A DNA stretch of 64,000 bases from Pseudoips prasinana (lineage: Eukaryota; Arthropoda; Insecta; Lepidoptera; Nolidae). The translations under genes and the position numbers were made by a program. The DNA lies in the NCBI GenBank assembly GCA_951640165.1, contig OX621253.1, positions 25,701,469 to 25,765,468 of the forward strand, in the 5' to 3' direction. The notes beneath the pieces are model-generated. The model had not been told where the DNA came from and searched no databases. It saw nothing but the letters and a program-made list of their open reading frames with translations. Shown in pieces: positions 1 to 64,000 of the stretch (the stretch's first letter is position 1; each line of letters begins with the position of its first letter).

Positions 1-370
1 TAGTGGCATGAACTCGCCGTGCATTCGAGACAATCGGTTCCTGACGAGTGACTAAGTTAAGGCGACCGCTGTTTAGCGGCCCTCGTCCCGCGACATCAGA
101 CTCTCGATACTCTGGAAGCAAGCGCACGTAGACGCCGCTCGCGCATTTTTATTATTAAATATATTATAAATTAACATTTTACGCGACAATATTTTAATAA
201 AAGTTACCATCTTTAAGTATATATGTAGAAGTGGAAACCAGCGGTGTGAAACGGATTTTTTTTATTTATCGCTCCCCATACAGGGTAAGTTAATTGAACA
301 GTGTTGTAACCATCCTAATTTTAACGGTTAATTTTTGTTTTAACTTGTTCTTCGCTTCTATTCATTTTTT
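1..370. other. Unassigned sequence, no gene seen
   Basis: The first 150 bases are relatively GC-rich and the rest is AT-rich with runs of T. No ORF with recognisable homology and no clear terminal repeat was seen. It could be part of an LTR or UTR of an element that starts outside the window, but nothing in it proves that. Confidence 0.3.
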
Positions 371-601
371 CTTATAGCTTGCTTAAGGTACAAGTTGGTA
401 GCGGACGACATGAAGCTGCAGCAAACGACGTGTCGCAGCGACACTACTGGTTTCTACGTATTTCTATGAAATTCCCTCCGTAGTTAGCGACATGAAGCTA
501 ACGACGCGTCGTCGAGCGGCAGACGTCAGTGACGTCCGACCGCAGATCAGTAGAGCCGCTGACGCCGGAGCAACGACACGTCGAGCGTGTTTCTTTTCAA
601 A

Positions 602-3123
602 ATGAATTTTTCCGATTCTGAAGAAGATAAACTCATAAACCAGGTTGCCCAACATCCTGCACTGTACGATGCATCTCACAAAAACTATCTAAACACGGTC
701 ATAAAAGATAATATTTGGAAAAATATTGGAAAGGTGTTAAATAAAAGCGGTAAGTAATTAATTGTTTCTATTTAGTAATTGTAGTCATATTATAGTCAAT
801 ATATCATTGAGATAAATTAATTCAGATAAATTCTGGTATATTTTTAGTTACTTTCGGACATAGGTACTTCTGTTACCTACTATTTATCTGCCACAAGCTC
901 ACGGTGTGCGTGAGTTTATGCGAGTATGTAGGTATTGTAACGAGAGTGAGTGAGATAGGTTGATGTATGTACAGACAGATGAAATTCAGTTAGTTAGATA
1001 AAGGTAGTTTTTATATATTTTTATTGCAATATTACATAATTATGTGAAAAATAATAATACTTGTGGCAATGTTCTAATTACTATTTAAAACTTATTTAAA
1101 ATAACTTTTTTGAGGCATAATGTCATAAAATAATAAAAAGTTTAGACTCATTCTATTACATTCTATCTATAGCGGCTTCTTGCCATGAAACTGCACCATT
1201 TCCGCTACAAAAGAAATCTTTAAGTTTGTCTCTAATTTCGAAACCGTCGCTACTAGCAAATCCACCAAAACGGGCAAAGTCTATCATGTTATCCTCGGGA
1301 TTCTCTGTATCATCGTGGGTATAGAATGGAACGCTGTTACTTTCAAGATAACCATCCCGAAGAAGATTATGTAAACAACAAGTCGTTAATATTAGGTCAT
1401 CAACTACATCTGATGCTATAGCAATCGGAGTATAAAATACTCTGAATACTTGACTCAATAGCCCAAAAGCATTTTCTGTCACCCGGCGGCCTCGGCATAA
1501 TCTGAAGTTATAAATTTCTTTATTTCTTTCAAGTCTTGCCACTCTTCTAGGATAGGGTTTCATCATGTATCTACTTAATGCAAAGGCTTCGTCTCCGACC
1601 AGAAATTGAGGGAGGATTAAATTTGTTCCTGGTAAAACTTTTGGTGGCGGGATATTAAAATTATTGGCTTCTATTTGCCTCCCCATCAATGATTTTTGAA
1701 ATATACCATTGTCAGATTCTTTTCCGTAAGCACCAACATCAACTGCTACAAACTTATAATTAGCATCCACGATTGCTAATAGCACAATTGAAAAGTAGTT
1801 TTTGTAATTAAAAAACAATGATCCACTCTTTTTAGGTGCCCTGATTCGCACATGTTTCCCGTCTATTCCTCCTACGCAATTTGGTATATTCCATTTTTCC
1901 CAAAATTCACGTTCTATGCGTTTGAAATCGTTTTGTGATGCAGGTTTTATTAAAATAGGCACTAATTTCTGTCTCATAACTTTAAGAACACTCTTCAAAA
2001 TTTGGGATATGTAGCACTCTGATATGCGGTATGCAGTTGACAAAGACTTATAGGTTTCCCCTGTGGCCAAAAATCTGTAAAAAAAAATATTTTTATTATT
2101 TTTGTTTGCAGGTGAGGACTGTAAAAAGAAGTGGAAATCAATTCGTGACAGTTATCAGAGATATAAAAAAAACTCAAAACTGGGCACTGGCTCGGCTGCC
2201 CTAAAAAAATCGAAGCAAAACAGACATCTACAATTATCATTTCTAGACAATGTTCCACACCACAGAGCCGGAGGTACTAATGTAACTCCGTCACAACAGG
2301 AACTTGATGTCAATAATGAAAATGTTAGTGTTGATGAACAGGAACAAGATTTGGACATGACTTTTTCTTTTTTATCCAGTAATAATTCAGAGCAAAGTAA
2401 TACTGACCAAGAATTTGAAGAAGTTGGCACCGAAGCAACTGAAGTGGCGCCTAATGTTGTAAAGGCAACAACACCCAAAAAAGAGAAGAAAGAAGACAAA
2501 TTTTTGACATTATGGAAAAAAAGAGACGAACAGAGGCAGACACTATATAAAAATATGGTCAGAAGGATGGACGATGATATTGATCTATTTTGTAGACATA
2601 TTGGTGAAGTTTTACGTAATTTACCACCATATGAAAAAGCAAAGGCAAAGAAACATTTGGGTGCAGTTCTTTCAGACTACGAGATTATGGCAGCGAGTCA
2701 CTCATCTGGAAGAAACACAATTTCATCTCCCTCAAATTCAACGTCGAACGATCGTGCATCGACATCCTCAGAATTGTACACACCATCCCCACCACATAGT
2801 CAACATTTTATACGATCTTACTCTCCTCTTGGTACTACGACAGTTTCGCCAGAACTCGCCGGACAAGGCAATACACCGGGTGATTTCCACTTAGATGCAT
2901 ATTCTCTTAATAGTTCCGCGGCAGCGTCACCGGACCCTCAGGACCCTCCGGAATAACTAGCGGTCTAGGCTATGCACCAGGGCTAGTACACACGTCATAT
3001 GCCAATTCTCCCGTGAGTACTGAGGTAGGGTCACCAGAACCCACTGATCTATCCTTTCCGGTCAACCAAATCGACCAAGAGGAAGAACATAATTTTGTCG
3101 ACTCAGTCCTGAATTTTAAGTAA
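602..3123 (+). pseudogene. Harbinger-1 MADF-domain protein (two exons, C-terminal frameshift)
   Basis: Exon 1 runs 602-749 from an ATG (MNFSDSEEDKLINQ...) and ends at a consensus gtaagt donor. The acceptor (tttgcag) ends at 2111 and exon 2 starts at 2112. The codon is split after its first base and the frame stays open. The two halves together give a MADF (Myb/SANT-like) domain: exon 1 supplies the first helices (Y-x-N-x9-W), and exon 2 the CKKKWKSIRDSYQRYKK motif. A Ser/Thr/Pro-rich tail follows. The frame stops at 2954-2956, but another frame continues in similar composition (SGLGYAPGLVHTSYANSP...) to a TAA at 3121-3123. An indel near 2925-2950, beside a short ggaccctc repeat, therefore probably truncated the protein. 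In this superfamily the MADF/Myb partner binds element ends and helps transposase nuclear import. That role is inferred here. Confidence 0.8.
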
Positions 3124-3689
3124 TAAACAAATAGACTCAAAATTTTGCTCAAAACGTGTCCGCCGGCGGTGCATCCTGATTATAGACGTAATGACAATTA
3201 CGTACAACTGACATTGCACCTTAAACTAATGGCACAACTACTTCATTTGGTTAAATTATTTTATTTGTATTTGTATATGCATCGCCGTTCGGATGCATTT
3301 TAGTGAAATTTTCTTAGCGATTGTGAGTCTATTTGTTTATGATTGGTAATAATAAGTAAATTACTGACTTACCTCAATGTTAAAAATAATTTTTGCTCAG
3401 CATTTATGGCATTTATTTTCTTTGGCTCGATTTCTTCTCTGATTAAACATAATATAAAATCGAACTGTTTTTTATTTAAACGACAATACTCTCTGAATTC
3501 TTTCATATCGCTTTTCAAATGGTTTTTGATCAGGATTGAATAAGTTCCCTCACTTGCTCTGCATTTAAGCATAGGACGTGTGGCTTTTCGTCTTTTTCTG
3601 TATAATAAAAACAAGTCATCATCGTCTTCTTCCTCTTCTAATAAAAGATATAAAAAAATGCGATCACTATTTTCGAACACATCAGACAT
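1156..3689 (-). CDS. Harbinger-1 DDE transposase (HARBI1-like), two exons, open frame
   Basis: Exon 1 occupies 3689-3373 on the minus strand (MSDVFENSDR...EQKLFLTL). It ends in a gtaagt donor at 3372. Exon 2 begins at 2074 after a ttacag acceptor and reads through to a stop at 1156. Splicing makes the join ...LTLRFLATGETYKSL, the conserved start of the HTH_Tnp_4 region. The predicted protein is about 411 residues, within the usual HARBI1 range. The DDE_4 catalytic triad is visible: GGIDGKHV (first Asp), VGDEAF (second Asp) and VTENAFGLL (Glu). No stop or frameshift is seen. The 1.3-kb intron holds the antisense second exon of the MADF gene. The activity (DNA cleavage and strand transfer at TIRs) is inferred from the family. 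Confidence 0.88.
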
Positions 3690-3862
3690 CTTGTTTCACG
3701 GAGCACTCGGAACCAACTGGATGCCATCTGCTGTTGCCGTCTGCAGTCGGGTTCGAAATCATGACTGCAGCGACATGACGCAACGACGTGTCGCGACGAC
3801 ATGAAGCGACGACATGTCGTCTGTTGCTGCTGCGTGCAGTCGGCTACCAACTTGTACCTTTA

Positions 3863-4712
3863 TTGTTGTAAATACATAATAAAGTGCAGTACAATAAAAT
3901 GCCTAAGCAAGCTATAAGTTTAATTTTGTCTTTAAAGTAGTTTTATTTGTTTTTATCCGTAGTCCGATCTGATTGACGAAGCAATCACCGCACGGCCGCG
4001 CTTGACTTCTCTATCCTGCCGCTGCTTTGGTCACATCAGATCGGAGCCAGTAGGATATCTTGCCTAATGCGCTGGACGTACGTTCCAGGGTTCAAGTTTC
4101 CGGTTAAACTTTTCTCGGGTCGTGGCCCAATATATATGAAGGAAGTCTGACTCCTGCTGCCCTGGACGGTCCCTGTACGTCTGGACGTCACTCCTTCCTG
4201 GCTGCCAGGCTGCCCATCGCCGGTTTCGCGTCGCGTCGTCGCTTCAGTCCAGGGGAGTCAAGTATCTAAGCTCGGCAGAATTAAAGTAACGACCGGGCTG
4301 TTACCCACGGCCTACCACCATTTTTTTTAATATATTTTTTTTGTTAATTTATTATTAAAATTATTATTGATCACGGAGGTTGGCTTTCATTTAATAAAAC
4401 CCAAAAGAAACCCGTAACAATATAAAAAAATATATTTGAACATTTTCTTTATACTGAAATAGTCACAAAAATTGTTGACCATATAAATCATTTTCATAAT
4501 TATTAAACTGCAGTTATTCGACCTTCGAGATTACAATTTATTATTACTTGTAGTAGCACAATATGGTAATGCCACCTGTACACAATTTTAAAGCATTTCT
4601 AAGCAAAAATTATATGTTCCTGTGTTATCTGTATTTCATACACGTTTTGTGTGGCTACCATCTTACACATAATTATTTTCATGTTCTATGAAAATTCTAA
4701 TTAGCGAGTGAA
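3863..4712 (+). other. Possible LTR end (to about 4421), then unassigned AT-rich DNA
   Basis: From about 3950 to 4421 the sequence is GC-richer and looks LTR-like. It has a tatatatgaa stretch near 4130, an aattaaag near 4280, and ends in cccgtaaca. The start of such an LTR and a matching partner were not found, so a solo LTR is only a suggestion. From 4431 to 4712 there is AT-rich DNA with no recognisable gene. Confidence 0.25.
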
Positions 4713-5800
4713 TTGTGGTATATTACTATAGGAAAACGTAAACATTACGATGCCAGCGAAGAAAATTATCTGGTGCGTAAAATTAGGAAGCTTAAAAGGC
4801 AAAAAGATAAGCTCCAACACAGTACGGCCGGCACCGCAGCCATTGTTCAAGTATATGTTCGAAATCTGCAGATTACATGGACAATAATCAATTAGATTTA
4901 CAAACGGAAGGTAATTTTACCTTATTTAACACCTCACGTGTCTAACCTAGACACATTTAGATTGTCAAACATTTTTAGTTAACTATTGTGCTTTGAGTTT
5001 AGCCTGAAAGGTAACCAACCCGTAATGTATACTTCAGTTCAATCCGCGAGGTTAATTGCTGTGTATAATGGAAGTACCTAGACCAAAAGACTGTCGTGAT
5101 TGTATTACCTACTCAATAATTACTAACTTGAACTATTATAATATCAATTTATCTACCTATGTCTTAACTACAGTTCGTGAGGCTGGTACTTTGACTATTC
5201 TGACAATTTGTCTAATAAATATAAAAATGTCAAACATGACCTAAAAATATGTACACGACGATAGTATTTCGTTGTTTTAAGGGTCTTAACTGTATTTTCA
5301 GTCTCCATTGGGTGATTGCCATAACATCGACTGGGTAACCAATACCGAGGCGCCAGATCCTCCTGCAGCGGCTAGTGGCGAGTGATCGAGTGCGACGCAG
5401 GCAGCTAATACAATGCCGCTGCTAGCAGCCGAGTTACCTCCCACTCCCATGCCTCTGCCCCTTGAGGACATCAGTGGAGAATCATCTACCTTACTGGCCT
5501 GCGACCAGGTGATTTCTGAGTTGGACCCTGATATTTTACGTTAACTGGGAGATGAGCCAGTTAAGGACGAGAGGTATGGGCCATGTATTCAAAAGGATGT
5601 TGCCAGTAGAAGGTCAGATATTCTAATTAATGGTCTGACGGATGAAATTAAAAAGGAAATTACTAAGCTTTATGATATTCCAGGAAAATTAAAATTAGCA
5701 CATGCACCTATGATTAACACAGAGATAAAAGCGGCCTGCAATGAAAATGTAATCAAGAAAGAATATTCTTACTGAAAAGCAAAGACTTTTTGCTACTGCT
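4713..5800 (+). pseudogene. Decayed gag-like ORF of DIRS type, two exons
   Basis: A basic first exon (RKHYDASEENYLVRKIRKLK...) runs to about 4911 and is followed by a plausible donor. A tttcag acceptor lies near 5302. Downstream, a frame with stops encodes LEDISGES..., a short acidic stretch, then DEPVKDERYGPCIQKDVASR and KLAHAPMINTEIKAA. The order (charged N-terminus, proline/acidic linker, then the P-x-IQKDVA...R and LN-x-EIKAA motifs) resembles the first ORF of insect DIRS-like retrotransposons, from memory of that family. Stops near 5544 and 5775 and loss of frame beyond show it is dead. No tyrosine recombinase or RT was seen next to it. Confidence 0.45.
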
Positions 5801-5939
5801 AATTACTTGCATAGCTAACATTATATATCTACACTTCTAACAACTGAGAGGAAGAATTATGACTTAAAAGCCAAATTTTTTATTTTTTATAGTCTACAAT
5901 CATCATCATCTCCAGTATAGACAGGTCGAGGAGGTGTGC

Positions 5940-6729
5940 TCAAAAGAAGTGTTGATTCAGATGGGGATAACAGCTATGCAAAAAGACCACGATATGAAGA
6001 ACCATTAACTTCAACTAATACGGATAAGGTACTCTGTGATTCATGTAATACTCTGGTTAGTAGAACATATTTTGCAAATCACACAAAGAAATATTCATAA
6101 AATAATATATTAAAATCTCACAGTTCTTTAGAAAATGTATCCGTTGTAGAGTCAGCTTTTTGTCAACGTAAAATATCTTACAAAGTTAAAAGCAAACAGC
6201 AACCTAGTTTAGTTTTCCAAACACCGGAATTATTTTCCGAATCTATTAAAAGTGAAATTCATTTTTTAATGAATGAGGCTATTAAACAACATACTGCTGT
6301 TAAGATAAACGTTGTATTACATGCAGAATTTATTCAAGAAAGTAAAAGTCTGTGTAATTTGATTTTCAAACTAGTAACTTCATAACTTGTCAAGCCGACG
6401 ATCTAAACACTTTCATGTCATCCTTGCGCGACACTTTAGTAAACATGATAAGTGTTTTTGAAAAGAAAGATAGTGGATGGAGTTTAACCAAAATTGATTA
6501 CATAGAATTGAACATAAATAAATTCAACCCATTACGTGGAAATTCATATATTGATTTACCCAAAGACATCAAAGACAAAAAATCTGTTGTGAACATAAAA
6601 AAATTAGATCATTTGTGTTTTAAATGGGCGGTCCTCTCAGCATTATATTTGGTTATGAAAAATTCAGAACGACCGTCATCTTATAGCTCTTATTCAAATA
6701 ACGTTAAAGGAGAAACCCAAACTCCATAG
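5940..6729 (+). pseudogene. N-terminal part of a protein-primed type-B DNA polymerase family protein (relic, part 1)
   Basis: Reading frames here show a C2H2-like finger (CDSCNTLVSRTYFANH), then VESAFCQRKISYKV, then FLMNEAIKQHTAVKIN. After a frame change at about 6410 the frame encodes DSGWSLTKIDYIELNINKFN, YIDLPKDIKDKKSVVNIK and CFKWAVLSALY. This run of motifs is the N-terminal region of large arthropod proteins whose C-terminal half is a protein-primed PolB (Maverick/Polinton or adintovirus-like elements), as I recall the family. The polymerase domain itself is not present. Stops and frameshifts make it non-functional. The continuation lies at 12955-13345, after about 6.2 kb of other elements. 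Confidence 0.6.
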
Positions 6730-8376
6730 AAACTCAGGCCTGACGTTACAGAGCTGGAATTTGGCCATAAATTAGAGCATCTAGAAAGATTTCACGAGCC
6801 CAATTTTCGCGTCTCCCAGCAATGGCCAAATTGCTAAAAACAGACGTTTACTGTTAATTTTTAGGTTATATTAAACCTAAAAGTAAATGCCTGCTTTTAC
6901 AGATTCAGACATTTCTCTAATATATTTTTGTATTTAAATAACTCGATAGAGTTATTGAATTATCAAAATGATATTTTTAAGACATTGTTAATTATATTTA
7001 TCAATCTGGAACGCACAAGCACACATAAGTAAGTACGTATCTACATAAAAAAGCGCTTACAGTGTGACGTCCGATTTATATGATTGATCTTACTGATGAC
7101 TACATTTATTAGACAAGGCCCGCTTAAAACACTACTGGCTTGCATTTGTTATTATTGTAACTACTGTTACTGTTGGTGTTGTGGGTCCTCAACCAGGACA
7201 AATGTTTCGTGTGATAAGCTAGGTTATTCGTTCAGTATGTGTGTGAAATTTATTTATATTTGCATTTAGAAACATAAGCAGGTATCTTTATCAGTTAGCT
7301 GGTTGCCATAGCACAGTGTCTACTTAGTTTGGATTGCTTTTTTTTTTTTTTTTTTTTTTTTGTGTTCCCAGTTTCTTTGTTAGGGAACAGACAATTGGCT
7401 CCCCTGACTGTGTCAGGGTCTTCAGGTATCGATTGTTCTATTTATATGCTTGTTTGTTGTTTGGTGTTTTGGATTGGTAATTTGTTTATTCTGTATATCT
7501 ATTTATTATGTCTTTTATGAAACTTGTTTATATTATTGTATATATTTGGTTTGTATATTTTTGGTTAGGTCCTCTTTCGATATTGTACGCAAGGTGGATT
7601 ATATTTAAACTTATGGTTTGTGGTATGTAATATTAGTTATAATTTAGTAGTTGTTTTGTATATGTTTTTGTATTTCGTCCTATTTTTTACCATCTTTGTT
7701 TCAACTTCTCCTTTTGCAATTATATATATTATCATAATATATGATCTTGCAACCTTCTCGTTATCTTTCGTGTCTTTTCCATATAGTTTGAAATTATATT
7801 GGTAGTAGTTTATTTATTATTTGTATATTATTTATTTTTGTTTATTATATTTTGTTTGATTTTTATTTCTATATTTGTTCTTTAAGTTAAAGGTATTTAT
7901 TTACTTATATTTATTTTATTTAGAGTTCGTGTATTATTTAATTTTATGTTTATAGTATTTAGAATTGTATTATTATTTATATATTTGTTCTTTAAGTTAG
8001 AGGTGTTTTGTTTTTATTTATATGATGTTTATGAAGCTACAGTTTTTATACTTTTGCAAATTGTGTTTCGCATAGTATATTATGTTAGCACAATTTTGGT
8101 AAGTATGGCTGTGTATGTTCTATTTTGTGTGTTGTTTTGTTGTTTTTCACAGGTTTGTTTTTCACATTTCAGAATCGGAATTTTTTACATATTTGTTCAT
8201 TTTCAGCCATACCCTGAACATATGAGTCACTAGACCTCCCCGATTTTACGTATCATACACTTTTAATAAATTGATGGCCTATTTTCATAATATGCCGATA
8301 CAATTATTACTTTGTATTTGGGGAGGTAACGACCATTTGTGGGCTCACAGTGTGCACGTCAATGACCCCCAGTTTG
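6730..8376. other. No gene; AT- and T-rich DNA with short repeats
   Basis: The stretch begins with a short frame that may be coding residue (about 6733-6834) and then becomes strongly T-rich, including a run of more than 20 T near 7340. Several hydrophobic ORFs exist but only as a result of T-rich composition. A 24-base motif (atatttgttctttaagttaa...) occurs at 7871 and again at 7981 with one change. The string ggttgccatagcac...agtttggatt at 7303-7338 recurs, diverged, at 10332-10367. It probably belongs to a LINE 3' region. Confidence 0.35.
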
Positions 8377-10001
8377 TTAGGAATAGGCCACTCTAGCTCT
8401 AGCTAGCGCGTCCCATTTCTTCCGGGTGGGGCATTCACTGTCATACGCATTGTGGGCTGTTTTATCGGTTTTGGCCTCTAAACAATTTCTACAGCTTGGA
8501 CTCTTGTTGGCGAGCCAGTCCGCACACTCTGACCGCATATGTGAACCACCACAGTGCGCGCATGTGTCCTCCTTCTCCGTGCAGAGTTTTCTTCCGTGAC
8601 CGAAGCGCAGACAGCGTGAACATTGCGTCAGTGGGGACTGGTCAAAGACGCGTACCCTTTGAAGGTCCACGTGTACCTTCCCGGCTTCGATCAGACGCCT
8701 CCACACTGGTGGAGAGACTTCTAGGACAACATGCTGTTCCTGAGGGTTTCTTGCGCGTTTTCTATATTTGACCGTTACGGGCAATTCCTCTGGTCTTAGA
8801 TCACCCAGCAGGTGTGCGTTCTGGCTCGTAATGGACTCTGCGATTTCGTCATCCGTGTTGTGTTTCTGCACGTCTATTAGGATCAATAGTGGATTACTAG
8901 AGACGGTTCTGTCCACCTTGAGTGTTGTTGAGGACTTTTTTAGTATATCTTCGACTTTTTTGAGTTCCGCTATGGTTCCACACCCGAGTACCACTTTCTG
9001 ATCCCGCGCTTTCCTGAGCCGGTCCACTCTGACCCCCGTCCGTCTTGCATTTTCGGCTGTTCGTATTTTCTCCACAATCACCCCGGCCGTGTCGTCATCT
9101 TCGCTCGAGGAGACGATTATGGAGTGCAGCTGAGGGGGTATATTAGGTATTTGGGTGGCGGCTACTTTTGCGTAGGAGGCATGCGGGGTCTCCAATGGTT
9201 CTGTTGGAGGAAAAGAAGGCGCATGGGTCATGATTTTTAGGTCATGCGCGAGTGTGCGTGCAGAGAGCGCATACTCGGCTAGGTCTTTTTTGCTGTCTTT
9301 AATTTCCTCCAACAGTTCCCTCATTAAGTTGTTGGATCCAGGCTCGTCACTAGTAGCTTGAGTATCGGTAGTTAGGTCTGTCAATGTTTGTGTTCCATCC
9401 TCCTTTGTGTCCGGTTTAATGGCGGTGACAGGGTTCGAGTCACATGTAATTTCCATGTGTCTCGACACTGCCATGGCCATTTCCATAACTATGGTATGTA
9501 TCCTCGACAGATTCTTATTCAGGATTTCTTTGATCTCCGACTGATGGCCGACTGAGCTTCAGCTGTGAGTCGATTTGCCTCAGTGGCTAAACACTCAAGT
9601 ATCCGCTGCAGTACGTCTTCGGAGCCGTCCGGAACCGGAGTTGCGACAGGAGTTCTGCTTATAGAGGAATCTGTCGGGGAGCATTTTTTCCCCATTTCCT
9701 TGTTTTCTGTCGCCGGTTTTGTGATGCACTTCCCTTTATGGGATGCTGCGACTGCCTTTTTAGGTGGTGCTGTTTTCTTTAGGGGGGGAGGTGAAGGCCT
9801 TATATGTGATTTGGAGGACCGTGGTATTGGTCCGCTGTCGGTAGATGCACTGGTGCTAGTCCTACCAGCGCCATTGCAGGAAGCGGCAGCAGACTGATTT
9901 GGGGAAGTATGATCCACCGTGAAGGTTCCCCTCCTCTTCATCAGACGCTCCACTGCCTCTGTGACCCTCTTTGGGGGAGTGTCAAACATCGACATGGTCC
10001 T
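8377..10001 (-). pseudogene. LINE ORF1 (gag-like, three zinc knuckles), R1/Jockey group, one frameshift
   Basis: The protein starts near 10001 (MSMFDTPPKRVTEAVERLMK), has a Pro/Ser/Lys-rich N-terminus, and shifts frame at about 9520-9545. It then continues as a 369-residue frame ending at 8377. The C-terminus carries the zinc-knuckle cluster of LINE ORF1 proteins: CSRCLRFGHGRKLC, CAHCGGSHMRSEC and CRNC...HNAYDSECP. An RRM-like region with VVLGCGTIAELKKVEDIL and a coiled segment precede it. Such proteins bind the LINE RNA. ORF2 is not found where it should be (below 8377), so the element is 3'-truncated or rearranged. The frameshift between two otherwise long open frames suggests moderate age. 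Confidence 0.75.
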
Positions 10002-10031
10002 TATTAGACAGAAGCACTCAAAGCGAACCAA

Positions 10032-10560
10032 TTGTCTGTAATAACGCCCGAGCCCAGTAGGCGTAGATGTAACAATAGTGAGTGGTGTATAGGGCCAACT
10101 CGACTATTGTATAAAAGGGGGCGTGTTGTAATACCTCAATAAAGACACCAGTCCTAGGGTCGACGTGTCGGGAAGAAAGATTGTTTTAAGTGCCTTAAAA
10201 GAGACAACAGTCTAATATATAACGAAAAACTATAAACTATAACTGTGAGTCGCCTCAGTGGTCAGGGGTATGCCGTCAATGGTATTTTTCAGAAGCTCTG
10301 AAGGAGCTCTATCCGTTTTTTAGTTTGGATTGGTTGACATAGTACAGGTTCTACCTAGTTTGGATTCAGATGGCATTGGGTTTGTTGTTCCAAAATTCTT
10401 TATTTTATTTAATTGGGACAAAAATATTCATTCATTTATTATTATTTATTTGTTTAGAATTTGATAAAATCTCAGATTACAGTTATCTGAAATGGTATGT
10501 AATAATAATATTTTAAAATAAAAACACATAATTGTGAGTAACGGTTTTATTAATCCACTT
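10032..10560. promoter_or_regulatory. LINE 5' region or LTR-like segment; no gene
   Basis: A TATA-like box (tgtataaaagg, about 10108-10118) is followed 20-30 bases later by caataaagac, a possible polyadenylation signal, on the plus strand. This layout resembles the U3-R region of an LTR. However, the adjacent minus-strand ORF1 would make it a LINE 5' region. Neither reading is proven. The rest is AT-rich. Confidence 0.25.
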
Positions 10561-12520
10561 CCTCATTAGGCTTATCATAATTTAATAACATTGTATCTAA
10601 AAATTGTGCAGGAGGCTATTGACTACCGTGGTGTCATGCCCATCCAAGATATTAACCATATTATTTATACTCATGGTGTGGGCACAGCAACCAAAAGTTC
10701 TTTCAACGATACATGTGCACTAATTTTGAATAATAGCATTCCTTCCACTAAGTGAAGTGTCGCCTAGGATGTAAACGAAATACATCCGTCTACTAATCAA
10801 CTTACAATTAACTTAAAATACAATAACATACAGGTTGAGCCTGATGTCGACAGCTCTTGCTGTAGGTTAACATCCACCTCTTTACACACTTCTATGATAT
10901 ATGAGCCATTTTCTCTCACATGCTCCCCATAGTAAGAAGAGGCCTGTTTAATTCGGTATGTGCCCACTATGTGTTAGTTCAGGAACCTCTCTAACATTAT
11001 TTGTATCTACATCAATTGCTTGGAATTATAATTTTAAGTGTTATTGTGTTTCTTTCATGTCTGCGACATCCTTCCACAAAACATCTACTTTCAGTTGCCA
11101 CAACTCTAAAATAGTCAGGTAAAACAATAAGAGTTCCAACAGTTGGTGCCCTTGGTGCAGAATTAGTTTCTAGCCTTGTTGAAGGTTATTCTGCATGAGG
11201 AATGTCCTCACTATCTGGCTCATTAACAGCTGATGAACATCCAAGACATGTTGACGGCCCTGTACTGAAATGCTGAGGAGCTCTATTGGCTCGCACCCAA
11301 CAAGAATGACAGACAGCACTTGAAGCACCCACCTGAAAATAATTTATCTACATTAACCAGTGGCACCAGATGTGTGATGTGTTATTGCCCAATTTGAAAG
11401 ATGATCTAAAGAAATCTTGTGAATGAGTAATCCTGATGAAGAAGCTTGATCATTATCACACCATCTTTCTTATTCACTTAAATGATTATGCATACCAAAA
11501 AAACATTTTTTTAATGCTCTTATTATCAAAACAAAATTAAAGTATTGTTATACTAACATAGACACAAGATTATGGCCCTGAAGGCACATCTTGCCATCTA
11601 TGTTTAAGTTCTACATAATAGGGGCGAGCCTATTGCCACTTACTCCTGCTACTAAGAAATATGAATGGACAAATCCTATAAAACGATGGCCTAAAGAATA
11701 GACTGTGATGCCAGTCAAAACTAAAGTATATTATTAAAAACTATATTAATATACTAACTGCGCATGGTAGGATCCATTCTTATATAACGTCGTGTATTCT
11801 GCATTCGTGCACTGTACCAGTCCTAAGTTGGTGGCAACGATTTCTTCTTCTCTTCTCAGAAGAGAATGTCCACAAAGAATACACACTCGTTGGTGTCATG
11901 TGGTATATTTCCATCACGAGTAAAGCATTGGCATTATTCCAGCAGGTTAAATATAGGTAACTTTATTCTGATTCCACTGCAGGGACACCATCCTCCTCTC
12001 TGAGAGATGGAATTGACAGGTTCTGTCTGTATTAGTGTAGTGCAGGAAAGGCTGTAATTGGCAGGTTCTGTCTGTATAACTGCTGTCATATATCTTCGAA
12101 TATGAATATGCACATTTTGGTTTCATATTTAAAATACAACCATCAACACGCAACTGAACATAGGCGATTACATTGATTACATAAATATCGGATACTAACC
12201 GTTTCAAGTATAACTTCATTTTCCAAACTACGCCTTCCTGTATTGCAGCGATCCGTTGCTATTCCACAATGAATGCACAGGCTCATGATCATGATGTCGT
12301 TATGAATCAACCAGTCCAGATCCGGATTTTAAGCAAAGGTCAGCAGGGGTGGCAGAGTACGATATCCAATGTTCAAGCAAGGGTCAATCAGGTGGCAATC
12401 AATTTCGGAGTTCAATATTCGAGCAGAGGTCAAATGATATAATAAAATAAATCTCGAGAAATACAGAAAAACATACGCAAAAATACGAGAAGCGAATGAC
12501 ATGACAATTGACAGACTGAC
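10560..12520 (-). pseudogene. Relic of a zinc-finger plus Harbinger-type DDE DNA transposon
   Basis: Minus-strand pieces can be read as an ordered, intron-broken protein. Near 12290-12200 is LCIHCGIATDRC, ending at a donor. Near 11890-11770 is CILCGHSLLRREEEIVATNLG. Near 11340-11010 is VCHSCWVRANRAP, with a later CFVEGCRRHERN motif. Near 10720-10600 is IVERTFGCCAHTM...VNSLLHNF, like the end of a DDE_4 transposase. The paired-cysteine modules followed by a Harbinger/ISL2EU-like C-terminus match a group of insect transposon proteins. Multiple stops and missing middle parts show decay. The catalytic aspartates were not found. Confidence 0.45.
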
Positions 12521-12954
12521 ATTGACATTTGACGTTTATAAATGCAATCCGTGATGCAATCCATTTTATCGATTATTTATTGCTTTTAATGTTTTTTAAT
12601 TCAGCTTACATTTATAATACTTGATTCCACACATTTTTTATTACACATTTATTGTAATTCCTAAATAAATAATAAGACTAAAACAATGAAGTCTTATTTA
12701 ATTATTTGTAAAATTATCGATTTCCATTTAATCGATCATATTTTTATGGTGCGCTCTATAGATGGATTAATAGCGTTTGTGAAGTTAGTGACATAGAATG
12801 AAATAAGTGGTGTAGTGATTTACATAGGCTGTTTAAAACAAAAAATATTAATTTGCCTATTTTCTACACTTGGCCATTGTAATTAAGACTAAGGATTATT
12901 TACGAAATATAGACGGATTTTTTGGTATATATCTGATTGATGTAACGGTTAGGC
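12521..12954. other. No gene seen
   Basis: AT-rich DNA with short inverted motifs (tgacagactgacattgacatttgacg near 12505-12535), possibly the outer end of the preceding DNA transposon relic. Nothing else was recognised. Confidence 0.3.
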
Positions 12955-13345
12955 CTGAAATAGGGTATCTCCTTTTGTTTTTCCCTGTCAACTTAAATGA
13001 TATTGCTAAAATTGAGAAACAAAATAATTTTTCTATTACTGTTTGGGGTTTGGAATATGACATCAAAGTTAAAAAACATACCATTGTAGGTCCACTTCAT
13101 TTTACGAAATGTCAAAAAATACAAATATCAATCTATTATATATACAAATAGCAGTAACGGTCACTATTGCTGGATTAAAAACTTATCATGATAAGCAAGT
13201 AAACAAAAATCTAATTCTAACGGCGCTGTTCACATATGCAACGGATGTTTGGTGTTTTGTACCACTAAAGATAGATTGGCTAACCATCAACAGCATGACT
13301 GTCTCCATATCACTACCAATTTACATAATAGTGAGAAAAGCGGTA
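12955..13345 (+). pseudogene. Protein-primed PolB-family N-terminal region (relic, part 2)
   Basis: The frame encodes FPVNLNDIAKIEKQNNFSI, then a short linker and KHTIVGPLHFTKC. After small frame changes come INLLYI, HYCWIKNL and a cysteine/histidine motif (HICNGCLVFCTTKDRLANHQ). In the arthropod protein family these motifs directly follow the CFKWAVLSALY region found at 6660. The two stretches are therefore probably halves of one ancient copy separated by later insertions. At least three frame breaks are visible. No polymerase motifs follow. Confidence 0.6.
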
Positions 13346-13390
13346 CGTGGAGGAATTGTATATAATGGTTCGGAAAACTTTAGATTATTA

Positions 13391-13823
13391 AATAAATAAA
13401 AAAGGTTTTTATTCACGTAGACTTTAAAAAAGCGCTTGTAAATAGTCAGAACATGTTTGTAGTAATATAGTTGTATACATTAGATATTATTTCTAGTAAC
13501 ATAGATATTTAGGTACATCTTGTATGAAAACATTTATAAAATTTATTTTATTACAGAAATGATATTTAGCTAGCTCGTATCAAGTTATTGTCAAGAGATT
13601 ATGTTTAATTATCTAGTTTATGTCTAATATTTTTACTACATATTGTCAATGGTTCTGTCTATATTAAAGGTATTATTATTATGACGGACCTTGTGTTAAT
13701 AACGACGGTCGCGCTTTAATGCTACCACCGGATCCAATGCGCCCCAACTGAGAAGACCCAGCGAAACAAACTCAGTGGGTTCATCTACTACCGGTTTCAA
13801 CACGACACAGTTGAGACGGTCCG
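13391..13823 (-). mobile_element. LINE 3'-end fragment (copy A of the tail repeat)
   Basis: In minus orientation this reads cccactgagtttgtttcgct, then ggtcttctcag and ggatccggtggtag, and ends in A/T-rich tail sequence. Lepidopteran LINE 3' regions often have this pattern. A second copy exists at 45987-46073 plus 48507-48851, interrupted there by Harbinger-2, so this copy shows the uninterrupted form. Confidence 0.6.
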
Positions 13824-13837
13824 ATTAATTGAATTAC

Positions 13838-14015
13838 TGCCGATACGGAGAGTACCTTGACAGTAATCAATCTGACGCCCCAATTTCTTTAAAAGGTCAT
13901 TGTCAGGTATACCGTCGTGACTTAGGCTGATATCTTGTACAACATGAAACTTGTGGCTATATAATTTTGAAATCGTTTGAATTGAAGATGGCTTAGCTAG
14001 CCGCGCGCGAAGCAC
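13838..14015 (-). pseudogene. Retropepsin relic of an LTR retrotransposon
   Basis: A 72-residue frame contains HKFHVVQDISLSHDGI and ends in a KKLGRQIDYCQGTLRIG-like string. This matches the C-terminal part of gypsy-type aspartic proteases, in which D-G-I-L-G-x-D-F-L is typical. Here the motif reads DGIPDNDLL. The active-site DTG/DSG portion is absent. It is a short fragment with no flanking pol. Confidence 0.4.
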
Positions 14016-14760
14016 AGCGAAAGTAAATTCCTTGCCGAAATTAATTAATAAAAGTGGTTTAAAGTGACAATTTAGAGAAAAATTTGCATGGACGATGTTA
14101 AATAACGAACTGTGAACAAAGTGAGAGTAGTGGAAGTGATTTGTGTTAATCTTCTAAACAGTAATTACCAAAAATACCAAATCAACACACAAAATACAAC
14201 GTCAATAACGGTACATTCCGATTGCTCGCGGTAAAATGCGTAAGCGCCACCATCTGCACGGCGCTTAGGACCTTCTTCGCGTTAAAATACGCACAGCTAT
14301 ATGTAACTGTCGTGACAAAGCACTTTCTGTTTACGGAAATGAGTAAATTAACTGGCGACGCAACAGCATCGAGTGACGAGAGAGATGATAGCAATAATGT
14401 TACCATTAAGGACTCTACCCACTACAACGTATCATACCATGACCGTGCTATGAACGTATCAGACACGACAAGCAACACTATACGCTCTACTATGCCCACT
14501 AGAGCGTATCAATTACGTATCAAAGTCGTATGGATCGGCTTTAATGACCGGAGCGTCAGCATATCATCTCATTATCATCCGAGTGACATGCCCGTGCGTA
14601 ACGATTTTAGTGACGGGAGGGTCCGCATACCATCTCCGTATCATCCGAGTGCCATATCCGAGCGGTCTCTGTGCGCTGTTGTCGCCTTTGTAGTAATTCA
14701 CCTGATTCCGTGTGAGGCAGACGCATCAGCAAGATCTTTTGAGAGGATTAATACGATACG
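14016..14760 (+). other. 5' part of a Harbinger deletion derivative; imperfect 66-bp tandem repeat
   Basis: This lies directly upstream of the Harbinger exon at 14761 and probably holds its terminal and 5' untranslated DNA. Two imperfect copies of a 66-bp unit (from 14546 and 14612) share catctc, tatcatccgagtg and cgag motifs, like subterminal binding sites. The 185-residue frame across it has no recognisable domain and appears fortuitous. Confidence 0.4.
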
Positions 14761-15076
14761 ATGGCAGTTAGAAAATTGACAATGAGGGAATTGGCAATGA
14801 TAGCCATTGCTTTAGACGAGGAAGAAAGAGAAAATAACAGACGATCGAGGCGTTACTGGGTTCACGCCGCTTTAAAAAAACGAAAAGTCGAGGGAGAATA
14901 CTGGACGTTATTCCGTCACTTAGTTGATGACGAAGAAAAAAATTATATCTATTTTCGTATGACGTCATTTCAATTTAATGAATTGTTAGAACAGATTGAA
15001 AACATCATCACTAGAAGAAACACCACATTTAGAGAAAGTTATACACCTAGAGAAAAACTGGCAGTGTGTCTTCGGT
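14761..15076 (+). pseudogene. Harbinger transposase first exon only (Harbinger-4)
   Basis: The frame begins MAVRKLTMRELAMIAIALDE, has RRYWVHAALKKRKVEGEYWT and YIYFRMTSFQFNELLEQI, and ends ...REKLAVCLR at a gtaagt donor. This is the N-terminal exon of a HARBI1-like transposase, comparable to the first exons in Harbinger-1 and Harbinger-2, which end ...LFLTLR and ...LGLTVR at the same splice position. No DDE exon follows, so this is an internally deleted copy. Confidence 0.75.
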
Positions 15077-15175
15077 AAGTAAAATACTAAAATTGTTTAT
15101 GTTCATTTATTTTTTATTCAAAAGTATAAAAGTAATGAATTGTATTTATGGTAAGAACTGTAGCGTCTGGTCATT

Positions 15176-15226
15176 CCAATTGTCGGAATTTGTCGCCACT
15201 GGCTGGCGACAAATTCCGACAATTGG
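15176..15226. repeat. Perfect 23-bp hairpin
   Basis: Bases 15176-15198 are the exact reverse complement of 15204-15226, with a 5-base loop. It lies just after the Harbinger-4 exon and could be a joined pair of terminal inverted repeats left by internal deletion of a DNA transposon, or a small foldback element. Confidence 0.8.
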
Positions 15227-15351
15227 CGCCAATGACTGGGTCATCCCAGTCGTCAGGACTCGTCGGCATTGGCGTTGGCACTACTTGCTGACAGAGGGGA
15301 TGCATTAAAAGCGTATGGAGTTGAGTTAGTGTTGAGAGAGAGAGTATGAGT

Positions 15352-15400
15352 TCTTCAATGGAACTACAACAACTTGCCCCACAAGTAGTTCCATTGAAGA
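15352..15400. repeat. 16-bp hairpin
   Basis: tcttcaatggaactac at 15352-15367 is exactly reverse-complementary to 15385-15400. The loop itself contains a short acttg/caagt pair. It is AT-rich noncoding DNA, probably a transposon terminus or foldback. Confidence 0.65.
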
Positions 15401-15980
15401 TACAAGAGAAAATATTTTATTTTTTGCCAGAGCTTGCGGTGAGAACATTTTAACAGTATCAGAAATATTAAAAAAAAGCGAAATAATTCGTCGTGTCTTT
15501 GGGGTGGCTGAAGTTTGTGTTGGTCTCCGAGCAATTTTGCCATTAATATAGCAGATGCTGATGGCTCTCAATGGACTGCTTTTCTCTTTATGGCGTAATG
15601 GTATTTTTTATTTGTTGTGACTCATTAGGAAATTTGTCTGTTGTTGTTGTTGTTGATAAATCACTAACATTAGCAGTAGTATCCAAGGGCGTCGCCAAGG
15701 GGGGCAGGGAGGGGCAGCTGCCCCCCCCCCCCCTAGAGATTCTAAAAAGTTGCCAAATTTAAAACAACCAAAGTCCTAAAGTCTTTGAGTTGATTTGCTT
15801 GAAGTTCAAGCCTTGAACAATCATTCCCGTACGTCGAAACTCGAATGAATTCACCAATTCCACTCCTAATATTCTGTAGTGTGTAGTAGTGTGTATTAGC
15901 ATTAATGAGGAGTATCAATAAATGGATCGTAACGTGGACTCGTGTTGAAAATTTTATTCCATATAACCCCGTACACTTCA
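15401..15980. other. No clear gene; G/C-tract terminus and possible 5' LTR of Gypsy-1
   Basis: At about 15688-15733 a G-rich run meets a C-rich run around ggggcagctgcccc. This is typical of one end of some hAT-like elements, but no partner end was found. From about 15780 to 15980 the sequence has a caataaatgg polyadenylation-like string and ends in gtacacttca just before the primer-binding site. It is therefore probably the 3' part of the Gypsy-1 5' LTR. The LTR start is not resolved. Confidence 0.35.
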
Positions 15981-15997
15981 TGGCGACCCTGCCGAAC
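15981..15997 (+). promoter_or_regulatory. Gypsy-1 primer-binding site
   Basis: tggcgaccctgccgaac lies directly after ...cttca, the likely LTR end. The first eight bases equal those in Gypsy-3, and tggcgacc is the start of the tRNA-primed site used by 412/mdg1-type elements. Confidence 0.6.
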
Positions 15998-16194
15998 TCG
16001 GACCTCACAGGTGTCGGATAGCGGGCGAATAGTGTGGAGTCAGCGGATTCCTGTGTGCCTCGGTGCACTAAGTTAGACTGTTTAATATATAAAGTGAATA
16101 GAGACAATGTGTTGTACTTCGGACTGCGTAACAGGTGTTGGTGCTTTATACTTCATTAGTTATAAAAATGGGGAAGTCATATTGATGATGATGA

Positions 16195-16479
16195 TATTCA
16201 AAAACTGAGGACAAGGAGGTGATCATCGCTCAAAGTGGTTCCAGTGGCAGCTTAAGTACTTCGGATTCGGAAGAACACGTCCGTACGAATAACATATTGT
16301 TGACCGCAGTATTGGCCATCGTGGGCATGACAATTATTTATTTTGTGCTGAAGAGACTTAAGGACAGGCAGAAAAAATGGATACATATTTATATAGATGG
16401 TGAATTCATTAGGAGAATGCGTTTGCGTCTGTCAGGACGTCGTAGTGATCGAGATGCTGAAGAAGGAACTAATCAATGA
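16195..16479 (+). CDS. Small single-pass membrane protein ORF upstream of gag (Gypsy-1)
   Basis: The frame is open from 16195 and ends at 16479. From a GTG at 16219 it gives 86 residues. A Ser/Asp/Glu-rich N-terminus (SGSSGSLSTSDSEE) is followed by one hydrophobic segment (about residues 26-44, NILLTAVLAIVGMTIIYFVL), then a basic KRLKDRQKKW stretch and an Arg-rich tail (RRMRLRLSGRRSDRD). No in-frame ATG precedes the membrane segment, so the start is either lost or shifted; ATGs in another frame lie at 16183-16192. Gypsy-3 has a clear counterpart at the same place, which argues for a real element gene. Its function is unknown to me. A single-pass membrane protein with a basic cytoplasmic tail is only the topology suggested by the sequence. 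Confidence 0.6.
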   Translation, partial: YSKTEDKEVIIAQSGSSGSLSTSDSEEHVRTNNILLTAVLAIVGMTIIYFVLKRLKDRQKKWIHIYIDGEFIRRMRLRLSGRRSDRDAEEGTNQ

Positions 16480-16966
16480 GACTCCAGTTTCCGTATCGGC
16501 CTTCGCGCCAGCCATCGTTACCAGTCTTCGTGTCAATCTGCGCATACATCAGTGCCGTAACTAAATTATTCGCCGTTTGGACCACCAGGTTTTCGCTCTT
16601 ACAAACCCAGTGCTGTAATTGCGTAAGAAAAAAAATTATTTTTCTACTCGTGTAACGCAGTGTACTATCGTGTCGAGTTCAAAGAATATAAAAATGCGGT
16701 ACAAACAAGTGCGGTAATCTCATAAAGACACAACTTTACTGAAAAATGATTTTACTTTCTTTTGTCGGACTTTGAAAGAGTCTATTATTATTAGTATTAA
16801 TGACGTAATATTGAAATGTCATTGAGTAATAATGTGTTGTATTTTTATTGTTATTTTAAGTGAAATCGTGCATCCATTTTTTTTTTTTTGTGGGCAACTT
16901 ATAAGTATTAATTAGTATGTAGGTAGGTACTTAATATTATATCATTGTCATACATTTTACTTTATA
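16480..16966 (+). other. Gypsy-1 leader between the small ORF and gag; no gene
   Basis: AT-rich untranslated sequence with poly-T and poly-A runs (for example near 16880). Nothing recognisable apart from its position between the small ORF and gag. Confidence 0.4.
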
Positions 16967-18151
16967 GAAAAGGATTTAGAAATTATTATAAGTGAATTAT
17001 CCGAGATACAAACTAGTTTAAGGAAATTAGGTCCCAGTAGGAGAATGCAATATCAAAATAAAGTAAATGAAAAGTTGCTTCGAGCCAAGTAGTTATACGA
17101 CTTATATAAAAATATTTTTAGTATTATTTCGAAACAAAAGAGTTCTTTAGAATTATCTGAATATATTCATGAGATTTTAAGAGATAAGATTGAATTCCTT
17201 TACAGTAAAATTTTGGCATATAGTATTACTCATAGCGCACAAGATATCTTTACAAATATGGAGACATTTAATATAAAAACTGCAACGTCGTAAATCCCCG
17301 CCATGGACGGTAAGGAAGAAACTACAGAGAAAATTATCGCATCTGTAGAATTATATTACGACTATCTTAAGGACGATGCTCAAAAAAAATTTACTAATTT
17401 CTTTCGTATTGAAAACCAGACTTAGTAAAACTGCTAAACTAAAATTAAAGTGCGAATACGTGGATGTGGATAGCCTCATACGTGATATTAAATCTTATTT
17501 ACTGACAAAAAAATCTGCCAATTCTTTACTTTGTCAATTAAATAATTTGAATCAAAACGAGATGTCTATTAGTAATTAAGGAAATAAATTATCTGAATTA
17601 TTTATAAACCTCACCATTGCACAGTCTGATGGTAATGAAAAGGCAAGTGAAATATTGATGGTCTTAGGAATAGACGATAAAGCACTATAATTTCAGCACG
17701 AAACTATTCAGATTTAAAAGATGCAGTGCGTGCAGCTGAAGACGAGGAGTTGTCGCAGCCTTCGACTTTTAACATGGTATTTAGGGCAAGAGGTAAGTCT
17801 AGTAATAGATTTCATTACAATTCGAACAGAAAGCCAAATTATTTGCGCTATCCATTTTCTAACTATCGCGGAAATCACAATGCCAATAAAAATTATTATT
17901 GTAACCAGCAACAATTTCGGAATAACCCTCGTAATAATTATTTACACGGTAATAATTATAATTTTACGAATAATGGTAATAAGAATAATTTTTCGAACTT
18001 TAATCGTGGTCGTGGCCAGGGCCAAGGCCGCACTCGTGGTTACCGTGGTAGAAATTACCAGCGGAATATATTTTCAGAACAACCTAGTGGCAATAGACCA
18101 CAGACTGAAGATGATGTGACTTTAAATGAAAATCGGTTTTTTCGGAACTAA
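16967..18151 (+). pseudogene. Gypsy-1 gag (mdg1/412 type), broken
   Basis: The N-terminal region aligns by eye with the Gypsy-3 gag: EKDLEIIISELSEIQ, then VLKTRLSKTAKLKLKCEYVD (VLKSRLSENAKLRMCDDYK in Gypsy-3) and FINLTIAQSDGN (FTNLTIAQANGN). The C-terminus (17726-18151) is rich in Asn, Arg and Gly (NRGRGQGQGRTRGYRGRNYQ), with no CCHC knuckle. That composition fits this lineage. Several stops (for example at about 17088, 17298 and 17577) and frame changes disable it. Gag would form the particle and bind genomic RNA. Confidence 0.7.
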
Positions 18152-18218
18152 AAGTTATACTATTTTAGCATGTAATCAACATGTAAGGTACATTTATTTT
18201 TATTTGAACAATATCAGG

Positions 18219-19747
18219 TGTTAATGGTTACTTGATACTGGAGCGTCACTTTCTGCTGTTACTAAGAAGATATTACCCGAACAAATTAAATTGCATAAAG
18301 ACAAAATTATCATTAATGGTATAGATGGTAAAATTCATTCGGAAGGTTATGTTTTTCTTACATTAGAAACTGAAAACGGTAATAAGTATACACACAAGTT
18401 TTATTTATTCGATGAATTGCCTTGTAAATCGGATGGAATTCTAGGTTTAGATTTTTTGACTACTTTTAATTCGCAAATTGATTTAGAAAATGAAAATGTA
18501 ACTTTGCTCAATGGATCTGAATATACATATTACGCTATATAAGTCACCTAAAATTTGTATTGATTATTTAAATATTGCTGCGAGATGTGAGTCTATTCAT
18601 TATAAACAATTAAATAATAATATCAAGGATGACTGTGTAATTTTACCTAAACAATTACACGATGACTTATTTTTGGCATCTTTAATAGTTAAACCATTAA
18701 ATAATATTATCCCAATTAGAATATTAAATACAAGCGACAATTGGTTGATTATACCTACTTTTCAGGCCGAGTTACATTTATTAAATGAATATCAAATACT
18801 TTATTATGATAAATGTAAATAAAGTGTAAAAAGATCTAATACTTTGTTGCTATTATTAAAATTAGATCACTTACACCCTTGAACGTAAGGAAATAGAAGC
18901 AATTTGTTGTAAATACAATGATATTTTTTATTTACCGGGTGATAAATTAACAGAAACTAAAATATGTGAGCATAAAATTTATTTAAAACCAAATGCTAGT
19001 CCGGTAAATACAAAGCCTTACAGATTACCTAAGAGCCAGATACCTGTTACGTGATGATATTATCGAAGAGGCTCAAAGTGAATGGTCTAGTCCTATTTTG
19101 TTAGTACCTAAAAAATCTGATGACGTTAGCAAAAAATGGAGATTGGTAATAGATTACCGTAAACTAAATGATGTTATACAGGATGATAAATTTCCGTTGC
19201 CAAACATTACTGACATCTTAGAATCTTTGTCAGGTGCAGTTTATTTTACTCATTTAAACCTTAGTCAGTCATATTATCAGGTGACATTGAACCCTGAATC
19301 AAGGAAACTCACTGCTTTCACTACGAATACCAGTACCAAATGAAAAGAATGCCAATGGGTTTAAAAACAAGTCCCAGCTCGTTTTCAAGGGTTATGACAA
19401 TGGCTATGTCAGGTTTGACGCGTGAAAAATGCTTTATTTATTTAGATGATCTCATAGTTTTTGGGCGGAATTTCCAAAGCCATAATAAAAATCTAATAGA
19501 CGTTTTTGAAAGACTCAGAACTGTCAATTTAAAATTAAACCCAAACAAATGTCAATTTATGAAAAAGGAATTATTATATTTAGGTCATACAGTATCAGCT
19601 GAGGGAATTATGCCAGATGAAGATAAAACTAAAGTAATTGAAAATTATTCAACACCGAAAAATACTGACGAAGTTAAACGATTCGTTGCATTTTGTAACT
19701 ATTACAGAAAATTTATTAAAAATTTTGCGGAGATAACCATTCCGTGA
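18219..19747 (+). pseudogene. Gypsy-1 pol: protease and reverse transcriptase, broken; motif A Asp replaced by Asn
   Basis: The protease shows LLDTGASLSAV near 18230-18265 and DGILGLDFL near 18430-18460. Reverse transcriptase begins near 18840 and includes WRLVIDYRKLNDVIQDDKFP, MGLKTSPSSFSRVM, CFIYLDDLIVFG and LYLGHTVSAEGI. Motif A reads YFTHLNLSQSYYQV; the catalytic Asp is Asn (codon 19257-19259, aac), while Gypsy-3 has HLDLNQG at the same place. There is a frame break at about 19330-19345 and others upstream. The frame stops at 19745-19747, shortly before the copy is cut off. Confidence 0.75.
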
Positions 19748-19825
19748 AATAATTTATGTCACAAAGGTGTTGAGTTCGTTTGGTGTGATAATTGTCAAAA
19801 AGCATTTGATTTCCTGAAAAAAGTG

Positions 19826-20805
19826 AAATTTCAGACCAAAACTAGTGAAAAAGTTTTCTGCAAGGTGGCAACACTGATTGCCATGTTGATTTGTCATTAG
19901 CAAATATTTATGTTTTAAGCTTACCGGCAGAATATTGCATATTTTGAATATTTTTTTATAACTATCACTACAATTGATTTTAGTTTTATTGTTGACTAAT
20001 AATTTTAAGAATCTTATTTTAATTGTTTCTATTTTATCTAGATAGGATTTAAAAGTCAATCCATAGCCATCAAGAACGTAAGATATTATAGATTCTATAA
20101 GCCACGTATATAAACACTTAAGTGTATTACTTGGCACTTTGAAACTTAGGTGATAGAACTTACCCAGTAATATTCTTAGTTTTTCACAAATATAATCTAC
20201 GTGAAGTGTCCATGAGAAATTTTCATCGATCTTCATTTCAAGGTAAGTGACACAATTTACTTTTTCTATAGGTTTACAGTGACATTTTTTAAGATCATTA
20301 TGGTAACATGAGAAACTATGACTAATAATTGGAGGCGGTATTCCGGTAGGTCGCAAATAAGGTGAGTGTATAACTATAAGTTTTGTTTTATCTGAATTAA
20401 GTACAATGCCATTATCATGTGACCATTTTGCTATTGCATCTACATCTTCCTGCACCAAGCGACAAGTCTCAGTGAGGTCCGTGCACGCACGAAGAGTGCA
20501 CAGATCTTCCGCGAACATGTGTGCCGTGCAATGACGTATAACACTACGTAAGCTGTTAACGTGCATGAGATAGCATACAGGCGAACAGCCCGCCTATTGT
20601 GGTACGCCGTAATGTACTTTTATCTCTTCGCTGAGACTCTCGCCGATCTTAACTTGGTAGGAACGTGCATTGAGGTAATCACGGAACCATTGGTTCAGTG
20701 GCTCACTCACCCCACACTCCTCCATAGCTTTTAATAGAGTACTCGTTTCTATTGTTTTGAAAGATTTTTTAGGTTGTAAAATATTGCTACAACAAACTTT
20801 TTTTC
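19826..20805 (-). pseudogene. LINE reverse transcriptase C-terminal fragment, inserted in Gypsy-1
   Basis: On the minus strand the frame runs from a motif A-like string (VAIFYNLKKSFKTIET, with the expected Asp changed) through LLKAMEECGV, YGVPQ, a stop, and LMHVNSLRSVI to CTAHMFAEDLC, where YADD is lost. It continues through DNGIVLNSDKTKL and the C-terminal region. The same family is present almost complete at 51.8-54.8 kb (MHVNSM..., MYADDTC, DNGIILNANKTK). This copy is 5'-truncated and dead. Its 3' end abuts the cut end of Gypsy-1 and its 5' side lies just before the Gypsy-2 insertion. Confidence 0.75.
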
Positions 20806-20896
20806 AGCTTAGTAAATGTTCCAGAGTCATTAGCCTTAGAACAAGAAAAAAGACATTTCGTATTAATTTGTGTTGTATTAGCTAATTTTGATAGTT

Positions 20897-21907
20897 TGTT
20901 AAGGGTTGGCGGTGCAATAAAACCAGACATTGACATATAACCGCTTAATATATATATATATTGACAATTATTCTACTAACTAATTCTACATTAAGATACT
21001 TAGACTACTTACTTAGTAACTAATACTAGGTTAAAATTACTTATATTAAAATGCCTAAATCTACTACTTATCCTAGTGTTGAGCGCCAGATAGGATTTGC
21101 CCTCGACGTGTCGGTACGCAGGTCCCTATCAACCCCTCCCGTGCTAGCCTCCTTTACATGCGTCGTTGACAAGCGGATTGCCCGAATTTGAAGGGCGTGA
21201 CTTAAGGCTATAACAGAAAGAATACCCTGTCAAAACATTAGACCAACAGCATAGCCTTTATGCAAGTCACTGCTTTCTTTATAAAAAGTAGGTAAGTAGA
21301 CATAAGTCGATACAAAAACATCATTACGATCTACAACTCACCCCTTCGTGACAATTTAAATCTTTACGAGATCCACCTCCGAGCTTAGGTATACCGATAT
21401 ACACGCTGCAGATCAATGGTATTTCTCCCACTAAAACAAATTTCAAATCTCCTTAATAACCTATCTATTCAAGAGGCAATTGTTTGCCTAGAAAACATAT
21501 TCCATTACGAGAACACTTACCTAAAATTAACTAATCACTTCACCACATATTATATATAAAAACTGAATCTCGCACAAATAACTATATTACGGCGGTCACG
21601 TACTCGAACTTGCACTAGTTGTCGGTAAGATGGCCGAAGCTTGAGTGCCCACTTCTAAATTACCTTGTCATATTTGAATTTAATTTATGTGCCTGACTAC
21701 AAGAATAAGAATAAATATAATTTTATCATTAACAAAAATTGTTTGCCTGGAGATTTGAACCGCCGACCTCACCGAACTATGAACAGTTAAAGCGCCCATC
21801 CTAAAGCACTTCGCTGTGGGATCACTTATTCGTTTTGGTTGAAATTGTCCTTCTAGTGCCTGAGCCGAATGTGACGTCATATCACCTAGCACATAGTTAC
21901 CCTAACA
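20897..21907 (-). repeat. Gypsy-2 3' LTR
   Basis: 1011 bp, bounded by tgttaaggg and ccctaaca. It differs from the 5' LTR at about three bases plus two extra bases in the TA run near 20949. Confidence 0.95.
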
Positions 21908-22067
21908 AATACTCCCCTTCCAACACAAAAAAAAAAATCTATAAGCAAGACCTTTTTTTTTTTTTACATACTCGTATATCTTTAAGTGTTCAATAATACC
22001 ATACGGTTGAAGTTACCTTATCTCAGTAAATATTTAACCAACTAGACTAAACTGATATTTACAAATA
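21908..22067 (-). promoter_or_regulatory. Gypsy-2 polypurine tract and 3' untranslated segment
   Basis: The minus-strand sequence ggaaggggagtatt sits immediately before the 3' LTR, as expected for the plus-strand priming site. The rest, up to the end of integrase, is AT-rich and noncoding. Confidence 0.75.
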
Positions 22068-22694
22068 TTAGGAAATGGTATGCTTCAAGTCCTTGGCATG
22101 CCAAATCCCAACGTCTTTGCCTAACGCATTAACTAGCTGAAATACATTGTTAGATAATTTGCATTTAATAATGGCTTTTTCAAATTTAGGAGCCAATTTG
22201 GCCATAAACTTATTACTGGCACTCGAGAGATACTTTGTTCTCTTCCATACGATATCACCCTCCTTAAAAGAAGAAACCCTATGTCTAGAATCATAGTATT
22301 TTCGACTTTTCAAATGCGCTTGACTTATATTAGACTTTACAGTTCCTAAAACTCGTTGACTCATATCATCAATATTTGCTAATCTTTTGTCGTAATTAAA
22401 ATTAAGTTGATTGATCGAGTTAATGTCTTTGTCAAAGCTTAAAAGATTATTATTGTAAGTGGACACTTCTCTTCCAAAGAACAAAAAAGATGGTGTATAC
22501 CCTGTAGCATCATGAACTGCTGTTCTTATAGCATGACCTATCTCCTGCAAATGAATATCCCACTCATTATGTTTCTTCGACTTGCTGTAAGCCGATATCA
22601 TAGTACCCACTACTCTATTAACTCTTTCGGTAGGATTGCTTTGTGGATGATAACTTGGTGTATATATGTGACACAAACTGTTTCCCATTATCAC
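22068..22694 (-). pseudogene. Gypsy-2 integrase C-terminal part, out of frame with pol
   Basis: The frame carries YTPSYHPQSNPTERVNRVVG, with the catalytic Glu of the integrase D-D-E triad, followed by the C-terminal region (YYDSRHRVSSFKEGDIVWKR). In intact relatives about 20 residues separate the CDNGKQF motif from this point. Here they are nearly absent and the frame changes, so a small deletion (roughly 60 bp) near 22640-22680 broke the gene. Confidence 0.8.
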
Positions 22695-25272
22695 AAATCA
22701 CGACCTGGGGAACACCATAAAGTAGCCACTGATGCTCTAAAATTTCTGCAAACTTTTCGGTCTTACCAGTTCTAAGTGGGAATAACAACGTAAATTTGCT
22801 AAAGCAACACGTAATCACTAGCAGCATTGTGTTACATAATTTACTTTTGGGAAATGGACCCATCAAGTCTAAAGCAATCAACTGCCAGGGTTGGTTAACC
22901 TCTCTAAATTTGCCCATTTTACCGAAGCTAGGCTGCTGCGGTACTTTTACTTTAGCACAAACCTCGCAGTTGCGGACATATTTCTTGATGTCATTGAGCA
23001 TATTAAACCAAAAATAATCTTTCTTAATTTTAAAGTAGGTTTTCCTAATCCCAAAATGGCCAGCAGTAACATCGTCATGACACTTCTTCAAAATTTCATT
23101 TCGAAGCATGCTAGGTATAAAAAGCTTCCAACGGTTTTCTTCACAAGGATACTGTTTCATTGACAAACTCCTGTAAAGTTTCCCATCCTGTGACATCCAA
23201 CGACTATCCTTATTATTTTCCGCATTTATACTCTTTACTTTATTTTTATACCATTCATCCATGTGTTTATCTAAAATCTCTACACTGAAAACGTCAATTT
23301 TATCTACAGATGCACGAGATAAGGCGTCCGGTACGACATTTGATTTACCCGGTCTATGTACAACATCAAATGAAAACTGCTGTAATTTCATTGCCCACCT
23401 TGCAAGTCTACCATGAGGATCCTTCATTTTATGTAACCACTGCAGAGCACTGTGATCCGTAATTACCGTGAAATGCACGCCATCAATATAGCTCCGAAAT
23501 TTCTCCACCGCATGTACGACACTCAATAATTCCCGCTCAGAGGTCGAGTAGCGTTTTTCCCTATCACTTAATTTCCTACTCAAAAAAGCGATTGCTTTAT
23601 CATGACCTGCAGACTCCTGGCACAAAACAGCTCCTACGCCGTCATTCGATGCGTCACATTGAATAACAAAAGGCTTACTAAAATCTGGACAGGACATTAC
23701 TGGCGTACTTGTTAACAAAGTTTTTAAGGTAACAAAAGCTCTTTCTGCCTCAATCGACCAAACAAACTTTTTGGATCGTTTGCCTTTTGTAAGATTATGC
23801 AAGGGCGCTGCAACTAATGAAAAATTTTTTACAAAACGTCTATACCAGCTGGCTAATCCAACAAAGCGTTTAAGTTCCGTAATAGTTTTTGGCCTCGGAA
23901 AATTTATAATGGCCGAGACTTTTTCTGGATCTGTCCTTAGCCCTTCCTTGTCCACAATGTATCCTAAATATTTTAAACTAGGTCTCGCAAAGTTACACTT
24001 ATCAATATTAATCGTTAAGTTCGCCTCCTTCAGTATAGCCATAACCCGCCTCAATAGTTTCATATGGTCATCAAAAGTTGATGAACATACCACAATGTCA
24101 TCAAGGTAATGAAATATATTTCCCTCATGTCTTCGGAAAAGAATATCCATTAATCTCTGCTGGGATTGACTGGCATATATTAACCCAAATGGCATTACCT
24201 TAAAATGGAATAATCCCCTTCCTGGAACTGCAAACGCTGTTTTTTCTTTACTAGACTCACTTAATTCTATCTGCCAAAAAGCAGAACGTAGACCAATTGT
24301 ACTCAAAAACTTTGCGTTACGTAAACTGTCTAGCACTACAGATACTTTCGGTAAAGGATAAGTATCTCTTTTGGTTATTTTATTTAACTGCCTACTATCT
24401 AAACATAATCTATTTGATCCATTTGGTTTTTTAACCAGTAGAATGGGAGAGCACCAAGGGCTGTAAGAAGGTTCCACTACCTCTTGTCTTAGCATTTCAT
24501 CTAATTCCTGTTCTATTTGTTTTGTAATTACAGGTGAAAAACTGTACTGTTTTTGATATATTGGCTTATGTGAACCCGTATCAATATCATGTTTTAAAAT
24601 ATGTGTTCTCCCTAAACCTACCCCTATAGTACTTTCCATCTCCTCTACAAAACTACGTAACTTATTCTGCTGGTCACTGTCTAAATCATCTCTAGACATT
24701 ACAATGGGGTGAGACATTTCAATCACATTTATTTCATTACTGTTCATCACAGACCCCTTGAACTTAAACTCTACTCCAAAAATATCTAAAAAATCTTTTC
24801 CTAAAATCAAAGTCTGAGCTAAACTTGGCATAAGTAATACTGGAATTATATGAAAATTATCATCTAATGTTACCGGCATATCACAAATTTCGGAAACCTT
24901 ATGAATTGCCCCATCCGCTGTTGAAACATTTAAGGGCGATTTGTAAAAAGTTAATCCTAAAGACTTCAGCTTATCGGCTAGGTGAGCATTAATCACCGAT
25001 CTATTTGCTCCGCTATCGAGCAATCCTACAATTTTAACGCCTAATACACTAACTAAAATATAAGATCTATTATCATTAGCTTTTTTTACTTGAATCGGAC
25101 ATATATCCCCGACAGAAAAAAAATTGTGAACCACTTGAAGCCAATCTTGCCACTCCTTATCCTGTCTGCCTAAGGGAAAGCTCACATGGCTGGGTTTGAA
25201 CTTTCCCCTTCTCCGTTTCCCGCACAGACACACGTCTTTGAAGTTACTCCAAAGCGTCCGCAGCGGAAACAA
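22618..25272 (-). pseudogene. Gypsy-2 pol: protease, reverse transcriptase, RNase H and integrase core; motif A Asp replaced by Gly
   Basis: The frame runs about 884 residues. Protease: VGLLDSGANRSVI, and LILGKDFL. RT: LCLDSRQLNKITKRDTYPLP, motif A KFLSTIGLRSAFWQI, VMPFGLIYASQSQQRLMD, and FHYLDDIVV (YxDD intact). Motif A normally has Asp before LxxAF; here the codon (24292-24294, GGT on the coding strand) is Gly, a probable A-to-G change that should abolish polymerization. RNase H: PFVIQCDASNDGVGAVL, RELLSVVHAVEKF, TDHSAL. Integrase: HHCC zinc motif (HFGIRKTYF...CEVCAKVK), ALDLMGPF (first Asp) and VVICDNGKQF (second Asp), then a frame break into the piece at 22068. Confidence 0.9.
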
Positions 25273-25283
25273 AACAATCTTTG

Positions 25284-27036
25284 TTACGGTATAGGACTCG
25301 CTCTAAACAGGTGGCCACGCTCTCTACAGTTCCAACAGCGTCCACCATTTAGTGAACCACTAGCGACAACATCTAATTCTGGTACTGCCTCTTGGAGACC
25401 CTTATAAGCTAAGTCCGGTTCAATACTTTTTACTCCTTTAGGTTCTTGAAACTTATCACAATTTATTTTGGTCTTTTCTATCTGCCTCAAAACTTCAACT
25501 AACTCTACAATGGACTGGAATTTATCCCTACAGACTGCTCTTTGATAATATGGCTGTAAGTTCTTTAGAATCAAATTTATTTTCTCTGAAAGTAAAAGCT
25601 CCTTAGTTAATCGTTTGAACATGTTTTGCATAACCAATACATACACAATAACGGATTCATTCTTCCCTTGAGTTCTTTGATTTATTTCCTTCAACAACTC
25701 CTCTTCATAAAAAGGTGACTGAAATGTGCGTTTTAATAAGACCACTAAATCATGCCAGTCATTTAAATGATCTCTATTTGCCCTATACCATATCAATGCA
25801 TCACCCTCAAAAAAATCAATGGCATATCTCCATAAATCATCATCAGTTGCATTCCTAGCCTCCATTAACTCATCAACCCTCTCTATGAATCCATTGACGC
25901 TAATATTGCCACTTCCTGAAAATTTGACACCCCATTGGCTTATAGCAGTGTTTTTCAACCTTTTTCATCACGCGACCCCCCTACCCATTTTACGCGCTAT
26001 TTTCATGTTTCTTTTATTTTGTGTCACATATCCAATATTTTTATTCATTTTCAAAAGGTTCGGATAAATACATCATTAAAATTTGTGAAGAGGAATAGAA
26101 AGCACTCCACCAAAATATACTTTATTATTCAGAGGTTAGGTGGTTGTCAAGAGACAAAGTACTAGCCAGAGTTTTGGAACTTCGCGCTAAACTGTTAATG
26201 TATTTGCAGCAGGCCTAATGATAATACTCTAAATTCATTTGCGACCCTATGACTAGCTTTCCCAAGTTTTTGCAACTTCCTTATAGAAGTTTCGCCACCC
26301 TCCTATAGATGCTTCGCGACCCCCTAGGGGGTCGCGACCCACAGGTTGAAAATCACTGGCTTATAGGAACCAACCTTCGCTTAATACCGTGATCGTCTAC
26401 TGTAGATGTCCTTATAAATCTAGTAAGTTTATTGTTAACTGGCCTTCTTTCTTCATCAATAGAATTTTGTGGCATTAAAACTTTGTTAAAACTTTTTGAT
26501 CCGTCGAAGGCCTCTACCTCCACTGGCAACATACCCTCAACCTTCTTAATGATATCAACACCTGCGTCTCCTAATGTCTCATATAAAATTTCTTTATCAG
26601 CTTCCGACAGCTGTGCATCGTCCGGTAAATCATCTTGCTGCTCTAACTTAGCCAACAAATCCTCCGCATTTTGCTTCAACGTAATCACTTTTGACTTCTG
26701 CACTTCATCTGCTGGTACTATAAAATCGAGCCTAGCCTTAACATGGTACAGACGCGATACAAGCCTTCTAAACGAATTTCTATCCGGCTTATCCGTAATT
26801 TCGGAGATATAATGTCCTAAAATATCTAACTTAGACTCACATATTTCTATTTCCTTCATAGGATCCTCAAAGCTTTGTATTGGGGCTTTAATCTTATACG
26901 AAAATTCGCGCGACTGCTCGGCCGACAATAACTCCCGCAACAACTTTTTCATAACTGTGACAACACTTTTAATGTGAATACCTCGAGATGCCAACTCAAA
27001 CTCCAGCTCATCTTTTAGTAAATAATTTGGATCCAT
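25284..27036 (-). pseudogene. Gypsy-2 gag, interrupted by a MITE and a premature stop
   Basis: Gag starts at 27036 (MDPNYLLKDELEFELASRGI) and reads open to 26359 (...RRLVPISQ). It is then interrupted by the hAT MITE at 25946-26358 and continues from 25945 (WGVKFSGSGNISV...). Removing the MITE and one target duplication restores one open frame. The capsid-like region (DDLWRYAIDFFEGDALIWYR...) precedes a zinc knuckle starting CWNCRERGHLFRA. A TAA at 25284-25286 stops the frame just before a second cysteine cluster (CFRCGRFGVTSKTC) that is still readable downstream. Pol lies in an overlapping shifted frame, as is usual for the group. Confidence 0.85.
25946..26358. mobile_element. Nonautonomous hAT MITE inserted in Gypsy-2 gag
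   Basis: A 413-bp element with terminal inverted repeats cagtgtttttcaacct / aggttgaaaatcactg (one mismatch) is flanked by a perfect 8-bp duplication, gcttatag (25938-25945 and 26359-26366). The ends also carry cgcgaccccc / gggggtcgcg, a second inverted pair. There is no transposase ORF. TIR sequence and 8-bp duplication assign it to the hAT superfamily. Confidence 0.93.
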
Positions 27037-27754
27037 GACTAACCAACTATGAAGATATCGTGTTTGCCTTAATAAACTAAAGTTGTAGACCGTAACGACT
27101 TTGCGAACTCACCCTACCCCACTGGTATTCAACCAACAGCAACTTAGCAGACTATTATACTTAATAAAGTTTTAATTATCTATGCTGCTTGTCCAAATAT
27201 TACTGTAACGTAACTACCATACATCACTCCTTACGCAAGTTACAAATGATACCTAGATCGAATAACTTAAGCAACAAAACAAAAAAAAATATATTAAAAC
27301 CGCAACTTGGCAGTTTCACCACCGTGTAGAAAACCAACTTAGTTAAATTAAAACACATATAAAATGAAAGCTAAGTAGTTACAAACAATGAAAAACATGC
27401 AAATTAACAACCCCTTCTGGGGTGAAAAACACAAAGCGAAAACAATAAAACAATTAAACAATAAAAACTAAATTTAAAAAAAATTACACCTTCGAATTAA
27501 AAACCACCTCTTTTAAGAAGTCGGTTAAAACAACTAAACATAAAAGAAATATTAAAAATTAAGACAAGATAAAAAAATAAAAACATGCAAAATAGGAACC
27601 ACCTCCTTTAAGAAGACGGTTAAAACAACTAAACAAAACTAAATGTTCGTATAAACAATAAAAAAAATGTGTTAACTATGTTAAACACGCAACAAGCAGT
27701 CACTCTGGTAATTGCACCCACCTACACTTATTTTTATTAACGTTGGGCGCTATT
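27037..27754 (-). promoter_or_regulatory. Gypsy-2 leader with primer-binding site and a 95-bp-spaced direct repeat
   Basis: The minus-strand primer-binding site (tagcgcccaacg, forward 27741-27752) follows the 5' LTR after two or three bases. It resembles the tRNA-Lys type sites of retroelements. A 43-base motif (aaccacctcttttaagaagtcggttaaaac...) at 27502 is repeated at 27597 with a few changes. The rest is A-rich and holds no gene; it is probably the packaging leader. Confidence 0.6.
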
Positions 27755-28763
27755 TGTTAAGGGTTGGCGGTGCAATAAAACCAGACATTGACATATAACC
27801 GCTTAATATATATATATTGACAATTATTCTACTAACTAATTCTACATTAAGATACTTAGACTACTTACTTAGTAACTAATACTAGGTTAAAATTACTTAT
27901 ATTAAAATGCCTAAATCTACTACTTATCCTAGTGTTGAGCGCCAGATAGGATTTGCCCTCGACGTGTCGGTACGCAGGTCCCTATCAACCCCTCCCGTGC
28001 TAGCCTCCTTTACATGCGTCGTTGACAAGCGGATTGCCCGAATTTGAAGGGCGTGACTTAAGGCTATAACAGAAAGAATACCCTGTCATAACATTAGACC
28101 AACAGCATAGCCTTTATGCAAGTCACTGCTTTCTTTATAAAAAGTAGGTAAGTAGACATAAGTCGATACAAAAACATCATTACGATCTACAACTCACCCC
28201 TTCGTGACAATTTAAATCTTTACGAGATCCACCTCCGAGCTTAGGTATACCGATATACACGCTGCAGATCAATGGTATTTCTCCCACTAAAACAAATTTC
28301 AAATCTCCTTAATAACCTATCTATTCAAGAGGCAATTGTTTGCCTAGAAAACATATTCCATTACGAGAACACTTACCTAAAATTAACTAATCACTTCACC
28401 ACATATTATATTTAAAAACTGAATCTCGCACAAATAACTATATTACGGCGGTCACGTACTCGAACTTGCACTAGTTGTCGGTAAGATGGCCGAAGCTTGA
28501 GTGCCCACTTCTAAATTACCTTGTCATATTTGAATTTAATTTATGTGCCTGACTACAAGAATAAGAATAAATATAATTTTATCATTAACAAAAATTGTTT
28601 GCCTGGAGATTTGAACCGCCGACCTCACCGAACTATGAACATTTAAAGCGCCCATCCTAAAGCACTTCGCTGTGGGATCACTTATTCGTTTTGGTTGAAA
28701 TTGTCCTTCTAGTGCCTGAGCCGAATGTGACGTCATATCACCTAGCACATAGTTACCCTAACA
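27755..28763 (-). repeat. Gypsy-2 5' LTR
   Basis: 1009 bp, same boundaries as the 3' LTR. On the minus strand it reads TGTTAGGG...CCCTTAACA. The AGTT duplication follows at 28764-28767. Confidence 0.95.
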
Positions 28764-28767
28764 AGTT

Positions 28768-28778
28768 ATTGTTAACTT

Positions 28779-28809
<31 letters not shown>

Positions 28810-28810
28810 A
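28768..28810. repeat. (TA)n and (TAA)n array
   Basis: tatatatata followed by at least six TAA units sits directly before the first Dong-like fragment. Dong elements are known to insert in TAA repeats, so this is probably the target array. Confidence 0.7.
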
Positions 28811-29262
28811 TTGTTGATATCACTGTCCCATTTGACGATAACCTCGTAAGAGCCGAGACTGACAAGTTGTCAAAATACTTAGATTTGGCTCACGAGGTTA
28901 CCGCCATGTGGGATGTGGACTCAACAATAATTGTTCCGATAGTCGTCTCCGTAAACGGTCTCATAGCGAAGAGCCTCGACCAACATCTTAAGAGGCTTTC
29001 GCTAGATCACTGGGTCAAGGGTCGGATACAAAAGGCGGCAATAATGGGAACGGCACGCATTGTGAGAAGGTTCCTTACTCTGTCGCCCTGACCACCGGCG
29101 GCCTAGGGCGTCAAACCTCGCCGCTGGAGGACCTCTATTTTTTTCATATTTATTTATATATTATTGTTTTCTTTTGTAATTCAATTTTATAGATATAAAT
29201 ATGTAAAAAATAAGAACTTGAAATAAATAATTTGGAATAATAATAATAATAAGAATAATAAT
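28811..29262 (+). pseudogene. Dong/R4-like LINE, 5'-truncated copy 1
   Basis: Only the C-terminal end of the protein remains (VDITVPFDDNLVRAETDKL ... GRIQKAAIMGTARIVRRFLT), ending at a TGA at 29089-29091. It is followed by a 3' untranslated region (ccaccggcggcctagggcgtc...) and an aataataataataataag tail. The end is the same as in copy 2 (29.5-32.4 kb), but copy 1 keeps about 40 bases (gcgaagagcctcgaccaaca...) that are deleted in copy 2. It starts immediately after the TAA array. Confidence 0.75.
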
Positions 29263-29548
29263 GGCAACACTCAACAAGACAAGTCCGTGTCATCCAAAAA
29301 TATACAATATAAATTAATTATCACTGATTTTAATCCACATTCCGTTATAAATAGTGTTTTTTTTTAAATGATATTAAAAATACAGTTTAGATCCATATTC
29401 ACAACAATAAGAAAATTAAATATGAAGAAAATGCAAAAATGTTCTTTGGTATTTGGGATTTGACAACAAACGTCAAGTCCCATGAAAAACGTATGAAAAT
29501 TATAAGAACACGGATTCGTAATGATAACAAGAGTCAGGAAGAATAACG
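29263..29548 (+). other. No gene; probable 5' region of Dong copy 2 or unrelated spacer
   Basis: AT-rich sequence between the TAA-rich tail of copy 1 and the first coding sequence of copy 2. If copy 2 also entered the TAA array, this would be its 5' untranslated region. No motif decides this. Confidence 0.3.
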
Positions 29549-32266
29549 CACGCCTACCACCTTCGGACTCGTTACCCAGCTCCGCCTCGTAGCGTCGAGC
29601 TCGGGCGACGAGTTCTTTTCTCCGCCGTCGTCGCTACCACCTGTACGGCGGCGGGGACGACCTCCGGCCGGCTTGGGAGTACGTCGGGTTGAAGATTCGA
29701 CTGGGATCCCCGCTACCGGTGGTTTAGTGCGCCGCATGCGATGGACAGTATTAAATAATGAGAATGTCATGCGAGCGTACTATGGGGCGACAGAGGGGGG
29801 AACCAATCTCACCGCTTACCGTTCCCGTATGTTGCTATTGTTTCAGGCCCTTGAACCAGATCTGACCGTTTCGGAGCAACGCTTGTCCGATCAGGTGCGG
29901 GTCATCCAGCGGAACCATATGCTGGATGGATCTACACTTGATCGGCTGCGAGCAGAGGCTGTCATCTCCACGTCTACCACCTATCGGAATAATATATCCG
30001 CTTCGCTGCCTAATTTGCTATCGGCGCAGGCGGATCCGAGGCCCGAGACGGTGGACTTTGGGGATGCTACCCAGGTAAGCTCCCAGGATAATGAGCATTT
30101 GAGGAGGGCTTTGGAAAGTGCGATTTTGGAATATAGGGATATATCCGTCTGTGATAGACCGCAGTTACCACGTTATCCCACGCACAAACGTAATATGGCG
30201 CTAGTGGTCGCTCTAGATTGCATGCTAGAACCATATTTTGGATCTAGCCAAATCTTGCGGATACGCACTCGATTCTTTACTGTGCAGCAGTCGCAGCGTG
30301 CCGGGTGGCCCATGTTGGGTTTCCAGGACCCAACAAGTCCACGCGACCCACCGCCGGCAAACCAGCATGGCAAGAAAGAATCAAGCGACGTATCTCAGCA
30401 GCTAGGGTGACCATCGGCAAGCTAATCTGCTTCAGGTCGGGAAACAATCGCCCGAGAGTTATGCGTTATGTGAAACAGGCATTGGCCGGTACAGGTACAA
30501 TACCGCGTGATTATACTGCCTGTGTCACGGAACGCATAGACTACCTGAAGCAGAAAGTTTCTGCGTGGGCTAACCGTATACGGCGTTACAAAGAACGGGC
30601 GGATAGGTTTCACCAAAATCGATCTTTTCAAAGTGACCAAAGAAAAGTGTATCGAAGGTGAGAGGGAACTTCTAGTAGTGTGACTGATGGTTGTTTACAA
30701 AATATGGATGAAATGTCCTCATTTTGGAAAAATATTTGGTCAGCGCCCATACGTCACACCGATGGACAATGGATTGATGTAGTTAAGCGCTCATGTGAAC
30801 ATTTGCAACCTATGCAATCTATTAAAATTACCCCCTCTGATGTGGGGAATGCGGTTCGTCCGACTCATAACTGGAAAAGTCCTGGGCCGGATGGACTGCA
30901 TAATTTCTGGCTAAAGTAGTTGCGAAGCTCGCATGCGTGCTTGGCTGCTCAATTCCAAGAAGCTATCGATTCTGGCTCCCTCCCACCTTTTATGACAAAC
31001 GGTATCACTTTTCTGCTCCATAAAACTGGTAGTACCACGGATCCAAAGAATTATCGACCCATCACGTGCTTACCTACTATATATAAGCTCCTTACATCCA
31101 TTCTGGTGTCAAAATTAAATGAGCATTTGTATGCCAATCACGTTTTAGATCCTGCTCAGAATGGATGTAGGGTTGGGTCCCGTGGTACTAAGGAGCTCCT
31201 CCTCATAGACATGGCCGTTAGCCAACAGTTAGATGCCCTGGATCGAAAAGTCCGGAAACGCCTAACGACGTACCGTATGCACCATCCACACTCTTCACTA
31301 ATGAGATTGTATATCCCACGGAAGTGTGGGGGTCGAGGCTTCCTCAATGCCAAGAACCTACACAACCGTGAGGTGTGCAATCTCAGGGAATATTTCCTTG
31401 GTGTTGAGTGTGGGATGCATCGAGACGTCGCCGCCGTTGACAACGGACTCACGCCGCTCTCCTTGGCTAAAGAAGACTGGAAAAAGCCCGTCGTACTTAG
31501 CACTCGGGATCGAATTGACGTATGGAAGAGCAAGGTGCTTCATGGTAGGTTCCACCAGGCCCTACATAGTGCTCATGTGGACTTACAAGCATCTGTGGCC
31601 TGGCTACGTTTTGGTGACCTATTTGGTGAAACTGAAGGTTTTGCATGTGCAATTGCTGATGAAGTTGTCAAGACGAGGAACTATCGGAAGCACATCTTCA
31701 AGGACGGTACCATCGACATTTGTCGGGCGTGTCACCGTCCCGGAGAGTCCATCAGACACATTGTTTCCGGTTGTTCCTATCTTGCCAACGGCGAGTACTT
31801 GCACAGGCATAACCAAGTTGTCAGGATTATCCACCAGCAGCTTGCTCTTCGGTATGGTCTTGTAGACTCCGAAGTGCCGTACTACAAGTACGTACCGGAA
31901 CCAGTTCTCGAAAGCGGTTGTGCCAAACTCTACTGGGACCGGTCTATCATTACAGACAGGACTATTGTTGCCAATAAGCCTGATATCGTTTTGGTAGACC
32001 GGTTGGAGCGCCGGGCATTTATTGTTGATATCATTGTCCCATTTGACGATAACCTCGTAAGAGCCGAGACTGACAAGTTGTCAAAATACTTAGATTTGGT
32101 TCACGAGGTTACCGCCATGTGGGATGTGGACTCAACAATAATTGTTCCGATAGTCGTCTCCGTAAACGGGCTGGGTCTGGATCAACTGGTCAAGGGTCGG
32201 ATACAAAAGGCGGCAATAATGGGAACGGCACGCATTCTGAGAAGGTTCTTTACTCTGACGCCCTGA
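29549..32266 (+). pseudogene. Dong/R4-like LINE ORF, copy 2, frameshifted and lacking the RT core
   Basis: The frame is open from 29549 without an ATG and encodes a Pro/Arg-rich N-terminus and a region of unknown fold to about 30300. It shifts frame near 30310-30370 and again near 30660, and continues through NWKSPGPDGLHNFWLK (RT start). A stop at 30917-30919 precedes ITFLLHKTGSTTDPKNYRPI and NGCRVGSRGTKELLLIDMAV. At about 31224 the text jumps to LDALDRKVRKRL, so the palm motifs including YADD are missing although the frame stays open. The C-terminus has CRACHRPGESIRHIVSGC (CCHC) and KPDIVLVDRLERRAFIVDI, the PD...D core of the restriction-like endonuclease used by R2/R4/Dong-type LINEs. Confidence 0.75.
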
Positions 32267-32425
32267 CCACCGGCGGCCTAGGGCGTCAAACCTCGCCGCT
32301 GGAGGACCTCTATTTTTTTCATATTTATTTATATATGATTGTTTTCTTTTTTAATTCAATTTTATAGATATAAATATGTAAAAAATAAGAACTTTAAATA
32401 AATAATTTGGAATAATAATAATATA
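32267..32425 (+). other. 3' untranslated region and TAA-rich tail of Dong copy 2
   Basis: ccaccggcggcctagggcgtc, then ctatttttttcatatttat and an aataataataat end, matching copy 1 almost base for base. Confidence 0.75.
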
Positions 32426-32790
32426 TAGAGACAATGTCACACAAATCATCCTAGCCCCAAACTAAGCAAAGCTTGTAGTATGGGTACCAGGCAAGAGCAA
32501 ATATTTGTGTGATGAGCACGAATATTTGTTTCTGAGTCATGGATGTTTTCTATGTATTTAAGTATTTATCTATCTATATAAGTATGTATATCGTACATAT
32601 AAGTATTTATCTATCTATATAAGTATGTATATCGTACATACTTATATAGATAGATAAATACTTAAATACATAGAAAACATCCATGACTCAGAAACAAATA
32701 TTCGTGCTCATCACACAAATATTTGCTCTTACCGGGATTCGAACCCAGGACCACCAGCTTGGCTACGGTGACCGTCAAATATAATATAAT
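32426..32790 (-). repeat. Lepidopteran dispersed repeat with tRNA-like end and a perfect 96-bp inverted duplication
   Basis: The segment combines caatgtcacacaaatcatcc, ctaagcaaagcttg, ataaatacttaaatacatag, aacatccatgactcag and ccgggattcgaacccaggac, a set of strings repeated widely in Lepidoptera. On the minus strand tagccaagctgg (A-box consensus) and ggttcgaatcc (B-box consensus) occur only 8 bases apart. It is therefore tRNA-derived in part but not a tRNA gene. Bases 32493-32588 are the exact reverse complement of 32635-32730 (96 of 96), with a 46-base spacer that itself repeats part of the arm. Confidence 0.75.
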
Positions 32791-32873
32791 ATATATATAA
32801 ATATAATATATATTTACTCTATGCCAACGAATATGTTTATATTATTTGATATTTAAGTTCTTATGTTATGCCG

Positions 32874-33087
32874 GCCATACACGCTACGGTGCACCGGAGA
32901 GGTCTACCTGTGCAGGTAGACCGGAGCGTGTATGGCTTACATATGGGAATAGACCTGTGCAGTTTTTTTATCTGCGCAGGCAACCGGAGCAAAACTGAAA
33001 ATCAATTCTTTCTAAGACACCGTACGGTGTACCTGTGCGTGTGCTCCGGTTCCTGGAAAACAACTGACGCCGTCAGTTGTTTTCCAG
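32874..33087. repeat. Nested palindromes at a DNA-transposon end
   Basis: gccatacacgct (32874-32885) pairs with agcgtgtatggc (32925-32936). Inside this lies ggtctacctg-tg-caggtagacc (32901-32922). A further palindrome has 17-bp arms, 33053-33069 with 33071-33087, around a single base. Such structures are common at termini of DNA transposons that carry MADF genes. No matching far end was found. Confidence 0.7.
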
Positions 33088-33147
33088 TGTTTCTTTCGGA
33101 CGGTTGTCTCGTCACTCGCATCGTATTGCCACGAATGCCACGTAATA

Positions 33148-33531
33148 CAGCAATAGAAATGGCGCAACCAAATTCAACTAAAAAAGTCTTTGAAGATCTT
33201 ATCGAAATTTATAGAAGGCATCCATGTCTTTGGCAAATTAAAAACAAAGATTATCATAATCGAGACAAAAAAGAAGATGCTTATAAATTACTCATAGACA
33301 AATTGAGAGAAATTGAGCCAGATGCGAACAAAGTAGTAGTTGTGAGGAAGATCAATAATTTAAGAAGGAATGTTAGGAAGGAAAAGAAGATATATGACCA
33401 ATCTTTAAAGTCTGAGGCAACTGCTGATGATGTATACCGTATAAAACTGTGGTACTACGATTTGTTCAAGTTCGTTCATGATCAATGCACTCCAAGAGAA
33501 TCTTCATCCAACAATGACGAAAATAGTTGTG
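33148..33531 (+). CDS. MADF-domain protein of a DNA transposon, first exon
   Basis: From an ATG at about 33136-33162 the frame reads KKVFEDLIEIYRRHPCLWQI, KDYHNRDKKEDAYKLLIDKL and ...VVRKINNLRRNVRKEKKIYD, ending LWYYDLFKFVHDQ and SSNNDENSCE. This is a full MADF (Myb/SANT-like) domain of about 90 residues. A gt follows at 33532, and the reading after that loses sense, so an intron or truncation begins there. Earlier codons back to 32868 are open but cross the terminal palindromes and are unlikely to be coding. MADF proteins serve as the DNA-binding partner in PIF/Harbinger elements. No transposase is adjacent in the window. Confidence 0.65.
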
Positions 33532-33710
33532 AGGTATTTTTTTTATTTTTTTATTGGGACATGTCCCTCTCTCTTACCCACCACTGCAACTCCTGTAAGC
33601 CAGAATCAACAGTGGCACACAATGAAATGCCGACGATGGCCTCTTACTTATACAGGGTAACTCCAGGAGAGAGTTGGAAAATCTGGCTCTAACTTGCTTA
33701 AGTATGATAA

Positions 33711-34364
33711 GTGAGTGAATGGGGTAAAAGAAATCGCCTTACATTTGCTCCACATAAAACCTACCAACTCCTTCTTAAAGGTGAACTAAAATCTCCCCCG
33801 AGCGTATAACTGAATAATGTTTCTGTAAAACGCAATATATCAACGTGTTATTTGGGTTTAGTTTTAGAAAAGAATTTCTCGTTTATAGAACATATTAAAT
33901 CAGTCGGGGAAAAAGCTAAGCGGAACTTTTTTGCACTTACAAGGATATCGACGACATCCTGGGGCCAGTCTTTTAATACTCTTAAAATCATTTACGGGGC
34001 AACCTATCTTGGGTGTATATGCTACGGCTCGCCTGTGTGGGCTGATAGGGCCACAATCGGAGCTGCTCGCCGTAAATTACTACAAAGCCAGAGGTTGGCG
34101 TTGATATTTCTGTGTAAAGCCTATAGAACAGTGATCACAGAGGCCCTACCTGTCCTAGAGGGTGTACTTCCGACTGATCTTGAAGTTCAAAGACGAGTAG
34201 CAATGTATTATTTTACGCGCGAAAATTTAGAAAATGATTTCTTATCATCACGCGACCGTACGAAAATAACCTGTCTATTTATGCCAATAACTGACTTAAA
34301 TGATGAACTACTAAATGAATGGCAATGTAACTACTGTACGCTGAAAGCTACTGTACTAAATTAA
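33711..34364 (+). pseudogene. R1-clade LINE reverse transcriptase C-terminal fragment
   Basis: The frame reads VSEWGKRNRLTFAPHKTYQL, a stop near 33809, then CYLGLVLEKNFSFIEHIKSV, TSWGQSFNTLKIIYGATYLG, SPVWADR and LLQSQRLALIFLCKAYRTVI, ending with EALPVLEGVLPTDLEVQRRV. This is the thumb/connection region of R1-type elements, where ...QR..L..L.KAYRT.S..ALPVLAGV is a familiar block. Motifs A to C are absent, so the copy is 5'-truncated. The frame ends at 34362-34364. Confidence 0.75.
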
Positions 34365-34840
34365 CTGTACGCTAAAAGCGCGTAACACGATTAGAGTGCA
34401 ATACAATGATGAGTACAGAATACTGAGAAAGTTACCCCGTAGGTGTAGTGCGTCGAGTATGTTCGCCGAGGCCAGAATCCCCGATTACTACGCAAATATT
34501 AGGTCACGTGTCGCTTCGTTCTGGGATCGCGTCCGTACATCTCGGATTCTATACTGTACACGTTGTCTAGGTGTTTGGACAATCCTATTCTTAAAGCTTG
34601 GTCGTCCGTGCATCATGACATGAATAAAAACTGAATGTTGATGAATAGCACACGAATTTATTATTTAGTTTATATATATATTTATTTTTTTCATATCAGT
34701 ATGTTTTGTTAATTTATATTTTATTTTAATGTGTATTTTGATGCTTTCCATAATATTGTCATTATAGTTTTTATTTTAATAGATACTTTTACTATGGGTT
34801 TTGTCTGATGCCTGAAATAAATGAATTTATTATTATTAAT
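34365..34840 (+). pseudogene. Second LINE C-terminal fragment with 3' tail
   Basis: The frame reads NTIRVQYNDEYRILRKLPRR, CSASSMFAEARIPDYYANIR and SRVASFWDRV, followed by a frame change and a terminus like LDNPILKAWSSVHHDMNKN. The P-R-x-CSAS-x-MFAEAR block is typical of a different LINE group from the preceding R1-type fragment, so two unrelated ends are joined near 34360. A duplicated ctgtacgct[ga/aa]aaagc marks the joint. The 3' region ends near 34840 with gcctgaaataaatgaattta and a TTATTA-like tail. Confidence 0.55.
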
Positions 34841-34879
34841 TCAGCACGTAGTTGAAGTAAATCCTTTAATTGAAACCAC

Positions 34880-35065
34880 TTTTTTTATCTGATTCGTCAT
34901 ATTCACAATACCGAAATAAGTACATGTTCTTTTATCCTTGGGACTCCGTATCTCGTAGCGGCAACACATAGTTTCTCTCTTTTTCTTACTTCTTCGATAG
35001 CCTTGGCCATTTTTTCTTTTGTGTAAGCTTTTCTTGTTGCTATTTCTAGGTTGAAAATAAATTTA
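34880..35065 (-). pseudogene. Psq-type helix-turn-helix relic (pogo-like transposase N-terminus)
   Basis: The minus strand encodes RKAYTKEKMAKAIEEVRKRE, then LCVAATRYGVPRIKEHVL. This is the pattern of Psq/CENP-B N-terminal domains (Y-x-x-E-x-x-x-x-A-x-x-x-V ... AA-x-x-YGVP-R). Only this domain is present, with no catalytic region nearby on the same strand. Confidence 0.5.
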
Positions 35066-35619
35066 GTTGTATTAGAAATAGGTTGATCCTATTTCAGATA
35101 CCTAGTCCTTGACAGAATGTCCATTATTGGATGGACTAATAATTTATTACCGATTTCTAGAGAAACATGAAAATATTAAAAATAAGGAAGTTCACTTTAT
35201 GGACTTGAATAATATCCAGCTACGGACACCGTTAATTTTAGGGTTAGAATCACAATGACATTTTGGGTCATATTATTAAACGAATTTATTACTTTTGAAA
35301 AATCACTAAATAATATGAATTTCAACATCAACGATACACCTGGCACAACATAAGATATTAAGTGTACTTACATGCATCGCGATTCTTGTAATAAATTAAG
35401 ATTCCCGACACCGAATGACCCGCGTAACTAACAACCGTTATGGCCGCACATAAAATGAGTGTCGACCGTCAAAAACAGTTGGTATGACTGCTAAAATATT
35501 GGCAAAACTGATCGGTGTTGACATTTGAACAAAAATACTACGCGTTTAATTAATTCTTTATGGAATTTCAAAAAATGCCCATGGCAAAGTTTAATATAAG
35601 TTTCGTTCCACTAGGAAAA
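35066..35619. other. No gene seen
   Basis: AT-rich intergenic-like DNA. No recognisable ORF, repeat end or RNA gene. Confidence 0.3.
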
Positions 35620-35880
35620 TAAGAACATCCTTTGGAATGAAACTGTCTCTGGACGAAACCAAGAAGATATTATATCTACATTCAGATCCCTTTTAGTACA
35701 TAAACGTGACATAAAAAATATCGTCTTATGGGTTGATAACTGCGCGGCTCAAATAAAAAATTAGACATTCTTGTGTTTTCTAGTAGATATAATAAAAAGC
35801 CTAGTTTACTGCTGATTGTTCACAATTAAATATTTTGGGCCTGGGCATAGTTTCATATCAGCTACTCATTTTCACCACCA
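35620..35880 (+). pseudogene. Relic of an insect transposase-like protein with VDNCxAQ motif
   Basis: Readable pieces are LWNETVSGRNQEDIISTFRS, KNIVLWVDNCAAQ followed by a stop, and YFGPGHSFISA followed by THFHHQVELLLK. A family of insect proteins has VDNC(S/A)AQNKNW and Y-F-x-PGH-x-FMSAD-x-FHH in this order, as I recall. I think it is transposon-derived but cannot name the superfamily. Stops and a frame change near 35765-35810 show decay. Confidence 0.35.
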
Positions 35881-37468
35881 AGTCGAATTGTTATTAAAGA
35901 AGAAGAAAGTTCTTTAATGACTTCATAGGTTGTGTGAAAATGTCCAATTCCAGAAATAATTTTATTTACAAAAAAACATATATGTTGGTCAGAGCCTAAA
36001 GAGGGGCTTTTACAATTAAATACCATATTGTTTTCACAAAGCAATACAACAAACAAAAAAGCAAAAAAGTTTTTTTTGCTGTTTTCAATACTCTTTCTAG
36101 GGTAGGTGCTCCAGTAAATGAACGCTCCCCAGTGAATGAACAAAACGCTATTTTTTCTAATTAGCAAGAAATCAAAATATTTTTACCGAAGTCAGTATTT
36201 TTTTCGTGGTTGTAACTCTTTTTTTTTATTGTAGTGGCCACACTCATTTCTTATGTCACTGTTTGTTTTAAAAAGTTTGTTGAATAATAAATGTTGAAAG
36301 TTGGCAAAGTTAGTCTATCTGTGTATTTATTCAAACAAAAATTTTTGCCTCGGATAAATCGTAACTTTTTGATATCACATTGTAGCCATATTTGTAGAAT
36401 TAACTATAAGGTATTGAAAAGTAAAGCATAGTTATTCTATAGGTCAAATTGGTTCCATTGCTATTTTAGCCAGTTTTTAAATACGTAGTAATAATAATTA
36501 ACTTTATTTGTATTTATGGCTTGCAGCTATTCCGATGTTAGTAACTGAGTGAGGGTACAGTTTCAACATGTACATAGGTAGGTACGTCTTGAAACTGTGA
36601 ACTTTATAAACATTAATACGGGATAAATAGATATTCCGTATTAATGTGCGAATTCAAATGTCTAATACTATTAATTAAGTGATTGATAGTGTAAATATTC
36701 TATACGTCGCAAATTACTAAGCGTGTAACAAACCTTACTTTCTAATGTAAATAATCCTCTATTGATCTTTGATTTCATGTCCATAATATCTAATGATGAT
36801 GCCTTTGTATTTTTATTTTCGTTTTGTTTTGGAAATCAATTTATTATTATTATTATTTTAGCTGCCTTGATTATTTCGGGAAGATTAGAGTGAAACTAGA
36901 AGAACAGTAAAATCTTGGAATATATTTCAGATATTTTGGCCTACTAAAGTATACAAACATCGATATATATGTACTACGCACTAGATTTCGCGATCCGAAC
37001 ACTCGCTCTGTTCAACTGAACTGTACTGCAGTCCGTACACCTTACTTTAGTGCGACTTCGACGTTCATTGAGCTTGGGCGCGTACGGAGCGGCGCTAATA
37101 TTACGTTAAAGTACGATAATTCGAATAAAAGTGTGAACTTGGACGTAAATAACAATTGAGAAGGCCAGTAAGTAAAATCATTTGTTGTTCAAGTGAATAA
37201 ATATGTAATAATATCGTAATACCACAAGAGAAAAGATAAATGTTCATTTAAATGCTACGCCATGTACAATCATAGACTAAATCATGCAGATGTTCCATTA
37301 CAAAACCGGTTGTAGGTAAAAACATACGTCTGAACACGGACTTCACGTGGTGTTTTTAGAAAATGTTTTAATTTATTTTATAACCGGTTTGTTATTTTTG
37401 AATAATTATTTTACGTTCTATATTTTTAGTATATAATATAAACTAATGTTTGACAAATTTCAGAAAAT
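35881..37468. other. No gene; likely 5' part and flank of the P-type element
   Basis: AT-rich DNA with two cagt(a/g)aatgaac motifs near 36112 and 36131. A GC-richer segment at about 36960-37110 (cgcgatccgaacactcgctc ... gcgcgtacggagcggcgct) could be the promoter region of the P-type transposase. A tttcag acceptor at 37458-37463 just before the ATG suggests an upstream noncoding exon. Terminal inverted repeats were not identified. Confidence 0.35.
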
Positions 37469-40400
37469 ATGACGACGTGCGTATTTCGATACTGCAAAAA
37501 TACATCGAGAAATGTAAGCGAATCATCAGGTGTCAGTTTTCATCGGTAAGTTTGTCTTTATATTTACTGGGAAAAGTGTAAAAACATAATTTTTTGGTTA
37601 CAGTTTTTGGTAAACAATAATTAATTTTGGTGTTATTTCTATACTGTATGAGCAAAATGTAATATTTTTGGTTATAATTTCACTGGTATTAAAAATTTGG
37701 TGCACGTTTATTATTTTTGGTGATAAAAAAATTTTCTTGGTTCAATATTTTATTAAATCTGGTAGTTCAATACTAGCCATTTTTTCAATTCTTTACCTAC
37801 CTACTGGTACTTAAGTATTCACCTATATATTTCAGGTTTATTCACCCGGGTCATCCGAAAAGAGAAGAATGGATAAAAATTCTTCAGAAGGATAGGAGCG
37901 AAGACACGTGGCTTCCTACAAAATATTCGTTTGTCTGCTCTGCACACTTTCGAGATGGTGATATTTATACGACTAAAGCTGGAAAGCGTTTTCTTAAGAA
38001 GTCGGCTATTCCTTGTAGTAATCCTTCAGAATATACTGACAAAAATCCACTGTTTTCTCCAACATCTTTAGACAAAATGCAAATTTCTGACTCTGAATCA
38101 ATTTTTGATACACCCCGAAAAATTAAGTTGAAAAAAGATTTAAGGAAAGTATCTGCTGCAAAAAAGGTATTGTCACAAAAAATTATAAAATTACAACGGC
38201 AAAATAAGTATCTTCAGAAGAAAACAGGAACTTTAACTGAAATTCTTAAACAATTGAAAAGAAAATTCGGAATTAATAAAGAAATAGAGAATGAGTTGGT
38301 GAAAAAAGCTGAAGTAGTAGAGATGTATTCTAATACGTTACATAAGATAAGAAAATCTAGAAAAAAATTAAGTACTCTCCAAGCATACGAAAATTTGCTC
38401 TCACTTGCAATTACTATTCACCAGCTGCTTATAAATACGTCCGCCAATTTTTCCAAAATGCTTTACCCCATCCTCGGACTCTCAGCAAGTGGTATGGAAG
38501 TATTAACGCCGAACCAGGATTTACAGATGAATCTTTCAAAAGCTTAAAACTTAAATCTGATTCGACTTCCAAAACGGTTATTTGCTCTCTTGTTTTCGAT
38601 GAAATGGCATTGAGGAAGCAAAAACTGTTCAAGCACAAAAAGTTAGGATATGTAAATTTCGGAGACTGTCCTGTAGAAGGCCAAGAAGAAGAAGTAGCAA
38701 CGCAAGTGTTAGTATTTATGCTTGTTTCTATGTCAGAAAACTGGAAAATTCCTGTAGGCTACTTTTTAGCCGCAGGTATCAGTGCTGATACTAAGGCATC
38801 TTTAATAAGAATTTGTTTAAACAAATGCTCTGAGGTAGGAGTTCTTGTACCCAGTATCACTTTCGATGGGTGTCCGGCAAATTTTAAGGCTGTTGAAAAA
38901 CTAGGATGTGATTTTTCAGATATAGATAACCTTAAAACATATTTTATACATCCCTCTACTTCAGACAAAGTATACGTATTAGTTGACCCTTGCCATGTTA
39001 TAAAACTTATACGAAACACATTTGAGAACAAAAAACTTCTCTATGATGAAGATGACCAACTTATAAAATGGCATCTTCTTGTTAATTTGACCAAATTACA
39101 ACAAAGTGAAGGACTTAACTTTGCCAATAAGTTGTCTCCCCGGCATATTCACTTTCGCAATCAAGTGATGAAAGTAAAGCTAGCAACACAATTACTGAGC
39201 ATGAGTGTTGCGAACGCACTAATTCTTTGCGATAAGGAGTTGAAATCCTCTCAATTTCAGAACTCCGAAGGTACAGTGAAATTTATTACTACAATGAATA
39301 ATCTTTTTGATGTACTTAATTCTCAATCTTGCCATTTTTATGGATACAAAAGACCCCTTGATTGCAAAAACAGTGAAGAAATTTTCGCTTTTTTAGAGAA
39401 TGCCAAAAAATACATTAGCAGGCTGCAGTTCCATCTAAAACAAAGGCGAGAAATCCGAATGCCAAATCGGGAACCAAGAATACTATTACGCATTTCGAAG
39501 AAGCTGATAGTTGAATCGAAAAATAAGACTGGATTTGTTGGTGCACTAATATGCATAGAAAGTCTCAAAGGGTTATATTCGGCGTTGGTGGAAAAATCGG
39601 TGATTAAATATTTATCTACCTACAGACTAAGCCAAGATCACTTGGAGCTGTTTTTTGGTTGCATCCGGAGACACGGTGGGAATAATAATAACCCAAATGT
39701 TTTGCAATATCGAGCTGCATATAAAAAAGTGCTTAATCATCTAGAGCTGCGGTCATCTTTCACAGGGAATTGCATCCCACTGGATAACTTCACAATACTG
39801 AATTCTTCTTCTTCAGTGGATGTTATTAATGATACAGCTATAATGAACAGACACGACGAAGAAGAATTTCAGATACTTGAAAACGAAAGAACTATGGACT
39901 CTGACAGACTTGCGGAAACAAATTGTACAATTCTTGCTGATCGTTTAAATGCGGAACAATTAACAACTGCTAAAAAATTGATCGTGGGCTATATATCAGG
40001 CTATGTATCAAGAAAGTTGAATAAAGAACTTAAATGTGAAGAGTGCATTTCTTGCTTGGTTACGTCAGTTCGAACATGGCACCACAAATTGATTCAGCTA
40101 AAAGATATGGGAGGACTGTGCTATTCAACTGAAGAAGTTTACAAAATTTGCTTGAAAACAGAAACACTGATACTTCATTTGATAAAATACAAAGGACACG
40201 GTAAAAATTTGCCCAGGAAATTTAGCAACATAAATACAATTGTATCAAATACATTAAAACTGTTTCTGAACTCAGATATATTCAATCCACTATATTTACA
40301 CTCTTTACAACAGCCAGGTACACTAAATCACAGAACACATTTGATCAGAGCTGTGATTGAAAAATACGCCAAAATAAGATTACACCACGAAGCCAAAACA

Positions 40401-40469
40401 GATCCCGACATACATTTTTCAACAAAAAGACAGAAACTGACAAAACTTATCCTATTTGAAGGAAACTGA
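37469..40469 (+). pseudogene. P-element-like transposase with THAP domain; one frameshift in an A-run
   Basis: Exon 1 (37469-37545) begins MTTCVFRYCKNTS. A gtaagt donor and ttcag acceptor (37836) join it to exon 2, giving a complete C2CH THAP finger (C-x4-C at the start, then FVCSAHF). A Lys/Leu-rich coiled coil follows (about 38110-38300). At the A7 run 38361-38367 the frame shifts by one, and the other frame continues as KYSPSIRKFALTCNYYSPAA. From there to the stop at 40467-40469 it is fully open. P-type catalytic landmarks are present: VFDEMALRK, LVDPCHVIKLIRN, and DHLELFFGCIRRHGG. Apart from the single indel no lesion is seen over about 0.9 kb before and 2.1 kb after it. Terminal repeats were not found, so element limits are unknown. 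Confidence 0.85.
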
Positions 40470-41360
40470 GATATACATTGATTGCTAGCTTTTTTCAACC
40501 GCAAAGTTTGTCATTTAGCTATGGAAGCCTCACTGAGGTGCGAGTTTAATTAATTTGATTTTATTTTTAAACTATTGTAAACGTAATTGTGTATAAATAA
40601 ACGTTTAACAAATCATTGTCCTTTACTTTTCTACTTTACCATTTTTTTTATTTATTTATTTATCAGTTATAAATTTTGAAATAGAATATAATGAATTTAC
40701 TTTAATGAAATTTTGTAGGTACAAAAGCCGCATCGAGGTTGTATCTCTTCTGCGGTGTATAATCTATAAGGGCGTCATGTTGTTACACTACGTTGAACGA
40801 AACGCGGAAGCGCCATGAAATTCCCGGCGCTTACGACGTTTTGGTCGCGAGAAAACTGTACTCTGTAAGCGATCTAGCGCTGCATGTTTTAATAGTTTGG
40901 TTAGACGACGTAGCTAATATTTTAACGCTGCAGCGAACTTTAGTTTTAATTCTTTCCAAAATGGAGCAAGAATTTTGCTTACGATAGCTTCTCTATCCAT
41001 TTACCTCTATGTATACAAATTATTAACTCTAAGGGTAACATACATCTGCTGTAAAACATTTACATCAGCCAATCAGCGCAGACCGACATTACAAAGAAAC
41101 ACTGCGCTCGGCGCGCCCGTGATGTTCTCATATATAAACTCCACGCGCCTTCGCCAACTTAGTTGCTAGGCCGGTTAGAGCCCACGCTCACCCCTACTGT
41201 CCGGTGAAGCAGTAAAAGCCGAGAGGCTAACTGCACGCGTCACGTTAAAAAAAAAAAAAAAAAAAATCGCCAACTTAGTGTATTGATTGCATCGACGCCG
41301 GCATGTTGTCGTTCCTCGATTCATATGTAGGTCTTCCGAGCCCGTGGCGTCTACGCAGCG
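40470..41360. other. No gene; 3' flank of P-type element and GC-rich target of the hAT
   Basis: An aataaacg polyadenylation-like signal near 40597 fits the end of the transposase transcript. From about 40760 the sequence is GC-richer. It has a tatataaact TATA-like box near 41132 and two copies of tcgccaacttag(t) at about 41151 and 41268, the second after a run of about 20 A. This looks like part of another retroelement into which the hAT inserted, but no coding sequence identifies it. Confidence 0.3.
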
Positions 41361-44117
41361 CAGGGCTGCCAGATGTACGATTTTAATCGTACTCTTACGA
41401 TTTTGTAGCATTTTTACTCGTGTACGATCGCTAGACCGAGATCGTACGGAAAATGTACGATTTTTATATACCTGGCAACATTTCATAATGAAACGAACGT
41501 CCTTAACCGGCAAGTATGAGTTTCGGGGAGTTCCCCAACAACATAACGCGTACGTCGATTTTTTACTTGAATGAAGACCTTTTGTCGAGTCATTTAAAGG
41601 CTATATTTGTATGCAGTTTTACGAAACTTATTATTTTTTCTTTCGGTAATAGTTGCGATTTGTCAGTCTCGCTCGATCTGTGCGTAGTTTATATTGTCCT
41701 CTTTGAATCTGTATACTCTCTCGAGTGCTTTTTTGTGTCTGTTGTTTTTAATCAAGCAAGAATGTGTGACAAAAGTGACGACGAGCGACCTGCGCCAGGT
41801 ACTCCAAAAAAGAAATTGGCTAAAAGAGGAGAGCTTTCTGTAGCAGAGAGGGATAAACACAGGGCACAGAAGTATCGCCCTGATTGGGAAAAACTAGACT
41901 TTTTTAAGGACTGGTTAGGGCCTGGTAAAAACCAATTTAAAGCCAGGTGCACTGTTTGTGACGTCGAAATGGTGTCAGAATATGGAGTTTTAAAATTACA
42001 TTCTTCAAGGCAAAAGCATATGAAAGCCATGTCTGCAATACCAAGCAAAACAAAACAGCGTAATATCATGTCCGTATTTGTTACGAAAGGAGTTATGCCG
42101 AAAAATAAAATTGTCACAGCGACTGAAATCAAGCTGGCGGGTTTTCTAGCCGAGCATAATATTGCATTCCAAACTGCAGATCATATGTCAGATTTAATAA
42201 ATAGTATTTTGGAAGATTTCGGAGTGGAACATAAAATTTCTATGAAAAGAACAAAAGCTACAGCTGTAATCACCGAAGTAATTGGTGAAAGTGAAAAATC
42301 ATCTCTAGCCGAAAAACTGAAAACTGAGAAATTCAGTGTTATGTCTGATGAGTCAACAGATGTCAGCACTCACAAGGCCAGTTGTATAATTGTTAGGTAT
42401 TATGACATGGAGGAAAATAAAATTGTGAGTAAATTTTGGGATCTTTGCAAAATATTCAGCTCTGGTGATAAAAAAACAGCAGAAGAAGGTGCTACCGGGG
42501 AAAATTTGTTTAACATACTGATGAAGTCTTTTTCTGACCGGGATATATCGACTGAAAATATGATTGGTTTTGGTGCCGACGGTTGCAACGTGATGATGGG
42601 TGGGAACAACTCTGTGGCGAGCAGACTTAAGAAAAATTTGCCAGGTATGTTTGTAATGAAATGTGTTTGCCACTCTGCACACCTTTGCGCATCTGAATCG
42701 TGCAAACAATTACCAAGGCGCTGCGAAGATTTAGCGAGAGAGATATATAGTTTTTTCAAAAATAGTTCTAAAAGGCAATTTCGCCTTCAACAGTTTCAAG
42801 AATTTGTGAGTGTTTCGCCTCACAAGATTTTGCATCCTTCACAAACCCGTTGGTTGTCATTGGTGGCGGTTGTAGATCGATTATTAGAACAATGGGATGC
42901 TTTAAAATTGTTCTTTACTGACTGTTGGTTGAATGAACGTCTTGTTTCAACAGAACTGATATTTAATAGTTTAAATGATCCATTCATGCACCTTTATTAC
43001 CTGTTCCTGTCTTGGATATTGCCTAAATTTACCAATTTCAATAAACTTTTTCAATCGGAAAAAGTAGTGATTACATGTCTAAACGAAAAGGTGCGCGAAA
43101 TGTATAAAGATATTTTGCTTTGTATTTTGGATCGCGATTATGTCAACCAAACTGAGCTTTCTACCATTGATACTGACCGACAAGAAAAATGGTTAAAAGA
43201 TGATCAAATTTATTTGGGAATCCGAGTCATGAACAAAATTACACAGCCTGAATTTCGTCGTAACATTACTGCCACTAAGGAGTTTTTTCATCGCTGTCGG
43301 CATTTTCTAATAACAAGCGCTAAAGAAATTAAAAAAAGATATGACCTGGATGATCCCATTCTATCAAAAATTGACTGTATTGAACCTACCAATGCTGCTT
43401 CTAGTAATTATAGGAATAAAGTACCTACCTTACAGCCGCTTATGATACTTGTTCCAAGAATTGTAAAACCCGACGACATTCAAATGATGCAGGCAATAGA
43501 CGACGAATGGCGCAGTTTTCCCAACATTTTAGATAAAATTGATTTATCTATGAATACCGACGAGTTTTGGGGCAACATCAAAAAACAATTTGAGAATTAT
43601 AAAACACTGGCTCAATTTGCCTTAAATTTGTTATGTTTGCCCCATTCTAGTGCAGATTGTGAAAGAGCATTCAGCGAAGTAAACTTAATAAAAACAAAAC
43701 TTAGAAACAGTTTATCGAATGAAACACTGAAGGGAACATTATTAGCCAAACAATTAATAAGAAGAAACGAAAATTGCACGAAGTTTAAGCCGACAAAAGA
43801 AATGTTAAACAATATGACCACAGCAAATTTGTATAAATCTAATAAATAGTTTTTTTAATTGTGTAGTTTCAAGTTTTTATTTGTTCTTTTTTTTTGTTTT
43901 GTTGTGTAGGTATACATAAGGATGTGCCAAATAAATATGTTTTCTTTATTTGTTTTTTCTATTGTATTTCTTTTCTGAAACTAAACGTTTTTTTGTTCTT
44001 TTCAATAAAAACTTTGTATTTTTAGGTTGTACGATCGTTTCATTTCAAAATTTCGTTGGCATACGATTTTTTTGTAGTTGTTGTACGATCACACCATTTT
44101 TGCACCTGGCAGCCCTG
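41361..44117 (+). mobile_element. Complete hAT transposon with intact transposase
   Basis: Perfect 12-bp terminal inverted repeats (cagggctgccag at 41361; ctggcagccctg ending at 44117) are flanked by a perfect 8-bp duplication, acgcagcg (41353-41360 and 44118-44125). Both ends carry repeated gtacgat/atcgtac motifs, the usual place and form of hAT transposase-binding sites. The 2757-bp element holds one uninterrupted transposase gene and looks potentially autonomous. Confidence 0.96.
41762..43849 (+). CDS. hAT transposase, intact, 695 residues
   Basis: The start is set at ATG 41762 (MCDKSDDERPAPGTPKKKLA). The frame is open 82 codons further upstream, but that part is hydrophobic, AT-rich and unlike the family. 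A BED/TTF-like finger follows (CTVCDVEMVSEYGVLKLHSS...H). The RNase H-like core shows FSVMSDESTD (first Asp), GFGADGCNVMMG (second Asp) and VCHSAHLCA. The C-terminal dimerization and catalytic region has LLCLPHSSADCERAFSEVNL (Glu) and KTKLRNSLSNETL. No stops, frameshifts or missing key residues were seen. It would excise and reinsert the element, producing 8-bp duplications. Confidence 0.93.
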   Translation: MCDKSDDERPAPGTPKKKLAKRGELSVAERDKHRAQKYRPDWEKLDFFKDWLGPGKNQFKARCTVCDVEMVSEYGVLKLHSSRQKHMKAMSAIPSKTKQRNIMSVFVTKGVMPKNKIVTATEIKLAGFLAEHNIAFQTADHMSDLINSILEDFGVEHKISMKRTKATAVITEVIGESEKSSLAEKLKTEKFSVMSDESTDVSTHKASCIIVRYYDMEENKIVSKFWDLCKIFSSGDKKTAEEGATGENLFNILMKSFSDRDISTENMIGFGADGCNVMMGGNNSVASRLKKNLPGMFVMKCVCHSAHLCASESCKQLPRRCEDLAREIYSFFKNSSKRQFRLQQFQEFVSVSPHKILHPSQTRWLSLVAVVDRLLEQWDALKLFFTDCWLNERLVSTELIFNSLNDPFMHLYYLFLSWILPKFTNFNKLFQSEKVVITCLNEKVREMYKDILLCILDRDYVNQTELSTIDTDRQEKWLKDDQIYLGIRVMNKITQPEFRRNITATKEFFHRCRHFLITSAKEIKKRYDLDDPILSKIDCIEPTNAASSNYRNKVPTLQPLMILVPRIVKPDDIQMMQAIDDEWRSFPNILDKIDLSMNTDEFWGNIKKQFENYKTLAQFALNLLCLPHSSADCERAFSEVNLIKTKLRNSLSNETLKGTLLAKQLIRRNENCTKFKPTKEMLNNMTTANLYKSNK

Positions 44118-44542
44118 ACGCAGCGCCGGACTGCGCCAGTGCCCGGCCGCGCTCCGTCGCGGTTGGACGTACGATGCTCCGTCCCACACAAGATAAGATC
44201 GATGTTTATCGATGTACGCCATATTATTATAATAGTAATTATTTAAGTGACCGTCCATTCACTAAACCAACCTCGATTTCATATTTTTGTTGAAATGTGT
44301 AATTTATTCTTATGCCATAAGAAACCAGTTCTGGAAGTCGTTTTATAAAAATATTTCTGATCTTTAGGCGAATATTATGACAGGTATGTTCATTTATTAG
44401 TTCATAAAATCTAGTGAATGAACTAACATTTTTTATCATGTTCAATATTAGATTTCGTTATGAAGATGTGGTTACATCTTAAATGAAGAAGTAACCAATG
44501 AATGAATGTGTAAATTTTATGGGTTTGTCCCTTTAGATTACC
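44118..44542. other. No gene seen
   Basis: The GC-rich target sequence of the hAT continues to about 44200 and then becomes AT-rich. No recognisable ORF or terminal repeat. Confidence 0.3.
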
Positions 44543-45223
44543 ATGAATACCCAAAAAAAAACACGAAAGGTTTCGATATACGCAGGAAACATTGGTAAGA
44601 GCTCTTATATCCATTGCTAATGGAGAACTAACTATTAATAAACCAAGTAATGTTTATAAGATACCCAAATCCACCATACATAACAAATTAACTGATAATG
44701 TTCCCTTGCAAAGAAAAATGAGTCCTCCATCTGAACTCTCTGTGGATGAAGAGGCTAAGATGGCTGAGTGGATAGAGAGATAAATAAAGCTAAATTAGGT
44801 TTTCCAATGCACCAAGAGGAAGTTTTTGATAGTGAGGATTTTTTTTTAATCACAAACAATAGAAAAAGCAAGCTTACAGGGAATAGACCAGGAAAAAAGT
44901 GGCTCAAGTTATTTCTAAACAGGCATCCTGAGATAAAAGAAATGCGGAAGTAATTTCTAAAGGCAAGGCCGCAGTAACTGAAGCATCTATCAGGGCTTGG
45001 TTCGAAGAACTAGATCAGATTTTGACCGAAGGAAAATGCTTTAGATATTAAAAGCAATCCTAGTCGGATATATAACGCTGATGAAACAGGTGTTATGACA
45101 TGCCCCAAAACCGGTATTATATTGGGACCAAAGAATTATAGGAATACATACGAAATGGCCAGTGGAAAAGAAAAAGAATCTCCAACAGTTCTTTGTAATT
45201 TTGCTGCCAATGGAAAGGATTAG
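44543..45223 (+). pseudogene. Pogo/Tigger-like transposase relic (Tc1/mariner superfamily)
   Basis: The frame starts MNTQKKTRK, shifts, and continues ETLVRALISIANGELTINK and YKIPKSTIHNKLTDN (Psq helix-turn-helix). A second domain follows (LSVDEEAKMAEWIER, then RPGKKWLKLFLNRHPEI, a CENP-B-type HTH). The start of the DDE domain is seen as WFEELDQIL, YNADETGVMTCPKTG and ILGPKNYRNTYEMASGKEKE, in which NADETG holds the first Asp. Stops near 44781 and 44951 and several frame changes kill it, and the gene is cut at about 45223. Confidence 0.7.
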
Positions 45224-45986
45224 GAAAAATCCTCTATTTGTAATATAAAGCGAATGCCACCGGCAGTGGTTCAAAGTTTTCCGGATTGTCAACAAACATC
45301 TTAGTACGAAATCGAACGCTCCCTCGACGTCGAAATTAAATACGAGCATGAAAAGCTCAATGTTGGACTCGGGGAAGCGAGTCAAGCAAGTACCAAAAGT
45401 CCGACAGCGAGTCAGAAGAAGTAGTGATTCCCATGAAGAGGACCGAAAAACAGGAACAAAGGTTAAGCAGTGCGGACAGCGAGGAAGACCACAACTCCGA
45501 TGCATTAGTAGATATACTAGACGGAGTTGTCCAACAGCAATGTTTACGCCGGACCACTGGATCCATATCACAGAATATTGTTTTAAGGCACCAAGACTCG
45601 CTTATTGCATTGAAATCGTGGGGAGAACGTGGTACGAAAGTAATAAAATTTGAAGTTTATCCCTACAGCGATTGCTTGAGGAAGCCCAAAACAGAGTGGT
45701 GGAAGAGTGCATTACTGCGCAGCACGTGCCTCAGTTATTCGGAAGACTCGCGTGTACAGAAATTAGTGGTTCAACTGGCAAAGGAACTCTTCAAACAAGT
45801 CAGTCAGACGAAAAACGTGGAGGTGGAGACGAAACCTGCAGGATCGAGAAGTGGCTAGAGGAATTCGTCATAACTCCAACTCAAATAAAATTTACAGACG
45901 ACATTGGTGCGCTGGACCATTTAAATATTGGTCGAAATCACATGATTTAATTAAAAATTGCTTCCATAACGTAAATAAATAATAAC
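45224..45986 (+). other. Unrecognised ORFs of 92-144 codons in overlapping frames
   Basis: Three plus-strand frames (45348-45653, 45424-45858, 45672-45950) overlap, and none shows a domain I recognise. The DNA is more GC-rich and coding-like than its surroundings, with Ser/Asp/Glu/Lys-rich translations. It may be a frameshifted ORF1 of some retroelement, but there is no zinc knuckle and no RT. It ends just before the LINE tail repeat at 45987. Confidence 0.3.
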
Positions 45987-46198
45987 AATAAATAAAAAAG
46001 GTATTTATTCACGTAGACTTTAAAAAAGTGCTTGTAAATAGTCAGAACATGTTTGTAGTAATATAGTTGTATATGTCGGCGTGTATATAGTACGTAGTTT
46101 ACTTATTAAACACTTTTATTTAATCACACTCACTTATACAATACGTTATATTAAGACTATTAATTAGATTTTAACATAACAATTACTAACTCTAGGCA

Positions 46199-48312
46199 CT
46201 ATGGCAACAAGTGCATCGGACCCAAGTCAAGAATAGAATGTTCTCGATCGCTCAGCGTGGCCTCTTTAAATACCCGTGCACAAACAAGTCGAGTGTTGGG
46301 GAGGAGGGGACGGCGACATCGCCGGTCGGTCCGTTGCAAAGATTCTACTGTACTTTCATGTGTTGTTTCGTGTAAAATTTGCAAAGAATCGTCAATAATC
46401 ATTTCTTCAAACGTTTGTGCGCCATCTCGATTCAATACAAAGTTGTGTAATACACAGCATGCTTTTATAATGTCTATTGTGAAATCGTAAGAAACATTAA
46501 TGGGTCGATGAAATATGCGCCATTTATTTGCGAGTATGCCAAAAGCGCTCTCAACATATCGTCTGGCTCGGCTCAAACGATAATTAAAAACTCGTTTTTC
46601 TATCGATAAAAACTTCCCAGAATATGGGCGCATTATATTATTTGTCAGTGGTAATCCTTCATCCGCCACGAAGACAAAAGGAATTTCTTTTTGAAAGCCA
46701 GGTAACGGTTTTGGCGGAGGTATAGATAATTGACCTTTTTTTAATAAGTCGTATAGATTTGAGTTCTGAAAAACATTGGAGTCACATTCCTTACCATATG
46801 CACCTATATCGACATATATAAATTTGTAATTCGTATCAACAAGTGCTAATAGAACAATGGAATTATAATTTTTATAATTGAAAAATAGGGATCCACTGTG
46901 ATCCGGGCTCAATATACGAATGTGTTTTCCATCTAGCGCTCCTATACAATTAGGAAAGTTGGTCTTTTTTTCATACTCTTAAGCAATTTGTTCCATCAGC
47001 TCTGTTGTAATTTTTGGTAATTCCAACCTTTTAAGAATGTTCCATACAATACGACAAACAAATTTTATTATTCCTGTTATTGTAGATTTTCCACGATAAT
47101 ATGTGAAATGCATATCTTTAAAAGTATTTCCCGTCGCCAGGTACCTGAAAGAAAACAAAATAAATCATTATTCGTCATATTTTTTTAGGTAACGATGTCA
47201 TAAAGAAATGGAGAGGAATCAAGGATAATTTTACAAAATACGAAAAAAAATTAAACGAGCAATGTAAATCCGGAGCTGGGGCCAAAAAAATTAAACAATA
47301 TCATCTATACGACCAGCTCCTATTTCTGAAAAAGAATTCTCAAAATAAAACAACATCAAGTCTTGACGATGAAGAAATAAGACCAAGCACCTCAACCCAA
47401 CAAAGCCAGCAACCTGTCATGCCACGTTACCAGCCTGCATCGCGTAAAAGAAAAATTGACGAAGACGAATTTGAGAAGAATATTATAGCTGCTTTAAAAA
47501 CATCTGAAAGTAGACATTTATCTTTTTTTAAAGGAATTTTGCAATCATTGGAAAAATTGAATGATAATCAAACAATAATTTTCCAAAGTCGTGTCCTACA
47601 GATATTAAGTGATTTACACCAACCATCATACTATCCCAGCCACTATCAAACTTCACAAACATCCGTCCAAGCAAACTATCAAACATCTCAAACAACTGTT
47701 CAGACTGGCTATCAAACAGCTCAAATGTCTATGCAGAGTGGCTACCAATCAGCTCAAATGCCTATGCAGAGTGGCTATCAAACATCCATTCAACGCAGTG
47801 CCTTCCAAAGCGGATGCGAAACATCACCGGCACCTATGCAATCGTCTCCACAAACGCCAAGGAATGATGATGTAAATGAGCCAGAACAAATTCATTTCGA
47901 TGAGGAACTAACAAATTTGACGAATGACACACAATCGGAATACGAGTTTTGAATAACACTAAATTATGAAAATGATTAAACAGTATGATTATAGTAAAAA
48001 TAGTTTATTTTTTTCTTACCTTACAGTTAATCCCAGCATCTCCAGAGGTTCGATGGGTTTTCTAAATATGTATTTCTTTTGTAAATGAGGCTTTATCAAA
48101 CTAAGAAGTTCTTCAAAACTTACTACACTCATCCTAAAGTAATCGAAAAATTTAACCTCGTCCACTTTTAGCGCCTCATATTTCCTTTTGAAGTGGTTTC
48201 CATCTTTATTCATAATTGTCAGTAATGGGTGTACCCAGTACTTTCTTTTCTGTTTCTTTTTCTTAATACGCCTTAACGCAAGCAGAAGTAGAACACGCGC
48301 AGTGCGGTCCAT
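46199..48312 (-). pseudogene. Harbinger-2 transposase (two exons, one nonsense codon)
   Basis: Exon 1 (48312-48020) reads MDRTARVLLLLALRRIKKKK ... YFRMSVVSFEELLSLIKPHL ... LEMLGLTVR and ends at gtaaga. Exon 2 starts at 47144 after a ttctttcag acceptor. The splice restores an Arg codon before YLATGNTFKDM, at the same position and phase as in Harbinger-1. Triad: CIGALDGKHI, FVFVADEGLP and RYVESAFGILA. A TAA at about 46981-46983 interrupts the frame (LMEQIA-stop-EYEKK) and is the only lesion seen in the core. The C-terminal tail (ILDLGPMHLLP) differs from family habit, so the left part may have been replaced. The intron of 875 bases contains the MADF exon on the other strand. Confidence 0.82.
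47189..47952 (+). pseudogene. Harbinger-2 MADF protein, second exon only, with 33-bp tandem repeats
   Basis: After a ttttttag acceptor the frame reads GNDVIKKWRGIKDNFTKYEK, the second half of a MADF domain. It begins in the same splice phase as the matching exon in Harbinger-1. A basic DE-rich segment and FEKNIIAALKTSESRHLSFF (BESS-like) follow. At 47644-47775 are four tandem 11-residue units (YQTSQTSVQAN, YQTSQTTVQTG, YQTAQMSMQSG, YQSAQMPMQSG). The frame is open to 47952. No first exon was found in the 125 bases between the left end and the transposase stop, so the gene is 5'-deleted. Confidence 0.75.
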
Positions 48313-48851
48313 GTCTCACTAGTAACTGAACTGACGGTTAGCGTCTTGTCGTACGATGTCGTATCCGATGAAATTTTTGCGTTGCGACATCGCATCGCAT
48401 AGCTGTGCAATGTTGTTTTTGCGATGCGACGCCGCAACGCACTGTTGTGGCCTGGCCCGTTGCACCTGCAGCTTACAACAGCACGATGACGCACGTAGCG
48501 CCGTCATATACATTATTATTTCTAGTAACATAGATATTTAGGTACACATTGTATGAAAACATTTATAAAATTTATTTTATTATAGCAATGATATTTAGCT
48601 AACTCGTATCAAGTTATTGTCAAGAGATTATGTTTAATTATCTAGTTTAAGTCTAATATTTTTACTACATATTGTCAATGGTTCTGTCTATATTAAGGTA
48701 TTATTACTATGACGGACCTTGTGTTAATAACGACGGTCGCGCTTTAATGCTACCACCGGATCCAATGCGCCCCAACTGAGAAGACCCAGCGAAACAAACT
48801 CAGTGGGTTCATCTACTACCGGTTTCAACACGACCCAGTTGAGACGGTCCG

Positions 48852-49400
48852 GCGAAACATACTCAAGCGGGCATGAACACGGGATTTGGTCCAATTAGAG
48901 TAATTATTTTGTAGGCAAACACAATATGTGCTTGATGGGTTGTCTGAATGCTTATTATTTTAGATTATATTTAGGTATACAAAAGAAAAACTTCTAAACA
49001 ATAACATTATTCATTTTGAGACAGAGTCAATAATTTTAAATTAAGTATATGATAGCAATCATTTACAGATAGTTCACGTAACACAGCAGATCAGTCATGT
49101 CTATATGGGTACAAGATCTCCAGCGAGCAATGTGCAGGTAGGTAGTAAGAGCCAGACGTCTTTGTCATCCATGTACTCTTTAGTGGTGTAATAACCCCTA
49201 GCCATAAGTACACGTTTAATATGCGTTTTAAAACTTGTGTCAGGCAGATCAGTAATTTGAGTAGGAAGCTTGTTATAAAACCTAATACAATTTCCTAAAA
49301 ATGATTTATTAGGTTTACTTACTCTAAAGCCTGGCATGGCTAGTTTGTTTTTATTCCTAGTATTTATATTATGCAGTTCACTTTTCTTTTTATATTTATG
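48852..49400 (-). pseudogene. LINE reverse transcriptase extreme C-terminus and 3' region
   Basis: The minus strand reads ELHNINTRNKNKLAMPGFRV and SKPNKSFLGNCIRFYNKLPT, then a block ending KRVLMARGYYTTKEYMDD. N-T-R-x-K-x-x-L-A...F...G...YN.LP is a common tail of insect LINE ORF2 proteins. It is 5'-truncated at about 49400, where the next LINE begins in the opposite direction. Bases 48852-49100 are its AT-rich 3' region. Confidence 0.65.
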
Positions 49401-50029
49401 ATGTTCCGCTCGGGTGCGCTCAACGCGCGGACGTGTTTTAGAAGTTAGCTACCGTATCGTTAACTATACTTAGTTCTACCTACTCTTTGTACTTATAATA
49501 AAAATGGTGCAGTGTAAAACGTGCAAACTATTTTTGTCCATAAACAAGGATGATGTACTTAAGTGCAAAGGTGCATGCAAAGGAGTTTTTCATAAGAAAT
49601 ATGTAAAAAATTGGAAGCAGTTTGTGCAAAAGCAGTACTGTGAGGAGTGCCTTAAAGGTGCGGAATCACCTGATCCAACCGAACCTGAGCAGGGAGAGGA
49701 GTACAACGCCCCCAAAAGTAGCCAATCTAACTTGGACAATATGGGGGATATAGTAAAGGAGCTAAACAAAAAACTGAATATAATTCTCAAAATGGAAAAG
49801 GATATAGAAGAAATAAAAGATACGGTAAATTTTTATTCTGAACAATATCAAAAACTGTTCGAATTCAAACAACAAGCGGAGACGAAGCTAAAGAACTTGG
49901 AGCAACAGAATACCTATTTATCGAAGTACAATAAAGCGCTGGAAGAAAGGGTAGTTGCATTAGAACAAAAAGATAAAGAGAAAAATATTGAGATAGTGGG
50001 TCTGGAGAAAAAAGATAAAGAAGATATTA

Positions 50030-51310
50030 GGTCTTTACCTATGAAATTGCCGTTCTGCAGAACTGGCCATTTCAAATCAAAATAATTTTTGTTTGGCTAA
50101 GAATTCTAATTTCAAATTAATTTTATTTTAAAAACATGGATTCTTTTTTCCAAAAGTAGTCATTTCTTTATTGATTAGTGTTACATTTTCATCGCATTTC
50201 AATCTTTTTCGTCATCATGGATACGTTAAACTTCGAGTAATTATGGAATATGAGTACCGTCGTGGCAGCAACGCGGCACAAGCGGCACGCAACATCAACG
50301 ACGTTTACGGAGCTAACACTACAAACCAACGCACCACCTGTTATTGGTTTGCTCGCTTCCGTTCTGGAAATTTCGACCTGAAAAATGAACCTCGCGGTCG
50401 TCCGAAGACTTTGGTCGACAATGACGAATTAAAGGCGGTTGTGGAAGCTGATGATACACAATCTACGGCTGAATTAGCAGCAGCTTTCGACGTTAGCGTC
50501 AAAACAATATTGGTCCATTTGCGTCAAATTGGCAAGGTAAAAAAGCTTGACAAATGGGTGCCCCACGAACTCAATGATCGCCAGCGCGAAGTACGCGTCG
50601 AGACGTGCCTTGCACTGCTCAACAGACACACAAATGAAGGAATTTTGAACCGCATTGTTACCTGCGATGAAAAATGGATTCTGTTTGATAACCGCAAGCG
50701 CTCAGCAAGTTGGTTGGATCCTGGTTCAGCACCTAAACAATGCCCTAAACGAAAACTTACCCCTAGAAAAGTGATGGTCACTGTTTGGTGGTCTAGCGCC
50801 GGTGTGATTCATCACAGCTTCTTACCAAACGGGGTGAGCATTACTGCAGATGTGTACTGTGAAGAACTGAGCACAATGATGGAGAAGCTGGCGCATCTCC
50901 AACCAGCATTGGTCAATCGCTCGTCTCCGCTGCTCCTGCACGACAACGCGCGACCTCATACTGCACAGCAGACGGTCTCCAAGTTGCAAGAACTGGGGTT
51001 GGAAGCTCTCCGTCATCCGCCCTACTCACCAGACCTTGCGCCTACAGACTACTACTTTTTCCAGAATTTGGATAACTTCTTGGCGGGAAAAAAATTCAAT
51101 ACCCGAGAGGCAGTACAAAATGCCTTTGAAGAATTTGTTGCCTCCCGTCCAGCTGATTTCTTTAAGAAGGGCATCAATAAACTGCCACTGCGATGGCAAA
51201 GATGCATTGATTGCATGGGTGATTACTTCGATTAATACAAATAAAAAAATTCATGAAAAAAATTCGTTTAAATTTTTTCATACAAAACGGCAATTTCATA
51301 GGTAAAGACC
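50030..51310 (+). mobile_element. mariner transposon, complete, in LINE ORF1
   Basis: Terminal inverted repeats of 28 bp with one mismatch (ggtctttacctatgaaattg... at both ends) are flanked by TA (50028-50029 and 51311-51312). The 1281-bp length is typical for mariner. The host frame is restored exactly when the element and one TA are removed. Confidence 0.97.
50171..51235 (+). CDS. mariner transposase, intact D34D frame
   Basis: The frame is 354 residues with no stops. Paired helix-turn-helix: IMEYEYRRGSNAAQAARNIN and TTCYWFARFRSGNFDLKNEP, then an LAAAFDVSVKTILVHLRQIG block. Linker motif WVPHELNDRQ. Catalytic residues: RIVTCDEKWI (first Asp), LLLHDNARPH (second) and YSPDLAPTDYYFF (third, with 34 residues between second and third). 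These define a mariner-family transposase that moves by cut-and-paste into TA. The true start may be M1 (50171) or a nearby codon; M25 at 50243 would cut into the first helix. The C-terminus (LPLRWQRCIDCMGDYFD) is complete. Confidence 0.93.
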   Translation: MISVTFSSHFNLFRHHGYVKLRVIMEYEYRRGSNAAQAARNINDVYGANTTNQRTTCYWFARFRSGNFDLKNEPRGRPKTLVDNDELKAVVEADDTQSTAELAAAFDVSVKTILVHLRQIGKVKKLDKWVPHELNDRQREVRVETCLALLNRHTNEGILNRIVTCDEKWILFDNRKRSASWLDPGSAPKQCPKRKLTPRKVMVTVWWSSAGVIHHSFLPNGVSITADVYCEELSTMMEKLAHLQPALVNRSSPLLLHDNARPHTAQQTVSKLQELGLEALRHPPYSPDLAPTDYYFFQNLDNFLAGKKFNTREAVQNAFEEFVASRPADFFKKGINKLPLRWQRCIDCMGDYFD

Positions 51311-51779
51311 TATTATTAAAGAAGTAGTGCATTCGCTTGCAGAGAAACTAAAATTGAACATTAATGATATAGAAGAAGTCAAGAGGGTAGGCGTAGAAAA
51401 GAACATCAATGGAAGGTCACGGCCTCAGCCCGTCGTGGTTAAGCTACGCACAAAAATAGCGCGCGATCAGTGGTTGAAACTCCGCAAGCAACGAATAACC
51501 AATGGGTTCATTTATAATGTAGAAAATAATGAGGCCAGAATATATATCAACGAGGACCTGACTAAGTTTCTAAGGGATCTGTTTTGGCGGGCTAAAAAGG
51601 AACTTAAGGACGCATATAGGTACATATGGGTACAAAACTCCCACATATTAGTAAAAGCCAATGAATCACAGAAGAAAATTTTTACTATAAAGAATGAGAC
51701 TGATATTCGCCATTTGTTGGACATCGCCGCCGCCGCAACCTCTGCATAATAACACCATATAAACCCAGATTCACACTAG

Positions 51780-54766
51780 GTGATTACAAAGCTAGCCAAA
51801 TTCGACCCTATTTATATTGATCTTGAAAGCAAATTCATTGAATTTGATACATTAAAGAAATGGAGAGGATATATTACCGCGAAAAATATTTCCGAAATGG
51901 ATATTATTCACGTGAACATAAGATCATTACGAACACAGTTTAATAATTTATTAGTTTTATTGAGTGAAAGTAGAATGAAAATAGATATACTGGTTCTAAC
52001 GGAGATAAATGTAAAAAAAGAAGAAATATCATTATATGAAATTGATGGATATAATACTTGCTATTATACACGAAATAATAAGAGAGGAGGCGGCGTATTG
52101 ATATACATAAAAAACAAATTTGACTATATACATGAACCAACACTATGTGATGAGGCAGAGACCATCTATTTGAAAATAATTTTACACAAAGCCCCCCTGC
52201 ACCTAATTGCTGTATATAGACCGCCAAACAAAAATCAAATGCGATTCAATAATTATATAAATGTAATAATGAATAGTATACAACGGCAAGAAAGTGTGAT
52301 TATTATAGGAGATATGAACATCGACTTATTGCGCGATAGACAGAATTCAACTGTAAACAATTATAAAAACACCTTGTGTGAGCACGGCCTACAGAATGTG
52401 ATACCGACTACTACGATAACGCGGGAAGCAATAGTGGACGGACAACTACAGACGTCATGTTTGGACCATGTGTGGGTGCGCGTCGACGGCGCAACTAGAT
52501 GCAACTCGGCGCACACTTTCGTATGCCAGCTGTCGGACCACCTTATGACGGGCGTTCGGTTGGAGTGTGAGTCATGCGTAAACATCAGACGCGAAGTCAT
52601 TATGGTGCGGGAAGTGTTAAATAATAAGTTAGTTAAATTAAAACTTGACAATATTATTTGGCAGAATTTAATGGACATTAATTGTCCTATATTGTTATAT
52701 AAAGAACTGTGTGTTATTTTTAGCAAAATTTATACGGATTCTTTAATGAAACGAAAGAGTAACAAAAGAATGTCGCAGCCATGGATAAATAAAAAAATTA
52801 TAGAAATGATAGCAATGAAAAATGAACTAATGTGGCGTTACAAATCGAATACATTCGATATGAATAATAGATTAAACTATACAAGATATCGAAATAAAGT
52901 AAATAAAGAAATAAATGGTGCAAGGAATAAATACAAAAGAGATCAAATCACAAAATGTAAAGGGGATTTTAGAAAAATATGGGCTAATATCAATCAGTGG
53001 ACAGGGAGGAAAAAGTCAAGTATCGATAGTTTAGTAAAAAAGTATTTGGGTAAAACAGATAGCTTAAATAATATTTGTACAACTTTTTCATATACGTTTA
53101 CAGAGGAAATTGAAAACTTAAAACATGTTTGTAATCAGAAGTTTTTAGACAGGAACTTATACGTCAAAAAAAGTAAGCTATCATTTCGATTTTTAAAAAT
53201 TTTGCCCGATAATGTTTATAAAATTATTAGCAGCTTGAACAATAACAAATCTTCTGGAATAGACCAAATAAGGGTACAGGATCTGAAATATGTAAACGAG
53301 CATGTAAGCCCTGTTATTGCCAAGTTTGTCAATATGTGTATCACAAATGGAAAATATCCTGAAGACCTAAAAAAAGCATTGATAAGACCTATCTACAAGC
53401 AAGGAAGCCATTATGACTATAGTAATTATAGGCCAATTGCGATTCTTTCAGTTATCAACAAAATACGAGAAAAAGTTGTTGTTAATCAAATAAGTAATTT
53501 TTTGGAGAAACATTCTATATTAGCAGACTGTCAGCATGGTTTTAGGCGAAATAGGAGCACCAATACCGTAATGACGAAATTTACGGACTATATTAATAAT
53601 AATCTTGATAAAAAGAACCAAATACTAGCATTATTTATAGATTTCAAAAAAGCATTTGATACCCTTGAACACAATCAATTATTAAAAGCAATGGAAGAGT
53701 GCGGTATTGGTGGCCCGACGAATGCTTTTTTTAGGAATTACCTGTCTAATAGAACACTTTGTACAATCATTGATGGAACACGGGGTGCAGAGGCTGCCGT
53801 CAATCTTGGCGTGCCTACTGGTTCAGTATACGGTCCCCTGGGCTACATTATGCATGTTAATTCTATGATAAATATCGTTGAACATTGTACTGTATTTATG
53901 TACGCCGACGATACATGTCTTTTGGTTGCAGGAAAGAACTTAGAACAGTTAACCGTAAAAATGCAGAATGACTTTGATGCAATAACTAAATGGGCACATG
54001 ACAATGGTATAATTTTGAATGCTAATAAAACCAAATGTATGCATATATACTCACCCTACAATATAATGGCAAAAAGGATGCAGAAAATAAGTATTGTGGG
54101 ACACTCATATGAATGTTTGCACAATCAAATTTGTAGATGTAGTGGGATAGAGTTTGTTGATACATTTAAATATTTGGGCCTAGTGATAGATAGTAGATTT
54201 AACTGGAAACCGCATGTCTCAACTGTATGTGATAGGTTAAGGGCAATTCTTTGTAAATTTCATCATTTAAAAAGAATAGTGGACAAGCGTACACTTGTAA
54301 TGGTATATTATGCATTGGCTGAGTCCCTAGTGAGTTACGGACTGAGCTGTTATGGATTAAGTTTTAAAACATACATAGAGGAAATTAAAAAAATACAAGT
54401 AAGATTATTAAAGATCATAGTAGACAAAAAACAAAGTTAAAATGTAAAGAAGATTACAATCAATTGTTTGGAGAATGTAGAATTATACCGGTCAATGATA
54501 AAGTTCAATATTTAATAGCATTAGAAACGTATTTTAAGGAAGAATATAAAAATAAAAAAACTTATAAATACAGTGAAAGGTCCATAAAACAAGGTAAACT
54601 AACTGAAGTAAGGGTAAATAATTACTATGGGGAAAGAACACGACAGTATATAATACCAAAGCTTTTCAATAAATATCAGACATTGAGAGATGAGAAAAAC
54701 ATAAATACTAAAGTGCAGCTTAAAACTAAATTAAAGGAATTGTTAGGGTATGGAATTAAGAAGTAG
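51780..54766 (+). pseudogene. LINE ORF2: apurinic-type endonuclease and reverse transcriptase; one-base frameshift near the end
   Basis: The N-terminal endonuclease/exonuclease/phosphatase domain shows IIHVNIRSLRTQFNNLL, LVLTEINVKKEEI, GGGVLIYIKNKF, IAVYRPPN, IIIGDMNIDLL and LDHVWVR...LSDHL. RT: KSSGIDQIRVQDLKYVN, LIRPIYKQGSHYDYSNYRPI, HGFRRNRSTNTVM, motif A ALFIDFKKAFDTLEH, VPTGSVYGPLGY, motif C VFMYADDTCLL, and NGIILNANKTKCM. All catalytic Asp are present. The frame stops at 54438-54440, while the adjacent frame continues immediately (TKLKCKEDYNQLFGECR...) to 54766. A one-base deletion in the A-run at about 54426-54431 is the likely cause. Confidence 0.9.
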
Positions 54767-54775
54767 TAATCTCAA

Positions 54776-54827
54776 AACAATATATCCATAAGGGCAGAAA
54801 TGTAGTAGATAAGTAGCTTATAGCGTC
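54776..54827. other. Short segment between LINE end and Gypsy-3 pol
   Basis: About 50 bases match neither the LINE nor gypsy RNase H. They may belong to the junction or to an earlier rearrangement. Confidence 0.3.
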
Positions 54828-56570
54828 AGTTTGTATAACAAATTCATTATCATCAGAAAAATCTGGAAAATCTAAAATTGGTGGTGTCATTAACTTATTT
54901 TTTAATTTTTCAAATGATTTTTGACAATCGTTAGTCCAAACAAATGGTTCAAATTTACGAGTTAACTTATTTAATGGGCACGTTATGTCTGCAAAATTTT
55001 TAATAAATTTCCTATAATAGTTACAAAATGCTACAAATCTTTTCACTTCATCTGTGTTAGTTGGAACTGGGTAATTTTGTAAGACTTTAACTTTTGATGG
55101 ATCGGGTAAAACTCCATTTTCAGATACAAGATGGCCTAAATAAAGAATTTCTTTCTTTAAAAAGCTACATTTATCTGGATTCAATTTTAAGTTAGTTTTT
55201 CTTAACCTTTCTAACACGTCTGTCAAATTTTTGTTATGAATATCTAAATTTCTACCGAAAACTACTAGATCATCTAAGTATATGAAACATCTATCATGAG
55301 TGAGTCCAGACATGGCTACTGACATTACTCTACTGAACGCGCTGGAACTGGTCTTGAGACCCATAGGTAATCTCTTCATCTTGTACTGGCCAGTGTTTGT
55401 AGTAAACGCAGTAAACTCTCTACTTTCTTTATCTAAAGCTACTTGGTAATATCCTTGATTAAGGTCTAAATGTGAGAAATAGATAGAACCCGAAAGAGAA
55501 TCTAAAATCTCTGTAATGTTCGGCAATGGGAATTTGTCGTCTACAATACAGTCATTTAATTTCCTGTAATCGACAACTAAACGCCATTTCTTTTCGTTAT
55601 CGCTTTTCTTTGGCACCAGCAAAATAGGACTAGACCATTCGCTTTTCGCCTCTTCTATAATATCATTGTCAATCATTTTTTGAATTTCCTAATCCACCTC
55701 ATTTTTTAATGAGTGTGGCAAACGATACTGTTTCACATAAACCGGACTTATGTTTGGTTTTAAAGTAATCGATTGCTCATAAACGTTCGTAGTCGTTAAC
55801 TTATCACCGGGTAAAAAGAACACATCTGAATACTTAGAGCATAATTGTTGAATAGAAATGCGCTCTTCTACATTTAAATGATTTAATTTTAAAATATCTA
55901 ATAATATTTTTGCTCGCTTTAAATTATTTTGATTTGATTTGAAATCGCAAATATGATAATCCTGAATTGAATGCATCTCTGGTTGAAACATTGGTAAAGA
56001 TATACTATGTTCATTGCTGTTTAAAATTTTTACCGGTACTCTATTGTTTTTTATTCTACTAATACATCCAGCTAAAAACACATTTTCTGCCAACTGCTTG
56101 CTAGGGATAACACAATCATTATTAGCTAAAGCATTATTTAAAAGTAAATAGTGAATTGATTCACTCCGTGCAGGAATATGTAAAACTTCATTCGAATAAT
56201 CGACCGTATCACGAAGTAATAAAGAATATTCCATTCCATATTTAGAAAACGTTATTATATTTCTTTCCAAATTAATATTCGTCATGTAATGACACAGAAA
56301 ATCTAAACCTAATATTCCATCCGCCTTTAAAGGTATGGTATCAAATACATGAAGTTTGATATCAAAATCAACACAGTGTTGGTCATCACGATGAGTCAAT
56401 GTGAGATTAATAAATCCTGATGACTGAATCTGACCCCCAATACCATTTATGATAGTTTCGTCTCGAATGATGCAACTGTTGCTAGGTACAGCATCTTTCT
56501 TTATGACGGATAATGATGCTCCGGTATCAACCAACCAAAAGTATCTTCTATTACCATTATACAAAGTCAA
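54828..56570 (-). pseudogene. Gypsy-3 pol: protease and reverse transcriptase, one in-frame stop, cut in RNase H
   Basis: The frame begins MTLYNGNRRYFWLVDTGASL (retropepsin DTG), with LKADGILGLDFLCHY further on. A TAG at 55689-55691 interrupts the linker (NEVD-stop-EIQKMIDND), and the same frame then continues through the whole RT: WRLVVDYRKLNDCIVDDKFP, motif A YFSHLDLNQGYYQV (Asp intact), MGLKTSSSAFSRVM, CFIYLDDLVVFG (YLDD intact) and LYLGHLVSENG. RNase H begins EFVIQTDA and then breaks off into unrelated sequence. The single TAG may be a nonsense mutation (AAG to TAG is the simplest change) because relatives read through this linker. Confidence 0.85.
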
Positions 56571-56601
56571 AAATTTCGCTTTACCACTTAGCGCTAAAAT
56601 G

Positions 56602-57903
56602 TTATGTTTCAGATCGAAAAAATTGCATTGGATTCGTATTGGAACTTACAGACTCATTATTGCTAGACTGATTTGAATAAAACACTCGATGTGTATTACC
56701 CTTACCACGATTCTCGAACCTCGATCGATTTTCACTCGACGTTTGATGAACTCGTCCTCGCTGTGTGTTATTGTACGAACTTGTACCGTTAGTACGGGCA
56801 TGATAATATGAATTATTACCGCGAAAATTTCCTCTGGCAAAATTGTTAAAATTACCTTTAAAGTTACCTCTTCTGAAAGTATTAAAATTATTTGAATTCT
56901 GACGATAATTATATCGTCCTCGTTGTCCACGAGACTGTTGACCGAAGAATTGGCCTTGCTGGAAACTATTAAATTGAGACTTACCTCGTCCACGATGAGA
57001 AAACTGCATGACATTTTCACCCGTCGAAGATGATGCCGATGTCAACTCTTCATCCTTGGCGGCCTGAATCGCGTCTTTCAAGCTGTCGTAATTACGCGCT
57101 GCGATTATTGTGCTGAGTCGGGAATTACTTAACCCATCTGCAAATCGTTTAATGGCCATTTTCTCATTTAACGGTTTTAATACACCATAATTTTCAGAAT
57201 TGCCATTTGCCTGAGCTATGGTTAAATTGGTGAATAGTTTTTCTAATTCGGTACCAAACTGATCTATTGTACGCCAACCCTGAGTTGTACTCTGTAACCG
57301 TGATTGTATAGCAGTGAACGATTTTTTAGGTAATAAAGTGTCTTTTAATTGCTTAATCAACTCTGTTACCGACTTGTAATCATCACACATGCGTAATTTT
57401 GCATTTTCGGACAGTCTACTTTTTAAAACGAATTTAATCAGTAATAATTTTCCCGATTCCGATAACATATCGGCATACATTTCTACCGAGTCAATGATAC
57501 TTTTGATGTTACTTTCATTACTGTTCATAATCGGAATCAAACTACAGGCCGTTTTTAAATCGAACTCCATGATTAAATCTGGGTTTGAGCTAGTTTCACA
57601 AAAATCACTTCCACTACTGTCGATATCAGAAACTACTTTATTTTCGGAACATAAATCAATAATTTGTAAATAATAAGATTTTATCCCATTTTGTATTAAA
57701 ATTAAAGATTCCAAAATTTTTGATTTTGAGCCTTGTTCTGAAGACAAAAATTGAATTATTTCCTGACTTCTATTATAAATTTCCTTAGTCTCTTCTAATC
57801 TATTTTTAATAACATTTCCTTTAAATCTTAATTTTCCTTTCTTAATTAAATATTTTCTTATACTCTTAAGTTCTTTTAAACATTCAAGTAAATCATCTTC
57901 CAT
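56602..57903 (-). CDS. Gypsy-3 gag, open, Asn/Arg/Gly-rich tail
   Basis: 433 residues from MEDDLLECLKELKSIRKYLI. A helical capsid-like region follows (SLIPIMNSNESNIKSIIDSV, then LLLIKFVLKSRLSENAKLRM, and WRTIDQFGTELEKLFTNLTI). The C-terminal 140 residues are rich in Arg, Gly and Asn (FRRGNFKGNFNNFARGNFRG) with no CCHC knuckle, as is usual in the mdg1/412 group. Pol follows in another frame, so a frameshift or reinitiation would be needed. Complete in this copy. Confidence 0.85.
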   Translation of the reverse strand: MEDDLLECLKELKSIRKYLIKKGKLRFKGNVIKNRLEETKEIYNRSQEIIQFLSSEQGSKSKILESLILIQNGIKSYYLQIIDLCSENKVVSDIDSSGSDFCETSSNPDLIMEFDLKTACSLIPIMNSNESNIKSIIDSVEMYADMLSESGKLLLIKFVLKSRLSENAKLRMCDDYKSVTELIKQLKDTLLPKKSFTAIQSRLQSTTQGWRTIDQFGTELEKLFTNLTIAQANGNSENYGVLKPLNEKMAIKRFADGLSNSRLSTIIAARNYDSLKDAIQAAKDEELTSASSSTGENVMQFSHRGRGKSQFNSFQQGQFFGQQSRGQRGRYNYRQNSNNFNTFRRGNFKGNFNNFARGNFRGNNSYYHARTNGTSSYNNTQRGRVHQTSSENRSRFENRGKGNTHRVFYSNQSSNNESVSSNTNPMQFFRSET

Positions 57904-58228
57904 TACCTTACAATAAATACATAATTACTTAAAGAATACATACCACAATCTCACTAAGTCACAGTGAGTTACCGTAGTAGGTGTTGTAGAGTGTAAGTCG
58001 ATCCACGATACATTGAGACGATTAATGAGCAATTACAATAAATTGATTTGGTATTACTTTAAACTTAGAGTCTATAGAATAATTATTTGGATGTCCATTA
58101 TTCTTGAGGTTAATTTTAAAATAAAAAATGACGCATTAATACTATACATTAAACCGCACTTTATCGCACTTTTATAGTAATTTGACGCACTTAATTCAAC
58201 TAATTTTGGCTGCCGCACGAAATACTAT
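57904..58228 (-). other. Gypsy-3 leader between small ORF and gag; no gene
   Basis: AT-rich sequence. It lies between the stop of the small membrane-protein ORF and the gag start, as in Gypsy-1. Confidence 0.5.
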
Positions 58229-58537
58229 TTACTTAGGTATGTCTCTCATCGGGATACGTAGGTCGCGCTCGCGCTCCTCTCCACGTACATCTCTGGACCG
58301 GTTAAATGATCGCCGAAAATTATTCTGCATTATTTGGTCTCTGATCCAAGTATGGTGGCATTTCCTATACTGTTTCCATACGAAGTATAATGCAAGACCC
58401 AACAGAGTAGCGATGATTATGAGGACAATGCTGATACTTGACATATGCAGCTTAAACTGCTCCACATCTGCATTGTTTGAACCCGCAGCATTCTGGTTCA
58501 AAAATATCTGCTCTTTTTCATAGTTTGAACGGCACAT
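58229..58537 (-). CDS. Small single-pass membrane protein ORF upstream of gag (Gypsy-3)
   Basis: From ATG 58535-58537 the frame gives 102 residues: MCRSNYEKEQIFLNQ, a polar stretch, one membrane segment (about residues 34-54, SISIVLIIIATLLGLALYFV), then WKQYRKCHHTW and an Arg-rich tail (FRRSFNRSRDVRGEERERD). The topology and the order hydrophobic segment, basic patch, Trp-Ile, Arg-rich tail are the same as at 16195-16479 in Gypsy-1. The ORF lies between the primer-binding site and gag in both copies. It has no signal-peptide-like cleavage pattern and is far too short for a normal envelope protein. Function unknown. Confidence 0.7.
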   Translation of the reverse strand: MCRSNYEKEQIFLNQNAAGSNNADVEQFKLHMSSISIVLIIIATLLGLALYFVWKQYRKCHHTWIRDQIMQNNFRRSFNRSRDVRGEERERDLRIPMRDIPK

Positions 58538-58735
58538 TTTATACGATGATTTTAATTCGCGCACTATTTAACAAAAATATATGTTAAATAAAATATATAA
58601 TATATACTGTTCATAGTTTACACTTATTTTACATGCCGCATCCGAAATTAACTTCACTTTCTTGATTCATTGTTCGATTCATTTGGAGCCGTAACACTAT
58701 ACCGATACCGTATTCGCGTCGCGAGCCCCAAATAT

Positions 58736-58749
58736 GGCACGGGTCGCCA
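58736..58749 (-). promoter_or_regulatory. Gypsy-3 primer-binding site
   Basis: On the minus strand tggcgacccgtgcc follows ...aaatcccctca, the LTR end. It shares tggcgaccc with Gypsy-1 and suits the 412/mdg1 type. Confidence 0.6.
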
Positions 58750-58860
58750 TGAGGGGATTTAGTGTTATTGAAACAACTGCATTCGATTAATTATGATTTA
58801 TTACTCTTAGGAATGAATGAATAACATAGTTTTATATTAGATCTATTACACACACATACT

Positions 58861-58928
58861 ACTAGATAGATACTAAGATACACACATACATATTACTAGA
58901 TAGATACTAAGATACACACATACATATT
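58861..58928. repeat. Two perfect 34-bp tandem repeats in the Gypsy-3 LTR region
   Basis: actagatagatactaagata... at 58861-58894 is repeated exactly at 58895-58928. It lies within what should be the 5' LTR. Confidence 0.75.
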
Positions 58929-59777
58929 ACTACACCTCAAGGGTAGCTTAATTAATGTAAATATATCCGCTCAATTGCTTCAAAATATTTTTTTTTTGCC
59001 TTCGAGTGCTAGCTGCTGTCGGTGCACGGCGAGCGTTCAACCCGCCTCAACTAAACCTTGATTTATGGTTTTCCTAAAAAGCGCATTTTTAAGGTTTTGA
59101 CTGTTCTGTATAGCCAGTAAAATAAGGTACAAAAGTGTATATATTAGGTTATTTAAGCTCAAATAAATAATATTCCATTAGCGTTAAAACTAGAGGTGCG
59201 AGTAAATGTTAGTGTGTGAGTTCTAAATCAAAATTACAGAAAATTTAAACAAAAAAGTGCATAAATATTTAATATATCCATAAACTAGATGAATTACTTG
59301 ATATGATCATGCACATTTGAATATTGTTCATGTGGAAGAATGACAAAAAAACACGGAACGAAAAGAATACACAAATTTTAAAAGTCGCTCACTGAGATTC
59401 AACTACCAATATTAGAATATTTTTGTTGCGAGAAGTTGGTAATAATACGTTTTGTCTATGCTCTTAGTATTAGAATTGTTTTTGATACGTTTAAATAGAG
59501 CTCTAAGCCATTGTAATAAGGATCATAATGATTTTAAAATAAAATGTCAAAATGCAACCACGGTTGCAGCAAGCACTGTAGGCATTTGAAATTTTGCAAC
59601 TGTGGTTGCAGAAAGCAATCGAGCGGATATACTTAAGTATTATAAGCATTTAAGTTAGATGAATAAGAGCGAGTCGCCTACAAACTGCGTTAGCCGTTTG
59701 GCGTTTAATATGTTAAGAACAATTAATGTAACTTAAATGTGAATAAACAATTAAAAAAAAAAAAAAAAAAATTTTTT
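58929..59777. other. No gene; LTR remainder and a poly(A)-ended retroposon 3' region
   Basis: The part to about 59000 is probably LTR. Near 59550-59610 gcaaccacggttgcag and gcaactgtggttgcag repeat and are partly palindromic. The stretch ends with aataaacaatt followed by about 19 A and then a T run, which looks like the tail of a retroposon on the plus strand meeting the tail of the minus-strand LINE. Confidence 0.4.
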
Positions 59778-60418
59778 CTAACAATCATTATATTCTGATA
59801 TATATATATATTCTGATGGCACAGTAAGTATATTTATTTCTTTAAACAAATTTCGCAAAGAATCGCGGTTGCCTAAACCATAAATGGCTCTGACTGCTCT
59901 TTTCTGCAATATAAAAATAATACCTATGTCAACCGCCGAACCCCACAGCAGAATGCCATACGACATAATGCTATGAAAGTACGCTAATCTAGCAGTTTGT
60001 TCATGTGACAATTGTCTTATTTTCCAGACAGCATAGGAAGCCAAACTTAATTTACCTGCTAACTTTTCAATCTGAGGACCCCATTGCAATTTTGAATCAA
60101 GTGTCAATCCTAAAAATACGGTCGATGGGACTCAATCTAATATTTCCGCATTAAGTGCAACTGTTGGTACAATTTGAGTCACATTCGGCAATGAGAATCT
60201 GATGCATTTAGTTTTCCCTGCATTTAACAAGAGATTATTTGCCGAAAACCATTCTGATATAAGGCTGAGTGTTTTATTGGGCTCAATAAGATTTTTATCC
60301 TTCCTATTTACTTTAAATATGAGCGACGTATCATCAGCGAATAAAACTATGTCTGATACTTTCTCTACCCGATAAGGGAGATCATTTATATAAACTAGAA
60401 ATAAAAATGGGCCCAATA

Positions 60419-62171
60419 AGGTAGGGTCGCCTAAGATCGGATATGACATAAGACCGGAAGCATAGAATTTACCGCAAATGAAGCGACATTTTTCACGGAT
60501 GGCAACATAGTCAGCTCCGCCATTTTATTCTGCCCCTCCCTTCATACCTCGGTCGGCGTTGCGATGAGCAAGACGTGTGTGCTGGTGATTCAAAATAATT
60601 CTGTGAATTTTCGAGAAATTTACGCGATCCGATCTTTCCTCCAAAATTTTGTCAAGAAATTATGGTAAGTATCCATAATTTTTTTTTGCTTTTTGAGTAG
60701 AATTTCGCGCGGAATTAGCAAATGTTCTCGAGATCTGTATACTTTGTTTAAGCCTAGGACGTATGTAGTTCTACATCCGGACTTCCCTCCCGTTGCCTAA
60801 CATCGGACTAAAAACATCCGATCTTAGGTTTCATAATAAAATACAGTGGTTCTCAAATATTCATACTCAAATCCCAATAAAATATTACAAAAGTAAAAAC
60901 TGCCTGATTGCTATTTGTCAAAGACCTGACCAGATGTCCTTATGTCACTAATGTCTAATGTCTGTTTATCTACAAGTAATAAAATAACACAGGTAGTACT
61001 AGAGTTAAAAGTATAATTATGATTTGTTATAATTTCAAGCATTTATTATATATTTTACTTACAGATTAAGTAATCATGCCTACAAAATACCAAAGACATT
61101 CGCTTCGAGCGACCACCTATACCAAAAAGGACTTAGAGGAAGCTGTGGAAATGGTAAAAAATAAAGAATTATCTAATTATCCTGCGTCAAAAATATATTT
61201 CTTTTTTGTTGTGGATTTAATACTTTTAATTTCATTACTATGTATAAAAACGATATTTAAGATTTTTGTTAAAAGATGTTAAACGGCTGTGATAAAGGAT
61301 AATTGTGATCTTGGTAATAAATTGTTTATAAAAATTGTTTTTAGATGTTTTCATTTTTTAAAGTTTTCTTGTTCTAGCCCAAAGGCCAAAAATATTTGCT
61401 TAAAAAAAATAATAATAATAGATTGTAATGCCTCTTAATTAGGGTATTAAGTGATACTTAAAAGTTTATTGTATTAGGATTTTATCCAAGACTGTCTATG
61501 CCATACTATACTTAAAATACTAATGAAAGACTGTAACAAGTTAAAGAGACTATATTAAGTTAAGAGTAATATAACATTGATTTAGTTTAGTACACATATT
61601 TTTATTTACTTATCACTTTAATGAGAAGATATATATTTACTACTTAAATATTTCAGAGATATTATCAGTAATACCTATGGCTTCAGTACACATCCGATCT
61701 TACCTAACTAACCCAAAATATCCTTCCTGCAGAGTTAATAAAGTTTGACAAGCTCAGTCACGCTTAAATTAGCCGGAGGAGGGAAGACCGGACTAAAAAA
61801 ATAAAAATATAAAATAGGTATGTGTTCAGGGTACACCATGCAGAATTTCAAAACCATTTTTTACTATGTTATGGTTAACTAAAGACCGGATATTTCTTTT
61901 TTATGCACTCTAACGTCGTAGCTACAGAGTTGAAATTAGACAGTAGTCCGAACTTCGGCTTCGTTGACTTTTTTTGTAGGACAGTCAGAAAAAATATACT
62001 GTAACTTTGACGCAGTGTGAAAACAAAAAAAAAGTGAATAGATAATGTTTTAGTGTTGATAATTCACACTCAAGTCCATTAAGAAAATAAAGATACAAAA
62101 AGAGAAAAACTATTTTTTGTAACATGCTCCTAACTTACAGAAAAAGCGTCCGATCTTAGGCGACCTTACCT
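60419..62171 (+). mobile_element. Pogo-type (Tc1/mariner superfamily) element, internally deleted
   Basis: Terminal inverted repeats of 23 bp with one mismatch (aggta(g/a)ggtcgcctaagatcgga) are flanked by TA (60417-60418 and 62172-62173), and the target LINE sequence is restored when they are removed. The repeat core ccgatcttagg recurs inside at about 60808 and, partly, at 61690. The only coding remnant is a Psq-type first exon. No DDE domain is present, so it is nonautonomous. Confidence 0.88.
61076..61282 (+). pseudogene. Psq helix-turn-helix remnant of a pogo-type transposase
   Basis: The ATG at 61076 gives MPTKYQRHSLRATTYTKKDL and EEAVEMVKNKELSNYPASKI, the start of a Psq/CENP-B N-terminal domain. 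After ASKIY the sequence turns hydrophobic and AT-rich and no longer matches, so the coding region was cut there. Confidence 0.65.
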
Positions 62172-63033
62172 TATAGATCCTTGGGGCACCCCCATTTGCA
62201 CAGGATGACGTGCCGAATTGACACCGCCTATCGAAACCATCTGTTCTCGCCCCGATAAATAGGACATCACAAGATCAAGAGATGCGCCAGATATTCCAAA
62301 ATACTTCAAGACATTAGAGACTTTAAGACAAAAGCTATGCGATATGAGTGTAAAAGATATATTTTTGAAATCTAGAAATATTCCAACGGAACGTTTGATA
62401 TACGTAGGTCCATGGAATAAGTTGGTAATGGTCTAACTGACGACCATTGCAGTTACTGATTAAATTACTCTGAGTAAATCCACAAAGAAGAAGAAAAAGA
62501 GAGAAGTGAGGCCATTACAATGAGTTCATAATTTTCAGGCTTGAGAGGAATTGGTTTACGAAATACACGAAATTCTCCTGGCTCTACAGTCTATAGTTGA
62601 AAATGCGTTTCATTGTGCCACGGTTATAAATATCCAGATACGACCTCATCAAGTTTTCCGATCAAGGAAATGCACTACCGCCCAGTATTACATAAGGAAG
62701 GTCAGGTCCATCTGGTGATATAGTTTCTTGGTTCGGAAAATTAAGACGGTCTTCCACCATTCTTTGGTAGAAACTCGTTTCTTGAAAGATGCTCTTCCTT
62801 TTGCACCACAGTTTGCATATAAAACATTATTATTAGCATCTAAAATAGCCAGTAGTACAATACTAAACTTATCTTTGTAGTTGTAGTAATCATTGTTACT
62901 ATTGCTAGGCGCTTCAATAACCACATGCGTTCCATCAATAGCTCCGATACAGTGTGGAATATTCCATAATTCGTTCCACCCACGGGCCTTTTCTTTCCAG
63001 TGCGCTTCAGAACTCGGAACCTTAAAAAAAGTG

Positions 63034-63510
63034 TTTAAAATTGCAGACAAACGGTGAAGACCTGGCAACTGAGGAACCATAACAGCAATCTGAGCAGCAG
63101 AAATCACAATCTCCACTATCACCATCCCCACTACCATCTACAAATAGCAAAAAAACAGCTAAAAGACAAGTGGATGACCATCTAAGTGAAGTATTTGAAA
63201 TAGTTAAATCTGCAAAACGCAAAATGGATATATCTTAGGATGAATATGATATTTATAGGTAGGCTTCAGAATTAAGAGAGCGGTACAAAACGAGACTGCC
63301 GTAATACAAGTTAAGGCTTATATTCATAATACTTTAATAGACATGCGAATGGGCAAATACAATTATGGTTACGGATATCATAGCCATCCCGGATATGAGA
63401 CTGCGTCGACACCAGCAAGTTCAACCTCACAAAAAGAATTTGAAACCATTGACGTGATAGTTTCACAAATCGCATCAGTAGAAGAAACCGATAGTAGTAC
63501 CCAGTAGATA
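63034..63510 (+). pseudogene. Harbinger-3 MADF gene, C-terminal exon relic
   Basis: The plus strand reads QQSEQQKSQSPLSPSPLPST, KKTAKRQVDDHLSEVFEIVK and SAKRKMD, then stops. It resumes as MRMGKYNYGYGYHSHPGYET and ASTPASSTSQKEFETIDVIV to a TAG at 63505-63507. The Lys-rich D-D-x-L-x-E-x-x-E-I-V block followed by a Ser/Gln tail fits the BESS-containing C-terminus of MADF partners. Stops near 63218, 63234 and 63261 show decay. It lies inside the antisense transposase intron. Confidence 0.5.
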
Positions 63511-63530
63511 GAACGCCTAATTTTGTATAA

Positions 63531-63776
63531 ATAACTAGCTGCCCGGTACGTGCTTCGCTACGTATAAGGCATAGTAATAAAAAAAATATTATTAAGTTCA
63601 TATATTCATTTTACACTTTATCAAGACTTTTTTTAAATTATCTCTACGTACAAACCTTCCCTGGACTTCCACGAATAATTCAAGACCAAAATTAGCCAAA
63701 TCGGTAAAGGCGTTGTTGAGTTATAACATTACAACGAAAAGTGGCATTGATTTTTATATATATAGATAAAAAATAT
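63531..63776. repeat. Dispersed arthropod repeat (ctagctgccc ... tatatatatagat)
   Basis: ctagctgcccggtacgtgct, caccaaatcggt-like (ccaaatcggtaaaggcgttg) and a tttttatatatatagat end are strings seen together in many insect genomes at the end of a nonautonomous element. I do not assign its superfamily. It is inserted in the Harbinger-3 intron. Confidence 0.45.
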
Positions 63777-64000
63777 GATTCATAACTCTTAGTTTCTCTT
63801 ACCTGGATGTAGTTTTTCAACACACGTATTATATTCTTACAAACTTCGGGTATGATCCGGCTGATAAATTGTTTGGAAACTCTTAAAAGTGTATGAGAGT
63901 GAAGAATATGAATCTCCAGTAGCTAAGTATCTTAAAGTAATGGCTAGTCTTGTTTCAGCGGTAACTGCACTTCGTAAGTTTGTATCTCATTTCTCTATAA

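Follow-up and report, generated by a model that had tools for sequence, protein, structure and literature searches.

PIF/Harbinger transposons such as rice Ping/Pong and zebrafish Harbinger3_DR encode a DDE_Tnp_4 transposase together with a second protein of the Myb/SANT/MADF type, carry short inverted ends and generate 3-bp, mostly TWA, target duplications, and in these respects, as far as the available parts of the descriptions extend, the element described here, F1, resembles them (PMC9710019, PMC2836001, PMC9179366). For rice and zebrafish Harbinger, both proteins are described as required for transposition (PMC2836001, PMC9710019), the Myb/MADF protein providing DNA binding and nuclear import (PMC9710019, PMC2836001). 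However, the accessible portions of these descriptions give two genes per element and contain no account of reciprocal interleaving, which is a feature of F1 (PMC9710019, PMC2836001, PMC9179366).

Two other known systems are comparable in part. Co-domesticated insect pairs of a PIF transposase and a MADF protein (Anopheles APLG/APM and Lepidoptera LPLG2/LPM2) consist of the same two proteins as F1, and two-exon transposases occur among them, as in F1; unlike F1, these pairs are, in the part of the source available, single copy and without transposon ends, with genes that adjoin or lie further apart (PMC9710019). Antiparallel overlapping host genes also resemble F1 in having coding exons over introns of the opposite strand, a known class of overlap in such genes, but in the section of that study available to us these overlaps are mostly species-specific, whereas in F1 the lock is reciprocal, takes up the whole of a mobile element and is found again in other families (PMC2330155). 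The initial annotation of this locus, made from the sequence, had regarded the lock-like layout as undescribed, and this view stands as far as the open-licence literature is concerned, in which we found no description of an interlocked Harbinger, including in the available parts of PMC8493703, PMC11893794, PMC12730594, PMC4528330 and PMC2891614, among others; an earlier description in older papers is possible. The reciprocally interlocked Harbinger is proposed here as a variant within PIF/Harbinger.

The window, by which we mean the whole 64-kb stretch of DNA analysed, is rich in nested transposons. F1 has the following features (window positions):

383 to 385 and 3860 to 3862: target site duplication TTA, left and right; eight of the nine copies have an identical 3-bp duplication
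386 to 3859: the F1 Harbinger element, with 9 full-length copies at 99-100% identity
386 to 402, plus strand: left terminal inverted repeat, AGGTACAAGTTGGTAGC, exact at both ends in all nine copies
406 to 583: left subterminal CGACRTG sites, candidate binding sites of the MADF protein (4 of the 9 in F1)
602 to 749, plus strand: MADF exon 1, which splits codon 50 and ends GCG/GTAAGT
1156 to 2074, minus strand: transposase exon 2, which runs to residue 411 and holds the DDE domain
2075 to 2111: 37-bp spacer with two back-to-back 3' splice sites, the minus-strand acceptor beside 2074 and the plus-strand acceptor beside 2112
2112 to 2956, plus strand: MADF exon 2 as read in the window copy, with a stop at 2954-2956 after a frameshift (330 aa)
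2931 to 2938, plus strand: 8-bp insertion that shifts the MADF frame, found only in the window copy of the nine F1 copies
2957 to 3123, plus strand: rest of MADF exon 2, used in copies without the 8-bp insertion (383 aa)
3373 to 3689, minus strand: transposase exon 1, codons 1-106 with the last codon split, ending GAG/GTAAGT
3843 to 3859, minus strand: right terminal inverted repeat, 17 bp, matching the left end

The element at 386-3859 is a PIF/Harbinger DNA transposon, as had been recognized at the outset, on the basis of its DDE_Tnp_4-type transposase (profile match to PF13359, E 3.2e-25, residues 176-342), its MADF protein, its 17-bp inverted ends and its 3-bp target duplications, all of which were found. 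The window copy measures 3474 bp and the remaining eight copies 3467 or 3477 bp, and the nine are spread over seven contigs of a 1.13-Gb genome; copy numbers derive from a DNA-similarity search and are lower bounds, that is, at least nine copies for F1. The 17-bp terminal repeats are exact at each end in all nine. Identical 3-bp target duplications flank eight copies (TTA in six, TAA in one and, in L006, ATA), seven of them of the TWA type, while the ninth (L008) has unmatched flanks, TAA/TTA. Each copy differs from the majority sequence by 1 to 10 substitutions and a few indels, and therefore the family is young.

Along F1, the exons are ordered MADF exon 1 (+), transposase exon 2 (-), MADF exon 2 (+), transposase exon 1 (-), and the introns, 750-2111 in the MADF gene and 3372-2075 in the transposase gene, each enclose the second exon of the partner. 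This arrangement, with each second exon inside the intron of a gene on the opposite strand, was the central claim of the initial annotation, and it is borne out by the window sequence and by the same interlocked layout in all nine copies; a genome check for non-interleaved copies of the same family turned up none among these nine. On the acceptor side, MADF exon 2 (start 2112) is preceded by TTTGTTTGCAG and transposase exon 2 (2074-1156, minus strand) by TTTTTTTTTACAG. The predicted splice motifs are present, and the frame is kept in the spliced transposase model, which is 411 aa long and intact in the window copy. The MADF frame to 3123 proposed at first, however, does not hold in this copy, where the two exons sum to 148 + 1012 = 1160 nt, a length not divisible by 3; because the 8-bp insertion shifts the frame, the window-copy MADF protein ends at 2956. 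The MADF junction itself is spanned by the whole 84-position MADF profile (PF10545, E 8.4e-19, residues 11-94, profile 1-84). A 383-aa MADF protein with ATG and a 411-aa transposase are both intact in four of the nine copies (L003, L005, L006 and L007), and the MADF gene is damaged in five of nine.

The splice models can also be compared with public relatives, which for the junction checks were annotated or predicted proteins. Close relatives of the F1 proteins come from Loxostege, Trichoplusia ni, Eumeta, Cydia and Maniola jurtina, which makes a lepidopteran host probable, and for the transposase a beetle, Diabrotica, at 69% identity comes close to the best moth, at 72%. Proteins from Loxostege sticticalis (P0001) and Diabrotica virgifera (P0002) cross the transposase junction LTLR/FLATGE ungapped, and among the 120 listed of 3546 matches, the BLAST alignments that span this junction are ungapped there in 30 of 34 cases and gapped in four. 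For the MADF protein, a 379-aa Trichoplusia ni relative (P0121) is 82% identical to that of F1 over its whole length, including the C-terminus encoded by the part at 2957-3123. For some transposase relatives of about 50% identity (P0014, P0017 and P0055), contigs of only 1.2-2.1 kb hold both parts of the transposase; these are either spliced transcripts or intronless transposase genes that would not be interlocked. The longest contig is 2981 bp for both a public transposase (P0008) and a public MADF protein (P0124), a hint of one shared contig that is silent on gene order. No relatives were found in viral contigs, queried with the F1 transposase and with the alignment, or in genome contigs queried with the alignment. 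A locus of this genome that first resembled an intronless MADF gene (L023) was rejected: exon 1 and its donor are retained, after which the sequence, an F1-like relic, breaks off. Overall, the reciprocal interlock of the F1 genes on opposite strands is real at the level of sequence, with the splicing predicted from homology.

The layout extends to further families. In F2, found by DNA search, all nine copies read have the F1 exon order or its mirror image, some with damage (an insertion in MADF exon 2 of L013, and damaged transposases in L017 and L018). With F1 and F2 pooled, the MADF gene is broken in 8 of 18 copies and the transposase in 2 of 18, a bias too weak to carry an argument. F1 and F2 share intron sites and phases, with 71% identity between their transposases and 49% between their MADF proteins. 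Coding constraint acts on both strands of F1/F2, positions 1 and 2 of codons being more conserved than position 3: identity at positions 1, 2 and 3 is 0.77, 0.84 and 0.53 for the transposase and 0.61, 0.72 and 0.36 for MADF. For the transposase dN is 0.22 and dS 1.72, and for MADF dS is saturated.

A third family, F3, is represented within the window by a truncated copy, H2:

46351 to 48458: H2, with MADF exon 1 absent here, compatible with the interlock
from 47144 leftward, minus strand: transposase exon 2
47189 to 47952, plus strand: MADF exon 2
48312 to 48020, minus strand: transposase exon 1

Besides H2, ten places match query bases 153-2260 and more match partially; seven were read (L032-L038), and each of these seven full copies shows the complete set of four exons arranged as in F1. 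The F3 majority sequence contains a 313-aa MADF frame and a 391-aa transposase frame, with the intron sites and phases of F1. Both copies read of a fourth family, F4, likewise have all four exons in the interlocked order. Three exons were found in F5 and two in F6, compatible with the interlock in both cases, and at one locus, L019, two second exons with F1-like exon borders lie back to back, the first exons not being found. Because the F1 and F3 transposases share the layout at 37% identity, these comparisons mark the interlock as long-lived and not a one-copy accident. We are accordingly highly confident that F1 is a recently active two-gene PIF/Harbinger transposon with reciprocally interlocked genes, in an order inherited across several families.

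A second lineage, lineage B, became apparent from an element, H4, at C19:25792801-25795065, in the 44 kb that flank the window on the right. Its order, transposase exon 1 (+), MADF exon 2 (-), transposase exon 2 (+), MADF exon 1 (-), is the same lock on the other strand, and its acceptors are back to back, 46 bp apart (the spacer is 38 bp in the F1 majority sequence, 44 bp in F3 and 373 bp in F2). However, the proteins are split elsewhere: in H4 the transposase split falls about 42 residues further towards the C-terminus than in F1, and the MADF protein is split after the MADF domain (codon 116), whereas the F1 MADF protein is split inside the domain (codon 50). The intron phases are 0 and 0 in H4 and 2 and 1 in F1. 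Beyond H4, which is the copy read, the search gave five further places (on C12, C16 and C8, and two on C20) with an unbroken match to this region at 91-94%; as the search query lacked the far end of H4, these matches were used for order and spacing only. A relative of H4 lies in the window itself:

62510 to 63986: H3, a decayed lineage-B element, with the transposase on the minus strand, its donor after 63803 and its acceptor before 63020
63083 to 63507, plus strand: the C-terminal part of the H3 MADF protein, inside the H3 transposase intron

H3, whose splice sites were read by eye, has its transposase intron at the same site as H4 and contains three tandem repeats of 426 bp; MADF exon 2 of H4 matches it at 63277-63429 (39.6%, E 7e-6). 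The sample of layouts comes from DNA-similarity searches and from 44 kb of right-hand flank, and F3, F4 and H4 match at more places than were read. Within this sample, the lock is present with all four exons in five lineages (F1, F2, F3, F4 and H4) and in a compatible partial order in four (F5, F6, L019 and H3).

At two places, the transposase exons are only 110 bp apart, namely C15:15942215-15943208 and C7:21428482-21429380, the latter being the element read here and referred to as N1. In the N1 transposase gene, the intron lies at the H4 site and is 126 bp long; the MADF gene of N1, in several pieces split by inserted repeats, lies wholly past the transposase end in convergent orientation. 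All three elements, H4, H3 and N1, are decayed. When the check for unlocked copies is widened from F1 to its relatives, none is found among nine F2, seven full F3 and two F4 copies, but N1 is convergent. Because N1 has non-interleaved convergent genes, the interlock, which is stable in several families, does not extend to every Harbinger lineage of this genome. In the trees, N1 is sister to H4 plus H3, with support of 100/99 for the trio and 97/82 for H4 with H3. L019 groups with these three (90/90 in one tree and 82/89 in others), filling 35% of the columns, and F1, F2 and F3-F6 lie on the opposite side of a tree that is rooted by midpoint only.

The proposed working of F1 follows from its ends and predicted transcripts. 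The other five CGACRTG sites of F1 are confined to the terminal 90 bp on the right, and all nine occurrences fall in the outer 216/170 bp; in F2, all 11 occurrences of the motif GCAGCANTG are likewise in the outer ends. Both motifs were picked after inspection of the commonest 7-mers of the ends, whose counts (6 and 7 copies) exceed those in all 200 shuffles. Transcription of each F1 gene would start at the gene's own end of the element and run inward; each primary transcript would cross the partner's second exon in antisense orientation, and splicing would remove that stretch with the intron. On the model of rice and zebrafish Harbinger, the MADF protein may bind the subterminal repeats and recruit the DDE transposase to them, and the recruited transposase would then move the element by cut and paste into TWA sites.

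The initial annotation had put the complementarity of the two primary transcripts at about 2.5 kb, which is too high for the likely transcripts: measured from one coding end to the other (1156-3123), the overlap comes to about 2.0 kb, and with the first poly(A) signals as limits, at window positions of about 1025 for the transposase and about 3122 for MADF, to about 2.1 kb. The F1 pre-mRNAs are thus predicted to overlap by about 2.1 kb, and the mature mRNAs need not overlap. In F2, just 11 bp separate the MADF stop from transposase exon 1, to which the first poly(A) signals are antisense; because of this, the mature F2 mRNAs may pair.

How the lock arose is a separate question. The lock was probably built more than once, and two independent origins are the simplest account, because the split points of both proteins differ between H4/H3 and the F1 group and because N1 has the H4-type intron without the lock. 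The locked order probably arose from an ordinary convergent gene pair, in which a block of the two neighbouring second exons was duplicated in tandem; loss of the complementary, outer copies would then have left the second exons swapped in place. No trace of such duplication and loss was found, and the tandem repeats of H3 show only that duplications happen in such elements. Once made, the lock would be hard to undo by a single rearrangement. A further, tentative, reading, with slightly less than even chances, is that reciprocal interlocking is recurrent in lepidopteran (perhaps insect) Harbingers, with at least two independent origins by second-exon swap at different split points, followed by long retention, which in the same tentative reading would reflect either the absence of a one-step way to undo it or a coupled expression of the two genes.

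An interlock ancestral to all lineages, with both introns later moved in H4/H3 and a reversion of N1 to the convergent order, is in our judgement rather unlikely, although not negligible. It would fit the position of L019, which has F1-like borders and groups with H4/H3/N1, while F1, F2 and F3-F6, with the same borders, are on the other side of the tree. However, L019 enters the midpoint-rooted tree with about a third of its columns and no first exons found, relocating pieces of the coding sequence past an exon of the partner, in each of the two genes, would be a harder step than a second origin, and N1 shares the transposase intron site of H4 in an intron of just 126 bp.

Less probable still, and in our view improbable, is that the interlock has been selected for, either because the overlapping primary transcripts pair into double-stranded RNA or obstruct one another and so limit transposase output, or because the lock holds the two required genes together. 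The retention of the layout across deep divergence, its probable twofold construction and the possible pairing of mature F2 mRNAs would speak for selection, but N1 lies in the same genome without the lock. A shortage of antisense poly(A) signals also gives little help: AATAAA is seen 0 times against 2.4 expected under synonymous shuffling in the four F1/F2 second exons, which is in the expected direction but underpowered and not significant (joint chance of about 0.06, one of 24 comparisons). The remaining reading, that the exon pairs are unrelated fragments from nested insertions with accidental spliced models, for which the many nested transposons of the window might be invoked, has practically no chance of being correct and is refuted by the F1 copy alignments, with nine whole copies having one set of ends, eight of them with matching target duplications, and the same order in families at 37-71% transposase identity to F1.

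Returning to recurrent origin and long retention, genes threaded through each other in this way are not easily separated, deleted or domesticated singly, and every primary transcript of one gene is predicted to be antisense to an exon of the other. A lock kept through deep divergence beside an unlocked close relative provides a natural experiment on the rise and persistence of overlapping antisense genes, and bears on the silencing and the co-domestication of Harbinger gene pairs.

Finally, it should be noted that the public transposase relatives carry a warning for annotation. Among the 120 listed of 3546 matches, 69 start within residues 96-112, and 43 have residue 108 itself as their first, the pattern expected for exon-2 frames behind an intron at the same place; first exons of these transposases are thus missed often.

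Among the 18 copies of the two interlocked families F1 and F2 (nine of each, L001-L018), the MADF gene is damaged in 5/9 F1 and 3/9 F2 copies, whereas the transposase gene is damaged in 0/9 and 2/9, respectively, a difference between the two genes that is possibly due to chance. The following features were recorded within F1, at its insertion site, elsewhere in the window and in the right flank.

371-385 and 3904-3918: perfect 15-bp inverted repeat CTTATAGCTTGCTTA flanking the F1 insertion
3123-3143 and 3320-3340: 21-nt inverted repeat, 95% complementary, in the segment that separates transposase exon 1 from the stop codon of MADF
14752-15075: relic of transposase exon 1, alone, ending at the F1-type splice site
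33198-33461: MADF-like reading frame, 28% to the MADF of H4, the four-exon interlocked element right of the window
94077-94652 (window-continued coordinates, L029-side flank): MADF N-terminus (+), followed directly by transposase exon 1 (-)

Because a perfect inverted repeat flanks the insertion, the target of F1 seems to have been a host hairpin or another, small element, with the insertion lying inside it or next to it. Beside the MADF-like frame at 33198-33461, no transposase match was found.

Two further features concern lineage B, whose introns lie at other protein positions than those of F1. In the decayed element H3, a 426-bp unit, consisting of the MADF 3' end joined to a transposase exon, is present in three tandem copies (L026, about 1406-2500, on contig C19 from the window's last bases rightward). 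The segment at 94077-94652 looks like a lineage-B derivative with an internal deletion.

Finally, an annotated protein of Eumeta japonica (P0122), related to the F1 MADF, seems by eye to cross the F1 inverted end and then to enter MADF exon 2; this may reflect a fusion of host and transposon sequence, or else an error of annotation.
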